Origin: Verrucomicrobiales bacterium
Lineage (GTDB): Bacteria; Verrucomicrobiota; Verrucomicrobiia; Verrucomicrobiales; DEV007
Length of the DNA stretch: 64,000 nt
Direction: 5' to 3'
Assembly: GCA_016795505.1 (NCBI GenBank)
Contig: JAEUHH010000062.1
Location: 124,001-188,000, forward strand
Shown: positions 1 through 64,000 of the stretch, in pieces
Numbering within the stretch: position 1 is the first letter of the stretch
Layout: the number at the start of each line of letters is the position of its first letter
Program-made: the position numbers and the translations under genes
Notes under the pieces: model-generated
Databases searched by the model: none
What the model was told of the DNA's origin: nothing
The model's input: only the letters and a program-made list of their open reading frames with translations

Positions 1-2495
1 CCAATGCTGGCGCGGTGCATGTCTTTCAGGCCGGCACGGGACGCTACCTGCGCAAGCTGACCGCATCGGACGCGGGAGCGGGTGCCTTTTTCGGCTCGGC
101 CGTCTCGGTGGCGGGCGACCGGGCCCTGATCGGGGCTCCGGGAGCGGCGGCGGTGGATGGGCGGGCCTATCTGTTCGATCTCAGGCGCGGCGTCGAGGTC
201 GCCATTTTGAGCGCATCGGATCAGGCGCCGGGCGGGGGATTCACCTTTGGTGAGAGCGTGGCGTTGAACCCCAAATATGCCGTGGTGGGCGCTCCCGGGG
301 CCGATGCGGTCCGCGGCGCGCTTTATGTGTATGACCAGGCGACACTGACCGAGCGAAAGCTGACCGTGACGGGAGCGAGTGATGGCGATCAAGTCGGCGA
401 CAGCCTGGCGCTGGAGGGCGACTGGGCGGTGACTGGCGGCACGGGTGCAGAGGGCGGGAAAGGTGCCGTCTGGCTTTTCGACCTGCCGTCTGGTCGAGAC
501 ATCCGGCGCTTCACGGCTTCGGACGGGGCGGTGAACGATCAATTCGGCCGCAGCGTGACCCTGGGCGGCGATTTCATCGTGGTCGGGGCGCACCGGCACA
601 ACCCCGGAGGCAGCCCGACGGCCGGTGCGGCCTACCTGTATCAAATCAGCGCGAATATCGAGGACTTCAAGTTCACCCACCCGGGTGCAACTGGAGGCGA
701 GGAATTTGGCCGGGCAGTGGCCATCCAGGAAAACACCCTGCTCATCGGGGCGCCGAATGCGGACCGGCACGGGACGGACTCGGGGGTGGTGTGGCTCTAC
801 GACTTCGACCGACTGGAGCCGATCGACGAGATCCTGCCGGGCGATGGGCGGGCCTTCCAGCGATTCGGCCGGTCGCTGGCCCTGTGCGGCAACCGGGCCC
901 TGATCGGGGCGCCGCGTGACGACACGACGGGGTCCGAGATCGGCGCGGCCTACACGTTTGATCCGCTCCTCACGCCACTGCCGGCCAGGAAAGTGGCCGC
1001 GCTGGGCGATTTCGCCCCCGGCGTGAACGATGCCCAGCTGGGCGCCCAAATTAGCTCGGCTGTGTCACCCGATGGCGCGGTGTCGGTGCTCAGTACCCTG
1101 TTCGGCCCAGGCGCGCCCCGGGGGCGGAATGTGGGCTGGTTTCACTCGGGATTCGGGGACGGCTCTTTGAAAAAATCGGTGGTCATCGGTGATGACATCG
1201 GCTCGGGACTCCGTCCAGCGGTCTTGACTGCTCCGATTTACAACCGAAACCTGACCAGTGACTTCGGACCCATCATGAAGGTGGTGCTGGGTGGCTTCGG
1301 TGTCAGCCGGCTGACGAATTCTGGCATCCTGCGCGAGCGCTCCCTCACCGCCTACACGACCCAGGTGGACGTGATGCTCCGCACCGGAGACACGCCCGCA
1401 GCAATCGGTGGCGGGGTGGTCGGCCGCATCCTCGAGCCGACCCAGAACGACAGCGGCACCGTCGTGGTGCCGGTGACGCTGGTCCCGGGCATCGCCGGCG
1501 TCGTCCCGACGACGGACAGCGGCATCTTCCTCACCAACGCCCTTTCCGGGGACGCCTTTCTCCAAGAGGGCGATCCTTCGGCGGCTGGTGTGGACTACGG
1601 CCAGTTCGCCAGGGCCAAGGCCGACAGCGCCACCTCGCCCTTCACCGCGGCCCTCCAGAGCGGTCCGACGGACAATCAGGGCTTGTTCGTGTGGAACCAC
1701 AATACGTTTACCGACCGCCTCGTTGCCCGAAAAGGCGGCGCTGCTCCCGGCCTCGGCGGCGGAGAGCTGATGGCCGCCCTGTTTGGCGAAACCAACAGTG
1801 GCAACGGAGATGTCGCCTGGCGGGCCACTTTGTCCGGTCCCGGCGTCGGGCGCGCCAACAACGAGGCCCTGCTGTGGGAAATGCTGGGGGAACACCTTGT
1901 CGCCCGCAAAGGTGCTCAAGTGCCCAGCCTGCCCGCCGGTGTGGTCTTTTCCCGCTTTCTCCAGTTCTGGCGCGGCGATACCCTGGGACCCGTCACTTAC
2001 GTGCTTTTCCTCGCCAAGCTCGCCGGCCCTGGCATCCATGCCGGGAACGATTGCGGTCTTTTCCTCCGATCATCTGTCCCGGGCAGCACGGCCTCGCTGC
2101 TCTTGCGCGAGGGCGACCCCGCTCCCGGCTGTGACTCCGCCGTGATCGGGACGATCCAACGGGTGGTCACTGCCAACTTCGGTCGTTACGCGGTGCTGGC
2201 CTCTCTCGCGGGATCAACGCGGGCCACGAATCAGGCCCTTTTTTACGGACACCTGCAACCCGGCCCCGATGTCCACACGTGGAAGCCGACCCTGCTGCTC
2301 CGCAAAGGCACCCTCTATCGGAGCCGCGCAAGCGTCTCGACGGCCATCCTCAGCCTCGACCTCCCGGCGGCGGGCGTGGACCTGGCGGGAGCCGGCGGAT
2401 GTGGACAGGCGCAATCGCTCAGCTTCTCGGGCAACCTGTTGGTGAGGACGATGTTCACCAATCGGGCGGTCGAACTGATCCGGCTCGATCCCTGA
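1..2495 (+). CDS. FG-GAP repeat secreted protein, 5'-truncated
   Basis: The reading frame is open to the left edge (codons from base 3), so this is the C-terminal 830 or so residues of a larger protein; the GTG at 15 is not a credible start. The first 330 residues are FG-GAP (integrin-alpha type) beta-propeller repeats, with recurring blocks such as FGSAVSVAGDRALIGAPGA and FGRSLALCGNRALIGAPRD. The second half carries about five spaced copies of a motif like RxGDxxP followed by G-rich strands (LRTGDTPA, LQEGDPSA, VARKGGAAPG, VARKGAQVPS, LREGDPAPG), a repeat type seen in big exported proteins of Planctomycetota and Verrucomicrobiota. A surface or extracellular beta-propeller role is inferred; no catalytic motif is visible. 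No anchor or sorting signal is recognised at the C-terminus. Confidence 0.8.
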   Translation, partial: NAGAVHVFQAGTGRYLRKLTASDAGAGAFFGSAVSVAGDRALIGAPGAAAVDGRAYLFDLRRGVEVAILSASDQAPGGGFTFGESVALNPKYAVVGAPGADAVRGALYVYDQATLTERKLTVTGASDGDQVGDSLALEGDWAVTGGTGAEGGKGAVWLFDLPSGRDIRRFTASDGAVNDQFGRSVTLGGDFIVVGAHRHNPGGSPTAGAAYLYQISANIEDFKFTHPGATGGEEFGRAVAIQENTLLIGAPNADRHGTDSGVVWLYDFDRLEPIDEILPGDGRAFQRFGRSLALCGNRALIGAPRDDTTGSEIGAAYTFDPLLTPLPARKVAALGDFAPGVNDAQLGAQISSAVSPDGAVSVLSTLFGPGAPRGRNVGWFHSGFGDGSLKKSVVIGDDIGSGLRPAVLTAPIYNRNLTSDFGPIMKVVLGGFGVSRLTNSGILRERSLTAYTTQVDVMLRTGDTPAAIGGGVVGRILEPTQNDSGTVVVPVTLVPGIAGVVPTTDSGIFLTNALSGDAFLQEGDPSAAGVDYGQFARAKADSATSPFTAALQSGPTDNQGLFVWNHNTFTDRLVARKGGAAPGLGGGELMAALFGETNSGNGDVAWRATLSGPGVGRANNEALLWEMLGEHLVARKGAQVPSLPAGVVFSRFLQFWRGDTLGPVTYVLFLAKLAGPGIHAGNDCGLFLRSSVPGSTASLLLREGDPAPGCDSAVIGTIQRVVTANFGRYAVLASLAGSTRATNQALFYGHLQPGPDVHTWKPTLLLRKGTLYRSRASVSTAILSLDLPAAGVDLAGAGGCGQAQSLSFSGNLLVRTMFTNRAVELIRLDP

Positions 2496-2592
2496 TGAGC
2501 GGCATCGGTAGTTTGATCGGCAGACGGTACACTCTTTTATCCCCGGGGCAGTGGCTGGAGACGCAGAGGGCGGGCCCCCAGAGCATCGAGTC

Positions 2593-2637
2593 GGGCGGAA
2601 AGCGGCAGGGCGGCAGGTGTTGCCCGGCTTTCCGCCC
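2593..2637. repeat. 11-bp perfect inverted repeat in the rpmH upstream region
   Basis: GGGCGGAAAGC (2593-2603) is repeated inverted as GCTTTCCGCCC (2627-2637) with a 23-base GC-rich loop. No T-tract follows on either strand, so it is not a standard intrinsic terminator. It lies between the stop of the FG-GAP gene and the rpmH promoter. The rest of the 2496-2728 gap shows nothing else, and no cluster of DnaA boxes was seen. Confidence 0.5.
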
Positions 2638-2679
2638 GGCATCGGTGGCGGCACGAGAGATCTCCTCGAAAAGCCCTCG

Positions 2680-2707
2680 TTGACATCGAAACCGAACCAG
2701 ATACATT
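2680..2707 (+). promoter_or_regulatory. Likely sigma70-type promoter of rpmH
   Basis: A perfect TTGACA (2680-2685) is followed after 16 bases by TACATT (2702-2707, four of six matches to TATAAT). The rpmH ATG is 22 bases downstream. The site is convincing because the surrounding DNA is GC-rich. Confidence 0.55.
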
Positions 2708-2728
2708 CCGCCTCCCTTTTCCAGAGAC

Positions 2729-2908
2729 ATGAAACGCACCTACCAGCCCTCGAAACGCTCGCGCAAGCGCCAGTTTGGTTTTCGCGCCCGCATGGCGACC
2801 GTTAACGGCCGCGACATCCTGCGCCGCCGCCGCCGCAAGGGCCGGAAGCGTCTCGTGCCCAAGGGCGCCGAGATCCACTTCAAGCGCCACACCAATCAGC
2901 ATACCTGA
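2729..2908 (+). CDS. rpmH: 50S ribosomal protein L34
   Basis: A 59-residue basic protein starting [19 protein letters not shown], which is the L34 signature (KRTxQPSxxxRxRxxGFRxRM), followed by an Arg/Lys-rich helix ([11 protein letters not shown]). It is somewhat longer than the usual 44-46 residues, with a C-terminal tail ending HTNQHT. It is the first gene of the conserved rpmH-rnpA-yidD-yidC cluster. dnaA, the common upstream neighbour, is absent here, where the FG-GAP protein gene lies instead. The ATG is preceded by CCAGAGAC, a weak ribosome binding site. Confidence 0.95.
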
Positions 2909-3015
2909 TCCGGCGCGCTCCCCGGCGGAGCGCCCCCCCTCCAGCCCGGCCGCCCCGGTCTGCGGCGGCCGGTTTCTTGCACGGTCTCTCCGGGTCCATC
3001 GCTCCACGGACGCCG

Positions 3016-3429
3016 ATGCGCTTTCCCCGCCAGAGACGGATCACGTCCCGGCAGCTTTTCCAGCGGGTCCGGGCTCAGGGAAAAAGCCTCGCCGGCAGGT
3101 ATCTCGTCCTCGGCTGGCTCCACGACCCTGCCACCGCTCCCACGGTCAAAGTCGGCTACATCACCACGCGGAAGCTCGGCAATGCCGTGGTCCGCAACCG
3201 GGTCCGCCGACGCCTCCGGGCCATCCTCCAACGCACCGGCGAGCGGCTCCGGCCCGGCTATTGCCTGGTCCTCATCGCGCGGAATCCCGCCGCCGATGCC
3301 CCCTCCGAGGCTCTCGAAAAGGAGTGGAAGTGGCTCACCCATCGCGCCGGACTGGTGCTACCCCGTCCGGCCGCCGATGCCGGAGGCGAATCCGCACCGT
3401 CCGCCACCCCGCCGCCCGATTCCCGATGA
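3016..3429 (+). CDS. rnpA: Ribonuclease P protein component
   Basis: Protein subunit of RNase P, which helps the catalytic RNA mature tRNA 5' ends. The start is taken at ATG 3016 ([22 protein letters not shown]), giving 137 residues, because the upstream TTG at 2977 adds residues with no family similarity. The RNR signature is present as [19 protein letters not shown], preceded by the expected central strand ([12 protein letters not shown]). The tail beyond about residue 110 is Ala/Pro-rich. The stop overlaps the yidD start in an ATGA junction, so the two are probably translationally coupled. Confidence 0.93.
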
Positions 3430-3746
3430 AAACCCTGCTCATCCTGCTGGTGCGGGGCTACCAGATCATCATCTCGCCCGTGTTGCACGCCCTGACCGGA
3501 CCCTTCAGCGGGTGCCGCTACACGCCCACCTGCTCGCAGTATTTCATCAATGCCGTCCGCGTCCACGGAGCCCTGCGCGGGTCCTGGCTCGGCATCTGCC
3601 GCATCGGTCGCTGCCACCCCTGGGGCAGCCACGGTCACGACCCCGTGCCCGGCTGGGACGACTTCGAAAAATCGCATCCCGAGTTTGCACATCCCGATAA
3701 CCGGAGTTCGGTAGAGGCCCCCGAAACCGGCTCCCGACCCACCTGA
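3426..3746 (+). CDS. yidD: Membrane protein insertion efficiency factor YidD
   Basis: A 106-residue protein starting [20 protein letters not shown] with the YidD hallmarks [12 protein letters not shown] and a [12 protein letters not shown] motif carrying the conserved cysteines. YidD is a small inner-membrane-associated protein that aids YidC-dependent insertion. Its start overlaps the rnpA stop by four bases and it lies directly upstream of yidC, the usual order. Residues beyond about 80 are a polar extension with no recognised function. Confidence 0.93.
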
Positions 3747-3797
3747 GAGCCTGCCCGGCATCCTCTCCCACCCCCCATTACATTTATCTTCCCGAAT

Positions 3798-5708
3798 ATG
3801 GATCGTACCGCCTGGATCGTAGTGACCCTTTGCGTCGCCGGCTTGTTTGGCTGGGGATGGTGGAGCACGGAGCAAACCAAAAAGCAGGCCATCGCCCTCG
3901 AGGCCCAGCGGGCCGCCCACCAGGCGAGCCAGGTCGCCCTCGAAGCCGCCAAGCCGGCTGAAACCGCCGCTGCCGCCAGTCCCGACGCCGCGGCAGGCAC
4001 CCCGTCGGCTGCCGCCGCCCCCCGCGAGATCGTGATGGAAAACGCCGGCATCCGGGTCCACCTGACCAATCTCGGTGGCGGCATCGCCCGCGCCGAATTG
4101 CTCGACCACCAGCGCTCCCTGAAACCCGGCGACGGCTACATCGTCATCAACGAGTCCGCCTCCCAGCCCATCGGCGCCCTGAGCCAGGGGCCGAAGAATG
4201 TCGACACCACCGCCTGGCAGGTCACCGAGGAGAGCCCCACCGCCGTCGCCTTCACTCTCACCACCCCGGAAAAGCTCGCCATCACCAAGCGCTACACCCT
4301 GCCCGGACCGGACAAGGAAATCCACCTGCTCGGACTCGAGATCACCGTGCGCAACACCGCCGAGCAGCCCGCCCAGACCGGAAAGCGCTACCTCTACCTC
4401 GGCTCGGGCACCCCGCTCCATCCCGACGAGTGGCCCCGCCAGACCGGCTTCTATTTCTTCGATGGCGACAGCGGCGACGTCTTCTACAAAGGCGTGGACC
4501 ATTTCCAGGGCCGCAAATTCCTCGGCATCGGCAGCGATCCGAAACTCCACGACGAGTTCACCGTCGGCCTCACCCGCTGGGCCGGAGTAAACGACCAGTT
4601 CTTCACCACCCTGCTGCGCCCCCTGGAGCCCTACGCCGCCACGATGTGGGCGAGCCGGTTCCCCATCGTCATCCGCGGCCACGAAGCCGCCTCGCAGAAA
4701 AAACAGCTCCACGCCGTCGAGGCCGCCCTCAGCCTGCCCGACCTGACTCTCGCCCCCGGCGACCAGCGCACCCTCGCCTACGAACTCTACCTCGGCCCCA
4801 AGGAATACGAGCGCCTGCACAGCCTCGGCGAAAAGCGCGCCCTGGTGATGAAGTACGACGACACCCCCATCTTCGGCTGGATGTTCGGCTGGGCGATCCG
4901 TCCCCTCGCCTCCGGCCTCATCCAGGTGCTCGTCGCCGTCAAAGACTGGGTCGGCTCCTACGGCATCGCCATCATCCTCGTCACCATCCTCATCCGCACC
5001 ATCATCTGGCCCGTGTATGCCAAGTCCACCCGCACCATGAAGCGGATGAGCAAGCTCACGCCGATGATGAACGAGCTGCGGGAGAAATACAAAGACGACC
5101 AGCAGAAACAGAGCGAGGAGATGATGAAGCTCTATCGCGACTACGGTGTGAACCCCCTGGGCGGCTGCCTGCCCATGTTCATCCAGTTGCCCGTCTTCCT
5201 CGCCTTTTACGGCATGCTGTGGCGCGCCGCCGAGCTGCGGCATGAGGGCTTCCTCTGGGTCGACGACCTGTCCATGCCAGACACCCTGTTCATGATTCCC
5301 GGCCTCGGCATCCCCTTCAATCTCCTGCCCCTCGTCATGGCCGGCACCACCTTCATCCAGATGGCCATGACGCCGAAGACCGGCGACAAGACCCAGCAGA
5401 TGGTCTTCAAGATCATGCCCTTCTTCTTCCTCGTGCTCTGTTACAACTTCGCCTCCGCCCTGTCCCTCTACTGGACCACGCAGAACATCTTCTCCATCTT
5501 CCAGACCTGGCTGATGAACCGCCTGCCCGAGCCCGAGCTGAAGAAAAAGCCCCGCTCCGGCGGCAAGACCCTCATGGAGCGCCTCCAGGAGCAGGCCAAA
5601 GCCCGCGAGCAGGGAGCCGCCGGTGCCGCCGCCCTGCCCGGCAACCGCACCAAGCTCGCCGGGGAAAAAGGCGACCGCCACACCAAGTCCAAGCGGAAAG
5701 GCCGCTGA
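3798..5708 (+). CDS. yidC: Membrane protein insertase YidC
   Basis: A 636-residue YidC/Oxa1-type insertase that places proteins in the inner membrane alone or with SecYEG. It has an N-terminal membrane segment (WIVVTLCVAGLFGWGWW), an Ala-rich linker, a large periplasmic beta-rich domain to about residue 350, and the conserved hydrophobic C-terminal domain with segments near 390-415 (GIAIILVTILIRTIIWPVY), 455-480, and 500-570. A cytoplasmic helical hairpin lies at KSTRTMKRMSKLTPMMNEL. The C-tail is strongly basic, as in ribosome-binding YidC. The arrangement matches Gram-negative YidC with the big periplasmic domain. Confidence 0.96.
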   Translation: MDRTAWIVVTLCVAGLFGWGWWSTEQTKKQAIALEAQRAAHQASQVALEAAKPAETAAAASPDAAAGTPSAAAAPREIVMENAGIRVHLTNLGGGIARAELLDHQRSLKPGDGYIVINESASQPIGALSQGPKNVDTTAWQVTEESPTAVAFTLTTPEKLAITKRYTLPGPDKEIHLLGLEITVRNTAEQPAQTGKRYLYLGSGTPLHPDEWPRQTGFYFFDGDSGDVFYKGVDHFQGRKFLGIGSDPKLHDEFTVGLTRWAGVNDQFFTTLLRPLEPYAATMWASRFPIVIRGHEAASQKKQLHAVEAALSLPDLTLAPGDQRTLAYELYLGPKEYERLHSLGEKRALVMKYDDTPIFGWMFGWAIRPLASGLIQVLVAVKDWVGSYGIAIILVTILIRTIIWPVYAKSTRTMKRMSKLTPMMNELREKYKDDQQKQSEEMMKLYRDYGVNPLGGCLPMFIQLPVFLAFYGMLWRAAELRHEGFLWVDDLSMPDTLFMIPGLGIPFNLLPLVMAGTTFIQMAMTPKTGDKTQQMVFKIMPFFFLVLCYNFASALSLYWTTQNIFSIFQTWLMNRLPEPELKKKPRSGGKTLMERLQEQAKAREQGAAGAAALPGNRTKLAGEKGDRHTKSKRKGR

Positions 5709-5741
5709 TCGCGCCCCGGCCTTTCACCGGCTCTGGCAGAC

Positions 5742-6419
5742 TCAGATCGGCCCCGAGCCGGCCGGCTTTTCCCACGTGTCGATGTCGGCCCGGATCGCCT
5801 CGCGATTCAGCCAGACCAGAAACAACACCGGCAGCGCGCAGGTGAACAACACGCCGAAAAAGAAGGCCACCCCCGAAAAGATCGACATCAGCGACTCGAT
5901 TTGCGGTATTGGCGGACCACCACCCGGAGCCCCGCCCGCCGTCGGCAGATTGCCCATCACCGCGCTCATTTGTCCCTGGTTCATCCGGTAGCCCACCAGC
6001 GCCGCCCCCACGCCCACCACGATCTTCGCGTAGGACCAGACGATCAGCAGCGGTCGCGCCCGGACCCGGCGGTTCATCAGCAGGATGCCGCCGATCAGCA
6101 GGACCACCGCCAGCACTGCCAGCAGGCCGTGCAGCACCGCCATCGGCAGCACCCAGGCCTCCAGGCCCTGCTGCATCTCCTTCATCATTTCATCGACCTC
6201 CGGCGGCGGGCTGCCCGACATCGTGGATATGTCCATGAACGACGTCATGAAAAACGACATCACCAGATTCATCAGCCCCCCGAGAGCCCCCAGCAGCCCG
6301 AAGACCACCGCCACCACGCCGAACACCATCGGCCACGAAGACGGCCGCTGACCCGGAGGCGGCGAGAACGGGGTCTCCCCGGGCAGAGGAGCGGGCGGTA
6401 GAGGTGGCGAGTCATTCAT
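5742..6419 (-). CDS. Four-TM membrane protein of unknown function
   Basis: The start is placed at ATG 6419 (MNDSPPLPPAPLPGETPF), giving 225 residues; the upstream open frame is Arg-rich and not protein-like. A Pro-rich cytoplasmic head of about 35 residues precedes four predicted membrane segments (WPMVFGVVAVVFGLLGALGG, a segment in VLHGLLAVLAVVLLIGGILL, one around YAKIVVGVGAALVGY, and one in GVAFFFGVLFTCALPVLFLV). The layout resembles small envelope proteins of Verrucomicrobiota with a Pro-rich N-terminus, but I recognise no named family. It converges with yidC, 33 bases away. Confidence 0.75.
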   Translation of the reverse strand: MNDSPPLPPAPLPGETPFSPPPGQRPSSWPMVFGVVAVVFGLLGALGGLMNLVMSFFMTSFMDISTMSGSPPPEVDEMMKEMQQGLEAWVLPMAVLHGLLAVLAVVLLIGGILLMNRRVRARPLLIVWSYAKIVVGVGAALVGYRMNQGQMSAVMGNLPTAGGAPGGGPPIPQIESLMSIFSGVAFFFGVLFTCALPVLFLVWLNREAIRADIDTWEKPAGSGPI

Positions 6420-6468
6420 GGGCGGGAACGGGTGAAAGAAGCGAAAACAATGGGTGCCCAGCAGCCGA

Positions 6469-7215
6469 TCAACGCGTCTTCGGCAGCGGCAGCAGCGGAC
6501 CCGACGGGTCCAGCCCCTCGGCGGGCTCCAGACGGCCCGTGCCCAGCGATGACGGCACGCCCGATGACCGCCCTCCATCGCGTCCCGACGACACCGGCAG
6601 ACTCATCACATAGTGGCGGTCCGTCGGCGACAGCCGGTGGATCGGATAGCTGTGCCGCTCGCCCTCCGGCAGCGTGCGGAAAAAGACCTCCCGCTCCGAG
6701 CGGCCGTCGATCACCGTCACCAGCGAGCGGCCCACCACATCCCGCAGTTGCCGCGCCACCGGGTAGTTCCCCGCCGTCGATTCCCAGACCGGCAGACCCG
6801 CCGAGAACGCCTGGTCACGCTCGCTCAGCCCTGCGATCGGGTAGCGGTAGAGCCGATTGTCCCGCAGCGAGAGGAAGTGCAGCGCCTCCTCGCTGCGGCC
6901 CGTCACCACAACATCCAGCGCCTGCCGTTTCTGGTTTTCGAGCCGTTTCACCACCGGGAAAGCCCCGTTTTCCGGCTTCGGTTGCGACTCCGTCGACGGC
7001 TCGGAGCCCCCGTCCATCTCCCCGCCATCGGGGTCCAACTCATCCAGCATCGTCCGCACCGGAGTGACCTGGTCCGACAGCTCGCTCAGCGAGTCGCGCA
7101 GCCGGATCGACTCCCGCGCCGTGTGTTCCAGCCGCGCCACCCCCAGGTAGATCATCGCGCAGAGGGGGACCGCGACGATCATGCCCACCAGGATGGCCAT
7201 ACGGATCAGTTTCAT
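6469..7215 (-). CDS. Single-pass membrane-anchored protein, unknown function
   Basis: A 248-residue protein beginning MKLIRMAILVGMIVAVPLCA, an N-terminal signal anchor, followed by a short predicted coiled coil (SIRLRDSLSELSDQVTPVRTMLDEL) and an acidic Ser/Glu/Gly linker. The C-terminal 150 residues contain two similar blocks, DVVVTGRSEEALHFLSLRDN and SLVTVIDGRSEREVFFRTLP, each followed by a RxYPIxxLSxxDxxF-like strand. This suggests an internal duplication. No family is recognised. It probably faces the periplasm. It is co-oriented with the four-TM gene downstream, so the two may form a unit. Confidence 0.7.
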   Translation of the reverse strand: MKLIRMAILVGMIVAVPLCAMIYLGVARLEHTARESIRLRDSLSELSDQVTPVRTMLDELDPDGGEMDGGSEPSTESQPKPENGAFPVVKRLENQKRQALDVVVTGRSEEALHFLSLRDNRLYRYPIAGLSERDQAFSAGLPVWESTAGNYPVARQLRDVVGRSLVTVIDGRSEREVFFRTLPEGERHSYPIHRLSPTDRHYVMSLPVSSGRDGGRSSGVPSSLGTGRLEPAEGLDPSGPLLPLPKTR

Positions 7216-7362
7216 GTTACCTCGGATGCCGGGAGATATCCCTCATGCGCCCGACAGCTTAGCCAATCGCGACCGCCCGATCAAGCCGCGAAACAGAAAT
7301 GCCCCCGCCAGACACCCCCCTCTGCTGCTGGGCAACGTTTGTGATTGCGGGATTCCCTTTTC

Positions 7363-7405
7363 CGATGAGACAGGGTATGATCGCCGATGATACCCTGTTG
7401 CATCG
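7363..7405. repeat. Dispersed 22-bp-period repeat, locus A (2 inverted units)
   Basis: Unit 1 is 7363-7383 (CGAT, GAG, ACAGGGT, ATG, ATCG). One base, C, separates it from unit 2 at 7385-7405 (CGAT, GAT, ACCCTGT, TGC, ATCG), which is in the opposite orientation. Together they make a near-perfect palindrome, flanked by TTTTC on the left and GAAA on the right. It lies in the 267-bp gap between the divergent genes ending 5' at 7215 and starting at 7483. A GC-rich inverted repeat (CCGCC / GGCGG) follows the right flank. Confidence 0.85.
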
Positions 7406-7482
7406 GAAACGGCCGCCTGCCGTGGGCGGTGGTTTTCTGACCCAGGATCCACTTCCAACCGGAGCCAACCCTGTTCGCCTTT

Positions 7483-7692
7483 ATGAAAATGCCATCCCTG
7501 CCCACCTTCCGCCCTGCATCCCTGCTGCTCCTGACGGCGGCTTCCTTACTGACCGCGTGCGCCACCGAAGGCGTGCAGCAGCGGGTCGAACGGCGGGATG
7601 ACTGGATCGAACAGATGGGGGAAAATGCCGAGATCCGGCGGGACGCCCGGGACGCGCGCTACGACCGCCAGTTTGACCGGCTGATGGACTGA
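7483..7692 (+). CDS. Small putative lipoprotein
   Basis: A 69-residue protein with an N-terminal hydrophobic segment (LLLLTAASLLTACATEG) ending in a lipobox-like LTAC, so Cys at about residue 25 would be the lipidated residue. The mature part is highly charged (VERRDDWIEQMGENAEIRRD, then DARDARYDRQFDRLMD) and probably helical. Nothing else identifies it. Small charged lipoproteins of this shape are common in Verrucomicrobiota. It is the first of a run of co-oriented genes leading to the hydrolase/acyltransferase cluster, and repeat locus A lies about 80 bp upstream. Confidence 0.65.
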   Translation: MKMPSLPTFRPASLLLLTAASLLTACATEGVQQRVERRDDWIEQMGENAEIRRDARDARYDRQFDRLMD

Positions 7693-7770
7693 TGCGGGCA
7701 GGCAGGCTGAGGAGCGCGCCTTCTTTTTTCCGGTGGAGGATTCTCGGGAACCGCGCTCTCATTGGCTCTC

Positions 7771-8958
7771 ATGTCGCTGACCATCGCCGCACCCGAGCCT
7801 GCCATCCGCCGACGCCTGTGCCGGGCGGCGCTGGGACTGGTACCGGCGCTGGTGCTGGCCCACTGCGCGGGACGGCCGGAGGCGGTGGCCGATCGGACGA
7901 CTGCCAGCGCGCTGCTGCGCGAGGCGCGGGCGGTGACGCAGGAGCAGGGTCTGCCGGCGGCGCGAGACCTGGTGACGCGACGGCTGCGGGCGGAGGATGC
8001 ATCGGGCGGGTCGCTGGAGGAGCGGGTGCTGCGGACGACGCGCGATCCGGAACTGGTGCTGCCGGACTCGCTGGCGGCGATGCCTCCGGCGGAGCGCCGC
8101 CGGGTGGCGCTGGTCATCGTGCCAGGGACGAAGTCGGGCTTCGGCGCGAAGTCGAATCTGACGCAGGATTGCCTGTTCGCCGCCGCGGAGGAGGGGCGCC
8201 GGCTGGGTTTTGACACCCATTTCATCCAGACCGCGCCGCGGGGGACGGTGGAGTCGAATGCGGAACTGGTGGCGGAACGCATCCGGCCGATTTTCGCCCG
8301 GGCGGACCGGGTGGCGCTGGTGATGCTGTCGAAGGGGGCGCACGATGTGATCCACTATCTGCAAGAGCACGCGGTGGAGCTGCCGGCGGACTGCCGGGAG
8401 AAGCTGGTCGCGGTGCTGTCGCTGGCGGGGACGGTGCAGGGGTCGGTGGTGGCGGACTGGTTCGCGAACTCGACCGATCCGGCGGCGATGACGACGCGGG
8501 GGTGGCTGATGCTGAGCGGTCAGGGCGAGAGCATCGGGATGCTGCGCACGGTGGCGCGGTCGCCGTGGCGAAAAGAGGTGGCGGGCTCGCTGCGGGAGGC
8601 TTTTCCCCGGCTGACCTGGGTCAGTGTGGCGATGGTGCCCGACGGGCCGGACGGTCAGATCACGGAGCGGCTCTGGGCGCCGAAGATACGGGCGCGGGTG
8701 CGGCGGTCGTCGCCCTACTACAGTCCGAATGATGGCCTGGTGGAGTCGGCGGCGTCGGTGCTGCCGGATGCGGTGGCAGTGCCGGAGTGGATCGTGCTGG
8801 CCCAGGGCTCGCACTCGATGCCGAACGGCCGCTATCTTGACGGCACACGGGTGGCGCCACGGACCACGGTGCCCGGCGTGGAGGATCTGGCGCCGGCGAG
8901 CGGCGGCGAGGTGATGAGCGCCTATCTGCGGGCGCTGCCACGGTCGCTGCTGCGGTGA
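7771..8958 (+). CDS. Putative alpha/beta-hydrolase-fold protein, paralogue 1
   Basis: 395 residues from ATG 7771 (MSLTIAAPEPAIRRRLCRAA); a TTG nine bases upstream is less likely. A hydrophobic N-terminal segment (ALGLVPALVLAHCAG) suggests export, with a Cys in a poor lipobox. The catalytic order looks like a serine lipase/esterase: nucleophile in LSKGAHD (instead of GxSxG), acid in SPNDGLVESA, and His in GSHSMP. It shares these blocks with the gene at 10090-11247, along with LAGTVQGS.VADWFAN, SPWR and GR.LDG....PRT. Substrate unknown. It is separated by 49 bases from an acyltransferase gene. The fold and triad are inferred by eye. Confidence 0.72.
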   Translation: MSLTIAAPEPAIRRRLCRAALGLVPALVLAHCAGRPEAVADRTTASALLREARAVTQEQGLPAARDLVTRRLRAEDASGGSLEERVLRTTRDPELVLPDSLAAMPPAERRRVALVIVPGTKSGFGAKSNLTQDCLFAAAEEGRRLGFDTHFIQTAPRGTVESNAELVAERIRPIFARADRVALVMLSKGAHDVIHYLQEHAVELPADCREKLVAVLSLAGTVQGSVVADWFANSTDPAAMTTRGWLMLSGQGESIGMLRTVARSPWRKEVAGSLREAFPRLTWVSVAMVPDGPDGQITERLWAPKIRARVRRSSPYYSPNDGLVESAASVLPDAVAVPEWIVLAQGSHSMPNGRYLDGTRVAPRTTVPGVEDLAPASGGEVMSAYLRALPRSLLR

Positions 8959-9007
8959 GGGGCGGGGACGATGGCGCGATCTGGTGCATTTCCCAACGAT
9001 CCCGAGC

Positions 9008-10006
9008 ATGCAGCGACTGGACTACCCGGAATTTCTCGCCCGCCGCGACGCCTACGACGCGGCGGTGGCGGCCATGCCGGGGTCGGAGCTGTCGCGGTTC
9101 TGCTCGGCGTCGCATTGGATCCTGGCAGCGCGGGGCCATCTGGCGGGCGAGGAGTGGGCGGGGTCGGAGGGCGATTTCATCTGGTGGGACGAAGCCAGCG
9201 GCACGTGGCTGGTCTTTGGCGAGGCGGCGCGGGGCTACTGGCAGCCGTTCGAGGCGGCATGGCTGTTTGCCTGTCCGGCGGTGGGGCCGGAGGCGGAGGC
9301 GACGGTGAACTGCCTGGAGCAGGCGGCCCGGCTGGGGGACGGGAGCACGGCATTCGCGGTGGGGGGGCTGCCGGAGGGCAGCGGGCTGCTGGACCGACTG
9401 CGGCATTGGGGCCGGCATCGGGCGCAGGGCTACCGGGAGTTTCCGGGCATTGATTGTCTGGCGATCGAGCTGGGCGACGGGGCGGAGGCGTGGCTGGCGC
9501 GGCGCAGCCGGAAATTCCGCCGGTCGCTGTTCACGGCCCAGCGGCGCTGTGAGGAGGCGGGGCTGACGATCGAGTCCCACCGGGGCGGCGGCGACGGCAG
9601 TGATCCCGACCGGCTTTTTTCCCGGCTGATGGCGCTGCAGCAGCGCACGGCGAAGTGGGCCGGGGGCAGCGACATTTTCCTGGACCGTCAGTACCGGGCC
9701 TTTTACCGCGATTTGTTTCGCGATCTCCACCGGACCGGCTCGCTGCGGCTGCTGCTGGCCTCCTGCGAGGGGGAGGATGCGGGTTTCATCTTTGGCGGGA
9801 TCTTCGGGGGCGAGTACCGGGGTCTGCAAATGAGCTACGATGAGACCTGCGCTCACCTGGGGCTGGGGAACTGGCTCCAGTGGCAGAATCTCCAGCGCTG
9901 CGAGGCCGAGGGGGTGGCCCTCTACGATCTGGGCATGGAGGCGGCCTACAAGCTGCGCTGGGCGGACCGGCGGCGGGTCATGCGGCTGGCTTTCATCGCT
10001 TTCTGA
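9008..10006 (+). CDS. CelD/BcsL-type GNAT acyltransferase
   Basis: 332 residues from ATG 9008 (MQRLDYPEFLARRDAYDAA). The C-terminal half matches the Acetyltransf_6 (CelD/BcsL, FemAB-like) pattern: RSRKFRRSLFTAQRRCEEAG, LMALQQRTAKWAG, a core strand LRLLLASCEGEDAGFIFGG, and LQMSYDETCAHLGLGNWLQW leading to ALYDLGMEAAYKLRWADR. These enzymes transfer acyl groups onto polysaccharide or cell-envelope substrates and are cytoplasmic. No signal peptide is present. It sits between two paralogous hydrolase-like genes, so a role in the same envelope modification is plausible but inferred. Confidence 0.75.
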   Translation: MQRLDYPEFLARRDAYDAAVAAMPGSELSRFCSASHWILAARGHLAGEEWAGSEGDFIWWDEASGTWLVFGEAARGYWQPFEAAWLFACPAVGPEAEATVNCLEQAARLGDGSTAFAVGGLPEGSGLLDRLRHWGRHRAQGYREFPGIDCLAIELGDGAEAWLARRSRKFRRSLFTAQRRCEEAGLTIESHRGGGDGSDPDRLFSRLMALQQRTAKWAGGSDIFLDRQYRAFYRDLFRDLHRTGSLRLLLASCEGEDAGFIFGGIFGGEYRGLQMSYDETCAHLGLGNWLQWQNLQRCEAEGVALYDLGMEAAYKLRWADRRRVMRLAFIAF

Positions 10007-10089
10007 CCCCGGTCACGGGCCAAAAAAATTTGCGTCGGCGCGGGATGGACCGATAAAACCACTCCTCCAACCGTTGTTCTCCCCTCCCC

Positions 10090-11247
10090 TTGAAGTCCCG
10101 CATCGCGATCCTCATCGGCTTGGCCGGTCTCGGTCTGTCTGGCTGCACGCTGGGCCACCGCGGTCCGCTGCCGCCGCCCGCGGCGCTGACGGGCGGGGAT
10201 GAATTGGTGGATCAGGCGCGGCAATTGTCGGCGGAAAAGGGACTGGTGGCGGCGCGTGACTTTCTCACCGACGAACTGGCCCGGCGGGACGACTCGCGCG
10301 GGCAGATGGAGATGCGTTTCCGCCGCGCATCGACCGATCCGGACCAGGTGTATGCCGATGCCCTGGCTGCGCAACCGGAGGCCGTCCGCGGCAGCATCGG
10401 CTTTGCTTTCATCCCGGGGATGCGGGCGAAGGCCGGCAACGAGGAGTCGAAGCCGGTGGCGGCGCTGCGTCACGCGGCCACAGCCTGTGAGCGGCGCGGT
10501 TTTCAGGCCCGGCTGATCCCGGCGGTCGGGCGCGGTGACGTGGACAAGAATGCCGCCGCGATGGCCGGCTCGCTGCGGGAGGTCTTTGAGGAGAATGACC
10601 ACGTCTTCCTCGTCGCGAAGTCGAAAGGCGCCCACGATCTGATCTATTTCCTGAGAAATCAGGGCGCGGCTTTCCCGGCCGAGCTGCGTCGAAAACTCCG
10701 CGGCGTCTGCATCCTGGCGGGCACGGTGCAGGGCTCCTACGTGGCGGACTGGTTCGCCAATCATCCGGACCCCTGGGCGGTCGGCGCGCGGGCGTCGCTG
10801 CTGCTCACGGGCAAGGGGGCGCAGATCCCGATGCTGCGCACGGTGGGGCAGTCCCCGTGGCGCGGGGCGCCGGCGACGTTTCCGCGCGACACGTTTCCGC
10901 ACCTGACGTGGATCAATCTCGCGGTGCTGCCCGAGGGCGAGGACGGCCGGGCATCGGGTCGGGAGTGGTCGAAATTCTACAGCGGGCACATCCAGAAGAC
11001 CGCCGGCTGGGAGAGCCCGAGCGATTCGCTGGTCGAGACGGCCGCGGAGGTGTTGCCGGGCCACATCGACGTGCCCGAGTGGATCATCCGGGTGCGGGGA
11101 AACCACGCGTTTCCCTCCGGTCGCTTCCTCGACGGCTCGAAGATCACGCCACGCACGCCGCCGCTGCCCGATGGGATGAATCCCGCCAGCGGGGGCGACA
11201 TCATGGATGCCTTCCTCCGCTCGCTTCCGGCTTCGCTGCTGCGCTGA
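10090..11247 (+). CDS. Putative alpha/beta-hydrolase-fold lipoprotein, paralogue 2
   Basis: 385 residues from a TTG start at 10090 (MKSRIAILIGLAGLGLSGC), chosen because it opens directly into a clean lipoprotein signal with lipobox LSGC; no ATG or GTG gives one. It is a diverged copy of the gene at 7771-8958, with the same candidate triad: KSKGAHD (Ser), SPSDSLVET (Asp) and GNHAFPSGR (His). The ends match too (LRSLPASLLR here, LRALPRSLLR there). It should be anchored to a membrane facing the periplasm. The CelD-like acyltransferase gene lies 83 bases upstream. Enzyme activity is inferred only. Confidence 0.74.
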   Translation: MKSRIAILIGLAGLGLSGCTLGHRGPLPPPAALTGGDELVDQARQLSAEKGLVAARDFLTDELARRDDSRGQMEMRFRRASTDPDQVYADALAAQPEAVRGSIGFAFIPGMRAKAGNEESKPVAALRHAATACERRGFQARLIPAVGRGDVDKNAAAMAGSLREVFEENDHVFLVAKSKGAHDLIYFLRNQGAAFPAELRRKLRGVCILAGTVQGSYVADWFANHPDPWAVGARASLLLTGKGAQIPMLRTVGQSPWRGAPATFPRDTFPHLTWINLAVLPEGEDGRASGREWSKFYSGHIQKTAGWESPSDSLVETAAEVLPGHIDVPEWIIRVRGNHAFPSGRFLDGSKITPRTPPLPDGMNPASGGDIMDAFLRSLPASLLR

Positions 11248-11299
11248 GCCACAGGGAGGTGGCGGCCGGCTTTCGGGCATCGCGGGCATTGCCCGGGCG

Positions 11300-11318
11300 C
11301 GATGTCAGGGTATGATTC
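11300..11318. repeat. Degenerate single unit of the dispersed repeat
   Basis: CGAT, GT, CAGGGT, ATG, ATTC resembles one unit of the 21-bp repeat with two bases missing before the core. It lies 24 bases upstream of the beta-propeller gene start, the usual 5' position of the family. A single weak match of this kind could be chance. Confidence 0.3.
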
Positions 11319-11341
11319 CCGTCCTTTTTCGGATGTCGCCC

Positions 11342-12613
11342 ATGAAAATCGCCCCGCTCCTCCTCCTCGCCGGACTGCTGACCCCGACCCTCGCCGCCGA
11401 GTGGCCGGAATTCCGCGGTCCGACCGCCGACGGCCTCGTTCAGACCGAAGGCCTGCCCACGGAATGGGCCGAGGGAAAGAACATCGCGTGGAAAACGGCG
11501 CTTCCCGGTCTCGGCTGGTCCACTCCGGCCATCGCCGACGGGATCGCGTGGCTCACGTCAGCCAGCCTCGACGGCACCACGCAGACCGTCCATGCCATCG
11601 ACATCAAGACCGGGGACATCGTCTGGGAACAGCTGCTGGTGACCACTGACAACCCCGAGCCGCTGGCCAACAACATGAACACCTACGCGACGCCGTCGCC
11701 GGTGGTCGCCGATGGCCGCGTCTATGTCCATTTCGGCAGCTACGGCACCTTTTGCCTCGATGCGAAAAGCCGCGCCATCCTCTGGCAGCGCCGCGACCTG
11801 ACGAACAGCCACTGGCGCGGGCCGGGCTCCTCGCCGGCCCTGTGGAAGGACAAGCTGATCCTCACTTTCGACGGCGCCGACCAGCAATATCTGGTGGCTC
11901 TCGACACCGCCACGGGCCGCACCGTGTGGCGGCGCGACCGCTCCACCGCCTACGGCGACGAGGACCCGAAGACGGGACGCCCGGCGAACAGCGGCGACAT
12001 GCGCAAGGGCTACAGCACGCCGGTCTTCGTCCCGATCGACGGGGTGACGCATCTGGTGAGCAACTCCGCCAAGGCCTGCTGGGCCTACGATCCCGACACC
12101 GGCGAGGAGCTGTGGCACGTGAACTACCCGACGCACTCGCCGTCCTCGCGGCCGGTCTTTTCCCAGGAACTCGGCCTCATTTTCATCAACACCGGCCTCG
12201 GCAAGGCCGAGATCTGGGCCATCCGCGCCGATGCGAAGGCACGGGGCGACATCGGCGGCACCCATGTCGCGTGGAAGCTGCTCAAGCGCACGCCGAAGCG
12301 CTCCAGCCCGGTGCTGGTGGGTCATCTCCTCTTCATGGCCAACGACGGCATCGCCGCCTGTGCCGATGCCCGCACCGGCGAGCTGCTCTGGCAGGAGCGC
12401 GCCGGCGGCGAGTACAGCGCTTCGCTGCTCTCCGACGGGAAGCACGTGTGGTTCTTCGACGAGGTGGGCCTCTGCACCGTGGTCAAGGCGACCGCCACCT
12501 ACGAGAAGGTCGCGGAAAATTCCCTCGATGCCGGTTGCCTCGCCTCGCCAGCCGTGGCCGACGGGGCGCTGTTTGTCCGCACCCGGACGCATCTTTACCG
12601 CATCGGGCAGTGA
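11342..12613 (+). CDS. PQQ-like beta-propeller (BamB-type) exported protein
   Basis: 423 residues from ATG 11342, starting with a Sec signal peptide (MKIAPLLLLAGLLTPTLAAE). The mature protein begins WPEFRGPTADGLVQTEGLP, the usual opening of planctomycete/verrucomicrobial PQQ-binding-like repeat proteins. It then carries repeated blade motifs such as VHAIDIKTGDIVWEQ, LVALDTATGRTVWRRD, CWAYDPDTGEELWHV and CADARTGELLWQER. It is probably a periplasmic 7-8-bladed propeller. Whether it binds PQQ or acts as an assembly scaffold cannot be told. It converges with leuS, 33 bases away. Confidence 0.85.
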   Translation: MKIAPLLLLAGLLTPTLAAEWPEFRGPTADGLVQTEGLPTEWAEGKNIAWKTALPGLGWSTPAIADGIAWLTSASLDGTTQTVHAIDIKTGDIVWEQLLVTTDNPEPLANNMNTYATPSPVVADGRVYVHFGSYGTFCLDAKSRAILWQRRDLTNSHWRGPGSSPALWKDKLILTFDGADQQYLVALDTATGRTVWRRDRSTAYGDEDPKTGRPANSGDMRKGYSTPVFVPIDGVTHLVSNSAKACWAYDPDTGEELWHVNYPTHSPSSRPVFSQELGLIFINTGLGKAEIWAIRADAKARGDIGGTHVAWKLLKRTPKRSSPVLVGHLLFMANDGIAACADARTGELLWQERAGGEYSASLLSDGKHVWFFDEVGLCTVVKATATYEKVAENSLDAGCLASPAVADGALFVRTRTHLYRIGQ

Positions 12614-12646
12614 TCGACCTGGAGCGTTCCGAGCCGCGGAGCCAGC

Positions 12647-15208
12647 TCAGTTCGCCACCACGTTGACCAGCCGGCCGGGCACCACGATCACTTTCCGCAC
12701 GGTCAGACCGGCGGTGTGCTCCTGGACACGTTCGCGGGCTAGAGCCTGGGCTTCGACCTGCTCCTTGGTGGCCTCGCGGGGCACGGTCATCTTGTCGCGC
12801 ACCTTGCCATTGACCTGGATCACGATCTCCAACTCGTCCTCCACCAGACAGCTCTCGTCGTAGGCCGGCCAGTCGAGGCTGGCCAGCTCCGCCGCAGGAA
12901 CGGCATCGGGGAAGGCTGCCGCGAGATGGGCGTGCAGCTCTTCGGTGAGGTGCGGGGCGAAGGGATTCAGCACGCGAAGCAGCAGGTCGATCGACCGCAC
13001 CGGCACGGGATCGAGGCCGGTCAGCTCGTTGGTGCAGACCATCATCTGGGCGATGGCGGTGTTGAAGCTCATCGCCTCGATGTCGTCGCCGACCTTCTTG
13101 ATGGTGGCGTGGACGACCTTGTTGGTTGCCTTCGACGGCTCGACATCGGCCACGGCGGCGCGACGGGACCACTCTCCCTCCTGATTGGTTTCAAAGACGA
13201 GCCGCCACACCCGCGCGAGGAAGCGATAGACGCCCTCCACGCCCTTCATCGACCACGGCTTCACCTGCTCCAGCGGCCCCATGAACATTTCGTAGAGCCG
13301 GAGCGCGTCGGCCCCGTACTCCTCGACCACGTCGTCGGGATTGACCACGTTGCCGCGGGACTTGGACATCTTCTGCCCGTCCTCGCCGAGGATGAGGCCC
13401 TGATTGACCAGCTTCTGGAACGGCTCCGGCGTCGTGACATGGCCGAGGTCGTGGAGGACTTTGTGCCAGAAGCGCGCATAGAGCAGATGCAGCACGGCGT
13501 GCTCGGTGCCGCCGACGTAGAGATCGACGCCCCCGGGATTTCCATTCTTCCCGAGCCAGTAAGCTTCGGCCTCGCTGCTGATGAATCGCTCCGCATTGCG
13601 CGCGTCACAATACCGCAGGTAGTACCAGCATGATCCGGCCCACTGCGGCATCGTGTTCGTCTCGCGGGTCACGCCGTTGCCGAGATCGACCCAGGCGGTC
13701 GCCTTCGACAGGATCGGCTCGGGACTGCCGCTCGGCTTGTAGTCGTCCAGCTCCGGCGCCAGCAGGGGCAATTCCGAATCCGCGATCGCCTCGTGGCGCC
13801 CTTCCTTCCAGATGATGGGAAAGGGCTCGCCCCAGTAGCGCTGGCGGGAGAACAGCCAGTCGCGGAGTTTGAAATTCACCGTCTTCTTGCCGAGGCCCTT
13901 TTCTTCGAGCCAGGTAATGATTTTGGCCTTGGCCTCGGGCGTGGGCAGGCCGTCGAGGAAGCCGGAGTGGATGGCGATGCCGTTGCCGGTGAAGCAGGTG
14001 TCCGTGTTTCCCTCGGGGGCTTTCACCACCTCGATCACCGGAATCCCATACTGCTTCGCAAACTCAAAATCCCGCTCATCGTGCGCCGGCACGGCCATGA
14101 TCGCTCCGGTGCCGTAGCTCATCATCACGTAGTCGGCGATCCACACGGGGATTGCCTCACCGTTCACGGGATTGGTCGCCGTGCCGCCGGTGAAAACGCC
14201 GGTTTTCTCCTTCGCCAACTCGGTGCGCTCGAGATCGGACTTCGCGGCACAGACCTTGCGGTAGGCTTCGACGGCGTCGCGCTGTTCCGGGGTCGTGATC
14301 TTGTCCACCAGCGGATGTTCGGGCGCCAGGACCATGTAGGTCGCGCCAAACAGCGTGTCCGGCCGCGTCGTGAAGACCGTGACCGTCTCACCGCCGATGG
14401 TGAAATCGACCTCTGCGCCCTCGCTGCGGCCGATCCAGTTTTTCTGGAGCAATTTGATGCCTTCGGGCCAGTCGAGGCCGTCCAGTTCGTCGATGAGCCG
14501 CTGGGCGTAGGCGGTGATGCGCAGCATCCACTGCTTCAGCGGCCGCCGCTCGACGGCGTGGCCCTTGGCGCGCCACTCCTCGACCTCCTCGTTCGCGAGC
14601 ACCGTGCCGAGATCGGGACACCAGTTCACCGGTGCCTCGGCGACATAAGCCAGGCGCCGCGCGTCGATCTCGTCGCGGCTCAGGCCACGGGCTTCCAGCT
14701 CGGCGATGGGGCGGGCCCGTCCGGTGGTCTCGTCGACGTAGCTGTGATAGAGCTGGAGGAAGATCCACTGGGTCCAGCGCACGTAATCGGGGTCGGTGGT
14801 GTTCACCTCGCGATCCCAGTCGTAGGCAAAGCCGAGGCGCTTGAGCTGGCGGCGGAAGTTGTTGACGTTGTTTTCCGTGTTGATGCGCGGATGCTCGCCG
14901 GTCTTGCGGGCGTGCTCCTCGGCGGGCAGGCCAAAGGCGTCCCAGCCCATCGGGTGCAGCACATTGCAGCCGCGCTGGCGTTTGTAGCGGGTGATGATGT
15001 CCGTCGCCGTGTAGCCCTCGGGATGACCCACGTGGAGGCCCGCACCGCTCGGGTAGGGGAACATGTCGAGCACGTAATATTTCGGCCGGGCCGGATCGAA
15101 TCCCGGCTCGCCCGGATTGGGCACGGAAAAGGTCTTCCGCGCCTCCCAATGGGCCTGCCATTTGGGCTCGAAGGTGTCGAAGGGGAATTGTTTGCGTCGC
15201 TCGGACAT
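12647..15208 (-). CDS. leuS: Leucyl-tRNA synthetase
   Basis: 853 residues, the usual LeuRS length. It charges tRNA-Leu. The class I HIGH-type motif is HVGH at residues 59-62 inside [17 protein letters not shown]. The KMSKS motif is exact ([16 protein letters not shown], around residue 610). The editing (CP1) domain is present, with the [21 protein letters not shown] block and [15 protein letters not shown]. The C-terminal domain ends in a VNGKVRDKM-type tRNA-binding module. The start [21 protein letters not shown] is the standard LeuRS opening. It is divergent from the DUF2238 gene with a 186-bp gap. Confidence 0.97.
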
Positions 15209-15394
15209 GGTCGGACGGGGGAAAAGGAGAAAGCCGCCAAGTTACCGGCTTCCCGGCGTGCCGCAACCGGGGAAGGGGGTGGCGGGAAAGGCACGCGGCG
15301 ATTGCGAGCAGGCAGCGCCTGCCTGCCGCGATTTTGGGCTGGCGTTTCCCCCGCGTCCGGCCCGATCATCTGACTGTCACGCCGACAACCACCC

Positions 15395-16093
15395 ATGAGC
15401 CCCCCTTTTCCGCCCACCCACCGGCGATTCCTCATCGCCCTCGCGGTCGTGTATGCCGTTTGGTGGCTGATCTGTGCCCATGAGCCCCGGATGCGGACCG
15501 ACTGGTGGCTGGAAAACGTGCTGATCCTGTTCATCATCCCCTTCCTGCTGATCACCGGCCGGTGGTTTGTGTTTTCGCGGACCTCCTACGCGATCACCTT
15601 TGTCTTCCTGGCCCTCCACACCCTGGGCGCCCACTACACCTACTCCGAGGTGCCCTACGATGCCTGGTTCCGCCGCCTCACGGGGATCTCGATCGATGAA
15701 ACCTTCGGCTGGGAGCGCAATCACTTCGACCGGTCGGTCCACTTTCTCTACGGTTTCCTCTGCACCTGGCCGTATCGCGAGGCCTTCTACTACGTCGCCA
15801 CGCCGCGCCGGACCTACTGGAGCTACCTCCTGACGCTGTGCTTCAGCGCCGCCACCTCGACTCTTTACGAACTGCTCGAGTGGCTGGCCGCCGTGCTCTA
15901 TGGCGGCGAGTTGGGCATGGCCTTCCTCGGGACCCAGGGCGACATCTGGGATGCCCACTGGGATATGCTGCTGGCCGCCGGGGGCGCCCTGCTCTGCTTC
16001 GCCGTCATGCTCCTCATCCAGGCGGCGACGGGCCGCGACTTCCCCCGCGAGTGGGGCGAAAGCCGTCGGCCTGTCGCAGCCTCTGCTCCGTAA
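15395..16093 (+). CDS. DUF2238 (YjdF-type) integral membrane protein
   Basis: 232 residues with about six membrane segments, beginning FLIALAVVYAVWWLICAHEP. The family marks are LHTLGAHYTYSEVPYDAWF, ERNHFDRSVHFLYGF and the near-C-terminal GTQGDIWDAHWDMLLAAGG, with conserved Asp, His and Trp near the membrane faces. This is the DUF2238/YjdF family, whose function is not established. The gene is followed by repeat locus B and then the PSCyt1 gene. No functional link to the neighbours is evident. Confidence 0.85.
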   Translation: MSPPFPPTHRRFLIALAVVYAVWWLICAHEPRMRTDWWLENVLILFIIPFLLITGRWFVFSRTSYAITFVFLALHTLGAHYTYSEVPYDAWFRRLTGISIDETFGWERNHFDRSVHFLYGFLCTWPYREAFYYVATPRRTYWSYLLTLCFSAATSTLYELLEWLAAVLYGGELGMAFLGTQGDIWDAHWDMLLAAGGALLCFAVMLLIQAATGRDFPREWGESRRPVAASAP

Positions 16094-16143
16094 TGGCGTC
16101 CCTCGAAAGCCCCGCCGTTTTCACCGAAATTTTGGCCACTTTC

Positions 16144-16186
16144 CGGAGAGACCCTGTCTGATCTCCGATCCTACCCTGTCTCATCG
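16144..16186. repeat. Dispersed 22-bp-period repeat, locus B (2 direct units)
   Basis: Unit 1 is 16144-16164 (CGGA, GAG, ACCCTGT, CTG, ATCT). After one C, unit 2 is 16166-16186 (CGAT, CCT, ACCCTGT, CTC, ATCG). Unlike locus A, both units point the same way, so this copy cannot fold into the long inter-unit hairpin. It lies 26 bp upstream of the PSCyt1 gene start, in the 118-bp gap after the DUF2238 gene. Confidence 0.8.
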
Positions 16187-16211
16187 TCACCGCACCGCGC
16201 CGAGCCGCCGC

Positions 16212-18578
16212 ATGAAACGCCTGACCGTCCTCCTCATCTGCCTGGCCGCCCTGCCCGCGGCCGCGGCTCCCACGCCGGTCGATTTCAACCGCGACATCCG
16301 GCCCATCCTCTCGGACAAATGCTTTTTCTGCCACGGCCCGGACGCCGCCGAGCGCAAGGCCGACCTGCGGCTCGACACCGCCGAGGGTGCCACGGCCGAT
16401 CTCGGCGGTTATGCCGCCATCGTGCCCGGCCAGCCGGAGAAAAGCGAGTTCGTCGCCCGCATCACCGCCACCGACGCGGATGAGATCATGCCGCCGCCGG
16501 ATTCGCACAAAACACTCAAGCCGGCCGAGATTGCCCTCCTGACCCGCTGGATCCAGGAAGGCGCCGCCTACTCCGCTCCCTGGGCCTATGTGGCACCGCG
16601 GAAGCATCCCGAGCCGGCTGTGAAAGACGCCGCCTGGCCGACCAACTGGGTGGACCGCTTCATCCTGAGCCGGCTCGAGGCCGCGGGGCTCACCCCGTCG
16701 CCCCAGGCCGACCGCGTCACCCTGATCCGACGCCTCCATTTCGATCTCACCGGCCTGCCGCCCTCGCCCCGCGCCGTAGCGGACTTCGTCGCCGTCCCGG
16801 AGGATCGGGTCGAGGCCGCCTGGGCGGCGCTGGTCGATGATCTGCTGAAATCGCCGCGGCATGGCGAGCGCCTCGCCGTCTATTGGCTCGATCTGGTGCG
16901 CTATGCCGACACGGTCGGCTATCACGGCGATCAGGACCACCACATCTCGCCCTACCGCGACTGGGTGGTCGACGCGCTGAACGCCAACCTGCCCTTCGAC
17001 CAGTTCACCCGCGAGCAGCTCGCCGGCGACCTGCTGCCCGGCGCGACGCTCGACCAGAAGGTGGCCACTGGTTACAACCGCCTGCTCCAGACCTCCCACG
17101 AGGGCGGGGTGCAGGAAAAGGAATACCTCGCCATCTACGCCGCCGACCGGGTGCGGAACGTCTCCAGCGTCTGGATGGGCAGCACCCTCGGCTGCGCCCA
17201 ATGCCACGACCACAAATACGATCCCTATACGGCGCGGGATTTCTACACCATGGCCGCCTTTTTTGCCGATGTGGACGAAGCCGCCCACCTCAACGGCGAG
17301 CAGCGGCGCGGGCTGAATTTCAATTCCCTGCCCAGTCCGCGTCCGCCGGAAATCGCCGTGCCGGACCACGCGGATCGCCCCCGGCTCGCCGAGTTGGAGG
17401 CCACCCTGGCCCGCCAGACGGCCGCGGGCCAACCCACCACCGAGACCCAGGCCGCCATCGATGCGATCCGGAAGCGCGCCCGCCTCTCCATGGTCACCGC
17501 GGCGCTGCCTGAGCCCCGCATGACCCGCTTGCTGCCCCGGGGCAACTGGCTCGACGACAGCGGCGAGGTGGTGCAGCCGGCCATCCCCGCGTTTCTCGGA
17601 AAGCTGGAAACCGGGGACCGCCGCGCCAACCGGCTCGATCTCGCGAACTGGTTCACGGACGCGGAAAATGGCGCCGGCGGCCTGACGGCGCGGGTCTTCG
17701 CGAACCGCTACTGGTATCTGCTTTTCGGCGAGGGGCTGTCGCGCTCCCTCGACGACTTCGGCGGTCAGGGCGAGCCTCCCTCGCATCCCGAACTGCTCGA
17801 CAACCTGGCCGTCGCCTATGTCGAAAGCGGCTGGGACACCCGGGCCCTGATCCGGCTGCTGGTCACGAGTCGCGCCTACCGACAGAGTTCGGTTGTTTCA
17901 CCCGCCCTGCGGGAGCAAGATCCGGAGAATCGCCTCGTCGCCCGCCAGGCGCGGCACCGATTGCCCGCCGAGATGATCCGCGATACCGCCCTGGCCGTCA
18001 GCGGCCTGCTCGTGCTCGACGAGGGTGGTCGCAGCGCGCGGCCCTACCAGCCGGAGGGCTATTACAAGCACCTCAATTTCCCCACCCGCACCTACGTCGC
18101 CGACCAAGACACCAGCCAGTGGCGGCGAGGGCTCTACGTCCACTGGCAGCGGCAATTCCTCCACCCGATGATGAAGGCGATGGATGCCCCGAGTCGCGAG
18201 GAGTGCACCGCCCAGCGTCCCCGGTCGAACACGCCCAGCGCCGCCCTGGTGCTGCTGAACGACCCCACCTTCATCGAGGCGGCGCGCGTCTTTGCCGCCC
18301 GCGTGCTGGCCGAGGGCGGCACCGGTGTGGCCGAGCAGATCGATTTTGCCTGCCGCGAGACCCTTTCCCGACCGGCCGATGCCGACGAGCGCCAGTTGCT
18401 GGAAAACCTCCTCGCCGTCACCCGAGCCGAGTACGAATCCGATCCCGCCGCCGCCCGGGCGCTGCTCGGCGTGGGCTTGAAGCCCGCCCCCGATGGCATC
18501 GACGTGGTGGAGCTGGCCTCGTGGACCGCCGTGACCCGCGCCCTGCTGAACCTGAGCGAAACCTTCACCCGCAACTGA
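16212..18578 (+). CDS. PSCyt1-DUF1549-DUF1553 exported cytochrome protein
   Basis: 788 residues from ATG 16212 (signal peptide MKRLTVLLICLAALPAAAAP). The N-terminal planctomycete cytochrome C domain has the haem motif CFFCH in VDFNRDIRPILSDKCFFCHG. DUF1549 (PSCyt2) follows from about residue 140 (WVDRFILSRLEAAGLTPSPQ, with RLHFDLTGLPPSP), including a second CxxCH, CAQCH, near residue 330. DUF1553 fills the C-terminal half (ANRYWYLLFGEGLSRSLDDFG, and WDTRALIRLLVTSRAYRQSS). Such proteins pair with DUF1501 proteins and are thought to act in extracytoplasmic degradation of complex substrates; the substrate is unknown. Five bases separate it from the DUF1501 gene. Confidence 0.92.
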   Translation: MKRLTVLLICLAALPAAAAPTPVDFNRDIRPILSDKCFFCHGPDAAERKADLRLDTAEGATADLGGYAAIVPGQPEKSEFVARITATDADEIMPPPDSHKTLKPAEIALLTRWIQEGAAYSAPWAYVAPRKHPEPAVKDAAWPTNWVDRFILSRLEAAGLTPSPQADRVTLIRRLHFDLTGLPPSPRAVADFVAVPEDRVEAAWAALVDDLLKSPRHGERLAVYWLDLVRYADTVGYHGDQDHHISPYRDWVVDALNANLPFDQFTREQLAGDLLPGATLDQKVATGYNRLLQTSHEGGVQEKEYLAIYAADRVRNVSSVWMGSTLGCAQCHDHKYDPYTARDFYTMAAFFADVDEAAHLNGEQRRGLNFNSLPSPRPPEIAVPDHADRPRLAELEATLARQTAAGQPTTETQAAIDAIRKRARLSMVTAALPEPRMTRLLPRGNWLDDSGEVVQPAIPAFLGKLETGDRRANRLDLANWFTDAENGAGGLTARVFANRYWYLLFGEGLSRSLDDFGGQGEPPSHPELLDNLAVAYVESGWDTRALIRLLVTSRAYRQSSVVSPALREQDPENRLVARQARHRLPAEMIRDTALAVSGLLVLDEGGRSARPYQPEGYYKHLNFPTRTYVADQDTSQWRRGLYVHWQRQFLHPMMKAMDAPSREECTAQRPRSNTPSAALVLLNDPTFIEAARVFAARVLAEGGTGVAEQIDFACRETLSRPADADERQLLENLLAVTRAEYESDPAAARALLGVGLKPAPDGIDVVELASWTAVTRALLNLSETFTRN

Positions 18579-18583
18579 AAGCC

Positions 18584-20020
18584 ATGCCCGCTCCCGATCC
18601 CCACACCCGGCTGCTCCAGCGCCGTGCCTTCCTCGGCCAGACCGGTCTCGGCGTCGGCGCCGCCGCCCTGTCCAGTCTGCTGGGACGCGATCTCGCCACC
18701 GCCGCGACGCCCCGGCCGACCGCCGGGCTGCCCGGCTTTCCCCATTTCAAGGCCCGCGCCAAGCGCGTCATCTTCCTCTGCATGGCCGGCGGTCCCTCGC
18801 ACCTCGAGACCTTCGACTACAAGCCGAAGCTCGACCAACTCGACGGCCAGCCCATGCCCGAGTCCTACACCAAGGGTCAGCCCATCGCCCAGCTCCAGGG
18901 GCAGGCGCTGAAAGTGCAGGGCCACATGACGACCTTCCGCCGCCACGGCAAGAGCGGCCAGCTCATCAGCGACTTCCTGCCCTGGCACGGCAAAATGGCG
19001 GACGACCTCGCCATCATTCGCTCCCTCGTGACCGAGCAGATCAATCACGATCCCGCCCACACCTTCATGAACACCGGCACCGCCATCAGCGGCCGGCCCG
19101 CCATGGGCGCGTGGGTCAACTACGGCCTCGGCTCCGTCTCGGAGGATCTGCCCGGCTTCGTCGTGCTGACCAGCGTGGGCGGACGCAATCCCCAGCCCAT
19201 CGCCTCGCGCCAGTGGGCCTCGGGATTCCTGCCGAGCCGCTATCAGGGGGTGGAATTCAACGCCTCGGGCGATCCCGTCCACTACGTGCGCAATCCCGCC
19301 GGCATCTCCGGCCGCCAGCAGGCCGCCCTCGTCGACACGGTGAAGGCCCTCGACCGGAAACGAAACGCCCTGGTCGAAAATCCCGAGATCGACACCCGCA
19401 TCGCCGCGTACGAGATGGCCTTCCGCATGCAGGCGTCGGTGCCGGAGCTGATGGACCTGTCGAAAGAGCCCCAATCTGTGCTCGACCTCTACGGCGCCAA
19501 GCCGGGCGACGGCTCCTACGCGTCGAATTGCCTGCTGGCCCGCCGGCTGGCGGAGCGCGGGGTGCGCTTCATCCATCTCTACCACCGCGGCTGGGACCAC
19601 CACGGCGACCTGGTGAAGTACATGAACGTCTGCTGCCCCCTCACCGACCGCCCCACCTGGGCCCTGCTCACCGATCTGAAGCAGCGGGGCCTGCTCGATG
19701 ACACGCTCATCATCTGGGGCGGCGAGTTCGGCCGCACCCCGATGTTCCAGGGCAAGGGCGGCCCCGGCCGCGACCACCACATCAAGGGCTTTTCCATGTG
19801 GATGGCCGGCGGCGGCGTGAAGGGCGGTGTGAGCCACGGCGCCACCGACGATCTGGGCTACCACGCGGTCGAGGATGTCGTCCACGTGCGCGACCTGCAC
19901 GCCACCATGCTGCACCTGCTGGGCATCGACGACATGCGCTTCACCTACCGGCACCAGGGCCTCGACATGCGGCTGACCGGCGTGGAAAAGACCCAGGTCG
20001 TCCACCCCATCCTGGCCTGA
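18584..20020 (+). CDS. DUF1501 family protein, Tat-exported
   Basis: 478 residues from ATG 18584. It starts with a twin-arginine-like signal (LLQRRAFLGQTGLGVGAAAL), so export by the Tat system is likely. The DUF1501 body is clear: RVIFLCMAGGPSHLETFDYK, NHDPAHTFMNTGTAISGRPA, VRFIHLYHRGWDHHGDL, LIIWGGEFGRTPMFQG and RDHHIKGFSMWMAGGGVKGG. The family is alkaline-phosphatase-like/sulfatase-related, with conserved Asp/His metal ligands. It forms an operon with the PSCyt1-DUF1549-DUF1553 gene five bases upstream, the standard pairing in these phyla. Confidence 0.92.
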   Translation: MPAPDPHTRLLQRRAFLGQTGLGVGAAALSSLLGRDLATAATPRPTAGLPGFPHFKARAKRVIFLCMAGGPSHLETFDYKPKLDQLDGQPMPESYTKGQPIAQLQGQALKVQGHMTTFRRHGKSGQLISDFLPWHGKMADDLAIIRSLVTEQINHDPAHTFMNTGTAISGRPAMGAWVNYGLGSVSEDLPGFVVLTSVGGRNPQPIASRQWASGFLPSRYQGVEFNASGDPVHYVRNPAGISGRQQAALVDTVKALDRKRNALVENPEIDTRIAAYEMAFRMQASVPELMDLSKEPQSVLDLYGAKPGDGSYASNCLLARRLAERGVRFIHLYHRGWDHHGDLVKYMNVCCPLTDRPTWALLTDLKQRGLLDDTLIIWGGEFGRTPMFQGKGGPGRDHHIKGFSMWMAGGGVKGGVSHGATDDLGYHAVEDVVHVRDLHATMLHLLGIDDMRFTYRHQGLDMRLTGVEKTQVVHPILA

Positions 20021-20032
20021 GCGATCGGGGGA

Positions 20033-20074
20033 AAAAGAAAAGCCCCGCGGGATCGGAGGACGATCCGGCGGGGC
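20033..20074 (-). terminator. Intrinsic terminator of the cytochrome c gene
   Basis: On the minus strand, a stem pairs GCCCCGC (20042-20048) with GCGGGGC (20068-20074), continued by GGATC/GATCC, around a seven-base loop. It is followed by a T-rich run (the complement of AAAAAGAAAA at 20033-20041). It lies 46 bases past the cytochrome c stop and also separates that gene from the convergent DUF1501 gene. Confidence 0.7.
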
Positions 20075-20119
20075 GGGATTGGTTCAGTGAAATGAGCGGA
20101 TTTGCCGGAAATATCCGGC

Positions 20120-20491
20120 TTACTTCTTCGGTCGGTGGTCGGTGTGGCAGGCCTTGCAGTTCTGCGCGGTCTTGAGGCGGCCGATGGCGGCTTCGCCCTT
20201 GTCGCCGCCGGCGACGGCATCCATCGCGGCGATCAACTCGGTGACCTTCTTCTCGTAGGCGGCCTGATCGCCAACCGGGGCCTTCGTCCCGGCGAGGGTC
20301 TTGACCAGTTTGGCGAGGGCGGCGGTGTCCTCGGCCGACGCTTTGCCGGCGAGCACCTGGGCCATCGGGCTGTCATCGCCCTTCAGGCCTTCTTCCATCA
20401 CCTTTTCGATGATTTCGTGATTCTCGTCGGCGACCATCGTGGTGACGGCGGTCGCGACGACCAATGTGGCTAGGATACGGAGCAGTTTCAT
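20120..20491 (-). CDS. Small c-type cytochrome, cytochrome c'-like
   Basis: 123 residues with a Sec signal (MKLLRILATLVVATAVTTMV) and a single haem motif near the C-terminus (CKACH in AQNCKACHTDHRPKK). Haem attachment close to the end of a mostly helical protein (KVMEEGLKGDDSPM, LAKLVKTLAGT, KKVTELIAAMDAV) is the layout of cytochrome c'/c556 types. A periplasmic electron-transfer or ligand-binding role is expected. Repeat locus C lies upstream of its start, and a terminator follows its stop. Confidence 0.82.
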   Translation of the reverse strand: MKLLRILATLVVATAVTTMVADENHEIIEKVMEEGLKGDDSPMAQVLAGKASAEDTAALAKLVKTLAGTKAPVGDQAAYEKKVTELIAAMDAVAGGDKGEAAIGRLKTAQNCKACHTDHRPKK

Positions 20492-20585
20492 GAGCCGCCA
20501 TTTATCGCCCGACCGCCGGCTTCCGCAACTGAAACCGGGTGACTCTTACGCAACCCCGCCAGCCCGTGGCTCGGGGGGCTGTTTC

Positions 20586-20650
20586 CGATCAAACAGGGTA
20601 TCCACTCCGATCGTACCCTGTCTCATCGGAGAGCCAACCGGGTCTCATCA
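20586..20650. repeat. Dispersed 22-bp-period repeat, locus C (3 units)
   Basis: Unit 1 is 20586-20606 (CGAT, CAA, ACAGGGT, ATC, CACT), unit 2 is 20608-20628 (CGAT, CGT, ACCCTGT, CTC, ATCG, inverted), and unit 3 is 20630-20650 (AGAG, CCA, ACCGGGT, CTC, ATCA). Single bases separate them. The last unit ends exactly at the dinB stop codon (TCA on the plus strand). The locus also sits upstream of the cytochrome c gene at 20491. Confidence 0.82.
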
Positions 20651-21694
20651 AAACATCTCCAACTGATCGGGAACCCCCGCGGATTCCTCCTGCGACACGA
20701 AACGCACCCCGGTGCCGATGAGGCGCACGGGCTGGCCGCCGCCGCGGGGCCAGGCTTCGCGGAGGAGGTCCTCGAAGAGGGCGGGATCGATGACGCCGCT
20801 GGCGCGCTGGGCGGTGGTGGTGGAGAAATCGGCGAACTTCAGCTTCACCACCGACTCGCGCAGCCGGCGGTCGGCGTGCTTGCGGGTCACGTCGTCGTGC
20901 AGCTCGGTGAGCAACTCGGGCAGCTTTTCCAATCCCTCGGCGACGGTGGCGAGATCCTCGGAGTAGGTGCGCTCGTTGCTGACCGATTTGCGCTCGCGAT
21001 CGGGCTGCACCTCGCGCCGGTCGATGCCGCGGCAGAGGTCGTGGAGTTCCGCCCCGAACCGGCCGAAGGCGCGGTCCAGTTCGAAGCGGGTGAAGCGCTG
21101 CAACTCCCCACAGGTGCGGGCGCCGAGGGCGTGGAGGCGGGCGGCGGTGCGCTTGCCGACACCCCAGATCTTCTCGATGGGCAGGTCGCGCATGAAGGCG
21201 GCGACGCCGCTCTCGTTGACCTCATACTGGCCGTCGGGCTTGTTCCAGTCGCTGGCCACCTTGGCGAGGAATTTGTTCGCGGCAATGCCAGCCGATGCGG
21301 TCAAGCCGGTGACCTCGCGGATGCGGGCCCGGATCTCCCCGGCGATGGAGGCACCCTCGGAGGCGAGGTGCGACACGTCGAGATAGGCCTCGTCGAGGGA
21401 GAGGGGCTCGACCAGCTCGGTGAACTCGCCAAAGATCTCGCGGATGCGCTGTGACTCGGTGCGGTAGAGGTCGAAGCGCACCGGCACGAGGATGAGATCC
21501 GGGCAGAGCCGGAGCGCCTGAAAGGTCGGCATGGCGGAGCGGCAGCCGTATTTCCGCGCCTCGTAGCTGCAGGTGGTGAGGACGCCGCGGTGGCCGCCCC
21601 CGACGGCGACGGGCTTGCCGCGCAACTCCGGACGCTCGCGAATCTCGATCGCGGCGTAGAAGCAATCCATGTCGATGTGGATGATCTTGCGGAT
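20648..21694 (-). CDS. dinB: DNA polymerase IV (Y family), probable ATC start
   Basis: Y-family translesion polymerase. The palm motif SLDEAYLD, the thumb/HhH block (KIWGVGKRTAARLHALGA) and the little finger are present, ending in QLEMF. The first ATG in frame (21670) encodes MDCFYAAIE and would drop the preceding Asp, an essential metal ligand (HIDMDCF). Upstream codons read I-R-K-I-I-H-I-D without any ATG, GTG or TTG before an in-frame TAG at 21710-21712. The alignment to E. coli DinB puts its Met1 on the ATC at 21692-21694, with GGAAAAGCC just upstream, so ATC is taken as the start (348 residues). The TAG is also the stop of the ROK gene, in the same frame. A sequencing error is the main alternative. 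Confidence 0.8.
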   Translation of the reverse strand: MRKIIHIDMDCFYAAIEIRERPELRGKPVAVGGGHRGVLTTCSYEARKYGCRSAMPTFQALRLCPDLILVPVRFDLYRTESQRIREIFGEFTELVEPLSLDEAYLDVSHLASEGASIAGEIRARIREVTGLTASAGIAANKFLAKVASDWNKPDGQYEVNESGVAAFMRDLPIEKIWGVGKRTAARLHALGARTCGELQRFTRFELDRAFGRFGAELHDLCRGIDRREVQPDRERKSVSNERTYSEDLATVAEGLEKLPELLTELHDDVTRKHADRRLRESVVKLKFADFSTTTAQRASGVIDPALFEDLLREAWPRGGGQPVRLIGTGVRFVSQEESAGVPDQLEMF

Positions 21695-21709
21695 GGCTTT
21701 TCCGGAAGT

Positions 21710-22654
21710 CTAAAAGCCGGCCGTCTCCGCCGCAAGGGCCGCGCCGCCGATGATGCCGGCGGTATTGCCGAACTCGGCCGGCAGGATGCGGAGGGCCTCG
21801 TAGAATTCGAAGCTGAGCATGGAGCGCATCCGCTCCTTCAGCGGCGCGAAGAGCACGTCGCCGGCATGGGCCACACCGCCGCCGATGACGATGGCGTCGG
21901 GATTGAGGAGATAGACGATGCTGGTCAGCGCGGTGCCGAGCAGGACGGCGACCTCGTCCCACACGCCCTGGGCGACCTCGTCGCCGGCCGCGGCGGCCTG
22001 GGCGAGGGACTCGGGCGAGCAATTGTCGTCCGCCACCTCGCGACCGGCCTCGCGCAGCCGCCGGGCGCCGAGTTCCGCGATCTGCTGGTTGCCGATGTAG
22101 CGCTCAAGGGCGCCGAAATTGCCGTAGGGACCGTCCACGCCGCGGTAGTCGACGCTGACTTGGCCGATCTCGCCGGCGGCGTACTGGCTGCCGCGGTAGA
22201 GGTCGCCATTCAGGATCAGTCCGCCGCCCACGCCGGTGCCGAGGGTGACGACGACGACATTGCGGAAGCCCCGGGCCGCGCCGCACTTGAATTCGGCGTA
22301 GGCCGCGCAGTTGGCGTCGTTTTCCAGCACCGTGGGCAGGCCAGTGCGGGACGAGATGCGGTCGCGCAGCGGGACATTCGACCAGCCGGGCACGTTGGTG
22401 AGGTTGTAGGTCACGCCGCGGTCGAAGTCCACCGCTCCCGGCACGCCAATGCCGATGGCGGCGAGGCCGGGATGCTGCTCCCGCATCCGGGCGACGGCGT
22501 CGCAGATCGCGCCGAGGAGATCGTCGGGCTGCGGGTAGTCGCGGGTGGGGATGCGGACGATGTCGCCGAGCAGTTCCGCGCCGCGGACCGCCGCGATTTT
22601 CACTGATGTGCCGCCGAAGTCGATGCCGAGTGAGATGGGGGGAGTCGAGTGCAT
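21710..22654 (-). CDS. ROK family sugar kinase (glucokinase-like)
   Basis: 314 residues. The N-terminal phosphate-binding motif is LGIDFGGTSVKIAAVRG, the sugar-binding/catalytic block is LENDANCAAYAEF, and the second phosphate loop is TLGTGVGGGLILNG. The acidic ExGQ-type element is present as AGEIGQVSVDY. The ROK zinc-ligand cysteines (CxCGxxGCxE) are absent, replaced by VDYRGVDGPYGNFGALE, so it belongs to the ROK variants without the zinc site. Glucokinase activity is the likely assignment, but the sugar is not certain. Its TAG stop is followed in frame by dinB. coaX lies upstream, with a 27-base gap. Confidence 0.85.
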   Translation of the reverse strand: MHSTPPISLGIDFGGTSVKIAAVRGAELLGDIVRIPTRDYPQPDDLLGAICDAVARMREQHPGLAAIGIGVPGAVDFDRGVTYNLTNVPGWSNVPLRDRISSRTGLPTVLENDANCAAYAEFKCGAARGFRNVVVVTLGTGVGGGLILNGDLYRGSQYAAGEIGQVSVDYRGVDGPYGNFGALERYIGNQQIAELGARRLREAGREVADDNCSPESLAQAAAAGDEVAQGVWDEVAVLLGTALTSIVYLLNPDAIVIGGGVAHAGDVLFAPLKERMRSMLSFEFYEALRILPAEFGNTAGIIGGAALAAETAGF

Positions 22655-22681
22655 GAGGAAAGGGTCGGGGGAGCGATGAGA

Positions 22682-23467
22682 TCAGGAGAGAGTGGGGAAA
22701 TTCAACGCCGCGACGAAGGCGATGCCGCGCATGGTCAGCAACGGGTCGACGGCCTCGATCTCCGGCAGACCGGCGGCGATCAGCTCGGCGTGCCCGCCGG
22801 TAGCGATGACGCGCGGCGGCCGGCGGGAGGCCAGCTCGGCGGTGACTTGGGCGAGGATTTCCCGCACCAGGCCGCGGTAGCCGTGGACCGCGCCGGACAG
22901 CATCGCATCGATGGTCGAGCGGCCGATGGCGGCGGGCGGCTCGCGCAGGTCGATCTGCGGCAGCAGCGCAGTGCGCTGGTGCAGGTAGTCGCGCATCAGG
23001 TCGAGGCCCGGGGCGATGACCCCACCGATGTAAGCCGGCCCTTCCGCGATGATGTCGAAGGTCACCGCCGTGCCGAAGTCCACCACGATGGCCGGTACGG
23101 GACCGCCCAGGCCGGCGATGGCGGCGGCATTGGCCAGCCGGTCGGCGCCGACGGACTCGGGGCTGGGAAAATCCACCGCCACGCCCAGCGCGACCCGGCT
23201 GGAGACTTCCACCGTCTCCCGGCCCTCGCGACGGAAGATCTCGCGCAGCACCTCGGCCTTGGTCGGCACGACGGAGGCCATCGCGACCCGCTGGTAGCGC
23301 CAGCCCTCCAGCGCCGAGCGCACCCGCTCCTCGTCGAGATGCCGCGTCTCGATGGCGATCTGCTCGTCGCGCAGGATGCCCGACCGGTTCGCGAGGGCGA
23401 ACTTCGTGCGGGTGTTGTTGTTGTTAACCAGCAGAAATTCGGCTGCCGGTTCGTCGGGACGGGCCAT
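22682..23467 (-). CDS. coaX: Type III pantothenate kinase
   Basis: 261 residues; phosphorylates pantothenate in the first step of CoA synthesis. Motifs of the type III family are present: SVGADRLANAAAIAG, VVDFGTAVTFDII and YIGGVIAPGLDLM. The first motif reads LLVNNNNTRTKFAL where the family normally has D-x-G-N-T, so the phosphate-loop Asp is Asn and the Gly is Asn. Four consecutive AAC codons encode these residues. The rest of the active site looks intact. It is co-oriented with ROK and dinB. Confidence 0.86.
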   Translation of the reverse strand: MARPDEPAAEFLLVNNNNTRTKFALANRSGILRDEQIAIETRHLDEERVRSALEGWRYQRVAMASVVPTKAEVLREIFRREGRETVEVSSRVALGVAVDFPSPESVGADRLANAAAIAGLGGPVPAIVVDFGTAVTFDIIAEGPAYIGGVIAPGLDLMRDYLHQRTALLPQIDLREPPAAIGRSTIDAMLSGAVHGYRGLVREILAQVTAELASRRPPRVIATGGHAELIAAGLPEIEAVDPLLTMRGIAFVAALNFPTLS

Positions 23468-23530
23468 GGCGGGAGATGCGGGAGGCGGGAAAACGAAAAG
23501 CCGAGAGCAAACGCCATCGCGCCCCCGGCG

Positions 23531-24049
23531 TCAACGCTGCCAATCGCCGCCCTGGACGGCCACTTCGGTGCCCTCGGGCAAATCGTCGGGCCAACCGGCG
23601 ATTTCCTTGGCCGGCAGCCGCTCGCCATCGATTTCGAGCCAGAGCCGGCCATCGGCCTGGCCCACCGGCAGCCAGTAGCGCAGGTCGGTGAAGGCACCAG
23701 ACTCCCCGGCGAGGACGGCGGCGGCATCGAAGGGCAGGAAAAAGCGCGACACGCTGTCGCCGGCTTCGGTCAGGAGCCGGGAGCAGTCGTCATCCAGCGG
23801 AATCGCCTCACCGGCCGCCTGGCGCTTCACCCGCACGGTCAGGATGAGGTGCTCCCCCTCGCGGGACAGCCAGCGGCCGTCGATGGCGAACCGCCCTGCC
23901 GCTGTCGAAGCCGCCTCGTGGCTCGCGGCGGGCGCCGGGGCCTCGTCCTCCTCGCGATCCTGCACCTGCTCGGACCACAGGACCCAGACGATCGCGCCCA
24001 CGCTCAGGAGCAACAACACCCACACCTCGATGCGCTTGAAGAAAGCCAT
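23531..24049 (-). CDS. Single-TM anchored protein, unknown function
   Basis: 172 residues from ATG 24049 (MAFFKRIEVWVLLLLSVGAI); an ATG nine bases upstream is also possible. One N-terminal membrane segment (VWVLLLLSVGAIVWVLW) is followed by a short acidic linker (REEDEAPAPAASHE) and a beta-rich domain (LILTVRVKRQ, SRFFLPFDAAAVLAGE, RYWLPVGQADGRLWLEIDGE). No family is recognised. It is co-oriented with coaX, 63 bases away, and its start faces the promoter region of the 1702-residue protein. Confidence 0.65.
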   Translation of the reverse strand: MAFFKRIEVWVLLLLSVGAIVWVLWSEQVQDREEDEAPAPAASHEAASTAAGRFAIDGRWLSREGEHLILTVRVKRQAAGEAIPLDDDCSRLLTEAGDSVSRFFLPFDAAAVLAGESGAFTDLRYWLPVGQADGRLWLEIDGERLPAKEIAGWPDDLPEGTEVAVQGGDWQR

Positions 24050-24176
24050 GGCGGGCACTGTTCCCGCCCCGTCGCGTTTTGCAATCGACCAGAACGGGCC
24101 GGTCCGGTTGCGGCGCCATACCGGCGGCTCCTGATGCGAAGCTCGAAGCGCCAGATTCTTAAAAATTCATTCATTT

Positions 24177-24206
24177 TTGAAAAATTTCTCAGATTCAGCT
24201 TTTAAT
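24177..24206 (+). promoter_or_regulatory. Promoter of the 1702-residue sugar dehydrogenase gene
   Basis: In an unusually AT-rich stretch (24157-24230), TTGAAA (24177-24182) is followed by 18 bases and TTTAAT (24201-24206), each matching five of six consensus bases. The ATG at 24234 is 27 bases downstream. The AT-richness stands out from the surrounding GC-rich DNA. Confidence 0.5.
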
Positions 24207-24233
24207 TATAAAAAATATTGTTTTAGTTGTCTG

Positions 24234-27200
24234 ATGCGAAGGATCCGAATTTTGTTTTTGGCGTGGTTTTTGAGTACAGTTTTGGCTCATAGCCAAACCG
24301 GTGGGCTGAACTCTGCCCAGCCGATCGGAAAGTTCCTCAACGGTGCCCTGCCGCCGGAAAAGCCCCGCCCCTCGACCGGGAGTTGGCGGCTGGTGAACGC
24401 CTTTCCCTCGCTGACTTTCATCGATCCGGTGCAGATGCTGCCGGTGCCCTTCTCGGACCGGCTCATGGTGGTCGAAAAGGCCGGGCGCCTCACGGTTTTT
24501 CAAAATGATCCGGCCGTGACCACCAAGACGGTCCTGATCGACATCCGCAGCAAAGTCGAGTCGTCCCATGACTCCGGCATGCTGGGCATGGCTTTTCACC
24601 CCGACTTCGGGCGGGCGGGCTCGCCGAATCGGCAATACCTCTACGTTTACTATCGCTACACGCTGAACAAGAGCCTCTCTGACCCCGGCTACCTGCGGCT
24701 GTCGCGGTTCACCTGGGACGGCGTCTCGTCCACCATCGCGGCCACTTCTGAGGAGGTGCTGATCCAGCAGTACGACCGGCACAACTGGCACAACGGCGGC
24801 GGCCTGTTCTTCGGCGCCGATGGCTTCCTCTACGTCTCGGTCGGCGATGAAGGCGGCGCCAATGACCAGTACAACTCCGGCCAGCGCCGCGACACCGGCC
24901 TGCTCGCCGGGGTGCTGCGGATCGATGTGGACAAAAACGCCACCCGCAGCCATCCCATCCGCCGTCAGCCGCGCAATCCCACCACGCCGCCCTCCGGCTG
25001 GCCGAACAGCTTCTCGCAGGGCTACTACATTCCCAACGACAATCCGTGGCAAAGTACCGACGGCAGCCAGTTGGAGGAATTCTGGGCCATCGGCCTGCGA
25101 AGCCCCCACCGCATGACGCTCGACCCGGCGACCAATGATGTCTGGGTCGGCGACATCGGCCAGGGCACCATGGAGGAAGTCAGCCTCATCACCAAGGCCG
25201 CCAATCTCCAGTGGCCCTATCGCGAAGGCACTGTCGCCGGGCCGAAATCGAAGCCCTCGCCCCTGCTCGGCACCGATCAGGCGCCCGTCCATGCCTACGG
25301 CCGGACCACCGGGACCTGCGTCATCGGCGGCTATGTGTATCGCGGCGCCCTCCATCCGGATCTCACCGGCAAATACATCTTTGGCGACCACGGCACCGGC
25401 GATATCTGGTCGCTGACTCGCAATACCAATGGCTCCGTGCAAGTCACCCCGCTCGTCACCTTGGTCCGCCACGGCGCGGGACCGAAAAACGGGCTCAGCT
25501 CCTTCGGCATCGATGCCACGGGTGAGATCTACGCCCTGAGCCTCGCCGGCACCGACCTCGACGGTGGCCGCATCTACCGGCTGGAGAAATCCACCAGCGG
25601 CGTGCCGGAGCCGCCCAAGCTCCTGTCGCAGACCACCGCCTTCACCGATCTGGCCAGCCTCACCCCGTCCGCCGGCGTCATGCCCTACGATGTCATCCAG
25701 CCGCTCTGGTCCGACGGCTCGGACAAAAAGCGCTGGATCGCCCTACCCAACGACGGCAACCCCGACACCGCCGCGGAAAAGATCGGCTGGTCCGAGACCG
25801 GCAACTGGCAGTTCCCCCTCGGCACCGTGCTGATCAAACACTTCGAGGTGCCGGGCCGCCGGCTGGAGACTCGCTTCTTCGTCCGCGGCAATGACGGCGC
25901 CTGGTTCGGCTTTACCTACCGCTGGCGTCCCGACGGCACCGAGGCCGACCTGCTGCCCGCGGCCCCGCTCGACGAGACCTTCACCGCCAACGGCAAGACC
26001 TGGACCTGGCATTTCCCCGGCCGCGCCGAGTGCGCCAGTTGCCACACCGATGCCGCCGGCATCGTCCTCGGCCTGAAAGCCCGCCACCTGAACCGCGACC
26101 TACTCTATCCCGCCACCGGCCGCACCGCGAACCAGATCGTCACGCTGAACCGCCTCGGCTTCTTCACCCCGGCCGTCAACGAGGCCAGCCTGTCCAGCAT
26201 CCTCACTGCCGCGCGCCAGGACGACACCACCGCGTCGCTGGAGCACCGTGCCCGCAGCTATCTGGACATCAATTGCTCCCAGTGCCACCAGCCCGCCTCG
26301 ACCGTGCAGACGAGATTCGACGCCCGGCTCGTCACGCCGCCCTGGTATCAGAATTTCATCAACGTCACTCCGAATATCGACATCGGCGTCACCGGCGCCC
26401 GCATCGTGAAACCCGGCAGCGTCGACCTTTCCGTCGTCCATCGCCGCGTCGGCTCCCTCACCACCGGCCTCGCCATGCCTCCGATCGCGAAAAACGTCGT
26501 CGATACCGCCGGCATGCAGTTGCTCACCGATTGGATCAACAGCCTCGACCCCGCCATCGCGCCCACCGGTCTCGTCACGGGCACCCCGCCGGTCGATCAC
26601 ACGCCGCCCCGGCTCACCCTCGCCCTCGCCGGGGGCAGCGCCGTCGTGAATGGCCCCTTCAGCGTCACTGTCACCGCCAGCGAGCCCATCCAGGGCCTCA
26701 CTTCGGCTGACTGGACCATCGACGGCGGCCTCGTCACCGGCGTGACCGGCTCCGGGGTCAACTGGACCGTCTCCGTGTCGCCCAACCGCGCCGGGCCCGG
26801 CTCGCTGACCCTCGCCTCGGACCGTATCACCGATTTGAATGGCAATGCCAACCGCGCCCTCGCGGCCCCGCTCACCTGGAGTCTGCAAATCATCACCGAT
26901 CCCGCCACCCTCATCGCCAACGGCGACTTCGAGACCGGTCTGACCGGTTGGGATCGCGGCGGCACCGTGACCCTTTCGACCAGCGCCCGCAGCGGCACCC
27001 AGGCCGTCCAGTTGGGAGCCGAGTCCTTCATCGTCCAGTCCATCCCCACCACGGCCGGGACCAATTACCTCTACACCGGCTGGTACCGCAGTCAGGGCGC
27101 CGCCTCCAGCCTTCAGGCCGGCGTCAGCTTCTACGATGCCACCGGCCGTTGGATCGCCGACCGCGTCGTTTCCCTCGATCCCTCGGCCGCCTACGCCCCG

Positions 27201-29342
27201 TTCACCCTCGAGTTCACCGCCCCTGCCGGGGCCACCTCGGCCGCGATCTGGTTCCTCACCGGCACCGGTGGCGGCGTGCTCGTCGATGGACTCGTCTACA
27301 AGGCCGGCGGCAACGGCGACCCCGTCGATACCGGCAACCTCCTCGCCAACGGCAACTTCGAGTCCGGTCTCGCCCAATGGGACACCGGCAACCAGGTCAC
27401 CGTCTCCGCCAATGCCAAAGCCGGCACCCGCGCCGCCGCGCTCGGCGCGCTCTCCTTCATCGTCCAGAACAAAGCCGCCACGCCCGGCGAGAGCTTCGCC
27501 CTGACCGGCTCCTACCTGTCCACCGGCACCCCCGACCGCATCGAGATCGGCTTCTCCTACTGGCGGGCCGATGGCACCTGGATCACCGACAGCACCGCCA
27601 TCCTCGCCCCCTCGGCTGCCTACGCCGATTTCCGGGTCGAAACCACCGTGCCCTCCGGCGCGGCCTCCATGGCTGTCTGGGCTTGGTGCGGCACAGGCGG
27701 CACCGTCACCGTGGACGAACTCTTCCTGAGCCGCATCCAGACCTCCGGTCCGCCGAACCTGCTCACCAACGGCGGATTTGAGACCGGCTCGGTTTCCCCA
27801 TGGGATGTCGGGGGCTCAGCCACCGTCGTCACCCAGGCCCGCACCGGCAATGGCGCCCTGCGGCTCGGAGCCGAGTCCTTCATCGTCCACAACCGCGCCG
27901 CTGCCGCCGGTGACATCTACCGGCTCTCCGGCTACGCCCGAGCCGATTCCGGACCCACCCGCGAGGCCGGCTTCTCGTTCTGGAATGCCACCGGTCAATG
28001 GCTGGGCGACATCGCCCTGCCCCTCGGCACCGCCACGGCCTACACCGCCTTCACCGTCGATGCCACCGTCCCAGCCGGAGCCGTCTCCCTGTCGGCCTGG
28101 ATCTGGAGCGGCACCGGGAGCGTCACCACCGTCGACGACCTCGTGCTCACCCGCGAGGATCCCGCCGCCCAGTCCGGCACAGGCGGCCAGGCCACCGGCG
28201 GTGAGGAAAACCTGCGCGCTGTCGCCTCGTCCGATGGCACCATTGCCCAATTCAGCTCCCTCGCGCTCAGCGACGACGAAGACCCCGCCCTCGGCGGCAG
28301 CGGAGCCGGGAATGCGACCACCTTCGACCCCGCCACCGCAGCCGGCGTGTTCACCGGCCTCATTCACCGTCTCGACGGAGGCGATGCCGCCGGTCCGACC
28401 GACCTCACCGGCGCCGTCGTTTCCTTCGTGGCCGCCCAGAACGGCGCCTTCACCGGACGTTTCGTCATCGATGGCCGGCCCTTGCGGTTCAGGGGCTCCC
28501 TCGACTCTGACGGCGCCCACCGCCACGTCTATCCCACCGGTCATCGCATCGAGCTGCAAGTCATCGCCGATGCCACCACCGCCCACCTCACCGGCACCTG
28601 GACCGAGCCCGGTGGCCGCGCCCACCGCATCACCGGTTCCCGCGCCGACCACTCCCACCTCGCACCCACTGACCGAGCCGGCATCTACACCCTGCTCCTG
28701 CCCGGCGATGATGAGAAAGCCCCGGTCGGCTATGGCGTCGTCGGCATCACCGCCCCCGGGCGTGTCCTCACCCTCGGCACCCTGCCCGATGGACGACGCT
28801 TCAGCCATGCCGGCCTGCTCAGTGCCGATGGCCGGTGGAGCCTGTTCCGGGCGCTGGCCCTGCGGCCTACGCCGATTTGGCTGGGCGGCTGGCTTCGCTT
28901 CCTCGACGATGACCCGTCCGCCGATCTCGCTGGCGAGTTGCGGCAGAGCACTGGTCCCGGCACCCCCGACCGACGGCTTCCCGTCATCGGATCGGCCTAC
29001 ACTCACGTCCCCGGCGAGAGCCTGCTCGTAGGCCTCGATCCCGCCGGCGGCGAGATCGTACTGCGCCTTTTCGATCCCCTGCGCGACACCTCCAGCCACT
29101 GGCCCGGCCTCTGGCGTGACGGGAAAAAGACCGTCGTCACCTCCGACAGCGGCCCCTTCCGCTTTGCCGGCAGCGTCAATCCCCGGCTTGGCTGGCTCCG
29201 TGGCGTCGCCATTGACCTCCGCAGCGGCCGCCGCGCCGCTGTGGAAGGCGTCCTCTTCCAGAAACAAGGCCTCCTCGGCGGCACCCATCGCTCCCGCGAC
29301 GGTGAAGCCGGCGCCCTCATCATCGAACCCGGCGATTGGTAA
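24234..29342 (+). CDS. Giant exported sugar dehydrogenase-cytochrome-module fusion
   Basis: 1702 residues from ATG 24234 with a signal peptide (MRRIRILFLAWFLSTVLAHS). Residues about 30-450 are a PQQ-dependent glucose/sorbosone dehydrogenase propeller (HNWHNGGGLFFGADGFLYVS, GDEGG, WAIGLRSPHRMTLDP). Residues about 470-790 are a dihaem cytochrome region with CASCH near 600 and CSQCH near 682. An Ig-like strand domain follows (about 795-885), then three similar sheet modules near 896, 1036 and 1176 (opening NGDFETGLTGWD, NGNFESGLAQWD, NGGFETGSVSPWD), probably carbohydrate-binding. The last 390 residues are unassigned. It looks like an extracellular sugar oxidase with its own electron relay. Which sugar it acts on cannot be told. 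Confidence 0.85.
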   Translation: MRRIRILFLAWFLSTVLAHSQTGGLNSAQPIGKFLNGALPPEKPRPSTGSWRLVNAFPSLTFIDPVQMLPVPFSDRLMVVEKAGRLTVFQNDPAVTTKTVLIDIRSKVESSHDSGMLGMAFHPDFGRAGSPNRQYLYVYYRYTLNKSLSDPGYLRLSRFTWDGVSSTIAATSEEVLIQQYDRHNWHNGGGLFFGADGFLYVSVGDEGGANDQYNSGQRRDTGLLAGVLRIDVDKNATRSHPIRRQPRNPTTPPSGWPNSFSQGYYIPNDNPWQSTDGSQLEEFWAIGLRSPHRMTLDPATNDVWVGDIGQGTMEEVSLITKAANLQWPYREGTVAGPKSKPSPLLGTDQAPVHAYGRTTGTCVIGGYVYRGALHPDLTGKYIFGDHGTGDIWSLTRNTNGSVQVTPLVTLVRHGAGPKNGLSSFGIDATGEIYALSLAGTDLDGGRIYRLEKSTSGVPEPPKLLSQTTAFTDLASLTPSAGVMPYDVIQPLWSDGSDKKRWIALPNDGNPDTAAEKIGWSETGNWQFPLGTVLIKHFEVPGRRLETRFFVRGNDGAWFGFTYRWRPDGTEADLLPAAPLDETFTANGKTWTWHFPGRAECASCHTDAAGIVLGLKARHLNRDLLYPATGRTANQIVTLNRLGFFTPAVNEASLSSILTAARQDDTTASLEHRARSYLDINCSQCHQPASTVQTRFDARLVTPPWYQNFINVTPNIDIGVTGARIVKPGSVDLSVVHRRVGSLTTGLAMPPIAKNVVDTAGMQLLTDWINSLDPAIAPTGLVTGTPPVDHTPPRLTLALAGGSAVVNGPFSVTVTASEPIQGLTSADWTIDGGLVTGVTGSGVNWTVSVSPNRAGPGSLTLASDRITDLNGNANRALAAPLTWSLQIITDPATLIANGDFETGLTGWDRGGTVTLSTSARSGTQAVQLGAESFIVQSIPTTAGTNYLYTGWYRSQGAASSLQAGVSFYDATGRWIADRVVSLDPSAAYAPFTLEFTAPAGATSAAIWFLTGTGGGVLVDGLVYKAGGNGDPVDTGNLLANGNFESGLAQWDTGNQVTVSANAKAGTRAAALGALSFIVQNKAATPGESFALTGSYLSTGTPDRIEIGFSYWRADGTWITDSTAILAPSAAYADFRVETTVPSGAASMAVWAWCGTGGTVTVDELFLSRIQTSGPPNLLTNGGFETGSVSPWDVGGSATVVTQARTGNGALRLGAESFIVHNRAAAAGDIYRLSGYARADSGPTREAGFSFWNATGQWLGDIALPLGTATAYTAFTVDATVPAGAVSLSAWIWSGTGSVTTVDDLVLTREDPAAQSGTGGQATGGEENLRAVASSDGTIAQFSSLALSDDEDPALGGSGAGNATTFDPATAAGVFTGLIHRLDGGDAAGPTDLTGAVVSFVAAQNGAFTGRFVIDGRPLRFRGSLDSDGAHRHVYPTGHRIELQVIADATTAHLTGTWTEPGGRAHRITGSRADHSHLAPTDRAGIYTLLLPGDDEKAPVGYGVVGITAPGRVLTLGTLPDGRRFSHAGLLSADGRWSLFRALALRPTPIWLGGWLRFLDDDPSADLAGELRQSTGPGTPDRRLPVIGSAYTHVPGESLLVGLDPAGGEIVLRLFDPLRDTSSHWPGLWRDGKKTVVTSDSGPFRFAGSVNPRLGWLRGVAIDLRSGRRAAVEGVLFQKQGLLGGTHRSRDGEAGALIIEPGDW

Positions 29343-29387
29343 ACACGGGTCCAAGCGGAAGAATCCGGCCGGAGCGCCATGAGATAC

Positions 29388-29408
29388 CGATCAGAACGGG
29401 TCTCCGGA
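29388..29408. repeat. Degenerate single unit of the dispersed repeat
   Basis: CGAT, CAG, AACGGGT, CTC, CGGA matches the 21-bp unit layout with one core change and a degenerate right end. It lies 67 bp left of locus D in the same gap. Confidence 0.4.
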
Positions 29409-29475
29409 TCCCCATTCGCGGCCAGAGGGGGATCGATCGGGGCAGACAGCCGACGAGGCGGTGGGTGCGGCATTC

Positions 29476-29518
29476 CGATGAGACCCTGTTGGATCGGAGA
29501 TCAGACCGGGTCTGATCG
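29476..29518. repeat. Dispersed 22-bp-period repeat, locus D (2 units)
   Basis: Unit 1 is 29476-29496 (CGAT, GAG, ACCCTGT, TGG, ATCG). After one G, unit 2 is 29498-29518 (AGAT, CAG, ACCGGGT, CTG, ATCG), followed by GAAA. It lies in the 282-bp gap between the convergent 3' ends of the giant sugar dehydrogenase gene and upp, the only clear locus not beside a gene start. The remainder of the gap (29343-29624) shows no gene. Confidence 0.82.
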
Positions 29519-29624
29519 GAAAGTCGCGTGGCTTTCGACTCTCGAAAAAGCGGCAGAAACGCGCCAGTTCGGTTGGGAATAAGCCATCCCACGGTCATGC
29601 CCGGTCTCCCCGCGGAATCGGGCA

Positions 29625-30275
29625 TCACACCGTGCCGAAGTAGCGGTCGCCAGCGTCGCCGAGTCCGGGGACGATGTAGGCGCGCTCGTCGAGACCATCG
29701 TCGATGTGGGCGGTGTAGATGGGGATGTCGGGATGCCGGGCGTGAAAAGTGGCAATGCCCTGAGGAGCGGCGATCAGGCAGACGAAGCGGATGCGGGTGG
29801 CTCCGGCGGCTTTGAGCTGGGCGGCGGCTTCCGCACTGGAATGGCCGGTGGCGAGCATGGGATCGATGAGCAGGGTATCGGCGTCGGGGAGATGGGCGGG
29901 AAATTTGGCGTAGTAACGACGGGGCTGGAGGGTCTCCTCGTCGCGGTAGAGGCCGATGTGGCCGATGGAGGCCTCGGTGAGGATGCTGCTGAAGCCGTGC
30001 ATGAGGCCGACGCCGGCGCGCAGGATGGGCACGAGCACGAGGGGGCGGCGCAGGCGGTGCCCGGTGGTGCGGCACAGGGGAGTCTGGATGTCGACGGCCT
30101 CCGTCTCAAGATCGCGAGTGATGGCGGGCGTCATGAGCAGGGCGATGTCGTGCAGGGCCTGCCGGAAATGGGGCGTGTCGGTGTCGCGGTCGCGCAACTG
30201 GCTGAGCCGGGTGCGGATGATGGGATGGTCGATGACTTCGACGCGACCGGGGGACTGGGTGTCGGCTTCTTTCAT
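29625..30275 (-). CDS. upp: Uracil phosphoribosyltransferase
   Basis: 216 residues; makes UMP from uracil and PRPP in pyrimidine salvage. The PRPP loop is LLIDPMLATGHSSAEA (normally DPMLATGGS). The uracil-binding C-terminal block is HIDDGLDERAYIVPGLGDAGDRYFGT, and the N-terminal HPIIRTRLSQLRD is the usual UPRTase opening. Its start overlaps the opcA stop by four bases, so it is the last gene of a zwf-opcA-upp operon on the minus strand. Confidence 0.94.
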   Translation of the reverse strand: MKEADTQSPGRVEVIDHPIIRTRLSQLRDRDTDTPHFRQALHDIALLMTPAITRDLETEAVDIQTPLCRTTGHRLRRPLVLVPILRAGVGLMHGFSSILTEASIGHIGLYRDEETLQPRRYYAKFPAHLPDADTLLIDPMLATGHSSAEAAAQLKAAGATRIRFVCLIAAPQGIATFHARHPDIPIYTAHIDDGLDERAYIVPGLGDAGDRYFGTV

Positions 30276-31392
30276 GGGCGGAGCGGGAGCAATTGCCGCA
30301 TGAGGGGCAGGGCATCGATCATGGCCCGGTTGCGTCCGGCGCGCACGAGGATTTCGGTGACGAGGTCGGCTTCGGCGCGCGGCCGGCCGGGGAAGAGACG
30401 CTCGCGGGGCGGCAGGTTGGCGAGGACTTGGTGGACGCGCCAGAAGCCGGCGGTAGCGGCGTGCTGGATGTCGATGCGGCCGGCGTCGCCGAGGTCGATG
30501 CCGACGGATTCAATGGCTTCGTCGCCAGTGGCGTCGCCGCTCTCGGCGAGAGTGATGAGGAGTCCGGGCCAGCGGGTGGAATCGAATCGGTAGGTGCCGG
30601 GCTGGCTGCCGGTGGGAGTGGTGAGCCGGGCGTCAAGGCGACCGGCGATCCAGGCGACGAGCCAGAGGGCGGCGAGGCGGTGGCCGGGACGGTGGACGAT
30701 CTGAAAGCCGGTCAGGCGGTCGAGGACGCCGCGGGCCTGGGGATCATCGAAGACGCGGGCGATGGCGCCACGCACAGGGTGGCCGCGCGTGTAGGCGAGG
30801 TCGTGGGGGACGAAGGCGCCGCCGCTCTCGTCGATGGCGGCCTGGAGGCGGAGGAACTGGGTGGCGGGCTGGTGCCAGGTACGGCTGTCGAAGATGAAGC
30901 GGTCGATGCGGCTGTGGAGGCGCTCTTCGAAAACTTCGGACAGCTCGCCACGCCACCAGAAGACGAGGGGCAGGTCGGAGTCGAGGTGGGCAAAGACGGT
31001 GTTCCGCACCAGGCTGGAGTCGGCGCCGCCGAGGAGGAAGGACACCTGCTCGGTGCAGACGGTTTTTTCCCCCTGATCGGTGAGGCGGCAGTGGGCGTGC
31101 ACCCAGGAGCGCACGGCGGGGGGACCGGCGGGATGGGCGAGGATGAGGATGGCGCGGCAGGCCGTCTCGCGGGTGATGTCGCCGAGGGTGCGGGAGATGT
31201 CGGCGGCGGCGGCTGGCTCCTCCGTGTAAACGGCGAGATTGAGCAGGGAGGCGCGGGCGGTGCCGGCTTTCTGGCTGTCGGCATGAGTGGTGGCGGCGTC
31301 CTCGTCGTCGCCAGTGATGAGGCGCACGAGGGCGCGGTCGATGTCGCCGACGGCGACTTCGAGGCCGAGGGAGGCGAGCTGGCTTTCGTCGA

Positions 31393-31408
<16 letters not shown>
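30272..31408 (-). CDS. opcA: Glucose-6-phosphate dehydrogenase assembly protein OpcA
   Basis: 378 residues. Recognised by the OpcA blocks RASLLNLAVYTEEPAAAADI, RAILILAHP, VPLV-like VFAHLDSDLPLVFWWRGELS, and FDSRTWHQPATQF. OpcA helps assemble or activate glucose-6-phosphate dehydrogenase in cyanobacteria and other bacteria. Its start overlaps the end of zwf by 16 bases, which strongly supports a joint role in the oxidative pentose phosphate pathway. Overlap with upp downstream suggests a single transcript. Confidence 0.85.
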
Positions 31409-32934
<1,526 letters not shown>

Positions 32935-33198
32935 GCCGGGTGGGAAAATGGGGGGAGAACGCTTGTCGCTCGGGGCTGTCTTCCGTCCGGTGCCCGATGT
33001 CCCGGGAGGCGACGGGCTCGGTGCCTGACTCGCCGTCCGGAATACGCGCTCGGCGGGGAGACGGTGCCTGTCGCGGGCGGGAAGAATCGGCGAATTTTCG
33101 GGAAAAGCCAGCGTGAGCGCGGCGGGCGCCCAGGCCACGGTCGCCGGAAAATTCCCGCTGCAAGATGGCTGGCTGGCGCTACGTATTGGCCCTCAATC

Positions 33199-34326
33199 AT
33201 GGATGGCCAATTTCGCAGCTGGGCTGAGATCGATACAGGCGCCCTGTGCCACAACGCCGGGGCGCTGGCCCAGGCGTCGCCACCGGGCGTGGGGCTGATC
33301 GCGATCGTGAAAGCCGGCGCCTACGGACATGGCGCCGGCATCGTCGCGCCGGCCCTGGCGGGCCGCGTGGCCGGCTACGGGGTGGCCAATCTGGCTGAGG
33401 CACGGGAGCTGGCGGCTCTGCCTCACGTGGGCGGGGTCCCCATCCTGATCCTCAGTCCGGTCCTGCCGCATGAGCGAGCGGGCGCTGTGGCGGGAGGCTT
33501 CGAGGTATCGGTTTCGACGGTGGCAGAGGCGGAGGCGTTTGCCGCTGCGGCAGCTGGAGGCGGCCGGCCAGCACGGGTCCATGCGGTGGCGGATACGGGC
33601 ATGGGCCGGATGGGCGCTCGACCCGATGAATTTGCCGGCCTGGTCGGCCGCATCCGCGACCTGGCCCGCGGCGGCGCCATCGAACTGGCCGGCGTGGCGA
33701 CCCACCTGCCCTCGGCGGATGAGGAAGAAGCGTTTACCCACCGGCAGATTGCCGATTTTCGCGATCTGGTGCAGGCGTTGCGGTTGGGACCGGAGGTGGC
33801 GGTCCACCTGGCCAACAGCGCCGGAACACTGGGCTACCGGGAGGAAATGGATTTTGTCACCCACGTGAGACCCGGCTTGGCGCTGTATGGCGTGTCGCCC
33901 CTGCCGGCGCATCGGGGTGCCCTGCGGCCGGTGCTGACCTGGAAAACGCGCCTCTCCCTGGTTCGCGATCTGCCGACCGGCGCCACGATCAGCTATGGTC
34001 GCACCCGGACGCTGGACCGTCCTTCCCGGGTCGCCACCCTGGCCACGGGCTATGCGGATGGCTTTCCGCGGCACCTGTCCGGCCGCGGAGCGGAAGTCCT
34101 GATCGGCGGGAGCCGTTGTCCAGTGCTCGGCCGGGTGACAATGGATCAGATCGTCGTCGATGTGACGGATGTTCCCGGCCGGCCGGAGGCTGGCGAGGAG
34201 GCTGTGCTCATCGGCCGTCAGGGCGGCGGCACGATCGCCGTCGATGAAATGGCGGAAAAGGCCGGGACCATCGTCTGGGAGATCCTCACCGGAATTGGGC
34301 CGCGGGTGGTTCGGGTGGCGGTTTGA
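33199..34326 (+). CDS. alr: Alanine racemase
   Basis: 375 residues from ATG 33199 (MDGQFRSWAEIDTGALCHNA); the open frame extending far upstream is antisense to zwf and not real. PLP-dependent conversion of L-Ala to D-Ala for peptidoglycan. The PLP lysine is in AIVKAGAYGHG (K38). Other family blocks are HLANSAGTL, RPGLALYGVSP and CPVLGRVTMDQIVVDVT, and the second catalytic Tyr region is in ISYGRTRTL/GYADGFPR. It is divergent from zwf. The following gap to the transporter is 99 bp. Confidence 0.94.
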   Translation: MDGQFRSWAEIDTGALCHNAGALAQASPPGVGLIAIVKAGAYGHGAGIVAPALAGRVAGYGVANLAEARELAALPHVGGVPILILSPVLPHERAGAVAGGFEVSVSTVAEAEAFAAAAAGGGRPARVHAVADTGMGRMGARPDEFAGLVGRIRDLARGGAIELAGVATHLPSADEEEAFTHRQIADFRDLVQALRLGPEVAVHLANSAGTLGYREEMDFVTHVRPGLALYGVSPLPAHRGALRPVLTWKTRLSLVRDLPTGATISYGRTRTLDRPSRVATLATGYADGFPRHLSGRGAEVLIGGSRCPVLGRVTMDQIVVDVTDVPGRPEAGEEAVLIGRQGGGTIAVDEMAEKAGTIVWEILTGIGPRVVRVAV

Positions 34327-34425
34327 AAAAAAGGCCGGCAGTGCGCGCATCTGGATGGTGAGGCGATTTCCCTTGTCAAAAGGCGCCCGCCGCGGTGACA
34401 CTGCGCCGGTCCTTTGTCCTTTGCC

Positions 34426-35733
34426 ATGTGGGAATCCCTCTTTCGCGGTCTGCTCGGTGTCGCCATCCTGATCGGTCTGGGGGCGCTGCTGAGCACTGAT
34501 CGCCGGGCCATCCACTGGCCTCTGGTGCTGGGTGGTCTGGCCCTGCAGCTCATCCTCGCGGCGCTGGTCCTGCTCACGCCCTTCGGCTCGGTCATCGATG
34601 CCGTCTCGGGCCTGTTTGTCCAATTGCTGGGCTTCACCGACCGGGGGTCGGCCTTTCTCTTTGGCGAGCTGATCGACGCCTCGAAGTATGGCTTCGCGTT
34701 CAAAGTCCTGCCCACCATCATCTTCGTGTCGGCGCTCACCTCGGCACTGTACTATCTCGGCGTGTTGCAGTGGGTCGTGTTCGGCTTCGCGTGGCTGATG
34801 AAGCGCGTCATGCGCCTGTCGGGGGCCGAAAGCCTAGCCACAGCGGCCAATGTCTTCGTCGGTCAGACCGAGGCACCGCTGGTGGTGAAACCCTACGTGG
34901 CGAAAATGACCCGCTCCGAGATCATGGCGCTGATGACCGGTGGCATGGCCACGATCGCCGGCAGCGTCTTCGGGCTCTATATTGTCACGCTCGCCGGTGA
35001 CGATCCCGCCCTGCGGCTGGAGGTCGCCCGCCGGCTCCTCACGGCCTCGATCATGAACGCCCCGGCCGCCCTGCTGATGGCAAAGCTCCTCGTGCCGGAG
35101 ACCCAGTCGGTCAATGAGGACCTCTTCGTGCCGCGGGATCACCACGGCTCCAACCTGCTCGATGCCCTGGCCAACGGCACGTCGGAGGGCATCAAGCTGG
35201 CTCTCAATGTCGCCGCCATGTTGCTCGTGTTTGTTGCCCTGATCGCCCTGGTGAATGCCGGATTCGGCTGGGTCGGCGGTCTCGGCGGCAGCGACTCGCA
35301 GCCGGGCTGGATCGACGGCTGGGTGAGACATCTGTCCGGCGGAGCCTTTGAAAGCCTGTCGCTGGAGGCCCTGGCCGGCTTTGCCTTTGCGCCGTTCGCC
35401 TGGGTGGTCGGGGGCGAGACAGGCGACTTGCTCCGGCTCGGCCAACTCTTCGGCACAAAGATGGTGGCCAATGAATTCATCGCCTACACCCAACTCGCTG
35501 ACCTGCAGCAGGCGGGCGACCTGAGCCCGCGGTCCATCTTTCTCGCCACCTTCGCGCTGTGTGGCTTTGCCAACTTCAGCTCCATCGGCATCCAGCTCGG
35601 CGGCATCGGCGCCATGGCCCCGGAGCAGCGGCCTACGCTGGCCGCGCTCGGGTTCAAAGCCATGTTCGGCGGCACCCTCGCCAGCCTGCTCACGGCGAGC
35701 ATCGCGGGCATGTTCTTCGGCTCGCCGTCGTGA
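34426..35733 (+). CDS. NupC-type concentrative nucleoside transporter
   Basis: 435 residues from ATG 34426 (MWESLFRGLLGVAILIGLGA). CNT family members import nucleosides with protons or sodium across the inner membrane. The signature core is NVFVGQTEAPLVVKPYVAKM followed by MTGGMATIAGSVFGLYI, and the C-terminal gate includes FGTKMVANEFIAY and LCGFANFSSIGIQLGG. About ten membrane segments are expected. Nucleobase salvage fits with upp a few genes away. Confidence 0.92.
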   Translation: MWESLFRGLLGVAILIGLGALLSTDRRAIHWPLVLGGLALQLILAALVLLTPFGSVIDAVSGLFVQLLGFTDRGSAFLFGELIDASKYGFAFKVLPTIIFVSALTSALYYLGVLQWVVFGFAWLMKRVMRLSGAESLATAANVFVGQTEAPLVVKPYVAKMTRSEIMALMTGGMATIAGSVFGLYIVTLAGDDPALRLEVARRLLTASIMNAPAALLMAKLLVPETQSVNEDLFVPRDHHGSNLLDALANGTSEGIKLALNVAAMLLVFVALIALVNAGFGWVGGLGGSDSQPGWIDGWVRHLSGGAFESLSLEALAGFAFAPFAWVVGGETGDLLRLGQLFGTKMVANEFIAYTQLADLQQAGDLSPRSIFLATFALCGFANFSSIGIQLGGIGAMAPEQRPTLAALGFKAMFGGTLASLLTASIAGMFFGSPS

Positions 35734-35736
35734 CGG

Positions 35737-35758
35737 CCGGGGTGCGGGCTCACCCCGG
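35737..35758. repeat. 8-bp perfect inverted repeat between convergent genes
   Basis: CCGGGGTG (35737-35744) pairs with CACCCCGG (35751-35758) around a six-base loop, straddling the end of the exonuclease gene just past the nucleoside transporter stop. It lacks a T-tract, so terminator activity is uncertain. Confidence 0.4.
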
Positions 35759-36364
35759 TCCTCCCCGTCCGGCGGGGAAGGGCACACCCACGCTCAGTTC
35801 GTGGAGCAGCGCATCGACCGTCGCGAACGATGATCGCATCCGCCCGATCGCCTCGGTCAGCAGCTCGACATCGCCGCGGGCGTCGTGCCGGGCCCACCCA
35901 TTGCCGCCTGCCGTCAGGCCAAGGCGTCGCAGCAGGTCGTCCATCCCGTGGCCGCGGGTGCCGCCCCAGCATTTCCGGGAAATCGCCATCGAATCGACGA
36001 AATCCACCTCGCGGACCGGCACGTCATGCCGGGAGCAGCTCTCCCGGATGAACGGCATGTCGAACCGCTTCCCATTGTGGGCGATCACCCGGCCGCCTTC
36101 GCCGACAAAATCGGCCAAAGCCAGCAGCGCCTCCCGGATGCCGGGTGCACCGGTCAGGTCGGACTGGGTGATGCCCGTCAGTTGGCTGATGAAGCGCGGG
36201 ATCGGTCCATCGATGCGGACGAAGGTGTGAAAGCGGCTTTCCACCTGCCACCGGTCCGGGCGCACCCGTGCGGCGGCGATTTGCAGGATCTGGGAGTTGT
36301 AGGGAGACAGCCCGGTGGTCTCCAAATCGAGGACGGTCAGGCGGGGGGAGGATTTCGTTGTCAT
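35750..36364 (-). CDS. DnaQ/PolC-like 3'-5' exonuclease
   Basis: 204 residues from ATG 36364 (MTTKSSPRLTVLDLETTGLSP). The DEDDh exonuclease motifs are present: DLETTG (ExoI), RVIAHNGKRFDMPFI (ExoII) and HDARGDVELL (ExoIII, with the upstream H). These enzymes degrade single-stranded DNA or RNA 3' ends, as in the epsilon subunit or PolC proofreading domains. It is a free-standing domain, so repair, RNA processing or proofreading are all possible. It shares a 182-bp divergent gap with the TrmN6-like gene. Confidence 0.9.
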   Translation of the reverse strand: MTTKSSPRLTVLDLETTGLSPYNSQILQIAAARVRPDRWQVESRFHTFVRIDGPIPRFISQLTGITQSDLTGAPGIREALLALADFVGEGGRVIAHNGKRFDMPFIRESCSRHDVPVREVDFVDSMAISRKCWGGTRGHGMDDLLRRLGLTAGGNGWARHDARGDVELLTEAIGRMRSSFATVDALLHELSVGVPFPAGRGGPG

Positions 36365-36546
36365 GTTGGTAATATGATGGAGCAAATGGACAGTCGCGGC
36401 CCTTCCGAATCGCCGGTTGGCGCACGCACAAGCTGTCAAAATCACCGCTTCAGGCTTTCCACCGTCGAAAAAACCCATTTTCAGACCGGTCAGAGCCACC
36501 GCTCGCCTCTTGCGCGGCAGAGCGGCCGACCCTACAGGAAAAATCC

Positions 36547-37422
36547 ATGCCCCGCAGCCCCAAAGACGTCTCCCCCAAAAGCCACTTCCGCGGCTATGCC
36601 AATCCCGGCCCCACCGTGCCCGGCAGCCACGACCTGCCGGGGCTGGCGCTGGAACCAGGTGAGACACTGGATGTCCTCTGCGGCCATTTTCGGATCTTTC
36701 AGCTCCGCCAGGGCCACCGCTACTCCACCGACGACCTGCTGGTAGCCTGGTACGGCACCTCGTGGTGTCCCACGGTGTCGCGGCTCCTCGATCTCGGCAG
36801 CGGGATCGGCACCGTCGCGATGGTGGCGGCTTGGCGGCTGCCCGCGGCGCAGGTGGTGACCATTGAGGCCCAGTCGGAAAGCGTCCGCCTCGCCCGCAAA
36901 TCGGTGCAATGGAACGGACTCGACGCCCGCTTCGACATTCGCGAGGGCGATTTCCGCGACCCGGCGGTTTTCGCGGATGACGATGCCCCCTACGACCTCG
37001 TCCTCGGCAGCCCGCCCTATTTTCCGCCCGGTTCGGGAGTCGAGGGCGATCATCCGCAGAAAATCGCCTGCCGCTTCGAGTTGCGCGGCACGATCGCCGA
37101 CTATTGCCTCACCGCCGCGGCGCGACTGGCCCCGGGTGGCCTTTTTGCCTGTGTCTTTCCGGTGAATCCCCCCGAGCAGGCGCGCCGGGTCGACGAGGCG
37201 GCCCGGCAGGCGGGTCTGGTCGTGGTGCGCCGCCGTCCCATCGTGCTGAGAGAGGGCGAGCCGCCGCTGCTCGGCGTCTTTGCGATGATGCGGCAGGCAG
37301 ACCTGCCGGAGACGATGCACGGGCAGACCTGGGAGGAGCCGCCGCTGGTGATTCGGCGGGCCGATGGCGCCATCCATCCCGAATACGCCGCCGTGAAGCT
37401 CAGCTTCGGCTTTCCGCCCTGA
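36547..37422 (+). CDS. TrmN6-like tRNA1(Val) adenine methyltransferase
   Basis: 291 residues with a class I SAM fold: motif I is LLDLGSGIGTVAMVAAWRLP, the acidic motif II is VVTIEAQSESVRLARKSV, and the catalytic (N/S)PPY motif is SPPYF in DLVLGSPPYFPPG. The N-terminal LRQGHRYSTDDLLVAWY block matches the YfiC/TrmN6 family, which methylates A37 of tRNA1(Val). In this lineage a different tRNA position or another substrate is possible. The start MPRSPKDVSPKSHFRGYANP has no strong ribosome binding site. Confidence 0.8.
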   Translation: MPRSPKDVSPKSHFRGYANPGPTVPGSHDLPGLALEPGETLDVLCGHFRIFQLRQGHRYSTDDLLVAWYGTSWCPTVSRLLDLGSGIGTVAMVAAWRLPAAQVVTIEAQSESVRLARKSVQWNGLDARFDIREGDFRDPAVFADDDAPYDLVLGSPPYFPPGSGVEGDHPQKIACRFELRGTIADYCLTAAARLAPGGLFACVFPVNPPEQARRVDEAARQAGLVVVRRRPIVLREGEPPLLGVFAMMRQADLPETMHGQTWEEPPLVIRRADGAIHPEYAAVKLSFGFPP

Positions 37423-37449
37423 GACCGCAGGGCGGCGGCGGTGGATGGA

Positions 37450-38025
37450 TCACTCGTCGCGGATGGTGATCTTGTTCTTCTGACCCGCGCCGCGCTCCTG
37501 CGCCCAGACGCGGTGGATGTGCTCGTAGATGCGGTCGAGATTGTCCTTCACCTGCAGCCGGTACTCGGCCGTCTTGGCATGAGTGGTGTCGGGATAGTGT
37601 TTCGTCACCTCGCGTTCCGTGTCCACGCCGACTTTTTGCCCCACCTCGCCGGCGACCTCGCGCAGGCGATCGATGGTGGCCTTGCCCATCGACAGCGGGC
37701 TGTTTTCCGTGATCGGCTCGATGAAATAAAACCGCGCCGTCATCGGCCCGCTGGTGTCCACCGTCACCTCGTAGACCCGCGCCCCGCCGTCGATCAGGTA
37801 TTGGTGCTGGGAGACCGAGGTGATGTGATCGAGCCGCACCACGAAGCGTCCGGTCGGCGTGACGCACTCCCAAAAGCCCTTCAGCCCGTCTTCCAGCGCA
37901 TTCCCCGAGCTGTCCGTCGGCGTCTGGCCTGTATTGGGCACCCCGCCCGTCTGGGAAAAGGCGACGGGAGCGGCGGCGAGTATCAAGCCCAGCAGCAGGG
38001 CGATAAGGGCGAGTTTCGAGGTCAT
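37450..38025 (-). CDS. Exported protein of unknown function
   Basis: 191 residues from ATG 38025 with a signal peptide (MTSKLALIALLLGLILAAAP, cleavage likely after FSQ or nearby). The body contains FWECVTPTGRFVVRLDHITS and HQYLIDGGARVYEVTVDTSG, a beta-rich region, then a helical stretch (IDRLREVAGEVGQKVGVDTE and LQVKDNLDRIYEHIHRVW). No family is recognised. Its C-terminus ends KITIRDE. Repeat locus E sits 49 bp upstream. Confidence 0.7.
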   Translation of the reverse strand: MTSKLALIALLLGLILAAAPVAFSQTGGVPNTGQTPTDSSGNALEDGLKGFWECVTPTGRFVVRLDHITSVSQHQYLIDGGARVYEVTVDTSGPMTARFYFIEPITENSPLSMGKATIDRLREVAGEVGQKVGVDTEREVTKHYPDTTHAKTAEYRLQVKDNLDRIYEHIHRVWAQERGAGQKNKITIRDE

Positions 38026-38073
38026 GGCGGTCGGGAGTGGGATCGGCAGATCGGTTGCGGGGAAATCTCCGGT

Positions 38074-38138
38074 AGATTGCACCGGGTCTGGTCTCCGAGT
38101 CAACAGGGTATGATCGGAGATGAAACAAGGTTCGATCG
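38074..38138. repeat. Dispersed 22-bp-period repeat, locus E (3 direct units)
   Basis: Unit 1 is 38074-38094 (AGAT, TGC, ACCGGGT, CTG, GTCT), unit 2 is 38096-38116 (CGAG, TCA, ACAGGGT, ATG, ATCG) and unit 3 is 38118-38138 (AGAT, GAA, ACAAGGT, TCG, ATCG), each separated by one base and followed by GAAAA. All three point the same way. It is upstream of the exported protein gene and 48 bp beyond the stop of the HAD gene. A GC-rich inverted repeat (GGCGGC / GCCGCC) follows its right end. Confidence 0.8.
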
Positions 38139-38186
38139 GAAAAGGCGGCCCACTGCCGCCACCGTCTGGAAGAAAGCGGCAATCAA

Positions 38187-39041
38187 TCAGTCGGCAGAGA
38201 GATCGTCGAGAGTGCGGTCGCCGCGCACCCGATACAAGCCGCAGGCTTGCAGGAGGCTCGCGAGGCGCCCTCCCCAGCGGCCCCGGTAGGGACGGGGCGG
38301 CAGGAGGGTCCACCAGCGGCGCTCCGTGCCGAGGGCGGCGAACCGGGACGAGGGATGGATCATCATGGCGTGCTCACAAATCGAGAGCAGGGGCACGTCG
38401 GCGGCGCTGTCGGAGTAGCCCCAACTGTCCGGCAGGCGATCGCCGCGGGCGGGATCGAAGCCGGAGGGCAGCAAGTGGCGCATGGCGTCGATCTTGGCTT
38501 CGTGCTTGTTGTTGGGACCGTCGATCTCAGGGAGAAAGGGCATGACCTCATACCAGACGAGCCGGGTGGCGACCCAGTGGTCAAAGCCGAGGACGCGGGC
38601 GATCTCGGCGACATAGATGCCGGGACTGGCGGAGTTCAGGACGGTGAGACGGCCGGCTTTCTGGTGACGGCGCAGCTCGACGAGCACCTCGGGGTAGACG
38701 ACCCGGGGCAGCACGGTCTGGGCGAAGTCACGGGCGTGGGCCGCGAGCCTGTCCTTGGGCATTTTCCACAGGTAGCTGCAGAACAGGCGCTTCAACCAGC
38801 GCAGGGAGACGATGCGCAGGGCGGCGAGGGGCACGCAGGGGAGGAACCAGATCAGGTAGACGACACGCCACGGCTCGCGGCGGATGACGAAATTGGCGAA
38901 CAACGCCTGGGTGTCAAAGGGCAGCAGGGTGTGGTCGAGGTCGAACAGGGCGTAGCCCGGTGCGGCAGGCGTGGCCGGGTCAGCCGTCGGCAGATCGCCG
39001 TCGTCATCATCGTCGTCTGGCTGTCCGGGATCGAGCGACAT
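38187..39041 (-). CDS. HAD-superfamily phosphatase, SerB-like
   Basis: 284 residues with HAD motifs: motif I ALFDLDHTLLPFDT (DxDxT), motif II Ser in TVLNSASPGIYV, and motif IV GYSDSAADVPLL. The HAD-IB (PSP-like) layout is the same as phosphoserine phosphatase. A long insert between motif I and II (FANFVIRREPWRVVYLIWF) includes a hydrophobic stretch, so membrane association is possible. An acidic disordered N-terminus (DDDDDDGDLPTADPATP) precedes the fold. Its substrate is not evident. Confidence 0.8.
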   Translation of the reverse strand: MSLDPGQPDDDDDDGDLPTADPATPAAPGYALFDLDHTLLPFDTQALFANFVIRREPWRVVYLIWFLPCVPLAALRIVSLRWLKRLFCSYLWKMPKDRLAAHARDFAQTVLPRVVYPEVLVELRRHQKAGRLTVLNSASPGIYVAEIARVLGFDHWVATRLVWYEVMPFLPEIDGPNNKHEAKIDAMRHLLPSGFDPARGDRLPDSWGYSDSAADVPLLSICEHAMMIHPSSRFAALGTERRWWTLLPPRPYRGRWGGRLASLLQACGLYRVRGDRTLDDLSAD

Positions 39042-39052
39042 GGATAGGAAAA

Positions 39053-39084
39053 GGGCCGGACCGCCATGAAAAGCGATCCGGCCC
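39053..39084 (-). terminator. Intrinsic terminator of ilvC
   Basis: GGGCCGGA (39053-39060) pairs with TCCGGCCC (39077-39084) across a 16-base loop. On the minus strand the stem is followed by TTTTCC. It lies 36 bases beyond the ilvC stop and just upstream of the HAD gene start, so it isolates the two genes. Confidence 0.65.
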
Positions 39085-39119
39085 GATTTGAAAATTCCGG
39101 GATGGTCAGAGGCCGGACA

Positions 39120-40148
39120 TCAATGGTAAGCGGCTTGGGCGCCTTTGATGTCACGCTTCTTGATCCAGGGCATGAGGCCGCGGAGACGGGCACCGACTTT
39201 CTCGATGTCGTGCTGCTGGCCGGCCTTGCGCAGGGCATTGAAGTTCTTCTGGCCGGTCTCGCACTCCTGGATCCACTCCTTGGCGAACTTGCCGGACTGG
39301 ATGTTCTTGAGGGCGGCCTTCATGCGCTTCTTCACGGAGGCGTCGATGATCTTCGGCCCGGTGGTGAGGTCGCCGTACTCGGCGGTCTCGGAGATGGAGA
39401 AACGCATGCCGGAGATGCCGGACTCGTTGATGAGGTCGACGGTGAGCTTCAGCTCGTGGAGGCACTCGAAGTAGGCCATCTCGGGCTGGTAACCGGCCTC
39501 GACGAGGGTCTCGTAGGCGGCGGTGATGAGCTGGCTGACGCCGCCGCAGAGGACGGTCTGCTCGCCGAAGAGGTCGGTCTCGGTCTCTTCCTTGAAATCG
39601 GTCTCGAAGACGCCGGCGCGGGTGCCGCCGATGCCCTTGGCCCAGGCGAGGGCGATCTTCTTGGCGTCCTTGCCGGGATTCTGATGGATGGCGATGAGGG
39701 ACGGCACGCCTTTGCCCTCCACGAACTGCCGGCGCACGATGTGGCCCGGGCCCTTCGGCGCGACCATGATGACATTCACGTCCTGCGGCGGGGTGATGGT
39801 CTTGAAGTGGATGGCGAAGCCGTGGCTGAACAGCAGGGTCTTGCCCTTGGTGAGGTGGGGGGCGATGTCAGCGTTGTAGATGCCGGCAATTTTGGTATCG
39901 GGGCAGGCGACGAAGATGACGTCGGCTTTTTTCACCGCCTCGGCGGTGTCCAACACTTCGAAGCCGTACTCCTGCGCGACGGAGCGGGATTTGCTCTTCG
40001 GGTAGAGGCCGATGATGACCTTCATGCCGCTGTCCTTGAGGTTCAGGGCGTGGGCGTGTCCCTGCGAACCGAATCCGATCACGGCAAGGGTCTTGTTTTT
40101 CAGCACGCCGAGGTCGGCGTCTTTGTCGATGTAGATTTTCGCTGGCAT
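39120..40148 (-). CDS. ilvC: Ketol-acid reductoisomerase
   Basis: 342 residues, class I length. NADPH-dependent isomeroreductase of branched-chain amino acid synthesis. The Rossmann motif is [20 protein letters not shown]. Metal and substrate-binding blocks include [12 protein letters not shown] and [19 protein letters not shown] with the acidic residues. Translation starts [14 protein letters not shown], as expected. It stands alone, without ilvB/ilvN nearby. A clear terminator follows. Confidence 0.97.
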
Positions 40149-40256
40149 AAGCTGTCTCGGGAATAACGGGCGCCAAGGATGCTTGCAAACCCGCGGGCGG
40201 TCAAACGCTAATGCGGCACGGAGGCGGGTTGCGATGGCGCGGGATCTGGCCGACGG

Positions 40257-41075
40257 ATGACCTCACCCATGAAATCCATACTCCTGTCGACCCTCCTCGC
40301 CGGCCTGGCCGCGGTGCCGTTGTTCGCCCAAACGCCCCTGCCCAAAGTGGCGGAGACATTCGATGTAGACGGCCGGAAGGCCTTCGTCTATGCCGCTCCG
40401 GACCCGGCGCCGGGCCGCCCATGGGTCTGGCACGCGCCGACGCTGGGCGGGGTCTCGCTGGTGCAGCGGACGCTCTACTACGAAAGCTTTCTCCGCGCCG
40501 GGATCAGCATCGCCGGCCATGACCTCGGCGAGGTGAGGGGATCGCCGGCGAGTTCGGCAAAATTCACGGCCTTTTACGACGAGATGGTGCGCCGCGGCTG
40601 GTCGGCCAAGCCCATCCTGCTGGGCCAGAGCCGGGGTGGTCTCATGATGCTGGCTTGGGCGACGAAAAATCCGGACAAGCTTCGGGCGCTGGTGGGCATC
40701 TATCCCGTCTTCAACCTGACCAGCTGGCCGCTGCTCCGGAGCAAGCCGGCCACTCTGGCTGATTATGGGCTGACGGAAGCGGAGCTGCGGGCCCGGCTCG
40801 CGGAGTTCAATCCCATCGACCGCCTCGACGGCCTGCTGAAGCGCCGGGTGCCGATTTTTGTCGTGCATGGAGACGCGGACGTCGTGGTGCCCTACGAGGA
40901 CAATACCGGCCTGCTGAAACAGCGCTATGAGGCGGGCGGTGGCGAGATCTCGGTGAAAGTGATCGCGGGGGAAGGTCACCAAGTGACCCCGGCGTTTTTC
41001 GAGTGCCAGGAGCTGGTCGATTTCGTCCTGAAACACAAAACCGATCCGCCGACCGCCTCCCCGGAAAAGCCTTGA
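40257..41075 (+). CDS. Alpha/beta hydrolase, exported
   Basis: 272 residues from ATG 40257; ATG 40269 ([20 protein letters not shown]) is an equally good start and opens straight into the signal peptide. The nucleophile elbow is [13 protein letters not shown] (GxSxG), the acid is in [14 protein letters not shown], and the His is in [12 protein letters not shown]. The fold matches prolyl oligopeptidase/dienelactone-hydrolase-type alpha/beta hydrolases acting in the periplasm. Substrate unknown. It diverges from ilvC with a 108-bp gap. Confidence 0.78.
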
Positions 41076-41112
41076 GGCTCCAGGTCGGCGGCAGAATGGA
41101 TCGGTCAGGAAA

Positions 41113-42678
41113 TCACTGAGCTTTCGGAGCTTCGGCCTTCGAAGCTTCGGCCTTCGGAGCTTCGGCCTTCGGAGCTTCGGCCTTCGGAGCTTCGGCTTTC
41201 GGAGCTTCGGCTTTCGGAGCTTCGGCTTTCGGAGCTTCGGCTTTCGGGGCTTCGGCTTTCGGGGCTTCGGCTTTCGGAGCTTCGGCCTTCGGAGCTTCGG
41301 CCTTCGGAGCTTCGGCCTTCGGAGCTTCGGCTTTCGGAGCTTCGGCCTTCGGGGCTTCGGCTTTCGGGGCTTCGGCTTTCGGAGCTTCGGCCTTTGGGGC
41401 GGCGGGTGCAGGCGCAGGCGCGGCGGGAGCCATGCCAGCGGGCAGACCCGGCACGGCGGGAACGGGGCCACCGGGAGGCGTCGCGCCGGGGGTGAAGGTC
41501 GGCGGTGCGCCGGGGGCCGCACCCCCGCCGGGGGCCGCTTCCTCGGTCTTGAGGAGCTCTGCGCGCTTCTTCACCAGAGACTCGGCGACGAAGCTGCGAA
41601 CCTTGAAGACTTTGCCGGCCAGCGCCTTCTCGGCGGCCAGTTTGTCCTGCAGTTTCTTCAGGTTGGCAGCGAATTCCTCGTCGAGTTTCTTCTTTTCCTC
41701 GTCGCTCTCTTCTTCGCCGGGCGTGCGCTTCTCGACGAACTTGCCGTCGACGCTGTAGGTCAGGTAGTACTCGTTGAGGTCGGTCTTGTCGCCGATTTTC
41801 ACGGTATAGGTGAAGCCGTCGAAAGTCTCGATGACGAAAGTGGTCTTTCCGGGTGCCTTTTCCTTGGCCTCGTCGCCGATGATGACATCCTCGAAGCGCG
41901 GAGTGGAAAAGGCATTCTTCATACTGCCGACCTTGATGGGGTCGAGTTCCTCCTTTTCCTTGGCGTCGACGAGGGTGAAGTCGCCGCTTTCGTCCTCGCG
42001 GGTCAGTTTCCAATCATCGGCGGCCGTGCCGCTCTGGATGGCGATGGACTTGAGCTTCTCGATCTTGAAGAAGTCTTCCTTCAGCCAGCCGGACGGGGCG
42101 GTCTCGATGTTGCTGAAGGTCTCGCTGACCAGGAACACGGTCGGGGCCTCGCCGGTGCGGACATAACGGCCCGCCTCGGTGGTGCCGGGACCGCCGAAGG
42201 GGCTGGCCTGCCCGGTCTTGCGCTCGGCGACCTTGCCCAGCCAGAGGGAACCCGACTCCTTGCCGGAGGCGTCGAGGAATCCGATCACGGTGGCGGTCTT
42301 GTCCACCTCGGTGCCCTTGGCGGGGTCGAGGAGATTCAACCGGGCGAACTGCGACTCGCCGATTTCCGGGGTCTGGACGATCTTCAAATCCCACACGGAG
42401 CGGAGCAGATCGGCGATCTTGGTGGCGTCGGCGGCATAACCGTCACGCTCGGCCACGACCCAGCCGGCTTCGGCTTTTTTCAGGTTCAGCTCGGCATCGT
42501 GGGTTTTGATCCGCACGTGGGCAATGTCGTTGATCGGCAGATTGTCGAAGACCTTCGACCGGTCCGTGGTGGCGGCGACGGTCTCGACCCGGCCGGGATC
42601 GACGAATTTCAGGATGAGGGCGACGGCGCCGAAGACGGCGAACACGGCGAGCAGGCGAATCAGGGCTTTCTGTCCCAT
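41113..42678 (-). CDS. DUF4340 protein with PKAEA-repeat tail
   Basis: 521 residues. A membrane anchor (LIRLLAVFAVFGAVALILKF) precedes a DUF4340 region with repeated beta blocks (LPINDIAHVRIKTHDAELNL, GWVVAERDGYAADATKIADL, WLKEDFFKIEKLKSIAIQ), the usual partner of GldG-type proteins. After a Pro/Gly-rich linker, the last 95 or so residues are about 19 copies of PKAEA. It is last in the ABC operon at 41113-46699. The periplasmic domain likely cooperates with the GldG-like protein upstream. The tail could be a rigid helical spacer. Confidence 0.82.
   Translation of the reverse strand: MGQKALIRLLAVFAVFGAVALILKFVDPGRVETVAATTDRSKVFDNLPINDIAHVRIKTHDAELNLKKAEAGWVVAERDGYAADATKIADLLRSVWDLKIVQTPEIGESQFARLNLLDPAKGTEVDKTATVIGFLDASGKESGSLWLGKVAERKTGQASPFGGPGTTEAGRYVRTGEAPTVFLVSETFSNIETAPSGWLKEDFFKIEKLKSIAIQSGTAADDWKLTREDESGDFTLVDAKEKEELDPIKVGSMKNAFSTPRFEDVIIGDEAKEKAPGKTTFVIETFDGFTYTVKIGDKTDLNEYYLTYSVDGKFVEKRTPGEEESDEEKKKLDEEFAANLKKLQDKLAAEKALAGKVFKVRSFVAESLVKKRAELLKTEEAAPGGGAAPGAPPTFTPGATPPGGPVPAVPGLPAGMAPAAPAPAPAAPKAEAPKAEAPKAEAPKAEAPKAEAPKAEAPKAEAPKAEAPKAEAPKAEAPKAEAPKAEAPKAEAPKAEAPKAEAPKAEAPKAEASKAEAPKAQ
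41116..41400. repeat. 15-bp tandem repeat coding for PKAEA
   Basis: About 19 copies of a 15-bp unit (read on the plus strand as variants of GGAGCTTCGGCCTTC) encode PKAEA with silent changes between copies. One copy has Ser for Pro near the C-terminus. The silent drift shows the array is not freshly duplicated. It is in frame inside the DUF4340 protein. Confidence 0.9.
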
Positions 42679-42742
42679 GGTTCTGTTGGTTGGGTTCGGG
42701 TTTGGGGAAAAACGGAGCGGTTGGGATTGGCACCGGGCATCA

Positions 42743-44764
42743 TCACCGGGCCGCGGTTTTCATGCGGCGGCTGATGGCGAGGGCGATGCCGACGAGGATG
42801 ACGAGGATGGGCATGGCGCCCGTGGTGAGCAGCTTGATCAGGTTTTGCACGAGGTCGAAGTCGCGCTTCATCTCCTTGTTCAGCTCGCGGACCTTCTTGT
42901 TCATGCCGACCTGCTCCTTGCGCAGGGTCTCGAGTTCGCTCTGCACCTCGGGCGAGAGCAGGGCATCCTGCACGTTGCCGGGAGTCTGCTTGAGGATGTC
43001 ATTGATGCGCGTCTCGGCATCCTTGGCTTTCTGCTCGAACTCGGACAGCTCGCCGCGGAACTTGGCCTCGGCCTGGGAGAGCCACTCATTGAGCTTGGTG
43101 AAGGGACGGCGGCTGGAGCTGCGGCTGCGCACGTTGATCAACTCCGGATCGCCGGAAAGCTGGTCGATGGCGTTCTGCACGAGGCTGAGATTGCCATTGA
43201 GCGGCTCAGGGATGGTCATGCCCAGGCCGGGGATCTGGTTCAGTCGCACGCAGACGGCATCGTAGAGGAAGTCCACGTCGGAGATGAGCAGGACGACGCC
43301 TTCCTTCTCACTGGCCTTCAGGGAGGCAGGCTTGGCGGCTTCGTCGCCTTCCTTTTTGGGTTCTTCGTCTTTCTTGGCTTCCTCAGCCTTCGCGGCTTCG
43401 TCGCCCTCGGCTCCCTCGCCTTCCTTTTTCTCCGCATCGGCAGGATTGCCGTCGGGGAAAGCCGTTTTGAACGAACCGGAGAGGCGGCTGATGATGGCGT
43501 AGGAGGTGTCGGACGACTTGAATTCGTCGCGGAGGCGGCGAATGGCATCCTCCTGGGTGGGATCGGCCTCGAAGCTGCCCACCAGTTGGGTCTGCGGGGA
43601 GGTGGTGACCAGATCCAACTTGGTCACACCCTCGGGAGGCGTGATGGTGAAGCCGCCCGGTGTGAGGAACTGGGCATTCTGGAGGAACTTGACGATCGGA
43701 TCGTCCGCGGTCATGGCATCCTGATTGAGCGTCAGGAAAGTCGGGACAAAATAACCCTGGCGGATGATTTCCGTGCCGTAGGTCAGGTCGGCGACGACCT
43801 TGGTGTCGTCGTATTTCACCCCCCAGGCCTCAAAGAGCTTGGACATGTTCGAATTCGGCGCCGGGCCGCCCATCGCCTGCATCGGGTTGCCGCCAGATCC
43901 CATGGCACGGGCGTAGAAGAAGTTCGGATCGACCGCGACGACGACCTTGCCGCCCTTCAGCAGGTACTGGTCGATCACAAACTGGGTCTGCTCGGTGATG
44001 TCATAGGGATGGAGCACGATCAGGGTCTCGGTGTCGGCGGGGATTTCCTCGGCATTGATGGGCAGAAACTCCACGGTGAAGTCCCGGCGCAGGTCCTCGA
44101 CAAAGAACCAAGCCGGCGTCGAACCACCGCCGCCCATCATCGGATTGCCCGAGAAGCCGCCACCGATCTGCATCGTCGTCATGATGCGGACGATCGAGCC
44201 GGCCCCGTCGTGGACACGGGCGATGGCGCGGGACAGGTCATATTCCATCAGCGTTTCCGGCCGGGCGGGGAGGAAGGGGATGGTCTCCGTCTCATCGACG
44301 CAGGTCACCGCGATGCCGAGGTAGATCTCGGTTCCGGTTTCCCGCGAGAGACCGCGTTGCAGGCCATCGAGGATGGCGCTGTCCTCCGCGTCGGTGCTGG
44401 GCTCGGGATTCAGCTTCTGGATGGTGAGATTCCCGCCGGCCGCCTTTTGATACTCACGCAGCAGGTCCTCGACCCGCTTCGAGTAGGCCAGTTCGGCCGG
44501 GCTCATGAAGTCGGACGAGTCATTCGCGTAGTAGCGGACCGTGACCGGCGTGTCGAGACGCTTGAGGATGTTCCGTGTTCCGTCGGACAGGGTGTAGAGG
44601 TTGTTTTCGGTGAGGTCCCAGCGTCCGCCAATGGCGCGGGCGATGAAATTCACCGCCATGGCGAGGAGGAACATCACGACGACACCGACGATCGCGGTGG
44701 GCACGCGGCCGAACTGGCCGTGGTGCTTGGAAGAGGACTTCGAGGAGGCTTTGGCGTCACTCAT
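42743..44764 (-). CDS. GldG-like ABC-type transport auxiliary protein
   Basis: 673 residues, with an N-terminal membrane segment (AIVGVVVMFLLAMAVNFIAR) and a matching one near the C-terminus (NLIKLLTTGAMPILVILVG). The central periplasmic region matches the GldG/ABC-type uncharacterised transport family: WDLTENNLYTLSDGTRNILK, LDTPVTVRYYANDSSDFMSP, then LEELLxLDP-like blocks, and a C-terminal coiled coil. A charged low-complexity insertion (KKEGEGAEGDEAAKAEEAKK) sits around residue 450. Such proteins accompany GldA/GldF in several phyla outside Bacteroidota. Their role in Verrucomicrobiota is not established; surface transport or polysaccharide export are possibilities. Confidence 0.85.
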   Translation of the reverse strand: MSDAKASSKSSSKHHGQFGRVPTAIVGVVVMFLLAMAVNFIARAIGGRWDLTENNLYTLSDGTRNILKRLDTPVTVRYYANDSSDFMSPAELAYSKRVEDLLREYQKAAGGNLTIQKLNPEPSTDAEDSAILDGLQRGLSRETGTEIYLGIAVTCVDETETIPFLPARPETLMEYDLSRAIARVHDGAGSIVRIMTTMQIGGGFSGNPMMGGGGSTPAWFFVEDLRRDFTVEFLPINAEEIPADTETLIVLHPYDITEQTQFVIDQYLLKGGKVVVAVDPNFFYARAMGSGGNPMQAMGGPAPNSNMSKLFEAWGVKYDDTKVVADLTYGTEIIRQGYFVPTFLTLNQDAMTADDPIVKFLQNAQFLTPGGFTITPPEGVTKLDLVTTSPQTQLVGSFEADPTQEDAIRRLRDEFKSSDTSYAIISRLSGSFKTAFPDGNPADAEKKEGEGAEGDEAAKAEEAKKDEEPKKEGDEAAKPASLKASEKEGVVLLISDVDFLYDAVCVRLNQIPGLGMTIPEPLNGNLSLVQNAIDQLSGDPELINVRSRSSSRRPFTKLNEWLSQAEAKFRGELSEFEQKAKDAETRINDILKQTPGNVQDALLSPEVQSELETLRKEQVGMNKKVRELNKEMKRDFDLVQNLIKLLTTGAMPILVILVGIALAISRRMKTAAR

Positions 44765-44831
44765 GGGTGCTCAGGGTGTTGGAAGGAATGAAAGGGAAGG
44801 TTTTCGGGTGGATGATGGCGTCCGGTAGCGA

Positions 44832-45671
44832 TCAGGCGCGCTTCACGCGGAGCACCACGGCAGTGCTGAAGAGGCAGAAGGCGATGAAGGTCACGAAGAA
44901 AACGATGTCGCCCAGTCCCAGCACGCCCTTGGCCAGTTCGGAGAAGTGCGGCAGAATGCCGATGCTGGTGATGAACTTGAGGAACGGCCACGCGACCAGC
45001 GCGCCGCCTTTCAGCGAATCGACCGCCGCCGAGACCGGCTGCAAGCCGCCAAGCCACAGCACCAGACAGATGCCGATCGAGACCAGCAGGGCCACGATCT
45101 GGCTGCGGGTGAAGGCCGACACCGCCGACGTCACCGCCAGGAAACACAGGGCGGTGAGGAAGGTGGCCACGAAGCCCGCCAGGATCACACCATTGTCCGG
45201 ATCGCCGAGGTAGTTGATGACCCAGACGATGGGGAAGGACAGCACCAGCATGGCGAAGATCACCACGGCGGCGGCGAGATATTTGCCGACGATGGCGTGC
45301 CACGGCGCAATCGGCATGGTGAGCATCAGCTCCATGGTGCCGAGACGCTGCTCCTCAGACCACAGGCGCATGCCCACGGCCGGCGCAATGACGATGAAAT
45401 ACCAGGGCAGATACTGGAAATACGGGATGTAGAGCGCCGCCTCGCCGCCCTCCAGCAGGCCGCCGAACCAGAAGGTGATCCCGTTCGAGATCAGCAGGAA
45501 GATGACGACGCAGACGTAGGCGATGGGTGAATTGAAGTAGCTCTTCACCTCCCGCTTGAACACCGTGCGCACCTCGCGGGGCAGGGCGAACAGCAGGATG
45601 GCGATGAACAGCGCCGATACGATGACGGTGGGGATGGCGAAGTGGATCAACAGATCGATGATGGCATCCAT
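44832..45671 (-). CDS. ABC-2 type permease (GldF-like)
   Basis: 279 residues from ATG 45671 (MDAIIDLLIHFAIPTVIVSA); the upstream frame is not protein-like. About six or seven membrane segments are present, with the characteristic VFKREVKSYFNSPIAYVCVV start and an EEQRLGTMELMLTMPIAPWH element after the first pair of helices (GTMELLMTLPI-type, typical of GldF/NosY permeases). It pairs with the ATPase upstream (77-bp gap) and the GldG-like protein downstream. Confidence 0.88.
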   Translation of the reverse strand: MDAIIDLLIHFAIPTVIVSALFIAILLFALPREVRTVFKREVKSYFNSPIAYVCVVIFLLISNGITFWFGGLLEGGEAALYIPYFQYLPWYFIVIAPAVGMRLWSEEQRLGTMELMLTMPIAPWHAIVGKYLAAAVVIFAMLVLSFPIVWVINYLGDPDNGVILAGFVATFLTALCFLAVTSAVSAFTRSQIVALLVSIGICLVLWLGGLQPVSAAVDSLKGGALVAWPFLKFITSIGILPHFSELAKGVLGLGDIVFFVTFIAFCLFSTAVVLRVKRA

Positions 45672-45748
45672 GGCAGAAAAAGGGGTGTTGGGTTGGTTTC
45701 CTGAGGATTCTGGCGCGGCTCCCACGGGGATCTCCGCGCCGGGCGGGA

Positions 45749-46699
45749 TCAGTCCTCCGTATCGCGGCGGGTGATCTCGCGGAACAGCTCGTCGAGACGG
45801 CCTTCCTCGACCTTCAGTTCCTGCACGGTCAGGCCCTTGGCCACCGCCAGTTTGAAGATCGCCTCGGGCAGCGCCGCGCTCCGGCCCTTGTTCGGCAGCA
45901 CGCGGGCGAGGATGCCGTTGTCTCCCGACTCGAGCACGGTGACACTCTTCACTTCGGCCAGCTTTTCCAGCTCCTGGCGCACGCCAGAGGCCGCCAGCCC
46001 GGTGGCTCGGAACACGACTGCGCCGGCATGCTCGGCGCGGGCTTTCAGCTGATCCGGAGTGCCGTCCGCGATGATTTTGCCGCGGTCGATGATGATGGCC
46101 CGCGTGCAGGAAGCCTCGACCTCTTCCAGGATGTGGGTGGAGAAAATGATGGCCTTCGTCTCACCCATCCGCTTGATGAGATTCCGCACCTCATGCTTCT
46201 GATTCGGGTCGAGGCCATCGGTCGGCTCGTCGAGGATCAGCACCTCGGGATCGTGGATGATGGACTGCGCCAGACAGGTGCGGTGGCGGAAACCCTTCGA
46301 GAGCGTGTCCACGCTCTGGTGGCGCACCCGCTGGAGGAAGCAGGTCTCGATCGCCTTGTCGATGGCGGCTTCGATCTCCGCGGCCGGCACCCGGCGCATC
46401 TCGGCGGAGAAGCGGAGGAAATCCTCCACCGTCATGTCCGAATAGAGAGGCGCATTTTCCGGCAGGTAGCCGATCTTGGATTTGGCCGCGATCTCGTCAT
46501 CGAGGATATCGGCCCCACCGATCGTCACCGACCCGTCCGAAGGCGGGAGGTAACCGGTGACCATGCGCATGGTCGTCGATTTCCCGGCGCCGTTCGGGCC
46601 GAGAAAGCCAAGGACCTCGCCCTTTTGGACGGTGAAGGAGATATTGTCGACAGCGACCTTCTCCCCGAAGTGTTTGCAGAGGTTTTTGACTTCGATCAT
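45749..46699 (-). CDS. ABC transporter ATPase (GldA-like)
   Basis: 316 residues from ATG 46699 (MIEVKNLCKHFGEKVAVDNI). Walker A is GPNGAGKSTT, Q-loop and signature follow (LSKGFRHRTCLAQSI, an LSKGF-type signature as in GldA/NatA enzymes), Walker B is VLILDEPTDGLDP, and the switch His is in IIFSTHILEEVEASC. The C-terminal 90 residues are the usual regulatory domain of this class. It is first in the four-gene minus-strand operon and lies downstream of a long gap with repeat locus F and an AT-rich palindrome. Confidence 0.9.
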   Translation of the reverse strand: MIEVKNLCKHFGEKVAVDNISFTVQKGEVLGFLGPNGAGKSTTMRMVTGYLPPSDGSVTIGGADILDDEIAAKSKIGYLPENAPLYSDMTVEDFLRFSAEMRRVPAAEIEAAIDKAIETCFLQRVRHQSVDTLSKGFRHRTCLAQSIIHDPEVLILDEPTDGLDPNQKHEVRNLIKRMGETKAIIFSTHILEEVEASCTRAIIIDRGKIIADGTPDQLKARAEHAGAVVFRATGLAASGVRQELEKLAEVKSVTVLESGDNGILARVLPNKGRSAALPEAIFKLAVAKGLTVQELKVEEGRLDELFREITRRDTED

Positions 46700-47041
46700 A
46701 GGTAGAACTGGTATCGGAACCGCAAAAGGCGCGGCCGAGCCACTCTCGGAGAGAGCGACCAGTTCGCAAACGGGCAAACGAAATCTCGAGCGCGAATTTC
46801 TTGCCACAATTTCGGCGGCTCGCAAGGGGAAAAATTTACTTAGTAAAGCCATCCCCGTCGGAACCGCAGCCGGGGCATTCCATCGCGTCGCCCGCTGCCA
46901 GGGCCTGCGATGGTGCGATCTCTTCCCTTCTCCCCCGCTCATCCGCCGCCCTCCATTCAAATCCGGGCAGTCAGGGCGGAGACTCGATCCAATGATGGCG
47001 CGACAGCGCCCCCGTCATTTGCCCATCAGCCATCGGATCCG
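46700..47041. other. Intergenic stretch with an AT-rich palindrome
   Basis: The 501-bp gap between the ABC ATPase start (46699) and the porin stop (47201) holds no gene. At 46835-46847 there is a perfect 13-base palindrome (TTTACT, T, AGTAAA) in an AT-rich patch, about 136 bases upstream of the ATPase start and suitable as an operator. The rest is occupied by repeat locus F and a terminator, described separately. Nothing else was seen. Confidence 0.45.
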
Positions 47042-47106
47042 CGATTGAACAGGGTACGATCTCCGATGCAACCCTGTCTCATCGCCGATCAAACAGGGTC
47101 TGATCG
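47042..47106. repeat. Dispersed 22-bp-period repeat, locus F (3 alternating units)
   Basis: Unit 1 is 47042-47062 (CGAT, TGA, ACAGGGT, ACG, ATCT), unit 2 is 47064-47084 (CGAT, GCA, ACCCTGT, CTC, ATCG), unit 3 is 47086-47106 (CGAT, CAA, ACAGGGT, CTG, ATCG). Orientation alternates plus, minus, plus. This is the most regular copy and best shows the 22-bp period. It lies upstream of the ABC operon, just beyond the terminator of the porin-like gene. Confidence 0.88.
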
Positions 47107-47121
47107 CACTGACCGGAAAAC

Positions 47122-47155
47122 AAAAAAACCCCTCCGGCAGGACCGGAGGGGCTTT
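47122..47155 (-). terminator. Intrinsic terminator of the porin-like gene
   Basis: On the minus strand a nine-base stem (CCCCTCCGG pairing with CCGGAGGGG, 47129-47137 and 47143-47151) with a five-base loop is followed by a run of T (the A-tract at 47122-47128). It is 50 bases past the stop at 47201. The stem is also followed by CTTTTC on the plus strand, so it could work in both directions. Confidence 0.85.
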
Positions 47156-47200
47156 TCAGTTGATTTGATTTGAGTGGAACCGCTTTGCGGTCCTTCTGAA

Positions 47201-47920
47201 TTAGAAGGACACGCTCAGGCTCACACCACCGTGAACGATGTCGTCCTGGAAGCTGTCGATGGCGTCCAGAGCGAACAGACCGGCCACGTAGGGCTCCAGG
47301 GTCACGTTGCTGCGCAGAGCGATCGGCAGGGAAGCCATCACGTAAGCGTGGTTGAAGTCACCACCGGCGGTCCAGTAGTCGATCTGGTAGCTGATACCCG
47401 TGCTGACCACGAGCTCAATGTTGTCGGACACCGCGAAGCCCTTGCTCAGGCCGGTTTCGAAGTACCAACCGTCGATTTCGAAGTCGTAACGGGCGGTGGC
47501 GCTCCAGTCGACAATGCCGAGGCTGCGAGCCAGGCCGACGCCCAGTTCGTAGGTGGCGTCAGCACCGGAATCCGGGAAGAAGTAGCCAGTGAAGGTCAGC
47601 GAGGCGTCGAAGCCGGCGACTTCCTGACCGACGCTGGCGTAAACGTCCAGTCTGTCGTCCAGATTGCCGTCCGTCGGATTGACGTACCACACACCCACGT
47701 TCAGCGGGGTGCCGGCAACGGCGTAGTCGACACCGGTCCAGACAGCATTGCTGCCCAGATCGACACCGTAGAAAACGTAGTTGGTCATGTAACCGGCACT
47801 GATCATGCCACCGAGCGGCTGTTCGGCCACTGCGGCTTCGGTCACACCCTTAGAGTCTCCGGCATTCGCGATCGCGATCGCAAACACCCCGGCAATGCCA
47901 TAGGCGATGGTTTTTTTCAT
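47201..47920 (-). CDS. TorF-like outer-membrane porin protein
   Basis: 239 residues from ATG 47920 (MKKTIAYGIAGVFAIAIANA signal peptide). The mature protein consists of alternating beta strands (GGMISAGYMTNYVFYGVDLG, DVYASVGQEVAGFDASLTFT, YELGVGLARSLGIVDWSATA, and so on) and ends in Phe (VSLSVSF), the usual C-terminal outer-membrane signal. This matches TorF-like small porins common in Verrucomicrobiota. A strong ribosome binding site (AAGGGAGAC) sits eight bases before the ATG, unusual in this window, which suggests high expression. It is monocistronic, ending at a strong terminator. Confidence 0.82.
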   Translation of the reverse strand: MKKTIAYGIAGVFAIAIANAGDSKGVTEAAVAEQPLGGMISAGYMTNYVFYGVDLGSNAVWTGVDYAVAGTPLNVGVWYVNPTDGNLDDRLDVYASVGQEVAGFDASLTFTGYFFPDSGADATYELGVGLARSLGIVDWSATARYDFEIDGWYFETGLSKGFAVSDNIELVVSTGISYQIDYWTAGGDFNHAYVMASLPIALRSNVTLEPYVAGLFALDAIDSFQDDIVHGGVSLSVSF

Positions 47921-48259
47921 TCGATTTTGTCTCCCTTGGTTGGATTTCTGAAAGCACCTCCCGGAAACCGGCAGGTGAGGCGATCTTTTGACCCTCAATC
48001 GGATTCAATGCAAGGAGAAATCTCTAAAAAAAAACAAAAAAATTTCCGCATCCGAGCCGCATTATTAAGGACCCACGCGTTTCACTCGCGCATTGGCGCC
48101 ATCCGACTGGGATCGGGTCAAGGGCATCACGGTTGGCCGTGAAAATCCCTCGCCGCCCGTCGCCGCGAGGGATGGAAGCCATCCCGGGGGCATCCCGATT
48201 TGGGAATCAAGGAAAGGCGCGATTGGCGGCTTTCCGCAGGATCGCCCCCAATCCGGGGA
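47921..48259. other. Intergenic stretch upstream of the porin gene
   Basis: This 339-bp gap holds no gene. Near 48024-48046 there are long A-runs on the plus strand (T-runs on the transcribed minus strand), the only markedly AT-rich patch; it probably carries the porin promoter, though no clean -10/-35 pair was picked. Beyond it lies the terminator of the zinc-ribbon gene at 48141-48173. Confidence 0.4.
48141..48173 (-). terminator. Intrinsic terminator of the zinc-ribbon gene
   Basis: ATCCCTCGC (48145-48153) pairs with GCGAGGGAT (48165-48173) over an 11-base loop. On the minus strand the stem is followed by TTTTC. It lies 87 bases past the stop of the zinc-ribbon gene at 48260. Confidence 0.6.
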
Positions 48260-48496
48260 TCACTGCAAATCTTCGGCCACCACGGAGTGCTGCTCGCGCT
48301 GGGAAAGAATGCGGGCCTGACGGATGACGAAGTCGCCATCGACTTCGAAACGGTAGCTGTGGCAATTCGGACAGATGCTCACCTTGGAGGCGACGATGGA
48401 GTCGCAACCCATGCACACTTTGTATTGCTCCGGACTCCGGACAATACGCCGTGCGCGTCTTGCTCTCTCCATCAGTGCGGGATCTTCCTGTGCCAT
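48260..48496 (-). CDS. Small zinc-ribbon protein
   Basis: 78 residues from ATG 48496 (MAQEDPALMERARRARRIVR). A four-Cys zinc ribbon is clear: CMGCDSIVASKVSICPNCHS, with CxxC at the start and CPNC at the end. The rest is charged. The family function is not established; such small ribbons often bind nucleic acid or ribosomes. It is divergent from xseB-dxs, with an AT-rich 213-bp gap carrying a perfect TATAAT. Confidence 0.75.
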   Translation of the reverse strand: MAQEDPALMERARRARRIVRSPEQYKVCMGCDSIVASKVSICPNCHSYRFEVDGDFVIRQARILSQREQHSVVAEDLQ

Positions 48497-48554
48497 ATGA
48501 ATTCGGATTGTAGGCCACTTTGCCCGATTTCGCAAGAAAGAATCCAACTTTTTA

Positions 48555-48560
48555 TATAAT
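48555..48560 (+). promoter_or_regulatory. Candidate -10 box for xseB-dxs
   Basis: A perfect TATAAT lies in an AT-rich stretch between the divergent zinc-ribbon and xseB genes, about 150 bases before the xseB ATG. No convincing -35 hexamer was found 16-18 bases upstream, so assignment of strand and target is tentative. Confidence 0.35.
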
Positions 48561-48573
48561 TTTCAAAATTGCG

Positions 48574-48594
48574 ATAGAAAACAGGGTTCGCTCG
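48574..48594. repeat. Degenerate single unit of the dispersed repeat
   Basis: ATAG, AAA, ACAGGGT, TCG, CTCG has the exact core and right flank of the repeat unit but a changed left end. It lies in the divergent gap between the zinc-ribbon gene and xseB, again on the 5' side of genes. Confidence 0.35.
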
Positions 48595-48709
48595 GGTCGC
48601 GTTCCCGCCTTGCGCATTGGAAGGTGGGCTCCTAGGTTCCCGTCCCGCCCCGATGGTCGTTTGCGGCCGTGGGGCTTGAGACTTTTCCCGCCTTTTGCCC
48701 GTTCCCTCC

Positions 48710-49051
48710 ATGCCACCATCGAAATCCGCCCAGTCTGCCGCTCCGGAAGCCACCGGGGCGGAGCCAACCTACGAAGAGGCCTATGCCGAGCTGGAAGCGC
48801 TGGTCCGCGAGATGGAATCGGACGAGCTGCCTCTCGGTGACCTGATCGAGGCGTATGAAAAAGGCATCCGACTGCACGCTCTCTGCCAAAAACGGCTTGA
48901 GGAGGCGCAGGGTCGCATCGAAATCATCCGCCGACGCGCCAATGGCGAAGTCGATCTGGAGGACTTCGCGCCCTCTGCGGCCGCCGAAGCGTCTTCCCCG
49001 TCCCCGTCGCCTTCCCCTACTTCCCTGCGCAACAATGCCGAACTCTTCTGA
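48710..49051 (+). CDS. xseB: Exodeoxyribonuclease VII small subunit
   Basis: 113 residues from ATG 48710 (MPPSKSAQSAAPEATGAEPT). The core is the XseB helical hairpin: TYEEAYAELEALVREMESDE, LPLGDLIEAYEKGIRLHALC and LEEAQGRIEII. It forms exonuclease VII with XseA, which is not in this window. A 17-bp overlap with dxs follows, matching the common xseB-dxs arrangement. The C-terminus is Ser/Pro-rich. Confidence 0.92.
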   Translation: MPPSKSAQSAAPEATGAEPTYEEAYAELEALVREMESDELPLGDLIEAYEKGIRLHALCQKRLEEAQGRIEIIRRRANGEVDLEDFAPSAAAEASSPSPSPSPTSLRNNAELF

Positions 49052-50966
49052 TCGCGCCCTACCCGGCGAGGCTCTGCCCAAGGTCGACAATCCCGCCGCG
49101 CTGAAGGCGCTGCCCGAGGAACAGTTGCCGCTGCTGGCGGAAAATGTGCGACGCACGCTGATCGATTCGCTGTCGAAAACCGGGGGGCACCTCGGGCCGA
49201 ATCTCGGGGTGGTCGAGCTGTCCATCGCGATGCACCGGGTCTTCGACACGCCGCGGGACCAGTTCGTCTTCGATGTGAGCCACCAGGGCTATGTGCACAA
49301 GATGCTGACGGGCCGCTGGGATCGCATCCACACGATCCGCCAGTACGAAGGGCTGAACGGTTTCCTGCTCCGCACCGAGAGCGAACACGACTGTTACGGA
49401 GCGGGCCACGCCGGCACGGCGCTGTCGGCAGCCCTCGGGATGGCGGCGGCCCGGGACCAACTGGGCGAAGACAGCCACGTCGTGGCGGTGGCGGGCGACG
49501 CGGCCTTCACCTGCGGCCCGACTTTTGAAGCCCTCAACAACATTGCCCACACGACGAAACGCTTCATCGTGATCCTCAACGATAACGAGTGGTCCATCGA
49601 CCGCAACGTGGGAGCGATCGCGAAGTATTTCCACGCTCTCCAGACCAGTTCGGCCTGGGAGCACCTGCACCAGGCGGCGGCGGACTTCGTCGAGCGGATC
49701 GCGGGTAAATCGATGCGCGACCTGGCTGGCAAGGTGGAACGCGGGGCCAAGAACCTGCTGTTTCCCAACGTGTTGTTCGAGAAATTCGGCCTGCGCTACT
49801 ACGGTCCCATCGATGGCCACGACATCCCGGTGCTGATCAAGACGCTGGAATTCCTCAAGGAGCAGGAGGAGCCGGTGTTGCTCCATGTCATCACGGAAAA
49901 AGGCCGCGGCTACGAGCCGGCGATGGGAAATCCGATGAAATTCCACGGCCTCGGGCCCTACAAGACCGAGACCGGCGAGACGCCGCCCGGCGGGCAGCCC
50001 ACCTACTCGCAGCTGTACGGCCAAACGCTCGGCAAATATGCCCTGGAAGATGAGAAGGTGGTCGCCATCACCGCCGCGATGCCGAACGGCACCGGGCTGG
50101 TCGAATTCCAGAAAGTCGTGCCCGACCGCTACTACGATGTCGGCATCGCGGAGGAACACGCCGCGCTATTTGCCTGTGGGATGGCGACGCGTGGCCTGAA
50201 GCCGTTCCTCACCATTTACTCGACCTTCTTCCAGCGTGCCTACGACATGGCCGTGCACGACATCGGCATCCAGAATCTCCCGGTGCGGCTCTGCATGGAC
50301 CGGGCGGGACTGAGCGGCGACGACGGTCCGACGCACCACGGACTTTTTGACATCGGCTACATGCGCCACGTGCCGAACTGGGTCTTCATGCAGCCGAAGG
50401 ACGAGGATGAGTTCGCCGACATGCTGTGGACCATGGTCCACCACGACGCCGGTCCGGCCGCGATCCGCTATCCCCGCGGAGCCGGCACCGGCGCGACGCC
50501 GAAAGCCGCTCCCCAGCGGCTCGAAATCGGCAAAGCCGAGGTCGTCCAGGAAGGTACCGATGTGGCGCTGATCGGATTGGGTAATCTGTTCGAGATGGCC
50601 GACCAGGCTCGCGAACGACTGGAAGCCCTCGGCTACTCCGTGGCCCTGATCAACCCCCGGTGGATCAAGCCGCTCGACGCGGAGTGTCTGAAGCGTTTCG
50701 CCAGCCAGTGCCGCGTGGTCTGCACGCTGGAGGACCATGTCCTGCACCATGGCTTTGGCGCCGCGGTCATCGAGCTGCTGCACGACGCCGGCATTCACAC
50801 CCCGGTGGAGCGTATCGGCTGGCCGGACGAATTCGTCGAGCACGGCAAGCCGGAGATCCTGCGTGAAATACACGGCATCACTGTCGAAGCCTGCGTGGCA
50901 AAGGTCTGCCGCCACCTGCCACCTGCGAAGCGGGAGGCGAAAGCTTTGGAACTCCAGCAGGCCTGA
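49035..50966 (+). CDS. dxs: 1-Deoxy-D-xylulose-5-phosphate synthase
   Basis: 643 residues from ATG 49035 (MPNSSDRALPGEALPKVDNP). Condenses pyruvate and glyceraldehyde-3-phosphate in the first step of the MEP isoprenoid pathway. The TPP region is VAGDAAFTCGPTFEALNNIA with ILNDNEWSID, and the proton-donating Glu is in DVGIAEEHAALFACGMA. The TKHSGHAGTAL-like element reads YGAGHAGTALSAALGMA. It overlaps xseB by 17 bp and converges with coaC after 12 bp. Its start could also be an internal Met, but this ATG gives the usual Dxs opening. Confidence 0.96.
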   Translation: MPNSSDRALPGEALPKVDNPAALKALPEEQLPLLAENVRRTLIDSLSKTGGHLGPNLGVVELSIAMHRVFDTPRDQFVFDVSHQGYVHKMLTGRWDRIHTIRQYEGLNGFLLRTESEHDCYGAGHAGTALSAALGMAAARDQLGEDSHVVAVAGDAAFTCGPTFEALNNIAHTTKRFIVILNDNEWSIDRNVGAIAKYFHALQTSSAWEHLHQAAADFVERIAGKSMRDLAGKVERGAKNLLFPNVLFEKFGLRYYGPIDGHDIPVLIKTLEFLKEQEEPVLLHVITEKGRGYEPAMGNPMKFHGLGPYKTETGETPPGGQPTYSQLYGQTLGKYALEDEKVVAITAAMPNGTGLVEFQKVVPDRYYDVGIAEEHAALFACGMATRGLKPFLTIYSTFFQRAYDMAVHDIGIQNLPVRLCMDRAGLSGDDGPTHHGLFDIGYMRHVPNWVFMQPKDEDEFADMLWTMVHHDAGPAAIRYPRGAGTGATPKAAPQRLEIGKAEVVQEGTDVALIGLGNLFEMADQARERLEALGYSVALINPRWIKPLDAECLKRFASQCRVVCTLEDHVLHHGFGAAVIELLHDAGIHTPVERIGWPDEFVEHGKPEILREIHGITVEACVAKVCRHLPPAKREAKALELQQA

Positions 50967-50978
50967 CAAGTTGGCCCG

Positions 50979-51545
50979 TCAGCGCCCCCTTTCGGCGAGC
51001 ATCGCCAGCGCCCGCTCCACGATGCCCTCCACCGGCCAGAGCCGGCCGAGCCCTTCGTAGCCACAAGCCAGCAGGCCTTCCTCGGGACCGATGAACTCCG
51101 CACCGCGGGACCGGAGCGTGGCCACATGCTGCTGCGTCGCGGGATGCGACCACATTTTCCCGTTCATGGCCGGCGCGATGAGCAGCGGCGCCCGGGTGGC
51201 CAGCGCGATCGCCGACAGGGCGTCGTCGGCCAGGCCCAGCGCGAGTTTCGCCAGGCAGTTGGCCGTGGCGGGGGCCACCAGCAGCAATTCGGCGCGATCG
51301 GCGAGACCGATGTGGCCGGGATGCCAGCTTTGCTTTTCATCGAACAGGCTGGTCGTGACCGGGTGTCGCGACAGCACCTGGAGGGTCAGGGGCGTGATGA
51401 ACTCCGTGGCGCTCTGGGTCATCACCACGTGGACCGCGCAGCCCCGCTTCGTCAATTGACTGGCCAGATCGGCGGCACGGTAGGCGGCGATCGATCCCGT
51501 GACCCCGAGGATCACCTGTGGCTGGTCTTTCGATGCGGAATCCAT
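50979..51545 (-). CDS. coaC: Phosphopantothenoylcysteine decarboxylase (CoaC)
   Basis: 188 residues from ATG 51545 (MDSASKDQPQVILGVTGSIA). Flavin-binding decarboxylase domain only, with the motifs VTGSIAAYRAADLASQLTKR, GHIGLADRAELLLVAPATAN, PAMNGKMW and ACGYEGLGR. In most bacteria it is fused to the CoaB ligase, but here the protein stops after the CoaC domain. CoaB must be elsewhere, or the true neighbour is split. CoaX (type III pantothenate kinase) is also in this window at 22682-23467. Confidence 0.85.
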   Translation of the reverse strand: MDSASKDQPQVILGVTGSIAAYRAADLASQLTKRGCAVHVVMTQSATEFITPLTLQVLSRHPVTTSLFDEKQSWHPGHIGLADRAELLLVAPATANCLAKLALGLADDALSAIALATRAPLLIAPAMNGKMWSHPATQQHVATLRSRGAEFIGPEEGLLACGYEGLGRLWPVEGIVERALAMLAERGR

Positions 51546-51634
51546 GAGACGGAATCGATTTTGGCAAAAGATCGCCCGCCTGGAGTGGAATCTCATGCGA
51601 AAAGTGAGGCTCCGGCCTCCCCGCCCCTTGCTCC

Positions 51635-52690
51635 ATGAAGCCCGACCACCGATTCCGCCGCTGTCATTCGTTCGTCTGTCTGGCCCTGCTGCTCGGCTGG
51701 GTGGTCGAGCGGCCTGGCTTCGGAGAGGAGATTACCGCGACCGTTTCGCCAGCGATCGAGCTGACTTTTCCGACCGAAGCCGGGGCATTTTACCAGATCG
51801 AACGCCTCCAGTCCGGAAAGTGGCAGCCATTCGGTGAGGCGCGAACCGGCACCGGGCAATCGTGGACCGAGCGGCTCCCGGGCACGGCATCGGAATGGCG
51901 CGTGCGCCGGCTCCGGCAACAATGGGCGCTGGTCTGGGCCGATGAATTCAATGGCGACCGGCTCGACCCGACCAAATGGAGCCGGGAGGAAAATGGCTAC
52001 GGCGGCGGCAACAACGAGCGGCAATTTTACAGCGCCGACCCGGCCTACGCCCCGGTCAAAGACGGCCTGCTCCACCTCTCCGTCCACCGGAAGCCCCACA
52101 CCACGGTCGATGGCAAGACCCAGCCCTACACCTCGGCAAGGATCCGATCCCTCGAACGCGGCGACTGGACCTATGGGCGCTTCGAGGTGCGGGCCAAGGT
52201 ACCCGGAGGCGAGGGCATCTGGCCGGCCGTCTGGATGCTGCCCTCGACGCCCCGATACGGCGGATGGGCCGCGTCAGGCGAGATCGACATCCTGGAATCG
52301 CGCGGCAGCGCCGTCCACGAGACCCTCGGCACCCTGCACTTTGGCGGTGCCTGGCCGAAAAACCGTCATGTCGGCGCGGCCTACCGCTTTCCCGGACCGG
52401 ACGCGGCGGCGGCCTTTCACACCTACGCGATCGAGTGGAAGCGGGGCGAGATCCGCTGGCTGGTCGACGACACCCTCTGGCAGACCCGGACCAGCGACGA
52501 GTGGCACAGCGATGCGGCTCCCGACCAGCCCGACGCGCCCTTCGACCAGCCGTTCCACCTGATCCTGAATGTCGCGGTCGACGGGGGCTTCTTCAACGGC
52601 ACGGGCCAGCAGGCCGACCGGCTGCCTGACAGCGCCTTCCCGCAGGTGTTTCAGGTCGATTACGTGCGGGTGTCGCAGTGGGCGGAATAA
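51635..52690 (+). CDS. GH16 family glycoside hydrolase, exported
   Basis: 351 residues with a signal peptide (MKPDHRFRRCHSFVCLALLL) and an N-terminal strand region to about residue 95. The GH16 catalytic motif is EIDILE near residues 216-221, in ASGEIDILESRG, with the upstream ALVWADEFNGDRLDPTKW opening and WAVWMLP-type VKVPGGEGIWPAVWMLPS. Family members cut beta-1,3- and beta-1,4-linked glucans, agars, carrageenans and related polysaccharides, so a role in plant or algal polysaccharide use is likely. It ends FQVDYVRVSQW, the usual last strand. The next gene is convergent. Confidence 0.9.
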   Translation: MKPDHRFRRCHSFVCLALLLGWVVERPGFGEEITATVSPAIELTFPTEAGAFYQIERLQSGKWQPFGEARTGTGQSWTERLPGTASEWRVRRLRQQWALVWADEFNGDRLDPTKWSREENGYGGGNNERQFYSADPAYAPVKDGLLHLSVHRKPHTTVDGKTQPYTSARIRSLERGDWTYGRFEVRAKVPGGEGIWPAVWMLPSTPRYGGWAASGEIDILESRGSAVHETLGTLHFGGAWPKNRHVGAAYRFPGPDAAAAFHTYAIEWKRGEIRWLVDDTLWQTRTSDEWHSDAAPDQPDAPFDQPFHLILNVAVDGGFFNGTGQQADRLPDSAFPQVFQVDYVRVSQWAE

Positions 52691-52711
52691 CGGGTGGACG
52701 GCCGGGTGCAG

Positions 52712-53860
52712 TCATTTCCGGACCGGATGCGCCACGAGCCGGGCCGCGCTCTGACGGAGCGCCTCCACCGCCGCCGGATCAGCCGGCAAAGGCTCCGGGC
52801 GAAAAGCGGGCAGAAGTTTTTTCCAAATCAGGTCCAATTGCGGCTGCATCTGACCGGTCTGGGCTGTGATTGCGACGACAGCATCGTGCGCGGGGATCAC
52901 GAGACAGATCTGGCCGTCGCGCCCGTCGCCCCGGTAACAGTCGTGCTGGCAGCGCCAGAATTGATACCCATAGCCCTGCTGCCAATCCACCGTACGGGCA
53001 CTTGGCGCCCGGCTGTTGTCCACCTGCTTCGCCGTCGCGGCCTCCACCCAGGCCTCCGGAAGCAGAGCTTTCCCGTTCCAGCGGCCCTTTTGGAGATACA
53101 GCAGGCCGAATTTCGCGATGTCCTCGGTGCGGACGTGCAGCCCATAGCCGCCCAGCGTGAAGCCCTCGGACGTGGCGGCCCACTCGGGATCCTCGATGCC
53201 GAGCGGCTCGAACAGGCGCGGCCGGAGGTAGTCGAGCACCGTCTGACCGGTCGCCCGGGTGACAATCGCCGACAGCATGTAGGTGCCGGGCGTATTGTAG
53301 CGAAACCAAGTGCCCGGCTCATGAGTCACCGGATGGGCGAGGAAACTTTTCACGGTCGGACCGGCCGCGAGGTCGAATTTCGGCTCCGCCTCGTGCCCGC
53401 CGCTCATGGTGAGCAGGTCGCGCACCCGCATGGCTTTCAGATTCGGACCCGGCTCGGCCGGCGCCTCGGCGGGAAAAAACTTCAGCACGGGATCGTCGAG
53501 GCTCAGCTTGGCCTCCGCCTCGGCCAGACCGACCGCCGTCGCGGTGAAGCTCTTGCTCAGTGACCACAGAACATGCCGTTTGTCAGCCGACTCCGGTTGC
53601 CACCACGCCTCGGCGACAACGTGGCCGTGGCGCACCAGCATGAAGCTGTGCAGGGTGTCGATTTCCCGGTCGGCCGTTTCGATGAAATCCCGGATCGCCG
53701 CCGACGCAATGCCCTGAGCCTCCGGCGTGCTGCGGGGAAGGGCGAAATCCGCGCCGGGGAGCGTGGAAAGGACTCCCCAAGCGAACAGGAGAGCCAGCCA
53801 AAGGAATGTTTGTCTCAGGTTGGCTTTACCTAGACTAAACCAAAACGGCACCCACGACAT
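52712..53860 (-). CDS. Serine beta-lactamase-like hydrolase, exported
   Basis: 382 residues. A signal segment (NLRQTFLWLALLFAWGVLST) precedes a class C beta-lactamase/penicillin-binding fold. The SxxK is S100-L-S-K103 in VLWSLSKSFTATAVG. The Tyr motif is in FRYNTPGTYMLSAIVTRATG, and YGYQFWRC occurs near the C-terminus. Family members are esterases, peptidases or beta-lactamases; activity here is unknown. It converges with the GH16 gene. Confidence 0.85.
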   Translation of the reverse strand: MSWVPFWFSLGKANLRQTFLWLALLFAWGVLSTLPGADFALPRSTPEAQGIASAAIRDFIETADREIDTLHSFMLVRHGHVVAEAWWQPESADKRHVLWSLSKSFTATAVGLAEAEAKLSLDDPVLKFFPAEAPAEPGPNLKAMRVRDLLTMSGGHEAEPKFDLAAGPTVKSFLAHPVTHEPGTWFRYNTPGTYMLSAIVTRATGQTVLDYLRPRLFEPLGIEDPEWAATSEGFTLGGYGLHVRTEDIAKFGLLYLQKGRWNGKALLPEAWVEAATAKQVDNSRAPSARTVDWQQGYGYQFWRCQHDCYRGDGRDGQICLVIPAHDAVVAITAQTGQMQPQLDLIWKKLLPAFRPEPLPADPAAVEALRQSAARLVAHPVRK

Positions 53861-54092
53861 CCTTTCCTTTTGGTTGATTGATCGAATGGAACGCTTCCCC
53901 TCAACCCAGCATCGGCGTCGCCCAGCGTGGTCATGACGGGCCAGCGACGCTGACTATTGGTAGCGCGAACCTTCACTCCACGCTCGATCCTCGCTTAGGC
54001 TCATCCCACAAGGAGAGTTGATGACGAGGGCGAATCGCTGTTCGTCAACAGACCGATGGAGTTGGGACGCTGGCGACTGGTGAGCTTTGGCT

Positions 54093-54287
54093 TCATGGCT
54101 TGACGGGTTCGAGCACCTTGCGGACGCGCACGATTCTGTGGGCATACTGCGGGAGCTTTTCCATTGCCCGGAGCTTCTCGATCAAGAGGTGCGGATCGTG
54201 ATTGCATTCAGCGGACATCTTGCGCCGAATGTCGCGCAACCATTCGAGCCCATCCTCATTGTCCTGATGTTGATCTTGAATAGTCAT
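54093..54287 (-). CDS. Putative antitoxin partner of the PIN toxin
   Basis: 64 residues, acidic at the start and basic at the end (MTIQDQHQDNEDGLEWLRDI, then MEKLPQYAHRIVRVRKVLEP). The start overlaps the PIN toxin stop by four bases, the usual coupling of a toxin-antitoxin pair, here with the toxin first. No standard DNA-binding motif is evident. Local GC content is visibly lower than the surroundings, as for the toxin gene. Assignment as antitoxin is from context. Confidence 0.65.
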   Translation of the reverse strand: MTIQDQHQDNEDGLEWLRDIRRKMSAECNHDPHLLIEKLRAMEKLPQYAHRIVRVRKVLEPVKP

Positions 54288-54763
54288 GGGGCTTCTTTGA
54301 TGAGTTCGAGCGGGGTGATGAGCTGGGGTGTTTCGTAGCCGAGTCTGCCGTTAATCTTTCGGACATGATCGAACTTGTTGACGTTGGCAATATGCCGACA
54401 GTTCCATGATACAAGGATATCGCATTCGTGCAGGGTGGCGAGCGCCAAATGAAGGGCGTCGCCAGTGACATCGGCTGGCATCACTTTGTTTTCAATGTAG
54501 GTGCGCACGAGCGCTTCGATCTCATCGTCGAGATTAAGCAATGGGATGTCCGCCAGCAGGCTGAGGCAGTCGCTGCGCTTTGGTTCCGGCGTGTCGTCGA
54601 GTTCAGCGATTACTGCTTGAGAACTTACCAGCGTGTCGATGACGCGTGCTTCGTCCCACCATTGGCGAGTCCAGTTTCGCCTTGCTTGATTCTCCGGCAC
54701 GGTGAGACGTGTCTCGAAGTAGAAGCTCGGGATGCTGGTTTCTACGTAGATGACCCGATTCAT
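54284..54763 (-). CDS. PIN-domain (VapC-like) toxin
   Basis: 159 residues with PIN-domain acidic elements: YVETSIPSFYFETR at the start (Glu replaces the usual first Asp), IAELDDTPEPKRSD in the middle, and GDALHLALATLHECDILVSW followed by NCRHIANVNKFD. PIN proteins are ribonucleases. GC content of about 50 percent, well below the neighbours, suggests horizontal gain. It lies just downstream of carB on the same strand (33 bp), so it may be expressed from the carB transcript or its own promoter. Confidence 0.78.
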   Translation of the reverse strand: MNRVIYVETSIPSFYFETRLTVPENQARRNWTRQWWDEARVIDTLVSSQAVIAELDDTPEPKRSDCLSLLADIPLLNLDDEIEALVRTYIENKVMPADVTGDALHLALATLHECDILVSWNCRHIANVNKFDHVRKINGRLGYETPQLITPLELIKEAP

Positions 54764-54796
54764 GGCGGTGGCAGATACTTCAACTGCAGGTCAAAA

Positions 54797-58075
<3,279 letters not shown>

Positions 58076-58306
58076 GGGAATGAGGATAAAGGGGCGGTCA
58101 AAAAGTCGCTGCATTACTTGCACCGGGGCGGCGGTCTGTAAAGCGGGAGCCCCGCCGACTTCCGACGAGGGGCCGGAACGCCGGCCAGAAATCAAGCCGA
58201 CTGACTCGATCGCCGTTCCCGATCGTCTCTCCGGCGGCTTGGATGCGGCACTCCGCATTGCGCCCACCCCCGCTTCGGCGTACTTTGCCGCTCTCCCCCA
58301 GCTTTC

Positions 58307-59110
58307 ATGGTTCAAGTCGTCTTCCAGGGCCTCGGCCGGATCGCCATCCACTTTTTCGGCTACCTCGGACAGTTGGCCGACTTGTTCCGTGAGACCGCGG
58401 CCGCCTTTTTTATCGGAGTGAAACGCCCCGCCCTGATCGGCCGGCAGGTCGTCTCCATCGGCTTCGGCTCCCAGCTCGTGGTCGTCGTGACCGGGGCCTT
58501 CACCGGAGCGGTCTTCGCGGCCCAGACCTATTTCAAATTCAGCGAGTATGGTCTGGAGTCTGGCGTCGGCCCGGTCGTGTCCATCGCCATGTGCCGCGAG
58601 CTCGGGCCGGTGCTGACCGGGCTGATGGTCGCCGGTCGCGTCGGCGCTGCCATGGCGGCGGAGATCGGCACCATGAAAGTCACCGAGCAGATCGACGCCC
58701 TGCGCGCCATGGGGGTGCATCCCACCGATTACCTGGTCCTGCCGCGCGCGGCGGGCATGTTCTTCTCCATGCCCCTGCTCGTCGCCGAGGCCACCGGCTT
58801 CGGCATCGCAGCCTCCTATCTGGTGACCGTGGTCGGCTTTCGGGTGCCCTACTCCTGGTACGATGTGCAGATCCGGGCCTTCACCAGCCTCGGCGACATC
58901 TCGATCGGCATGATCAAAGGCTTCGTCTTTGGTGTCCTCATCGTCCTGATCTCCTGCCATCAGGGTCTGACGGCAAAAAACGGCGCCGTCGGCGTGGGTC
59001 GCAGCACCACCTCGGCGGTGGTCATTTCCAGCCTCGCCATCCTGATCTCGAACTTTTTCCTCTCCGTGCTGCTCAACTACTTCTTCCCGCTCGGCGGCTC
59101 CACCAACTGA
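58307..59110 (+). CDS. mlaE: MlaE-type ABC permease
   Basis: 267 residues. Inner-membrane permease of the Mla/MCE lipid transport system. The family core is [40 protein letters not shown] and [20 protein letters not shown], the standard MlaE segment. It is the first gene of the mlaE-mlaF-mlaD unit; 9 bases separate it from mlaF. Start [20 protein letters not shown]. Confidence 0.92.
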
Positions 59111-59119
59111 CCCCGACCG

Positions 59120-59947
59120 ATGTCCGACTCCGTCCATTTCATCGAAGTCAGCGACCTGAAAAAATCGCTCGGCACCCAGCAGGTCCTGCGCGGAGTGGAC
59201 CTGAAGATCCGCCGGGGCGAGTCCCTCGTCGTCCTCGGCCAGAGCGGCGAGGGGAAAAGCGTCTTCCTCAAACACCTCATCGGCCTCATCACCCCCGACT
59301 CCGGCAGCATCCGCATCGACGGCGAGGAGATCGTGGGAAAATCCGAGCGGGAACTCGCGCTCGTGCGGCGGAAAATCGGCGTGCTCTTCCAGGATGGCGC
59401 CCTGTTCGACTCCATGACCGTCGCGGAAAACGTCGCCTTTCCCCTGCGCGAGCGTGGCATCCGCAAGATCCCGGAGCTGCTCGAAAAAGCCACCGAAGCC
59501 CTGAAAGTCGTCGGCCTGGAGGCCCATCTGGCGAAAATGCCGATCAACATCTCCGGTGGCATGCGCAAGCGCGTCGCCCTGGCCCGCGCCATCATCACCC
59601 AGCCCGAGTGCATCCTCTACGACGAGCCCACCGCCGGACTCGACCCCATCGTCGCCGACAGCATCGACCACCTGATCCGCCGGCTGCAACGGGAGTTCCA
59701 CGTCACCTCCATCACCGTGACGCATGACATGAAAAGCATGTTTCACATCGCCGACCGCGTCGCCTACCTGCGCGAAGGACGGATCTACTTTCTCGGCACT
59801 CCCGAGGAAATACGCGCCAGCCAGGATCCGGCCATCCGGCGCTTCATCGAGGGCAAATCCGACGAAACCCTGAAAGAAGAAGCCGCGCAATCGTCCAAAA
59901 CCGGGGCCGGGACGGTCCCATTGGCGCCCCGAGACGAATCCGCGTAA
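59120..59947 (+). CDS. mlaF: MlaF-type ABC ATPase
   Basis: 275 residues. Walker [17 protein letters not shown], signature [16 protein letters not shown], Walker [14 protein letters not shown] and switch His in [15 protein letters not shown] match MlaF. It drives phospholipid or other lipid transport with MlaE and MlaD. The end has a helix ([17 protein letters not shown]) typical of the family. Repeat locus G follows before mlaD. Confidence 0.93.
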
Positions 59948-59957
59948 CATTACCGTC

Positions 59958-60000
59958 CGATCAGACCCTGTTGTCTCTCCGATCAAACAGGGTCTGATCG
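59958..60000. repeat. Dispersed 22-bp-period repeat, locus G (2 inverted units)
   Basis: Unit 1 is 59958-59978 (CGAT, CAG, ACCCTGT, TGT, CTCT). After one C, unit 2 is 59980-60000 (CGAT, CAA, ACAGGGT, CTG, ATCG), followed by GAAA. It lies in the 83-bp gap between mlaF and mlaD, so it is inside an apparent operon and would form a hairpin in the transcript. Confidence 0.85.
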
Positions 60001-60030
60001 GAAACCCAGCCCGAGAGGAAACCACACAGC

Positions 60031-61065
60031 ATGAGCGCCATACGCAAGGAGAGGACCGAGTTACTCGTCGGGCTGTTCGTCTTTTTCGGACTGGCCATCA
60101 TGGGCGCCCTGATTGTCCAATTCGGCCGATTCAGCGACCGCGTGCGGATGAAATACCGCATCGAGGTGACTTTTCCCGATGCCAGCGGCATCCGCGAAGG
60201 CTCGCCCGTGCAACTGGCCGGGCAGAAGATCGGCTTCGTCGCCGGCGAACCGAAGCTGAACGACGACTTCACCGGCGTCACCGTGCCGATCGACATCTAC
60301 GACGGCAACCGCATCCCGCTGGGCTCGGATTTCTCCATCGGGACGGCGGGATTGATGGGCGACACCTTCATCAAGGTCGGCATGCCGAAGGAGCCCGATG
60401 CCGTCTACCTCAAAGCCGGAGCCAAAGTCGAAGGCGGCACCCAGGGTGGCCTCACCGCGCTGCAGGACGACGCCACCGTGCTGCTCAAGGATATCAAGGC
60501 CGCCGTGGGCGACATCCGCACCGCCGTCCAGAGCCTCGACCGGGTCTTTGACAAGATCGAAAACGGCCTGCTCGGCGACGAAAACCTCGGCAATCTGAAG
60601 GACACCTTTGCCGAGCTGAAACAGACCGGGCAAAACCTCAACAAAGCCACTGCCAAGCTCGATCCGCTCGTCGATGACATGAAAGGCACCGTCACCGAGG
60701 CCAAAACGGCGATGACCAAGGCCGGCGAGACCTTTGACCAGGCCAAGGGCACCATCGCCAAACTCGACCCGGCGATCGAGGAGTTGGAGCCGACCATCGT
60801 CGAACTGCGGGAAACCGTGAAAAAGGCCCAAACCGCCCTCGGCAAAATCACGGACGGGAATGGCGCCGCGGCGGCGCTGATTTCCGACTCCGACCTGCGG
60901 CGGGACCTTGAAAGCTTCATGGACAAGCTGGATCGCTACGGCATCCTCGGCTATCCGAAGGAAAAGGGCGGCTCCTCGTCGGCGGGTTCCTCGGGTGGTT
61001 CCAGCGGCTCTGGCAGCGGCAGCTCGGGCGGCAGCCGGAGCTTGCTGCCTTTCCGGAAACGTTGA
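60031..61065 (+). CDS. mlaD: MlaD-type MCE substrate-binding protein
   Basis: 344 residues. One N-terminal membrane anchor ([20 protein letters not shown]) then the MCE domain ([42 protein letters not shown]), followed by a long helical coiled-coil-rich region ([20 protein letters not shown] and similar) and a Ser/Gly-rich C-terminus. MlaD-like proteins form hexameric lipid channels in the periplasm. The repeat between mlaF and mlaD does not break the operon order, but may affect mlaD expression. Confidence 0.9.
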
Positions 61066-61361
61066 ATGGACCGATAGTTTCGGCCCTGTCGCCGCCTTTT
61101 CGCTTGAATCCGGGGCGGTTGCGGTTATCACAGAAGACCGCTGTTTTCAGGAGTTTAGGCCCATCCCAGTCCCAGATTCCCGAAATGGCGGGAGCCGTTG
61201 GACATCGGGCCGTGAACCGCGATGCCCGGAGCGGACTCGGGCGGCACGCCTCGACAGCCACCCGGAGACGCCTGCCGGACATCGCTTTCGCGTCCCCCGG
61301 TGCCGGTGGCGGACAGCCCTTACCACCCCATCTTTCGCACCCCGTTTTCCCCGCGCCCACC
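61066..61361. other. 296-bp gap between mlaD and the aminotransferase
   Basis: A GC-rich gap without recognisable gene. Both strands can be read through for a long way (the aminotransferase frame is open upstream to 61062, and a minus frame is open too), which is usual for GC-rich DNA. No 21-bp repeat unit or terminator with T-tract was found. Confidence 0.4.
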
Positions 61362-62528
61362 ATGGACCTTGTAGCCGACCATATCGCCAAAATCGCTCCC
61401 TCGATCACCCTCCAGATCACCAGCCAGGCGAAGAAACTGATCGACCAGGGTGAGGACGTGTGCAGCTTCGGCGCCGGCGAGCCCGACCTTGACACGCCGG
61501 AATTCATCAAGGAAGCCGCCATCCAAGCCCTCCAGACCGGCAAGACGAAGTACACCGCCTCCGCCGGCATCCTGCCGCTCCGCGAGGCCATCCACGAAAA
61601 GCTGCTCCTGGAAAACAACGTCGATGTGCCCGCGAGCCAGATCAGCATCAACTGCGGCGCGAAGCACTCCTGCTATCAGGCCATCCTGGCTTGCTGCAAT
61701 CCCGGCGACGAAGTCATCATCCCCGCCCCCTACTGGACCAGCTATCCCGACATGGTGAAGCTCGTCGGCGCGGAACCCTACTTCGTCGAAACGAAGGCTG
61801 AAAACGGCTGGAAAATGACCGCCGACGAGTTCGCCGACTCCATCAGCGGCCGGACCCGCATGCTCATCCTCAACAGCCCGAACAATCCCACGGGCGCCGT
61901 CTACACCCGCGAGGAGCTGGAAGCCATCGCCGAAGTCGCGGTGTCGGAGGATGTGATCGTGCTGTCGGACGAGATCTACGAAAAGCTGATCTACAACGAC
62001 CGCAAGCACGTCAGCATCGCCTCGCTCGGCAAAGACATCGCGAATCTCACCATCACCATCAACGGCTTCAGCAAACTCTACGCCATGACCGGCTGGCGCC
62101 TCGGCTACACTGCCGCGCCGAAGGCCATCGCCGACGCCATCGACACCATCCAGAGCCACACCACGTCGAATGTGACCAGCTTTGCCCAATACGGCGCCCT
62201 GGCCGCGATCAAGGGTGACCAGAGCTTCGTGCAGGACATGGTGGACGAGTACGACATGCGCCGGCAGTACATGCTGAGCCGCCTGAAGGCCATCAAGAAC
62301 ATCCGCGTCATTGAGCCCGAGGGCGCCTTCTACTTCCTCGTGGACACCACGCCGATCGGCCTGAGTTCGACCAATCTGGCTGAGAAGCTGCTGAGCCGCT
62401 ACAAGGTCGCCACCGTGCCGGGCATCGCCTTCGGCCACGACAAGTCGATCCGTTTCAGCTACGCGACGAGCCTCGACGTTATCAAGAAGGGCCTCGACCG
62501 GTTCGAGGACTTCTGCAAGTCCCACTGA
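61362..62528 (+). CDS. Aspartate aminotransferase
   Basis: 388 residues from ATG 61362 (MDLVADHIAKIAPSITLQIT). PLP-dependent class I aminotransferase of the AspC/AspB (Ib) type: GAGEPDLDTPEFIKEAAIQA at the N-terminus, ILNSPNNPTGAVYTREELEA in the middle, and the PLP lysine in INGFSKLYAMTGWRLGY. The Arg anchoring the substrate is in KSIRFSYATS near the C-terminus. It probably makes aspartate/glutamate, but related enzymes act on other amino or prephenate substrates. It converges with tatC over a 114-bp gap with a terminator. Confidence 0.92.
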   Translation: MDLVADHIAKIAPSITLQITSQAKKLIDQGEDVCSFGAGEPDLDTPEFIKEAAIQALQTGKTKYTASAGILPLREAIHEKLLLENNVDVPASQISINCGAKHSCYQAILACCNPGDEVIIPAPYWTSYPDMVKLVGAEPYFVETKAENGWKMTADEFADSISGRTRMLILNSPNNPTGAVYTREELEAIAEVAVSEDVIVLSDEIYEKLIYNDRKHVSIASLGKDIANLTITINGFSKLYAMTGWRLGYTAAPKAIADAIDTIQSHTTSNVTSFAQYGALAAIKGDQSFVQDMVDEYDMRRQYMLSRLKAIKNIRVIEPEGAFYFLVDTTPIGLSSTNLAEKLLSRYKVATVPGIAFGHDKSIRFSYATSLDVIKKGLDRFEDFCKSH

Positions 62529-62576
62529 GCCGGAGCCGCTCCGAACGAGCAGCCCGCATTCGCTTCACCCCACCGC

Positions 62577-62605
62577 AAAAGCCGCGCGAGCCCGCGCGAC
62601 TTTTT
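62577..62605. terminator. Bidirectional terminator between aminotransferase and tatC
   Basis: CGCGCG (62583-62588) pairs with CGCGCG (62593-62598) over a four-base loop. The stem is preceded by AAAA and followed by TTTTT, so it would work on either strand. It lies about 50 bases from the aminotransferase stop and 40 from the tatC stop. The symmetric A and T tracts fit convergent genes. Confidence 0.6.
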
Positions 62606-62642
62606 CGTGCCCGGATTTCGAGCCAGGAAGGGAGGCTTGCGA

Positions 62643-64000
62643 TCACGGATCGCGCGGCTGGAGCGGCTCACCACCCGTGTCGCCGGCTTCGCCGGTGCCG
62701 GGCTGGGGCTCGACCCAGTCGTCTTCGGGATCGTCGATCGAAAGCCGGTCCATCATGGCGTACAGCTTGTTGTCCGTGATGCCGGGCACGTTGGTCAGAT
62801 CGTCGAAGGATCGGTAGGGCCGGTGCTCGATGAGGCGCTTTGCCAGCGTCGGACCGACGCCGGGGAGGGTCTGGAGCTGCTCTTCGGTGGCAGAATTGAG
62901 ATACACGACCGGCCCGGAGGGCTGACAGACGTCGTCATATGGATCGTGATCGGCCGTCGACGGACTCTCCGTATCTTTCCCGGCCACATGATCACTCTCC
63001 GTGATGGCATGCGGATCATCGGACCAGTCTTTCACTGGCTCGTGGTGGGGATCGTCGTGGTGATAGTCGGAGTGGTAGGGATCATGGCCCGGATCGTAGG
63101 GATGGTCGGGGTGCTGATCGTGAGCGTAGTGCGGGTGGTGATGGTCGTGCCAGCTCGCATCGTGGTTGGTGTCGACCGGATGGCCGTAGGGATCGTGAGC
63201 GATGTGGCTCTGGTCTTCCTGGTAGAGATGGGCATGCTCGCGCTCGTATTGCTCGATTTCCTTGCGGTGGACCTCGGCTTTTTCCTCTTCGGTCAGTTCG
63301 TCGGGAGATTTCTCCAGCAGCAGGGCATAGCGGTCCTGGCGCTCTTTTTCCTCGGCCAAGCGGGCCTTTTCCCGCGACCGTTCGATGCCCCAGGCGATCC
63401 AGATGCAGATCTCGTAGAGAATGATCAACGGACCAGCCAACAGGCTCAGCGTCACCATGTCCGGAGTGGGCGTGAGGATCGCGGCCACCACCAGGATCAC
63501 GACGATGGCATAGGACCGCGTGTTGCGCATCACCCGGCCGGTCAGCAACTCCAGTTTCACCAGAATGATGACCACGATGGGCAACTGGAAGCTGATCCCG
63601 AAGACCAGCACCAACCGGGTGACAAAGGAGATGTACTCCCCGATCCGGTAGTTCACCATCTTCACGGTGTCGTTGCTCAGGATGATCTTATCGAGCGCGG
63701 GATCGTAGTAGAAATTGAGCTTCGAGCCCTTTTCCGCGGCCAGCAGGTTCGTGATGTAGTGGCGGATGGCGGCTTTCATCTCCGGATCCAGCTCTTTGAT
63801 CCCCGGCGGCGCGGTCGCCAGTGCTCCCGCAGCAGCGGTGGCAGCCGCACCCGCCGCAGGTGGAGCGGGCGGAGCCACCGCAGGAGGAGCGGCGGCCTGA
63901 GTTCCCGAGGCGACCGCTCCGGCATCGGGCAGAACATTGACCGGGACGAATTGGTGCCCCTCCTCGGTCGCGGCGGACTTGATCACCCCGACCCGGTCCA
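62643..64000 (-). CDS. tatC: TatC fused to His-rich linker and HhH domain, 5'-truncated
   Basis: The frame is open to the right edge, so the N-terminus is outside the window (at least 452 residues remain). TatC core motifs are MVNYRIGEYISFVTRLVLVF, GISFQLPIVV and ILTPTPDMVTLSLLAGPLII, equivalent to the last membrane segments of the twin-arginine translocase. An Ala/Pro-rich insertion precedes them (SGTQAAAPPAVAPPAPPAA). After the last membrane segment there is a charged coiled coil (REKARLAEEKERQDRYALLL), a strongly His/Asp-rich stretch near 63030-63190 (such as WHDHHHPHYAHDQHPDHPYD), and a ComEA-like helix-hairpin-helix (VVYLNSATEEQLQTLPGVGP, TLAKRLIEHRPYRSFDDLTN). Tat-exported DUF1501 protein at 18584 is a likely client. 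Confidence 0.88.
   Translation of the reverse strand, partial: DRVGVIKSAATEEGHQFVPVNVLPDAGAVASGTQAAAPPAVAPPAPPAAGAAATAAAGALATAPPGIKELDPEMKAAIRHYITNLLAAEKGSKLNFYYDPALDKIILSNDTVKMVNYRIGEYISFVTRLVLVFGISFQLPIVVIILVKLELLTGRVMRNTRSYAIVVILVVAAILTPTPDMVTLSLLAGPLIILYEICIWIAWGIERSREKARLAEEKERQDRYALLLEKSPDELTEEEKAEVHRKEIEQYEREHAHLYQEDQSHIAHDPYGHPVDTNHDASWHDHHHPHYAHDQHPDHPYDPGHDPYHSDYHHDDPHHEPVKDWSDDPHAITESDHVAGKDTESPSTADHDPYDDVCQPSGPVVYLNSATEEQLQTLPGVGPTLAKRLIEHRPYRSFDDLTNVPGITDNKLYAMMDRLSIDDPEDDWVEPQPGTGEAGDTGGEPLQPRDP

Follow-up and report, generated by a model that had tools for sequence, protein, structure and literature searches.

A TatC protein translocase with a C-terminal helix-hairpin-helix domain in one family of Verrucomicrobiota

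Introduction

The Tat pathway exports proteins that are already folded and often loaded with a cofactor, and TatC is among the most conserved of membrane proteins; to our knowledge, its known variation lies in the periplasmic loops. Helix-hairpin-helix (HhH) domains normally grip DNA. Why would a TatC carry one? The question is raised by a gene at the right edge of a 64,000-nucleotide stretch of DNA from a Verrucomicrobiales bacterium (the window), in which an earlier note, made from the sequence alone, had read a TatC core followed by a charged helix, a His/Asp-rich stretch and an HhH module.

Results

The tatC ORF at 62643-64000 (minus strand) stays open up to the window edge, and on the contig the gene continues to G000:C9:188538, which would be position 64538 in the numbering of the window. 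Read past the edge, the whole gene (L003:3644-5539, minus strand, contig G000:C9) encodes 631 amino acids in a single frame with no internal stops. The product is TatC by every test that we made: it matches PF00902 (E 3.5e-55, 187.5 bits against a Pfam cutoff of 25.1) and the NCBIfam tatC equivalog TIGR00945 (156.9 bits against a cutoff of 132.7), with the profile matches falling in two stretches that are parted by an insertion in the P2 loop. It also carries a new domain fusion: PF12836 (HHH_3) matches residues 544-598 (E 1.3e-12, 48 bits against a cutoff of 27), and Pfam HHH likewise exceeds its cutoff. The full-length protein contains all three features that the earlier note had read after the core: the charged helix, the stretch rich in His and Asp, and the VVYLNSATEEQLQTLPGVGP module. 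From the N- to the C-terminus, the order is TM1-3, the P2-loop insertion, TM4-6, a charged helix, an Asp/Glu/His-rich linker, Cys538, the HhH domain and a short acidic end, so that the extra cytoplasmic part after TM6 comprises about 240 residues. The features in the window are:

62643..64000, minus strand: 3' part of tatC, residues 181-631 of 631 plus the stop (ORF; whole gene from the contig)
63648..63998, minus strand: P2-loop (periplasmic) insertion between TM3 and TM4, residues ~181-297 (architecture comparison, conservation)
63648..63794, minus strand: conserved mini-domain of the P2 insertion, residues 249-297 (consensus of 40 sequences)
63369..63641, minus strand: TM4-TM6 of the TatC core, residues 300-390 (profile match and L034 model)
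63231..63383, minus strand: charged, cytoplasmic helical extension of TM6, residues 386-436 (sequence and L034 model)
62928..63230, minus strand: Asp/Glu/His-rich disordered linker, residues 437-537 (composition and L034 model)
62925..62927, minus strand: Cys538, in a C-x-P/A-x-G motif before the HhH
62733..62912, minus strand: ComEA/PsbU-type HhH domain, residues 543-602 (Pfam, AlphaFold2 model, fold matches)
62853..62861, minus strand: hairpin 1, GVG, residues 560-562, canonical (hairpin comparison)
62775..62783, minus strand: hairpin 2, GIT, residues 586-588, third Gly lost (hairpin comparison)

Could the fusion be an artefact? A frameshift, an assembly joint or a chimera is ruled out by 43 complete, single-frame TatC tails in related genomes, and a frameshift is also contradicted by purifying selection on the codons of the HhH and linker. 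The Pfam score and the recurrence across genomes likewise rule out a chance HhH match.

Around the gene, an ORF at L003:7777-8706 (minus strand), upstream of tatC, argH and a Fur-like gene, contains AEGRAEGR repeats and by eye resembles the PD-(D/E)XK transposase family. At window positions 58307-61065, three consecutive plus-strand ORFs resemble, from their sequence, an Mla/MCE lipid transport system (permease, ATPase, MCE protein); they stand upstream of an aminotransferase gene that is convergent with tatC.

We modelled the window HhH segment with AlphaFold2 from 5 sequences (mean pLDDT 77.6; 86-90 within the domain), and its fold matches were 2duy, 8dss, Tex, PsbU and a type II secretion pseudopilin. 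A full-length model was made for the relative L034 (20 sequences). Its core aligned to TatC 4hts over 228 of 228 residues (Z 23.0, rmsd 2.3), which shows the six-helix fold of TatC; a function in translocation is predicted. In the same model, the TM6 helix runs on and is followed by a second helix (pLDDT ~94-96), the linker scores 35-46 and the HhH 87-96. The tail thus appears, in the model, as a folded knob on a flexible arm. The arm should be cytoplasmic because both TatC termini are (PMC10197872), which we infer from the topology of TatC in E. coli. The earlier note had suggested an adaptor on either side of the membrane; the cytoplasmic side is the one supported, the stretch after TM6 being strongly charged.

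The linker is rich in His and in acidic residues: the stretch between the core and the HhH is 17% His and 27% Asp plus Glu, and tails in the clade with the P2 insertion contain 9-29 His each. We found no conserved His spacing among the tails compared, and linker length varies. The Cys ahead of the HhH is invariant (39/39) in members with the P2 insertion, and members of the genera g9 and g18 keep the HhH and lack the CxPxG motif.

The Ala/Pro-rich insertion of the earlier note exists, and it had been placed wrongly: it lies in the P2 loop between TM3 and TM4 and not before the membrane core, an error that arose because the window cuts the gene and leaves TM1-3 out of view. The Ala/Pro-rich part is a variable spacer inside this insertion (about 115-118 residues in the window TatC, 93-199 in relatives) and is followed by the conserved small domain, which the L034 model builds as a helix and beta strands with low to moderate confidence (pLDDT 56-81). 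On the TatC core tree, the P2 insertion was gained once, inside the HhH-TatC clade; the TatC of genome G011 has the HhH and no P2 insertion. The HhH-TatCs of g18 (L021, L023, L027) also lack it and have ~90 extra residues in the first periplasmic loop.

How widespread is the fusion? TatC was present in 57/57 relatives searched, and for the architecture comparison we fetched TatC from 75 genomes of the family f1. Complete HhH tails numbered 43, in genera g1, g2, g7, g9, g11, g16 and g18; two further HhH-TatCs, in G015 (g13) and G023 (g7), break off at the end of a contig, and their HhH part lies on a different one. HhH-TatC thus occurs in 45 genomes and eight genera of one uncultivated Verrucomicrobiota family. 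A search of 387 genomes of the order with the HhH profile gave 45 hits of the TatC type, each at E 1.9e-25 or better and each from family f1, and none outside it; the next hit (9e-20) lies in a 166-residue frame, and it and the weaker ones are in frames other than TatC. Among the matches listed for a 387-genome phylum sample, in some genomes of which co-location of HhH and TatC was judged by frame size only, none was an HhH-TatC outside f1; other strong HhH hits were on contigs other than that of tatC, or 87 kb away in G223. In the genomes sampled, the HhH and His-rich parts are conserved within one family only, and a role for them was not found in the literature searched.

A tree of TatC cores without tails (quick method, SH-aLRT support, no bootstrap), which included the g18 genomes although their P1 loop splits the TatC profile match, placed all HhH-bearing TatCs and the two truncated ones on one side of a branch (SH-aLRT 95.8). 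The HhH-TatCs therefore form one clade, implying a single fusion event, and the HhH has been retained in every complete descendant of that fusion. By the Nei-Gojobori method on close pairs, dN/dS was 0.00-0.12 for the HhH (11 scorable pairs), 0.00-0.12 for the TatC core, 0.06-0.25 for the linker and 0.04-0.25 for the P2 insertion, rough values since dS was above 1 or saturated in several pairs. The HhH is therefore constrained nearly as strictly as the core; the linker is also under constraint, more loosely than the HhH.

Tails are not confined to HhH bearers. Sister-clade TatCs (L024, L025, L028-L031, L056, L135-L141; one clade of 15, support 97) have, instead of the HhH, a YYSGPTEELK module and a long charged helix with ELKAELKEEL repeats, which cap a similar acidic His/Asp/Tyr-rich tail. 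In further lineages, the acidic TatC tails are almost without His. A SAP-like tail end in L053:808-2424 (G005) matched SAP_new25 at E 0.012, under the Pfam cutoff, and is not claimed; G005 has a single TatA.

Does the HhH have the features by which its relatives bind DNA? K63 of Vibrio cholerae ComEA (PMC3879209) and K164 of Bacillus subtilis ComEA (PMC9747964) are central for DNA binding, and in our alignment this lysine stands three residues after the third Gly of hairpin 1 (GIGPAK in Geobacillus). In the TatC HhH domains (n=43), several features differ: (i) the ComEA-lysine position holds Leu in 24, Met in 16, Asp in 2 and Ile in 1, Leu being the residue of the window protein, and Lys or Arg in 0/43; (ii) net charge averages -5.2 and runs from -14 to 0, compared with an average of +0.5 for a set of 25 standalone HhH domains from separate proteins of the window genome and relatives; and (iii) hairpin 2 still has its third Gly in 20/43 and has lost it in 23/43, against 25/25 with the Gly in the standalone set (Fisher p 1.8e-6, which overstates independence, the TatC HhH rows being related). 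All four hairpin glycines are present in 20/43, and the pair of GxG hairpins is not a property of the group as a whole. Hairpin 1 keeps GxG in 35/43 and is degraded in 8/43, with forms such as GMD, GVD, GIN and GIE. The lysine position by itself fails to separate TatC from standalone domains, because the standalone proteins mostly lack Lys there too (Thr in 19/25); the Thermus ComEA-related structure 2duy also has Leu. DNA binding, the usual role of HhH modules, is thus disfavoured on sequence grounds, and the case against it is clearest in g11 and part of g2, where the GMD, GVD, GIN and GIE hairpins occur. The window HhH is less extreme and may bind nucleic acid weakly, since its hairpin 1 is intact and its net charge only -2.

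Other HhH proteins in genomes of the family (L104, L105, L183-L187, L190, L191) are small, single-TM ComEA-like proteins or a YDRDYM-type membrane protein, and some have an upstream region that by eye resembles a staphylococcal-nuclease-type fold.

Which partners does this TatC have? In the window genome, tatA encodes an ordinary 91-residue protein on a different contig from tatC. None of eight TatA-family proteins scanned in the window genome and relatives reached the TatB cutoff (TIGR01410, 56.5 bits; scores 20-37 bits), and all eight are of the TatA/E type. HhH-TatC genomes have one TatA in 33/42 cases, against a tandem TatA pair in 15/16 other family members, an association that is confounded by shared ancestry and drawn in part from incomplete genomes. 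Around the TatA loci of g2, no second TatA-like ORF was found; g18, g11, g16 and G002 combine HhH-TatC with two TatA. DUF1501 is matched 96 times in the 6.5-Mb window genome and occurs in only 2/14 control genomes; many of the 96 we take to be Tat cargo. One of them, at L003:8757-10493, a few kb away from tatC, has a Tat-like motif, TRRQLF.

Discussion

What does an HhH domain do on a translocase? Our candidate, to which we give an even chance, is a module that docks proteins, tethered to a translocase made of TatA and TatC only. The single TatC of this Verrucomicrobiota Tat system, with TatA present and TatB not recognised, continues after TM6 into a charged helix, a flexible, acidic, His/Tyr-rich arm of ~100 residues and the folded HhH end, which would serve as a protein-docking knob and not as a DNA clamp. 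On such an arm, the HhH might find a partner in the cytoplasm or at the membrane periphery, be it a Tat component, a chaperone or a class of cargo, and keep it close to the signal-peptide receptor. Each translocase would have three such arms, because TatC is trimeric in solved core complexes. Docking is favoured because the fold is kept while its nucleic-acid features erode, as in PsbU, because sister lineages put a different small module on the same kind of arm, as would be expected if the arm serves to present a module, and because selection on the HhH is strong. That the HhH docks protein at all, and which partner it would choose, is our guess.

Four other explanations were weighed against protein docking. 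The arm and its invariant Cys could bind a metal (Zn, Ni, Cu or Fe) and sense it or hand it to exported metalloproteins, with the HhH only an end-cap. The His content of the tails, repeats of the DPYH/DPHH/YHD type that also occur in relatives without the HhH, the fixed place of the Cys and the cofactor-loaded nature of much Tat cargo (general knowledge) all fit; nevertheless, metal binding is rather doubtful, for the His spacing is not conserved, the linker varies in length and evolves faster than the HhH, g9 and g18 have an HhH without CxPxG, other lineages have acidic tails nearly free of His, and a His-rich acidic sequence can also be mere composition. Alternatively, the tail and the P2 insertion may make up for missing small subunits, with the HhH arm doing the job of a second TatA or of TatB. 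The prevalence of a single TatA, the g2 loci and the TatB scan agree with such compensation, which we nonetheless find unlikely given the genomes that have the HhH and two TatA, the HhH of G011 without a P2 insertion, and the confounding and incompleteness noted above. A quite improbable extension combines these elements: a rebuilt receptor, in which a TatC with its own cytoplasmic docking domain and periplasmic P2 domain would let a one-TatA, TatB-less system handle an unusually large cargo load (the 96 DUF1501 matches), the HhH arm partly replacing TatB.

The HhH might instead bind DNA or RNA and act as a tether that keeps the translocase at the nucleoid or at nascent transcripts and ribosomes, coupling expression of Tat cargo to its export. 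Nucleic-acid binding is at home in the HhH family, in ComEA and, by fold match, in Tex, RuvA and XPF, and the TatC domains often keep hairpin 1 and have Lys at its +2 position in 23/43. Yet an acidic domain on an acidic arm, the never-basic ComEA contact position, the degraded hairpins and purifying selection that stays strong though binding features are lost make this tether quite unlikely. Most improbable is that the domain is a neutral decoration, carried along without function: linker length and composition do drift, and a function is not known from experiment, but every complete descendant of one fusion, across eight genera, has kept the tail, and the dN/dS of the HhH is close to that of the TatC core.

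A conserved, folded module at the cytoplasmic face of TatC, found family-wide where TatB is not recognised, points to a new partner or regulator of folded-protein export. HhH-TatC is also a natural test of cargo recognition in a TatA/TatC-only system, and the docking role proposed for the HhH would, if true, give a basic export machine a new handle.

How does this protein compare with known systems? ComEA is close in fold (2duy: Z 10.9, rmsd 2.2, 63 aligned, 40% identical; Geobacillus 8dss: Z 10.5, rmsd 2.6, 72 aligned, 36% identical) and, as here, a flexible linker joins the domain to the part in the membrane, in ComEA an anchor (PMC9747964). However, ComEA faces the periplasm and binds DNA by hairpin-associated lysines, whereas the TatC HhH is presumably cytoplasmic, is acidic and lacks that lysine. 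PsbU, the 12 kDa extrinsic protein of photosystem II, belongs to the same HhH family: the window TatC exceeds the Pfam PsbU cutoff (31.0 against 24.5), as does L010, and has PTLAK..I and PG.TD in common with PsbU, but scores far below the PsbU equivalog NF002708 (30.7 bits against a cutoff of 85). PsbU has a structural role as one subunit in a protein complex; it is a separate, lumenal photosystem II protein without TatC. Alongside PsbU, HhH-TatC may be another case of the HhH fold shifting from DNA binding to protein contacts.

Among Tat systems, E. coli TatABC has the same six-helix TatC core, but its TatC (266-residue chain, 9dzz) is without a P2 insert or an HhH tail and acts together with TatB. 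We searched the open-access literature for a TatC with a C-terminal HhH, or for relevant TatC fusions, and found none. Among the closest known TatCs are the 'atypical' ones of Myxococcus xanthus (9e03) and Nitratifractor salsuginis (9e02), matched here by phmmer and by structure alignment, which combine the same core fold with large periplasmic-loop inserts (PMC13323110). The window TatC shares with that of M. xanthus a large insert in the P2 loop. Within the core complex the M. xanthus insert folds as a trimer, and that of N. salsuginis is disordered (PMC13323110). Our alignment with M. xanthus TatC, in which the insert was compared within the longer chain, covered 246 residues at an rmsd of 6.8, and the two inserts may or may not have a fold in common. 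In these two chains the best-matched core stops near residue 390 of 409 and 357 of 382, with no HhH match, and their core complexes were solved with TatB, which is not recognised here. Large periplasmic-loop inserts in TatC were already known; the C-terminal HhH fusion is new.
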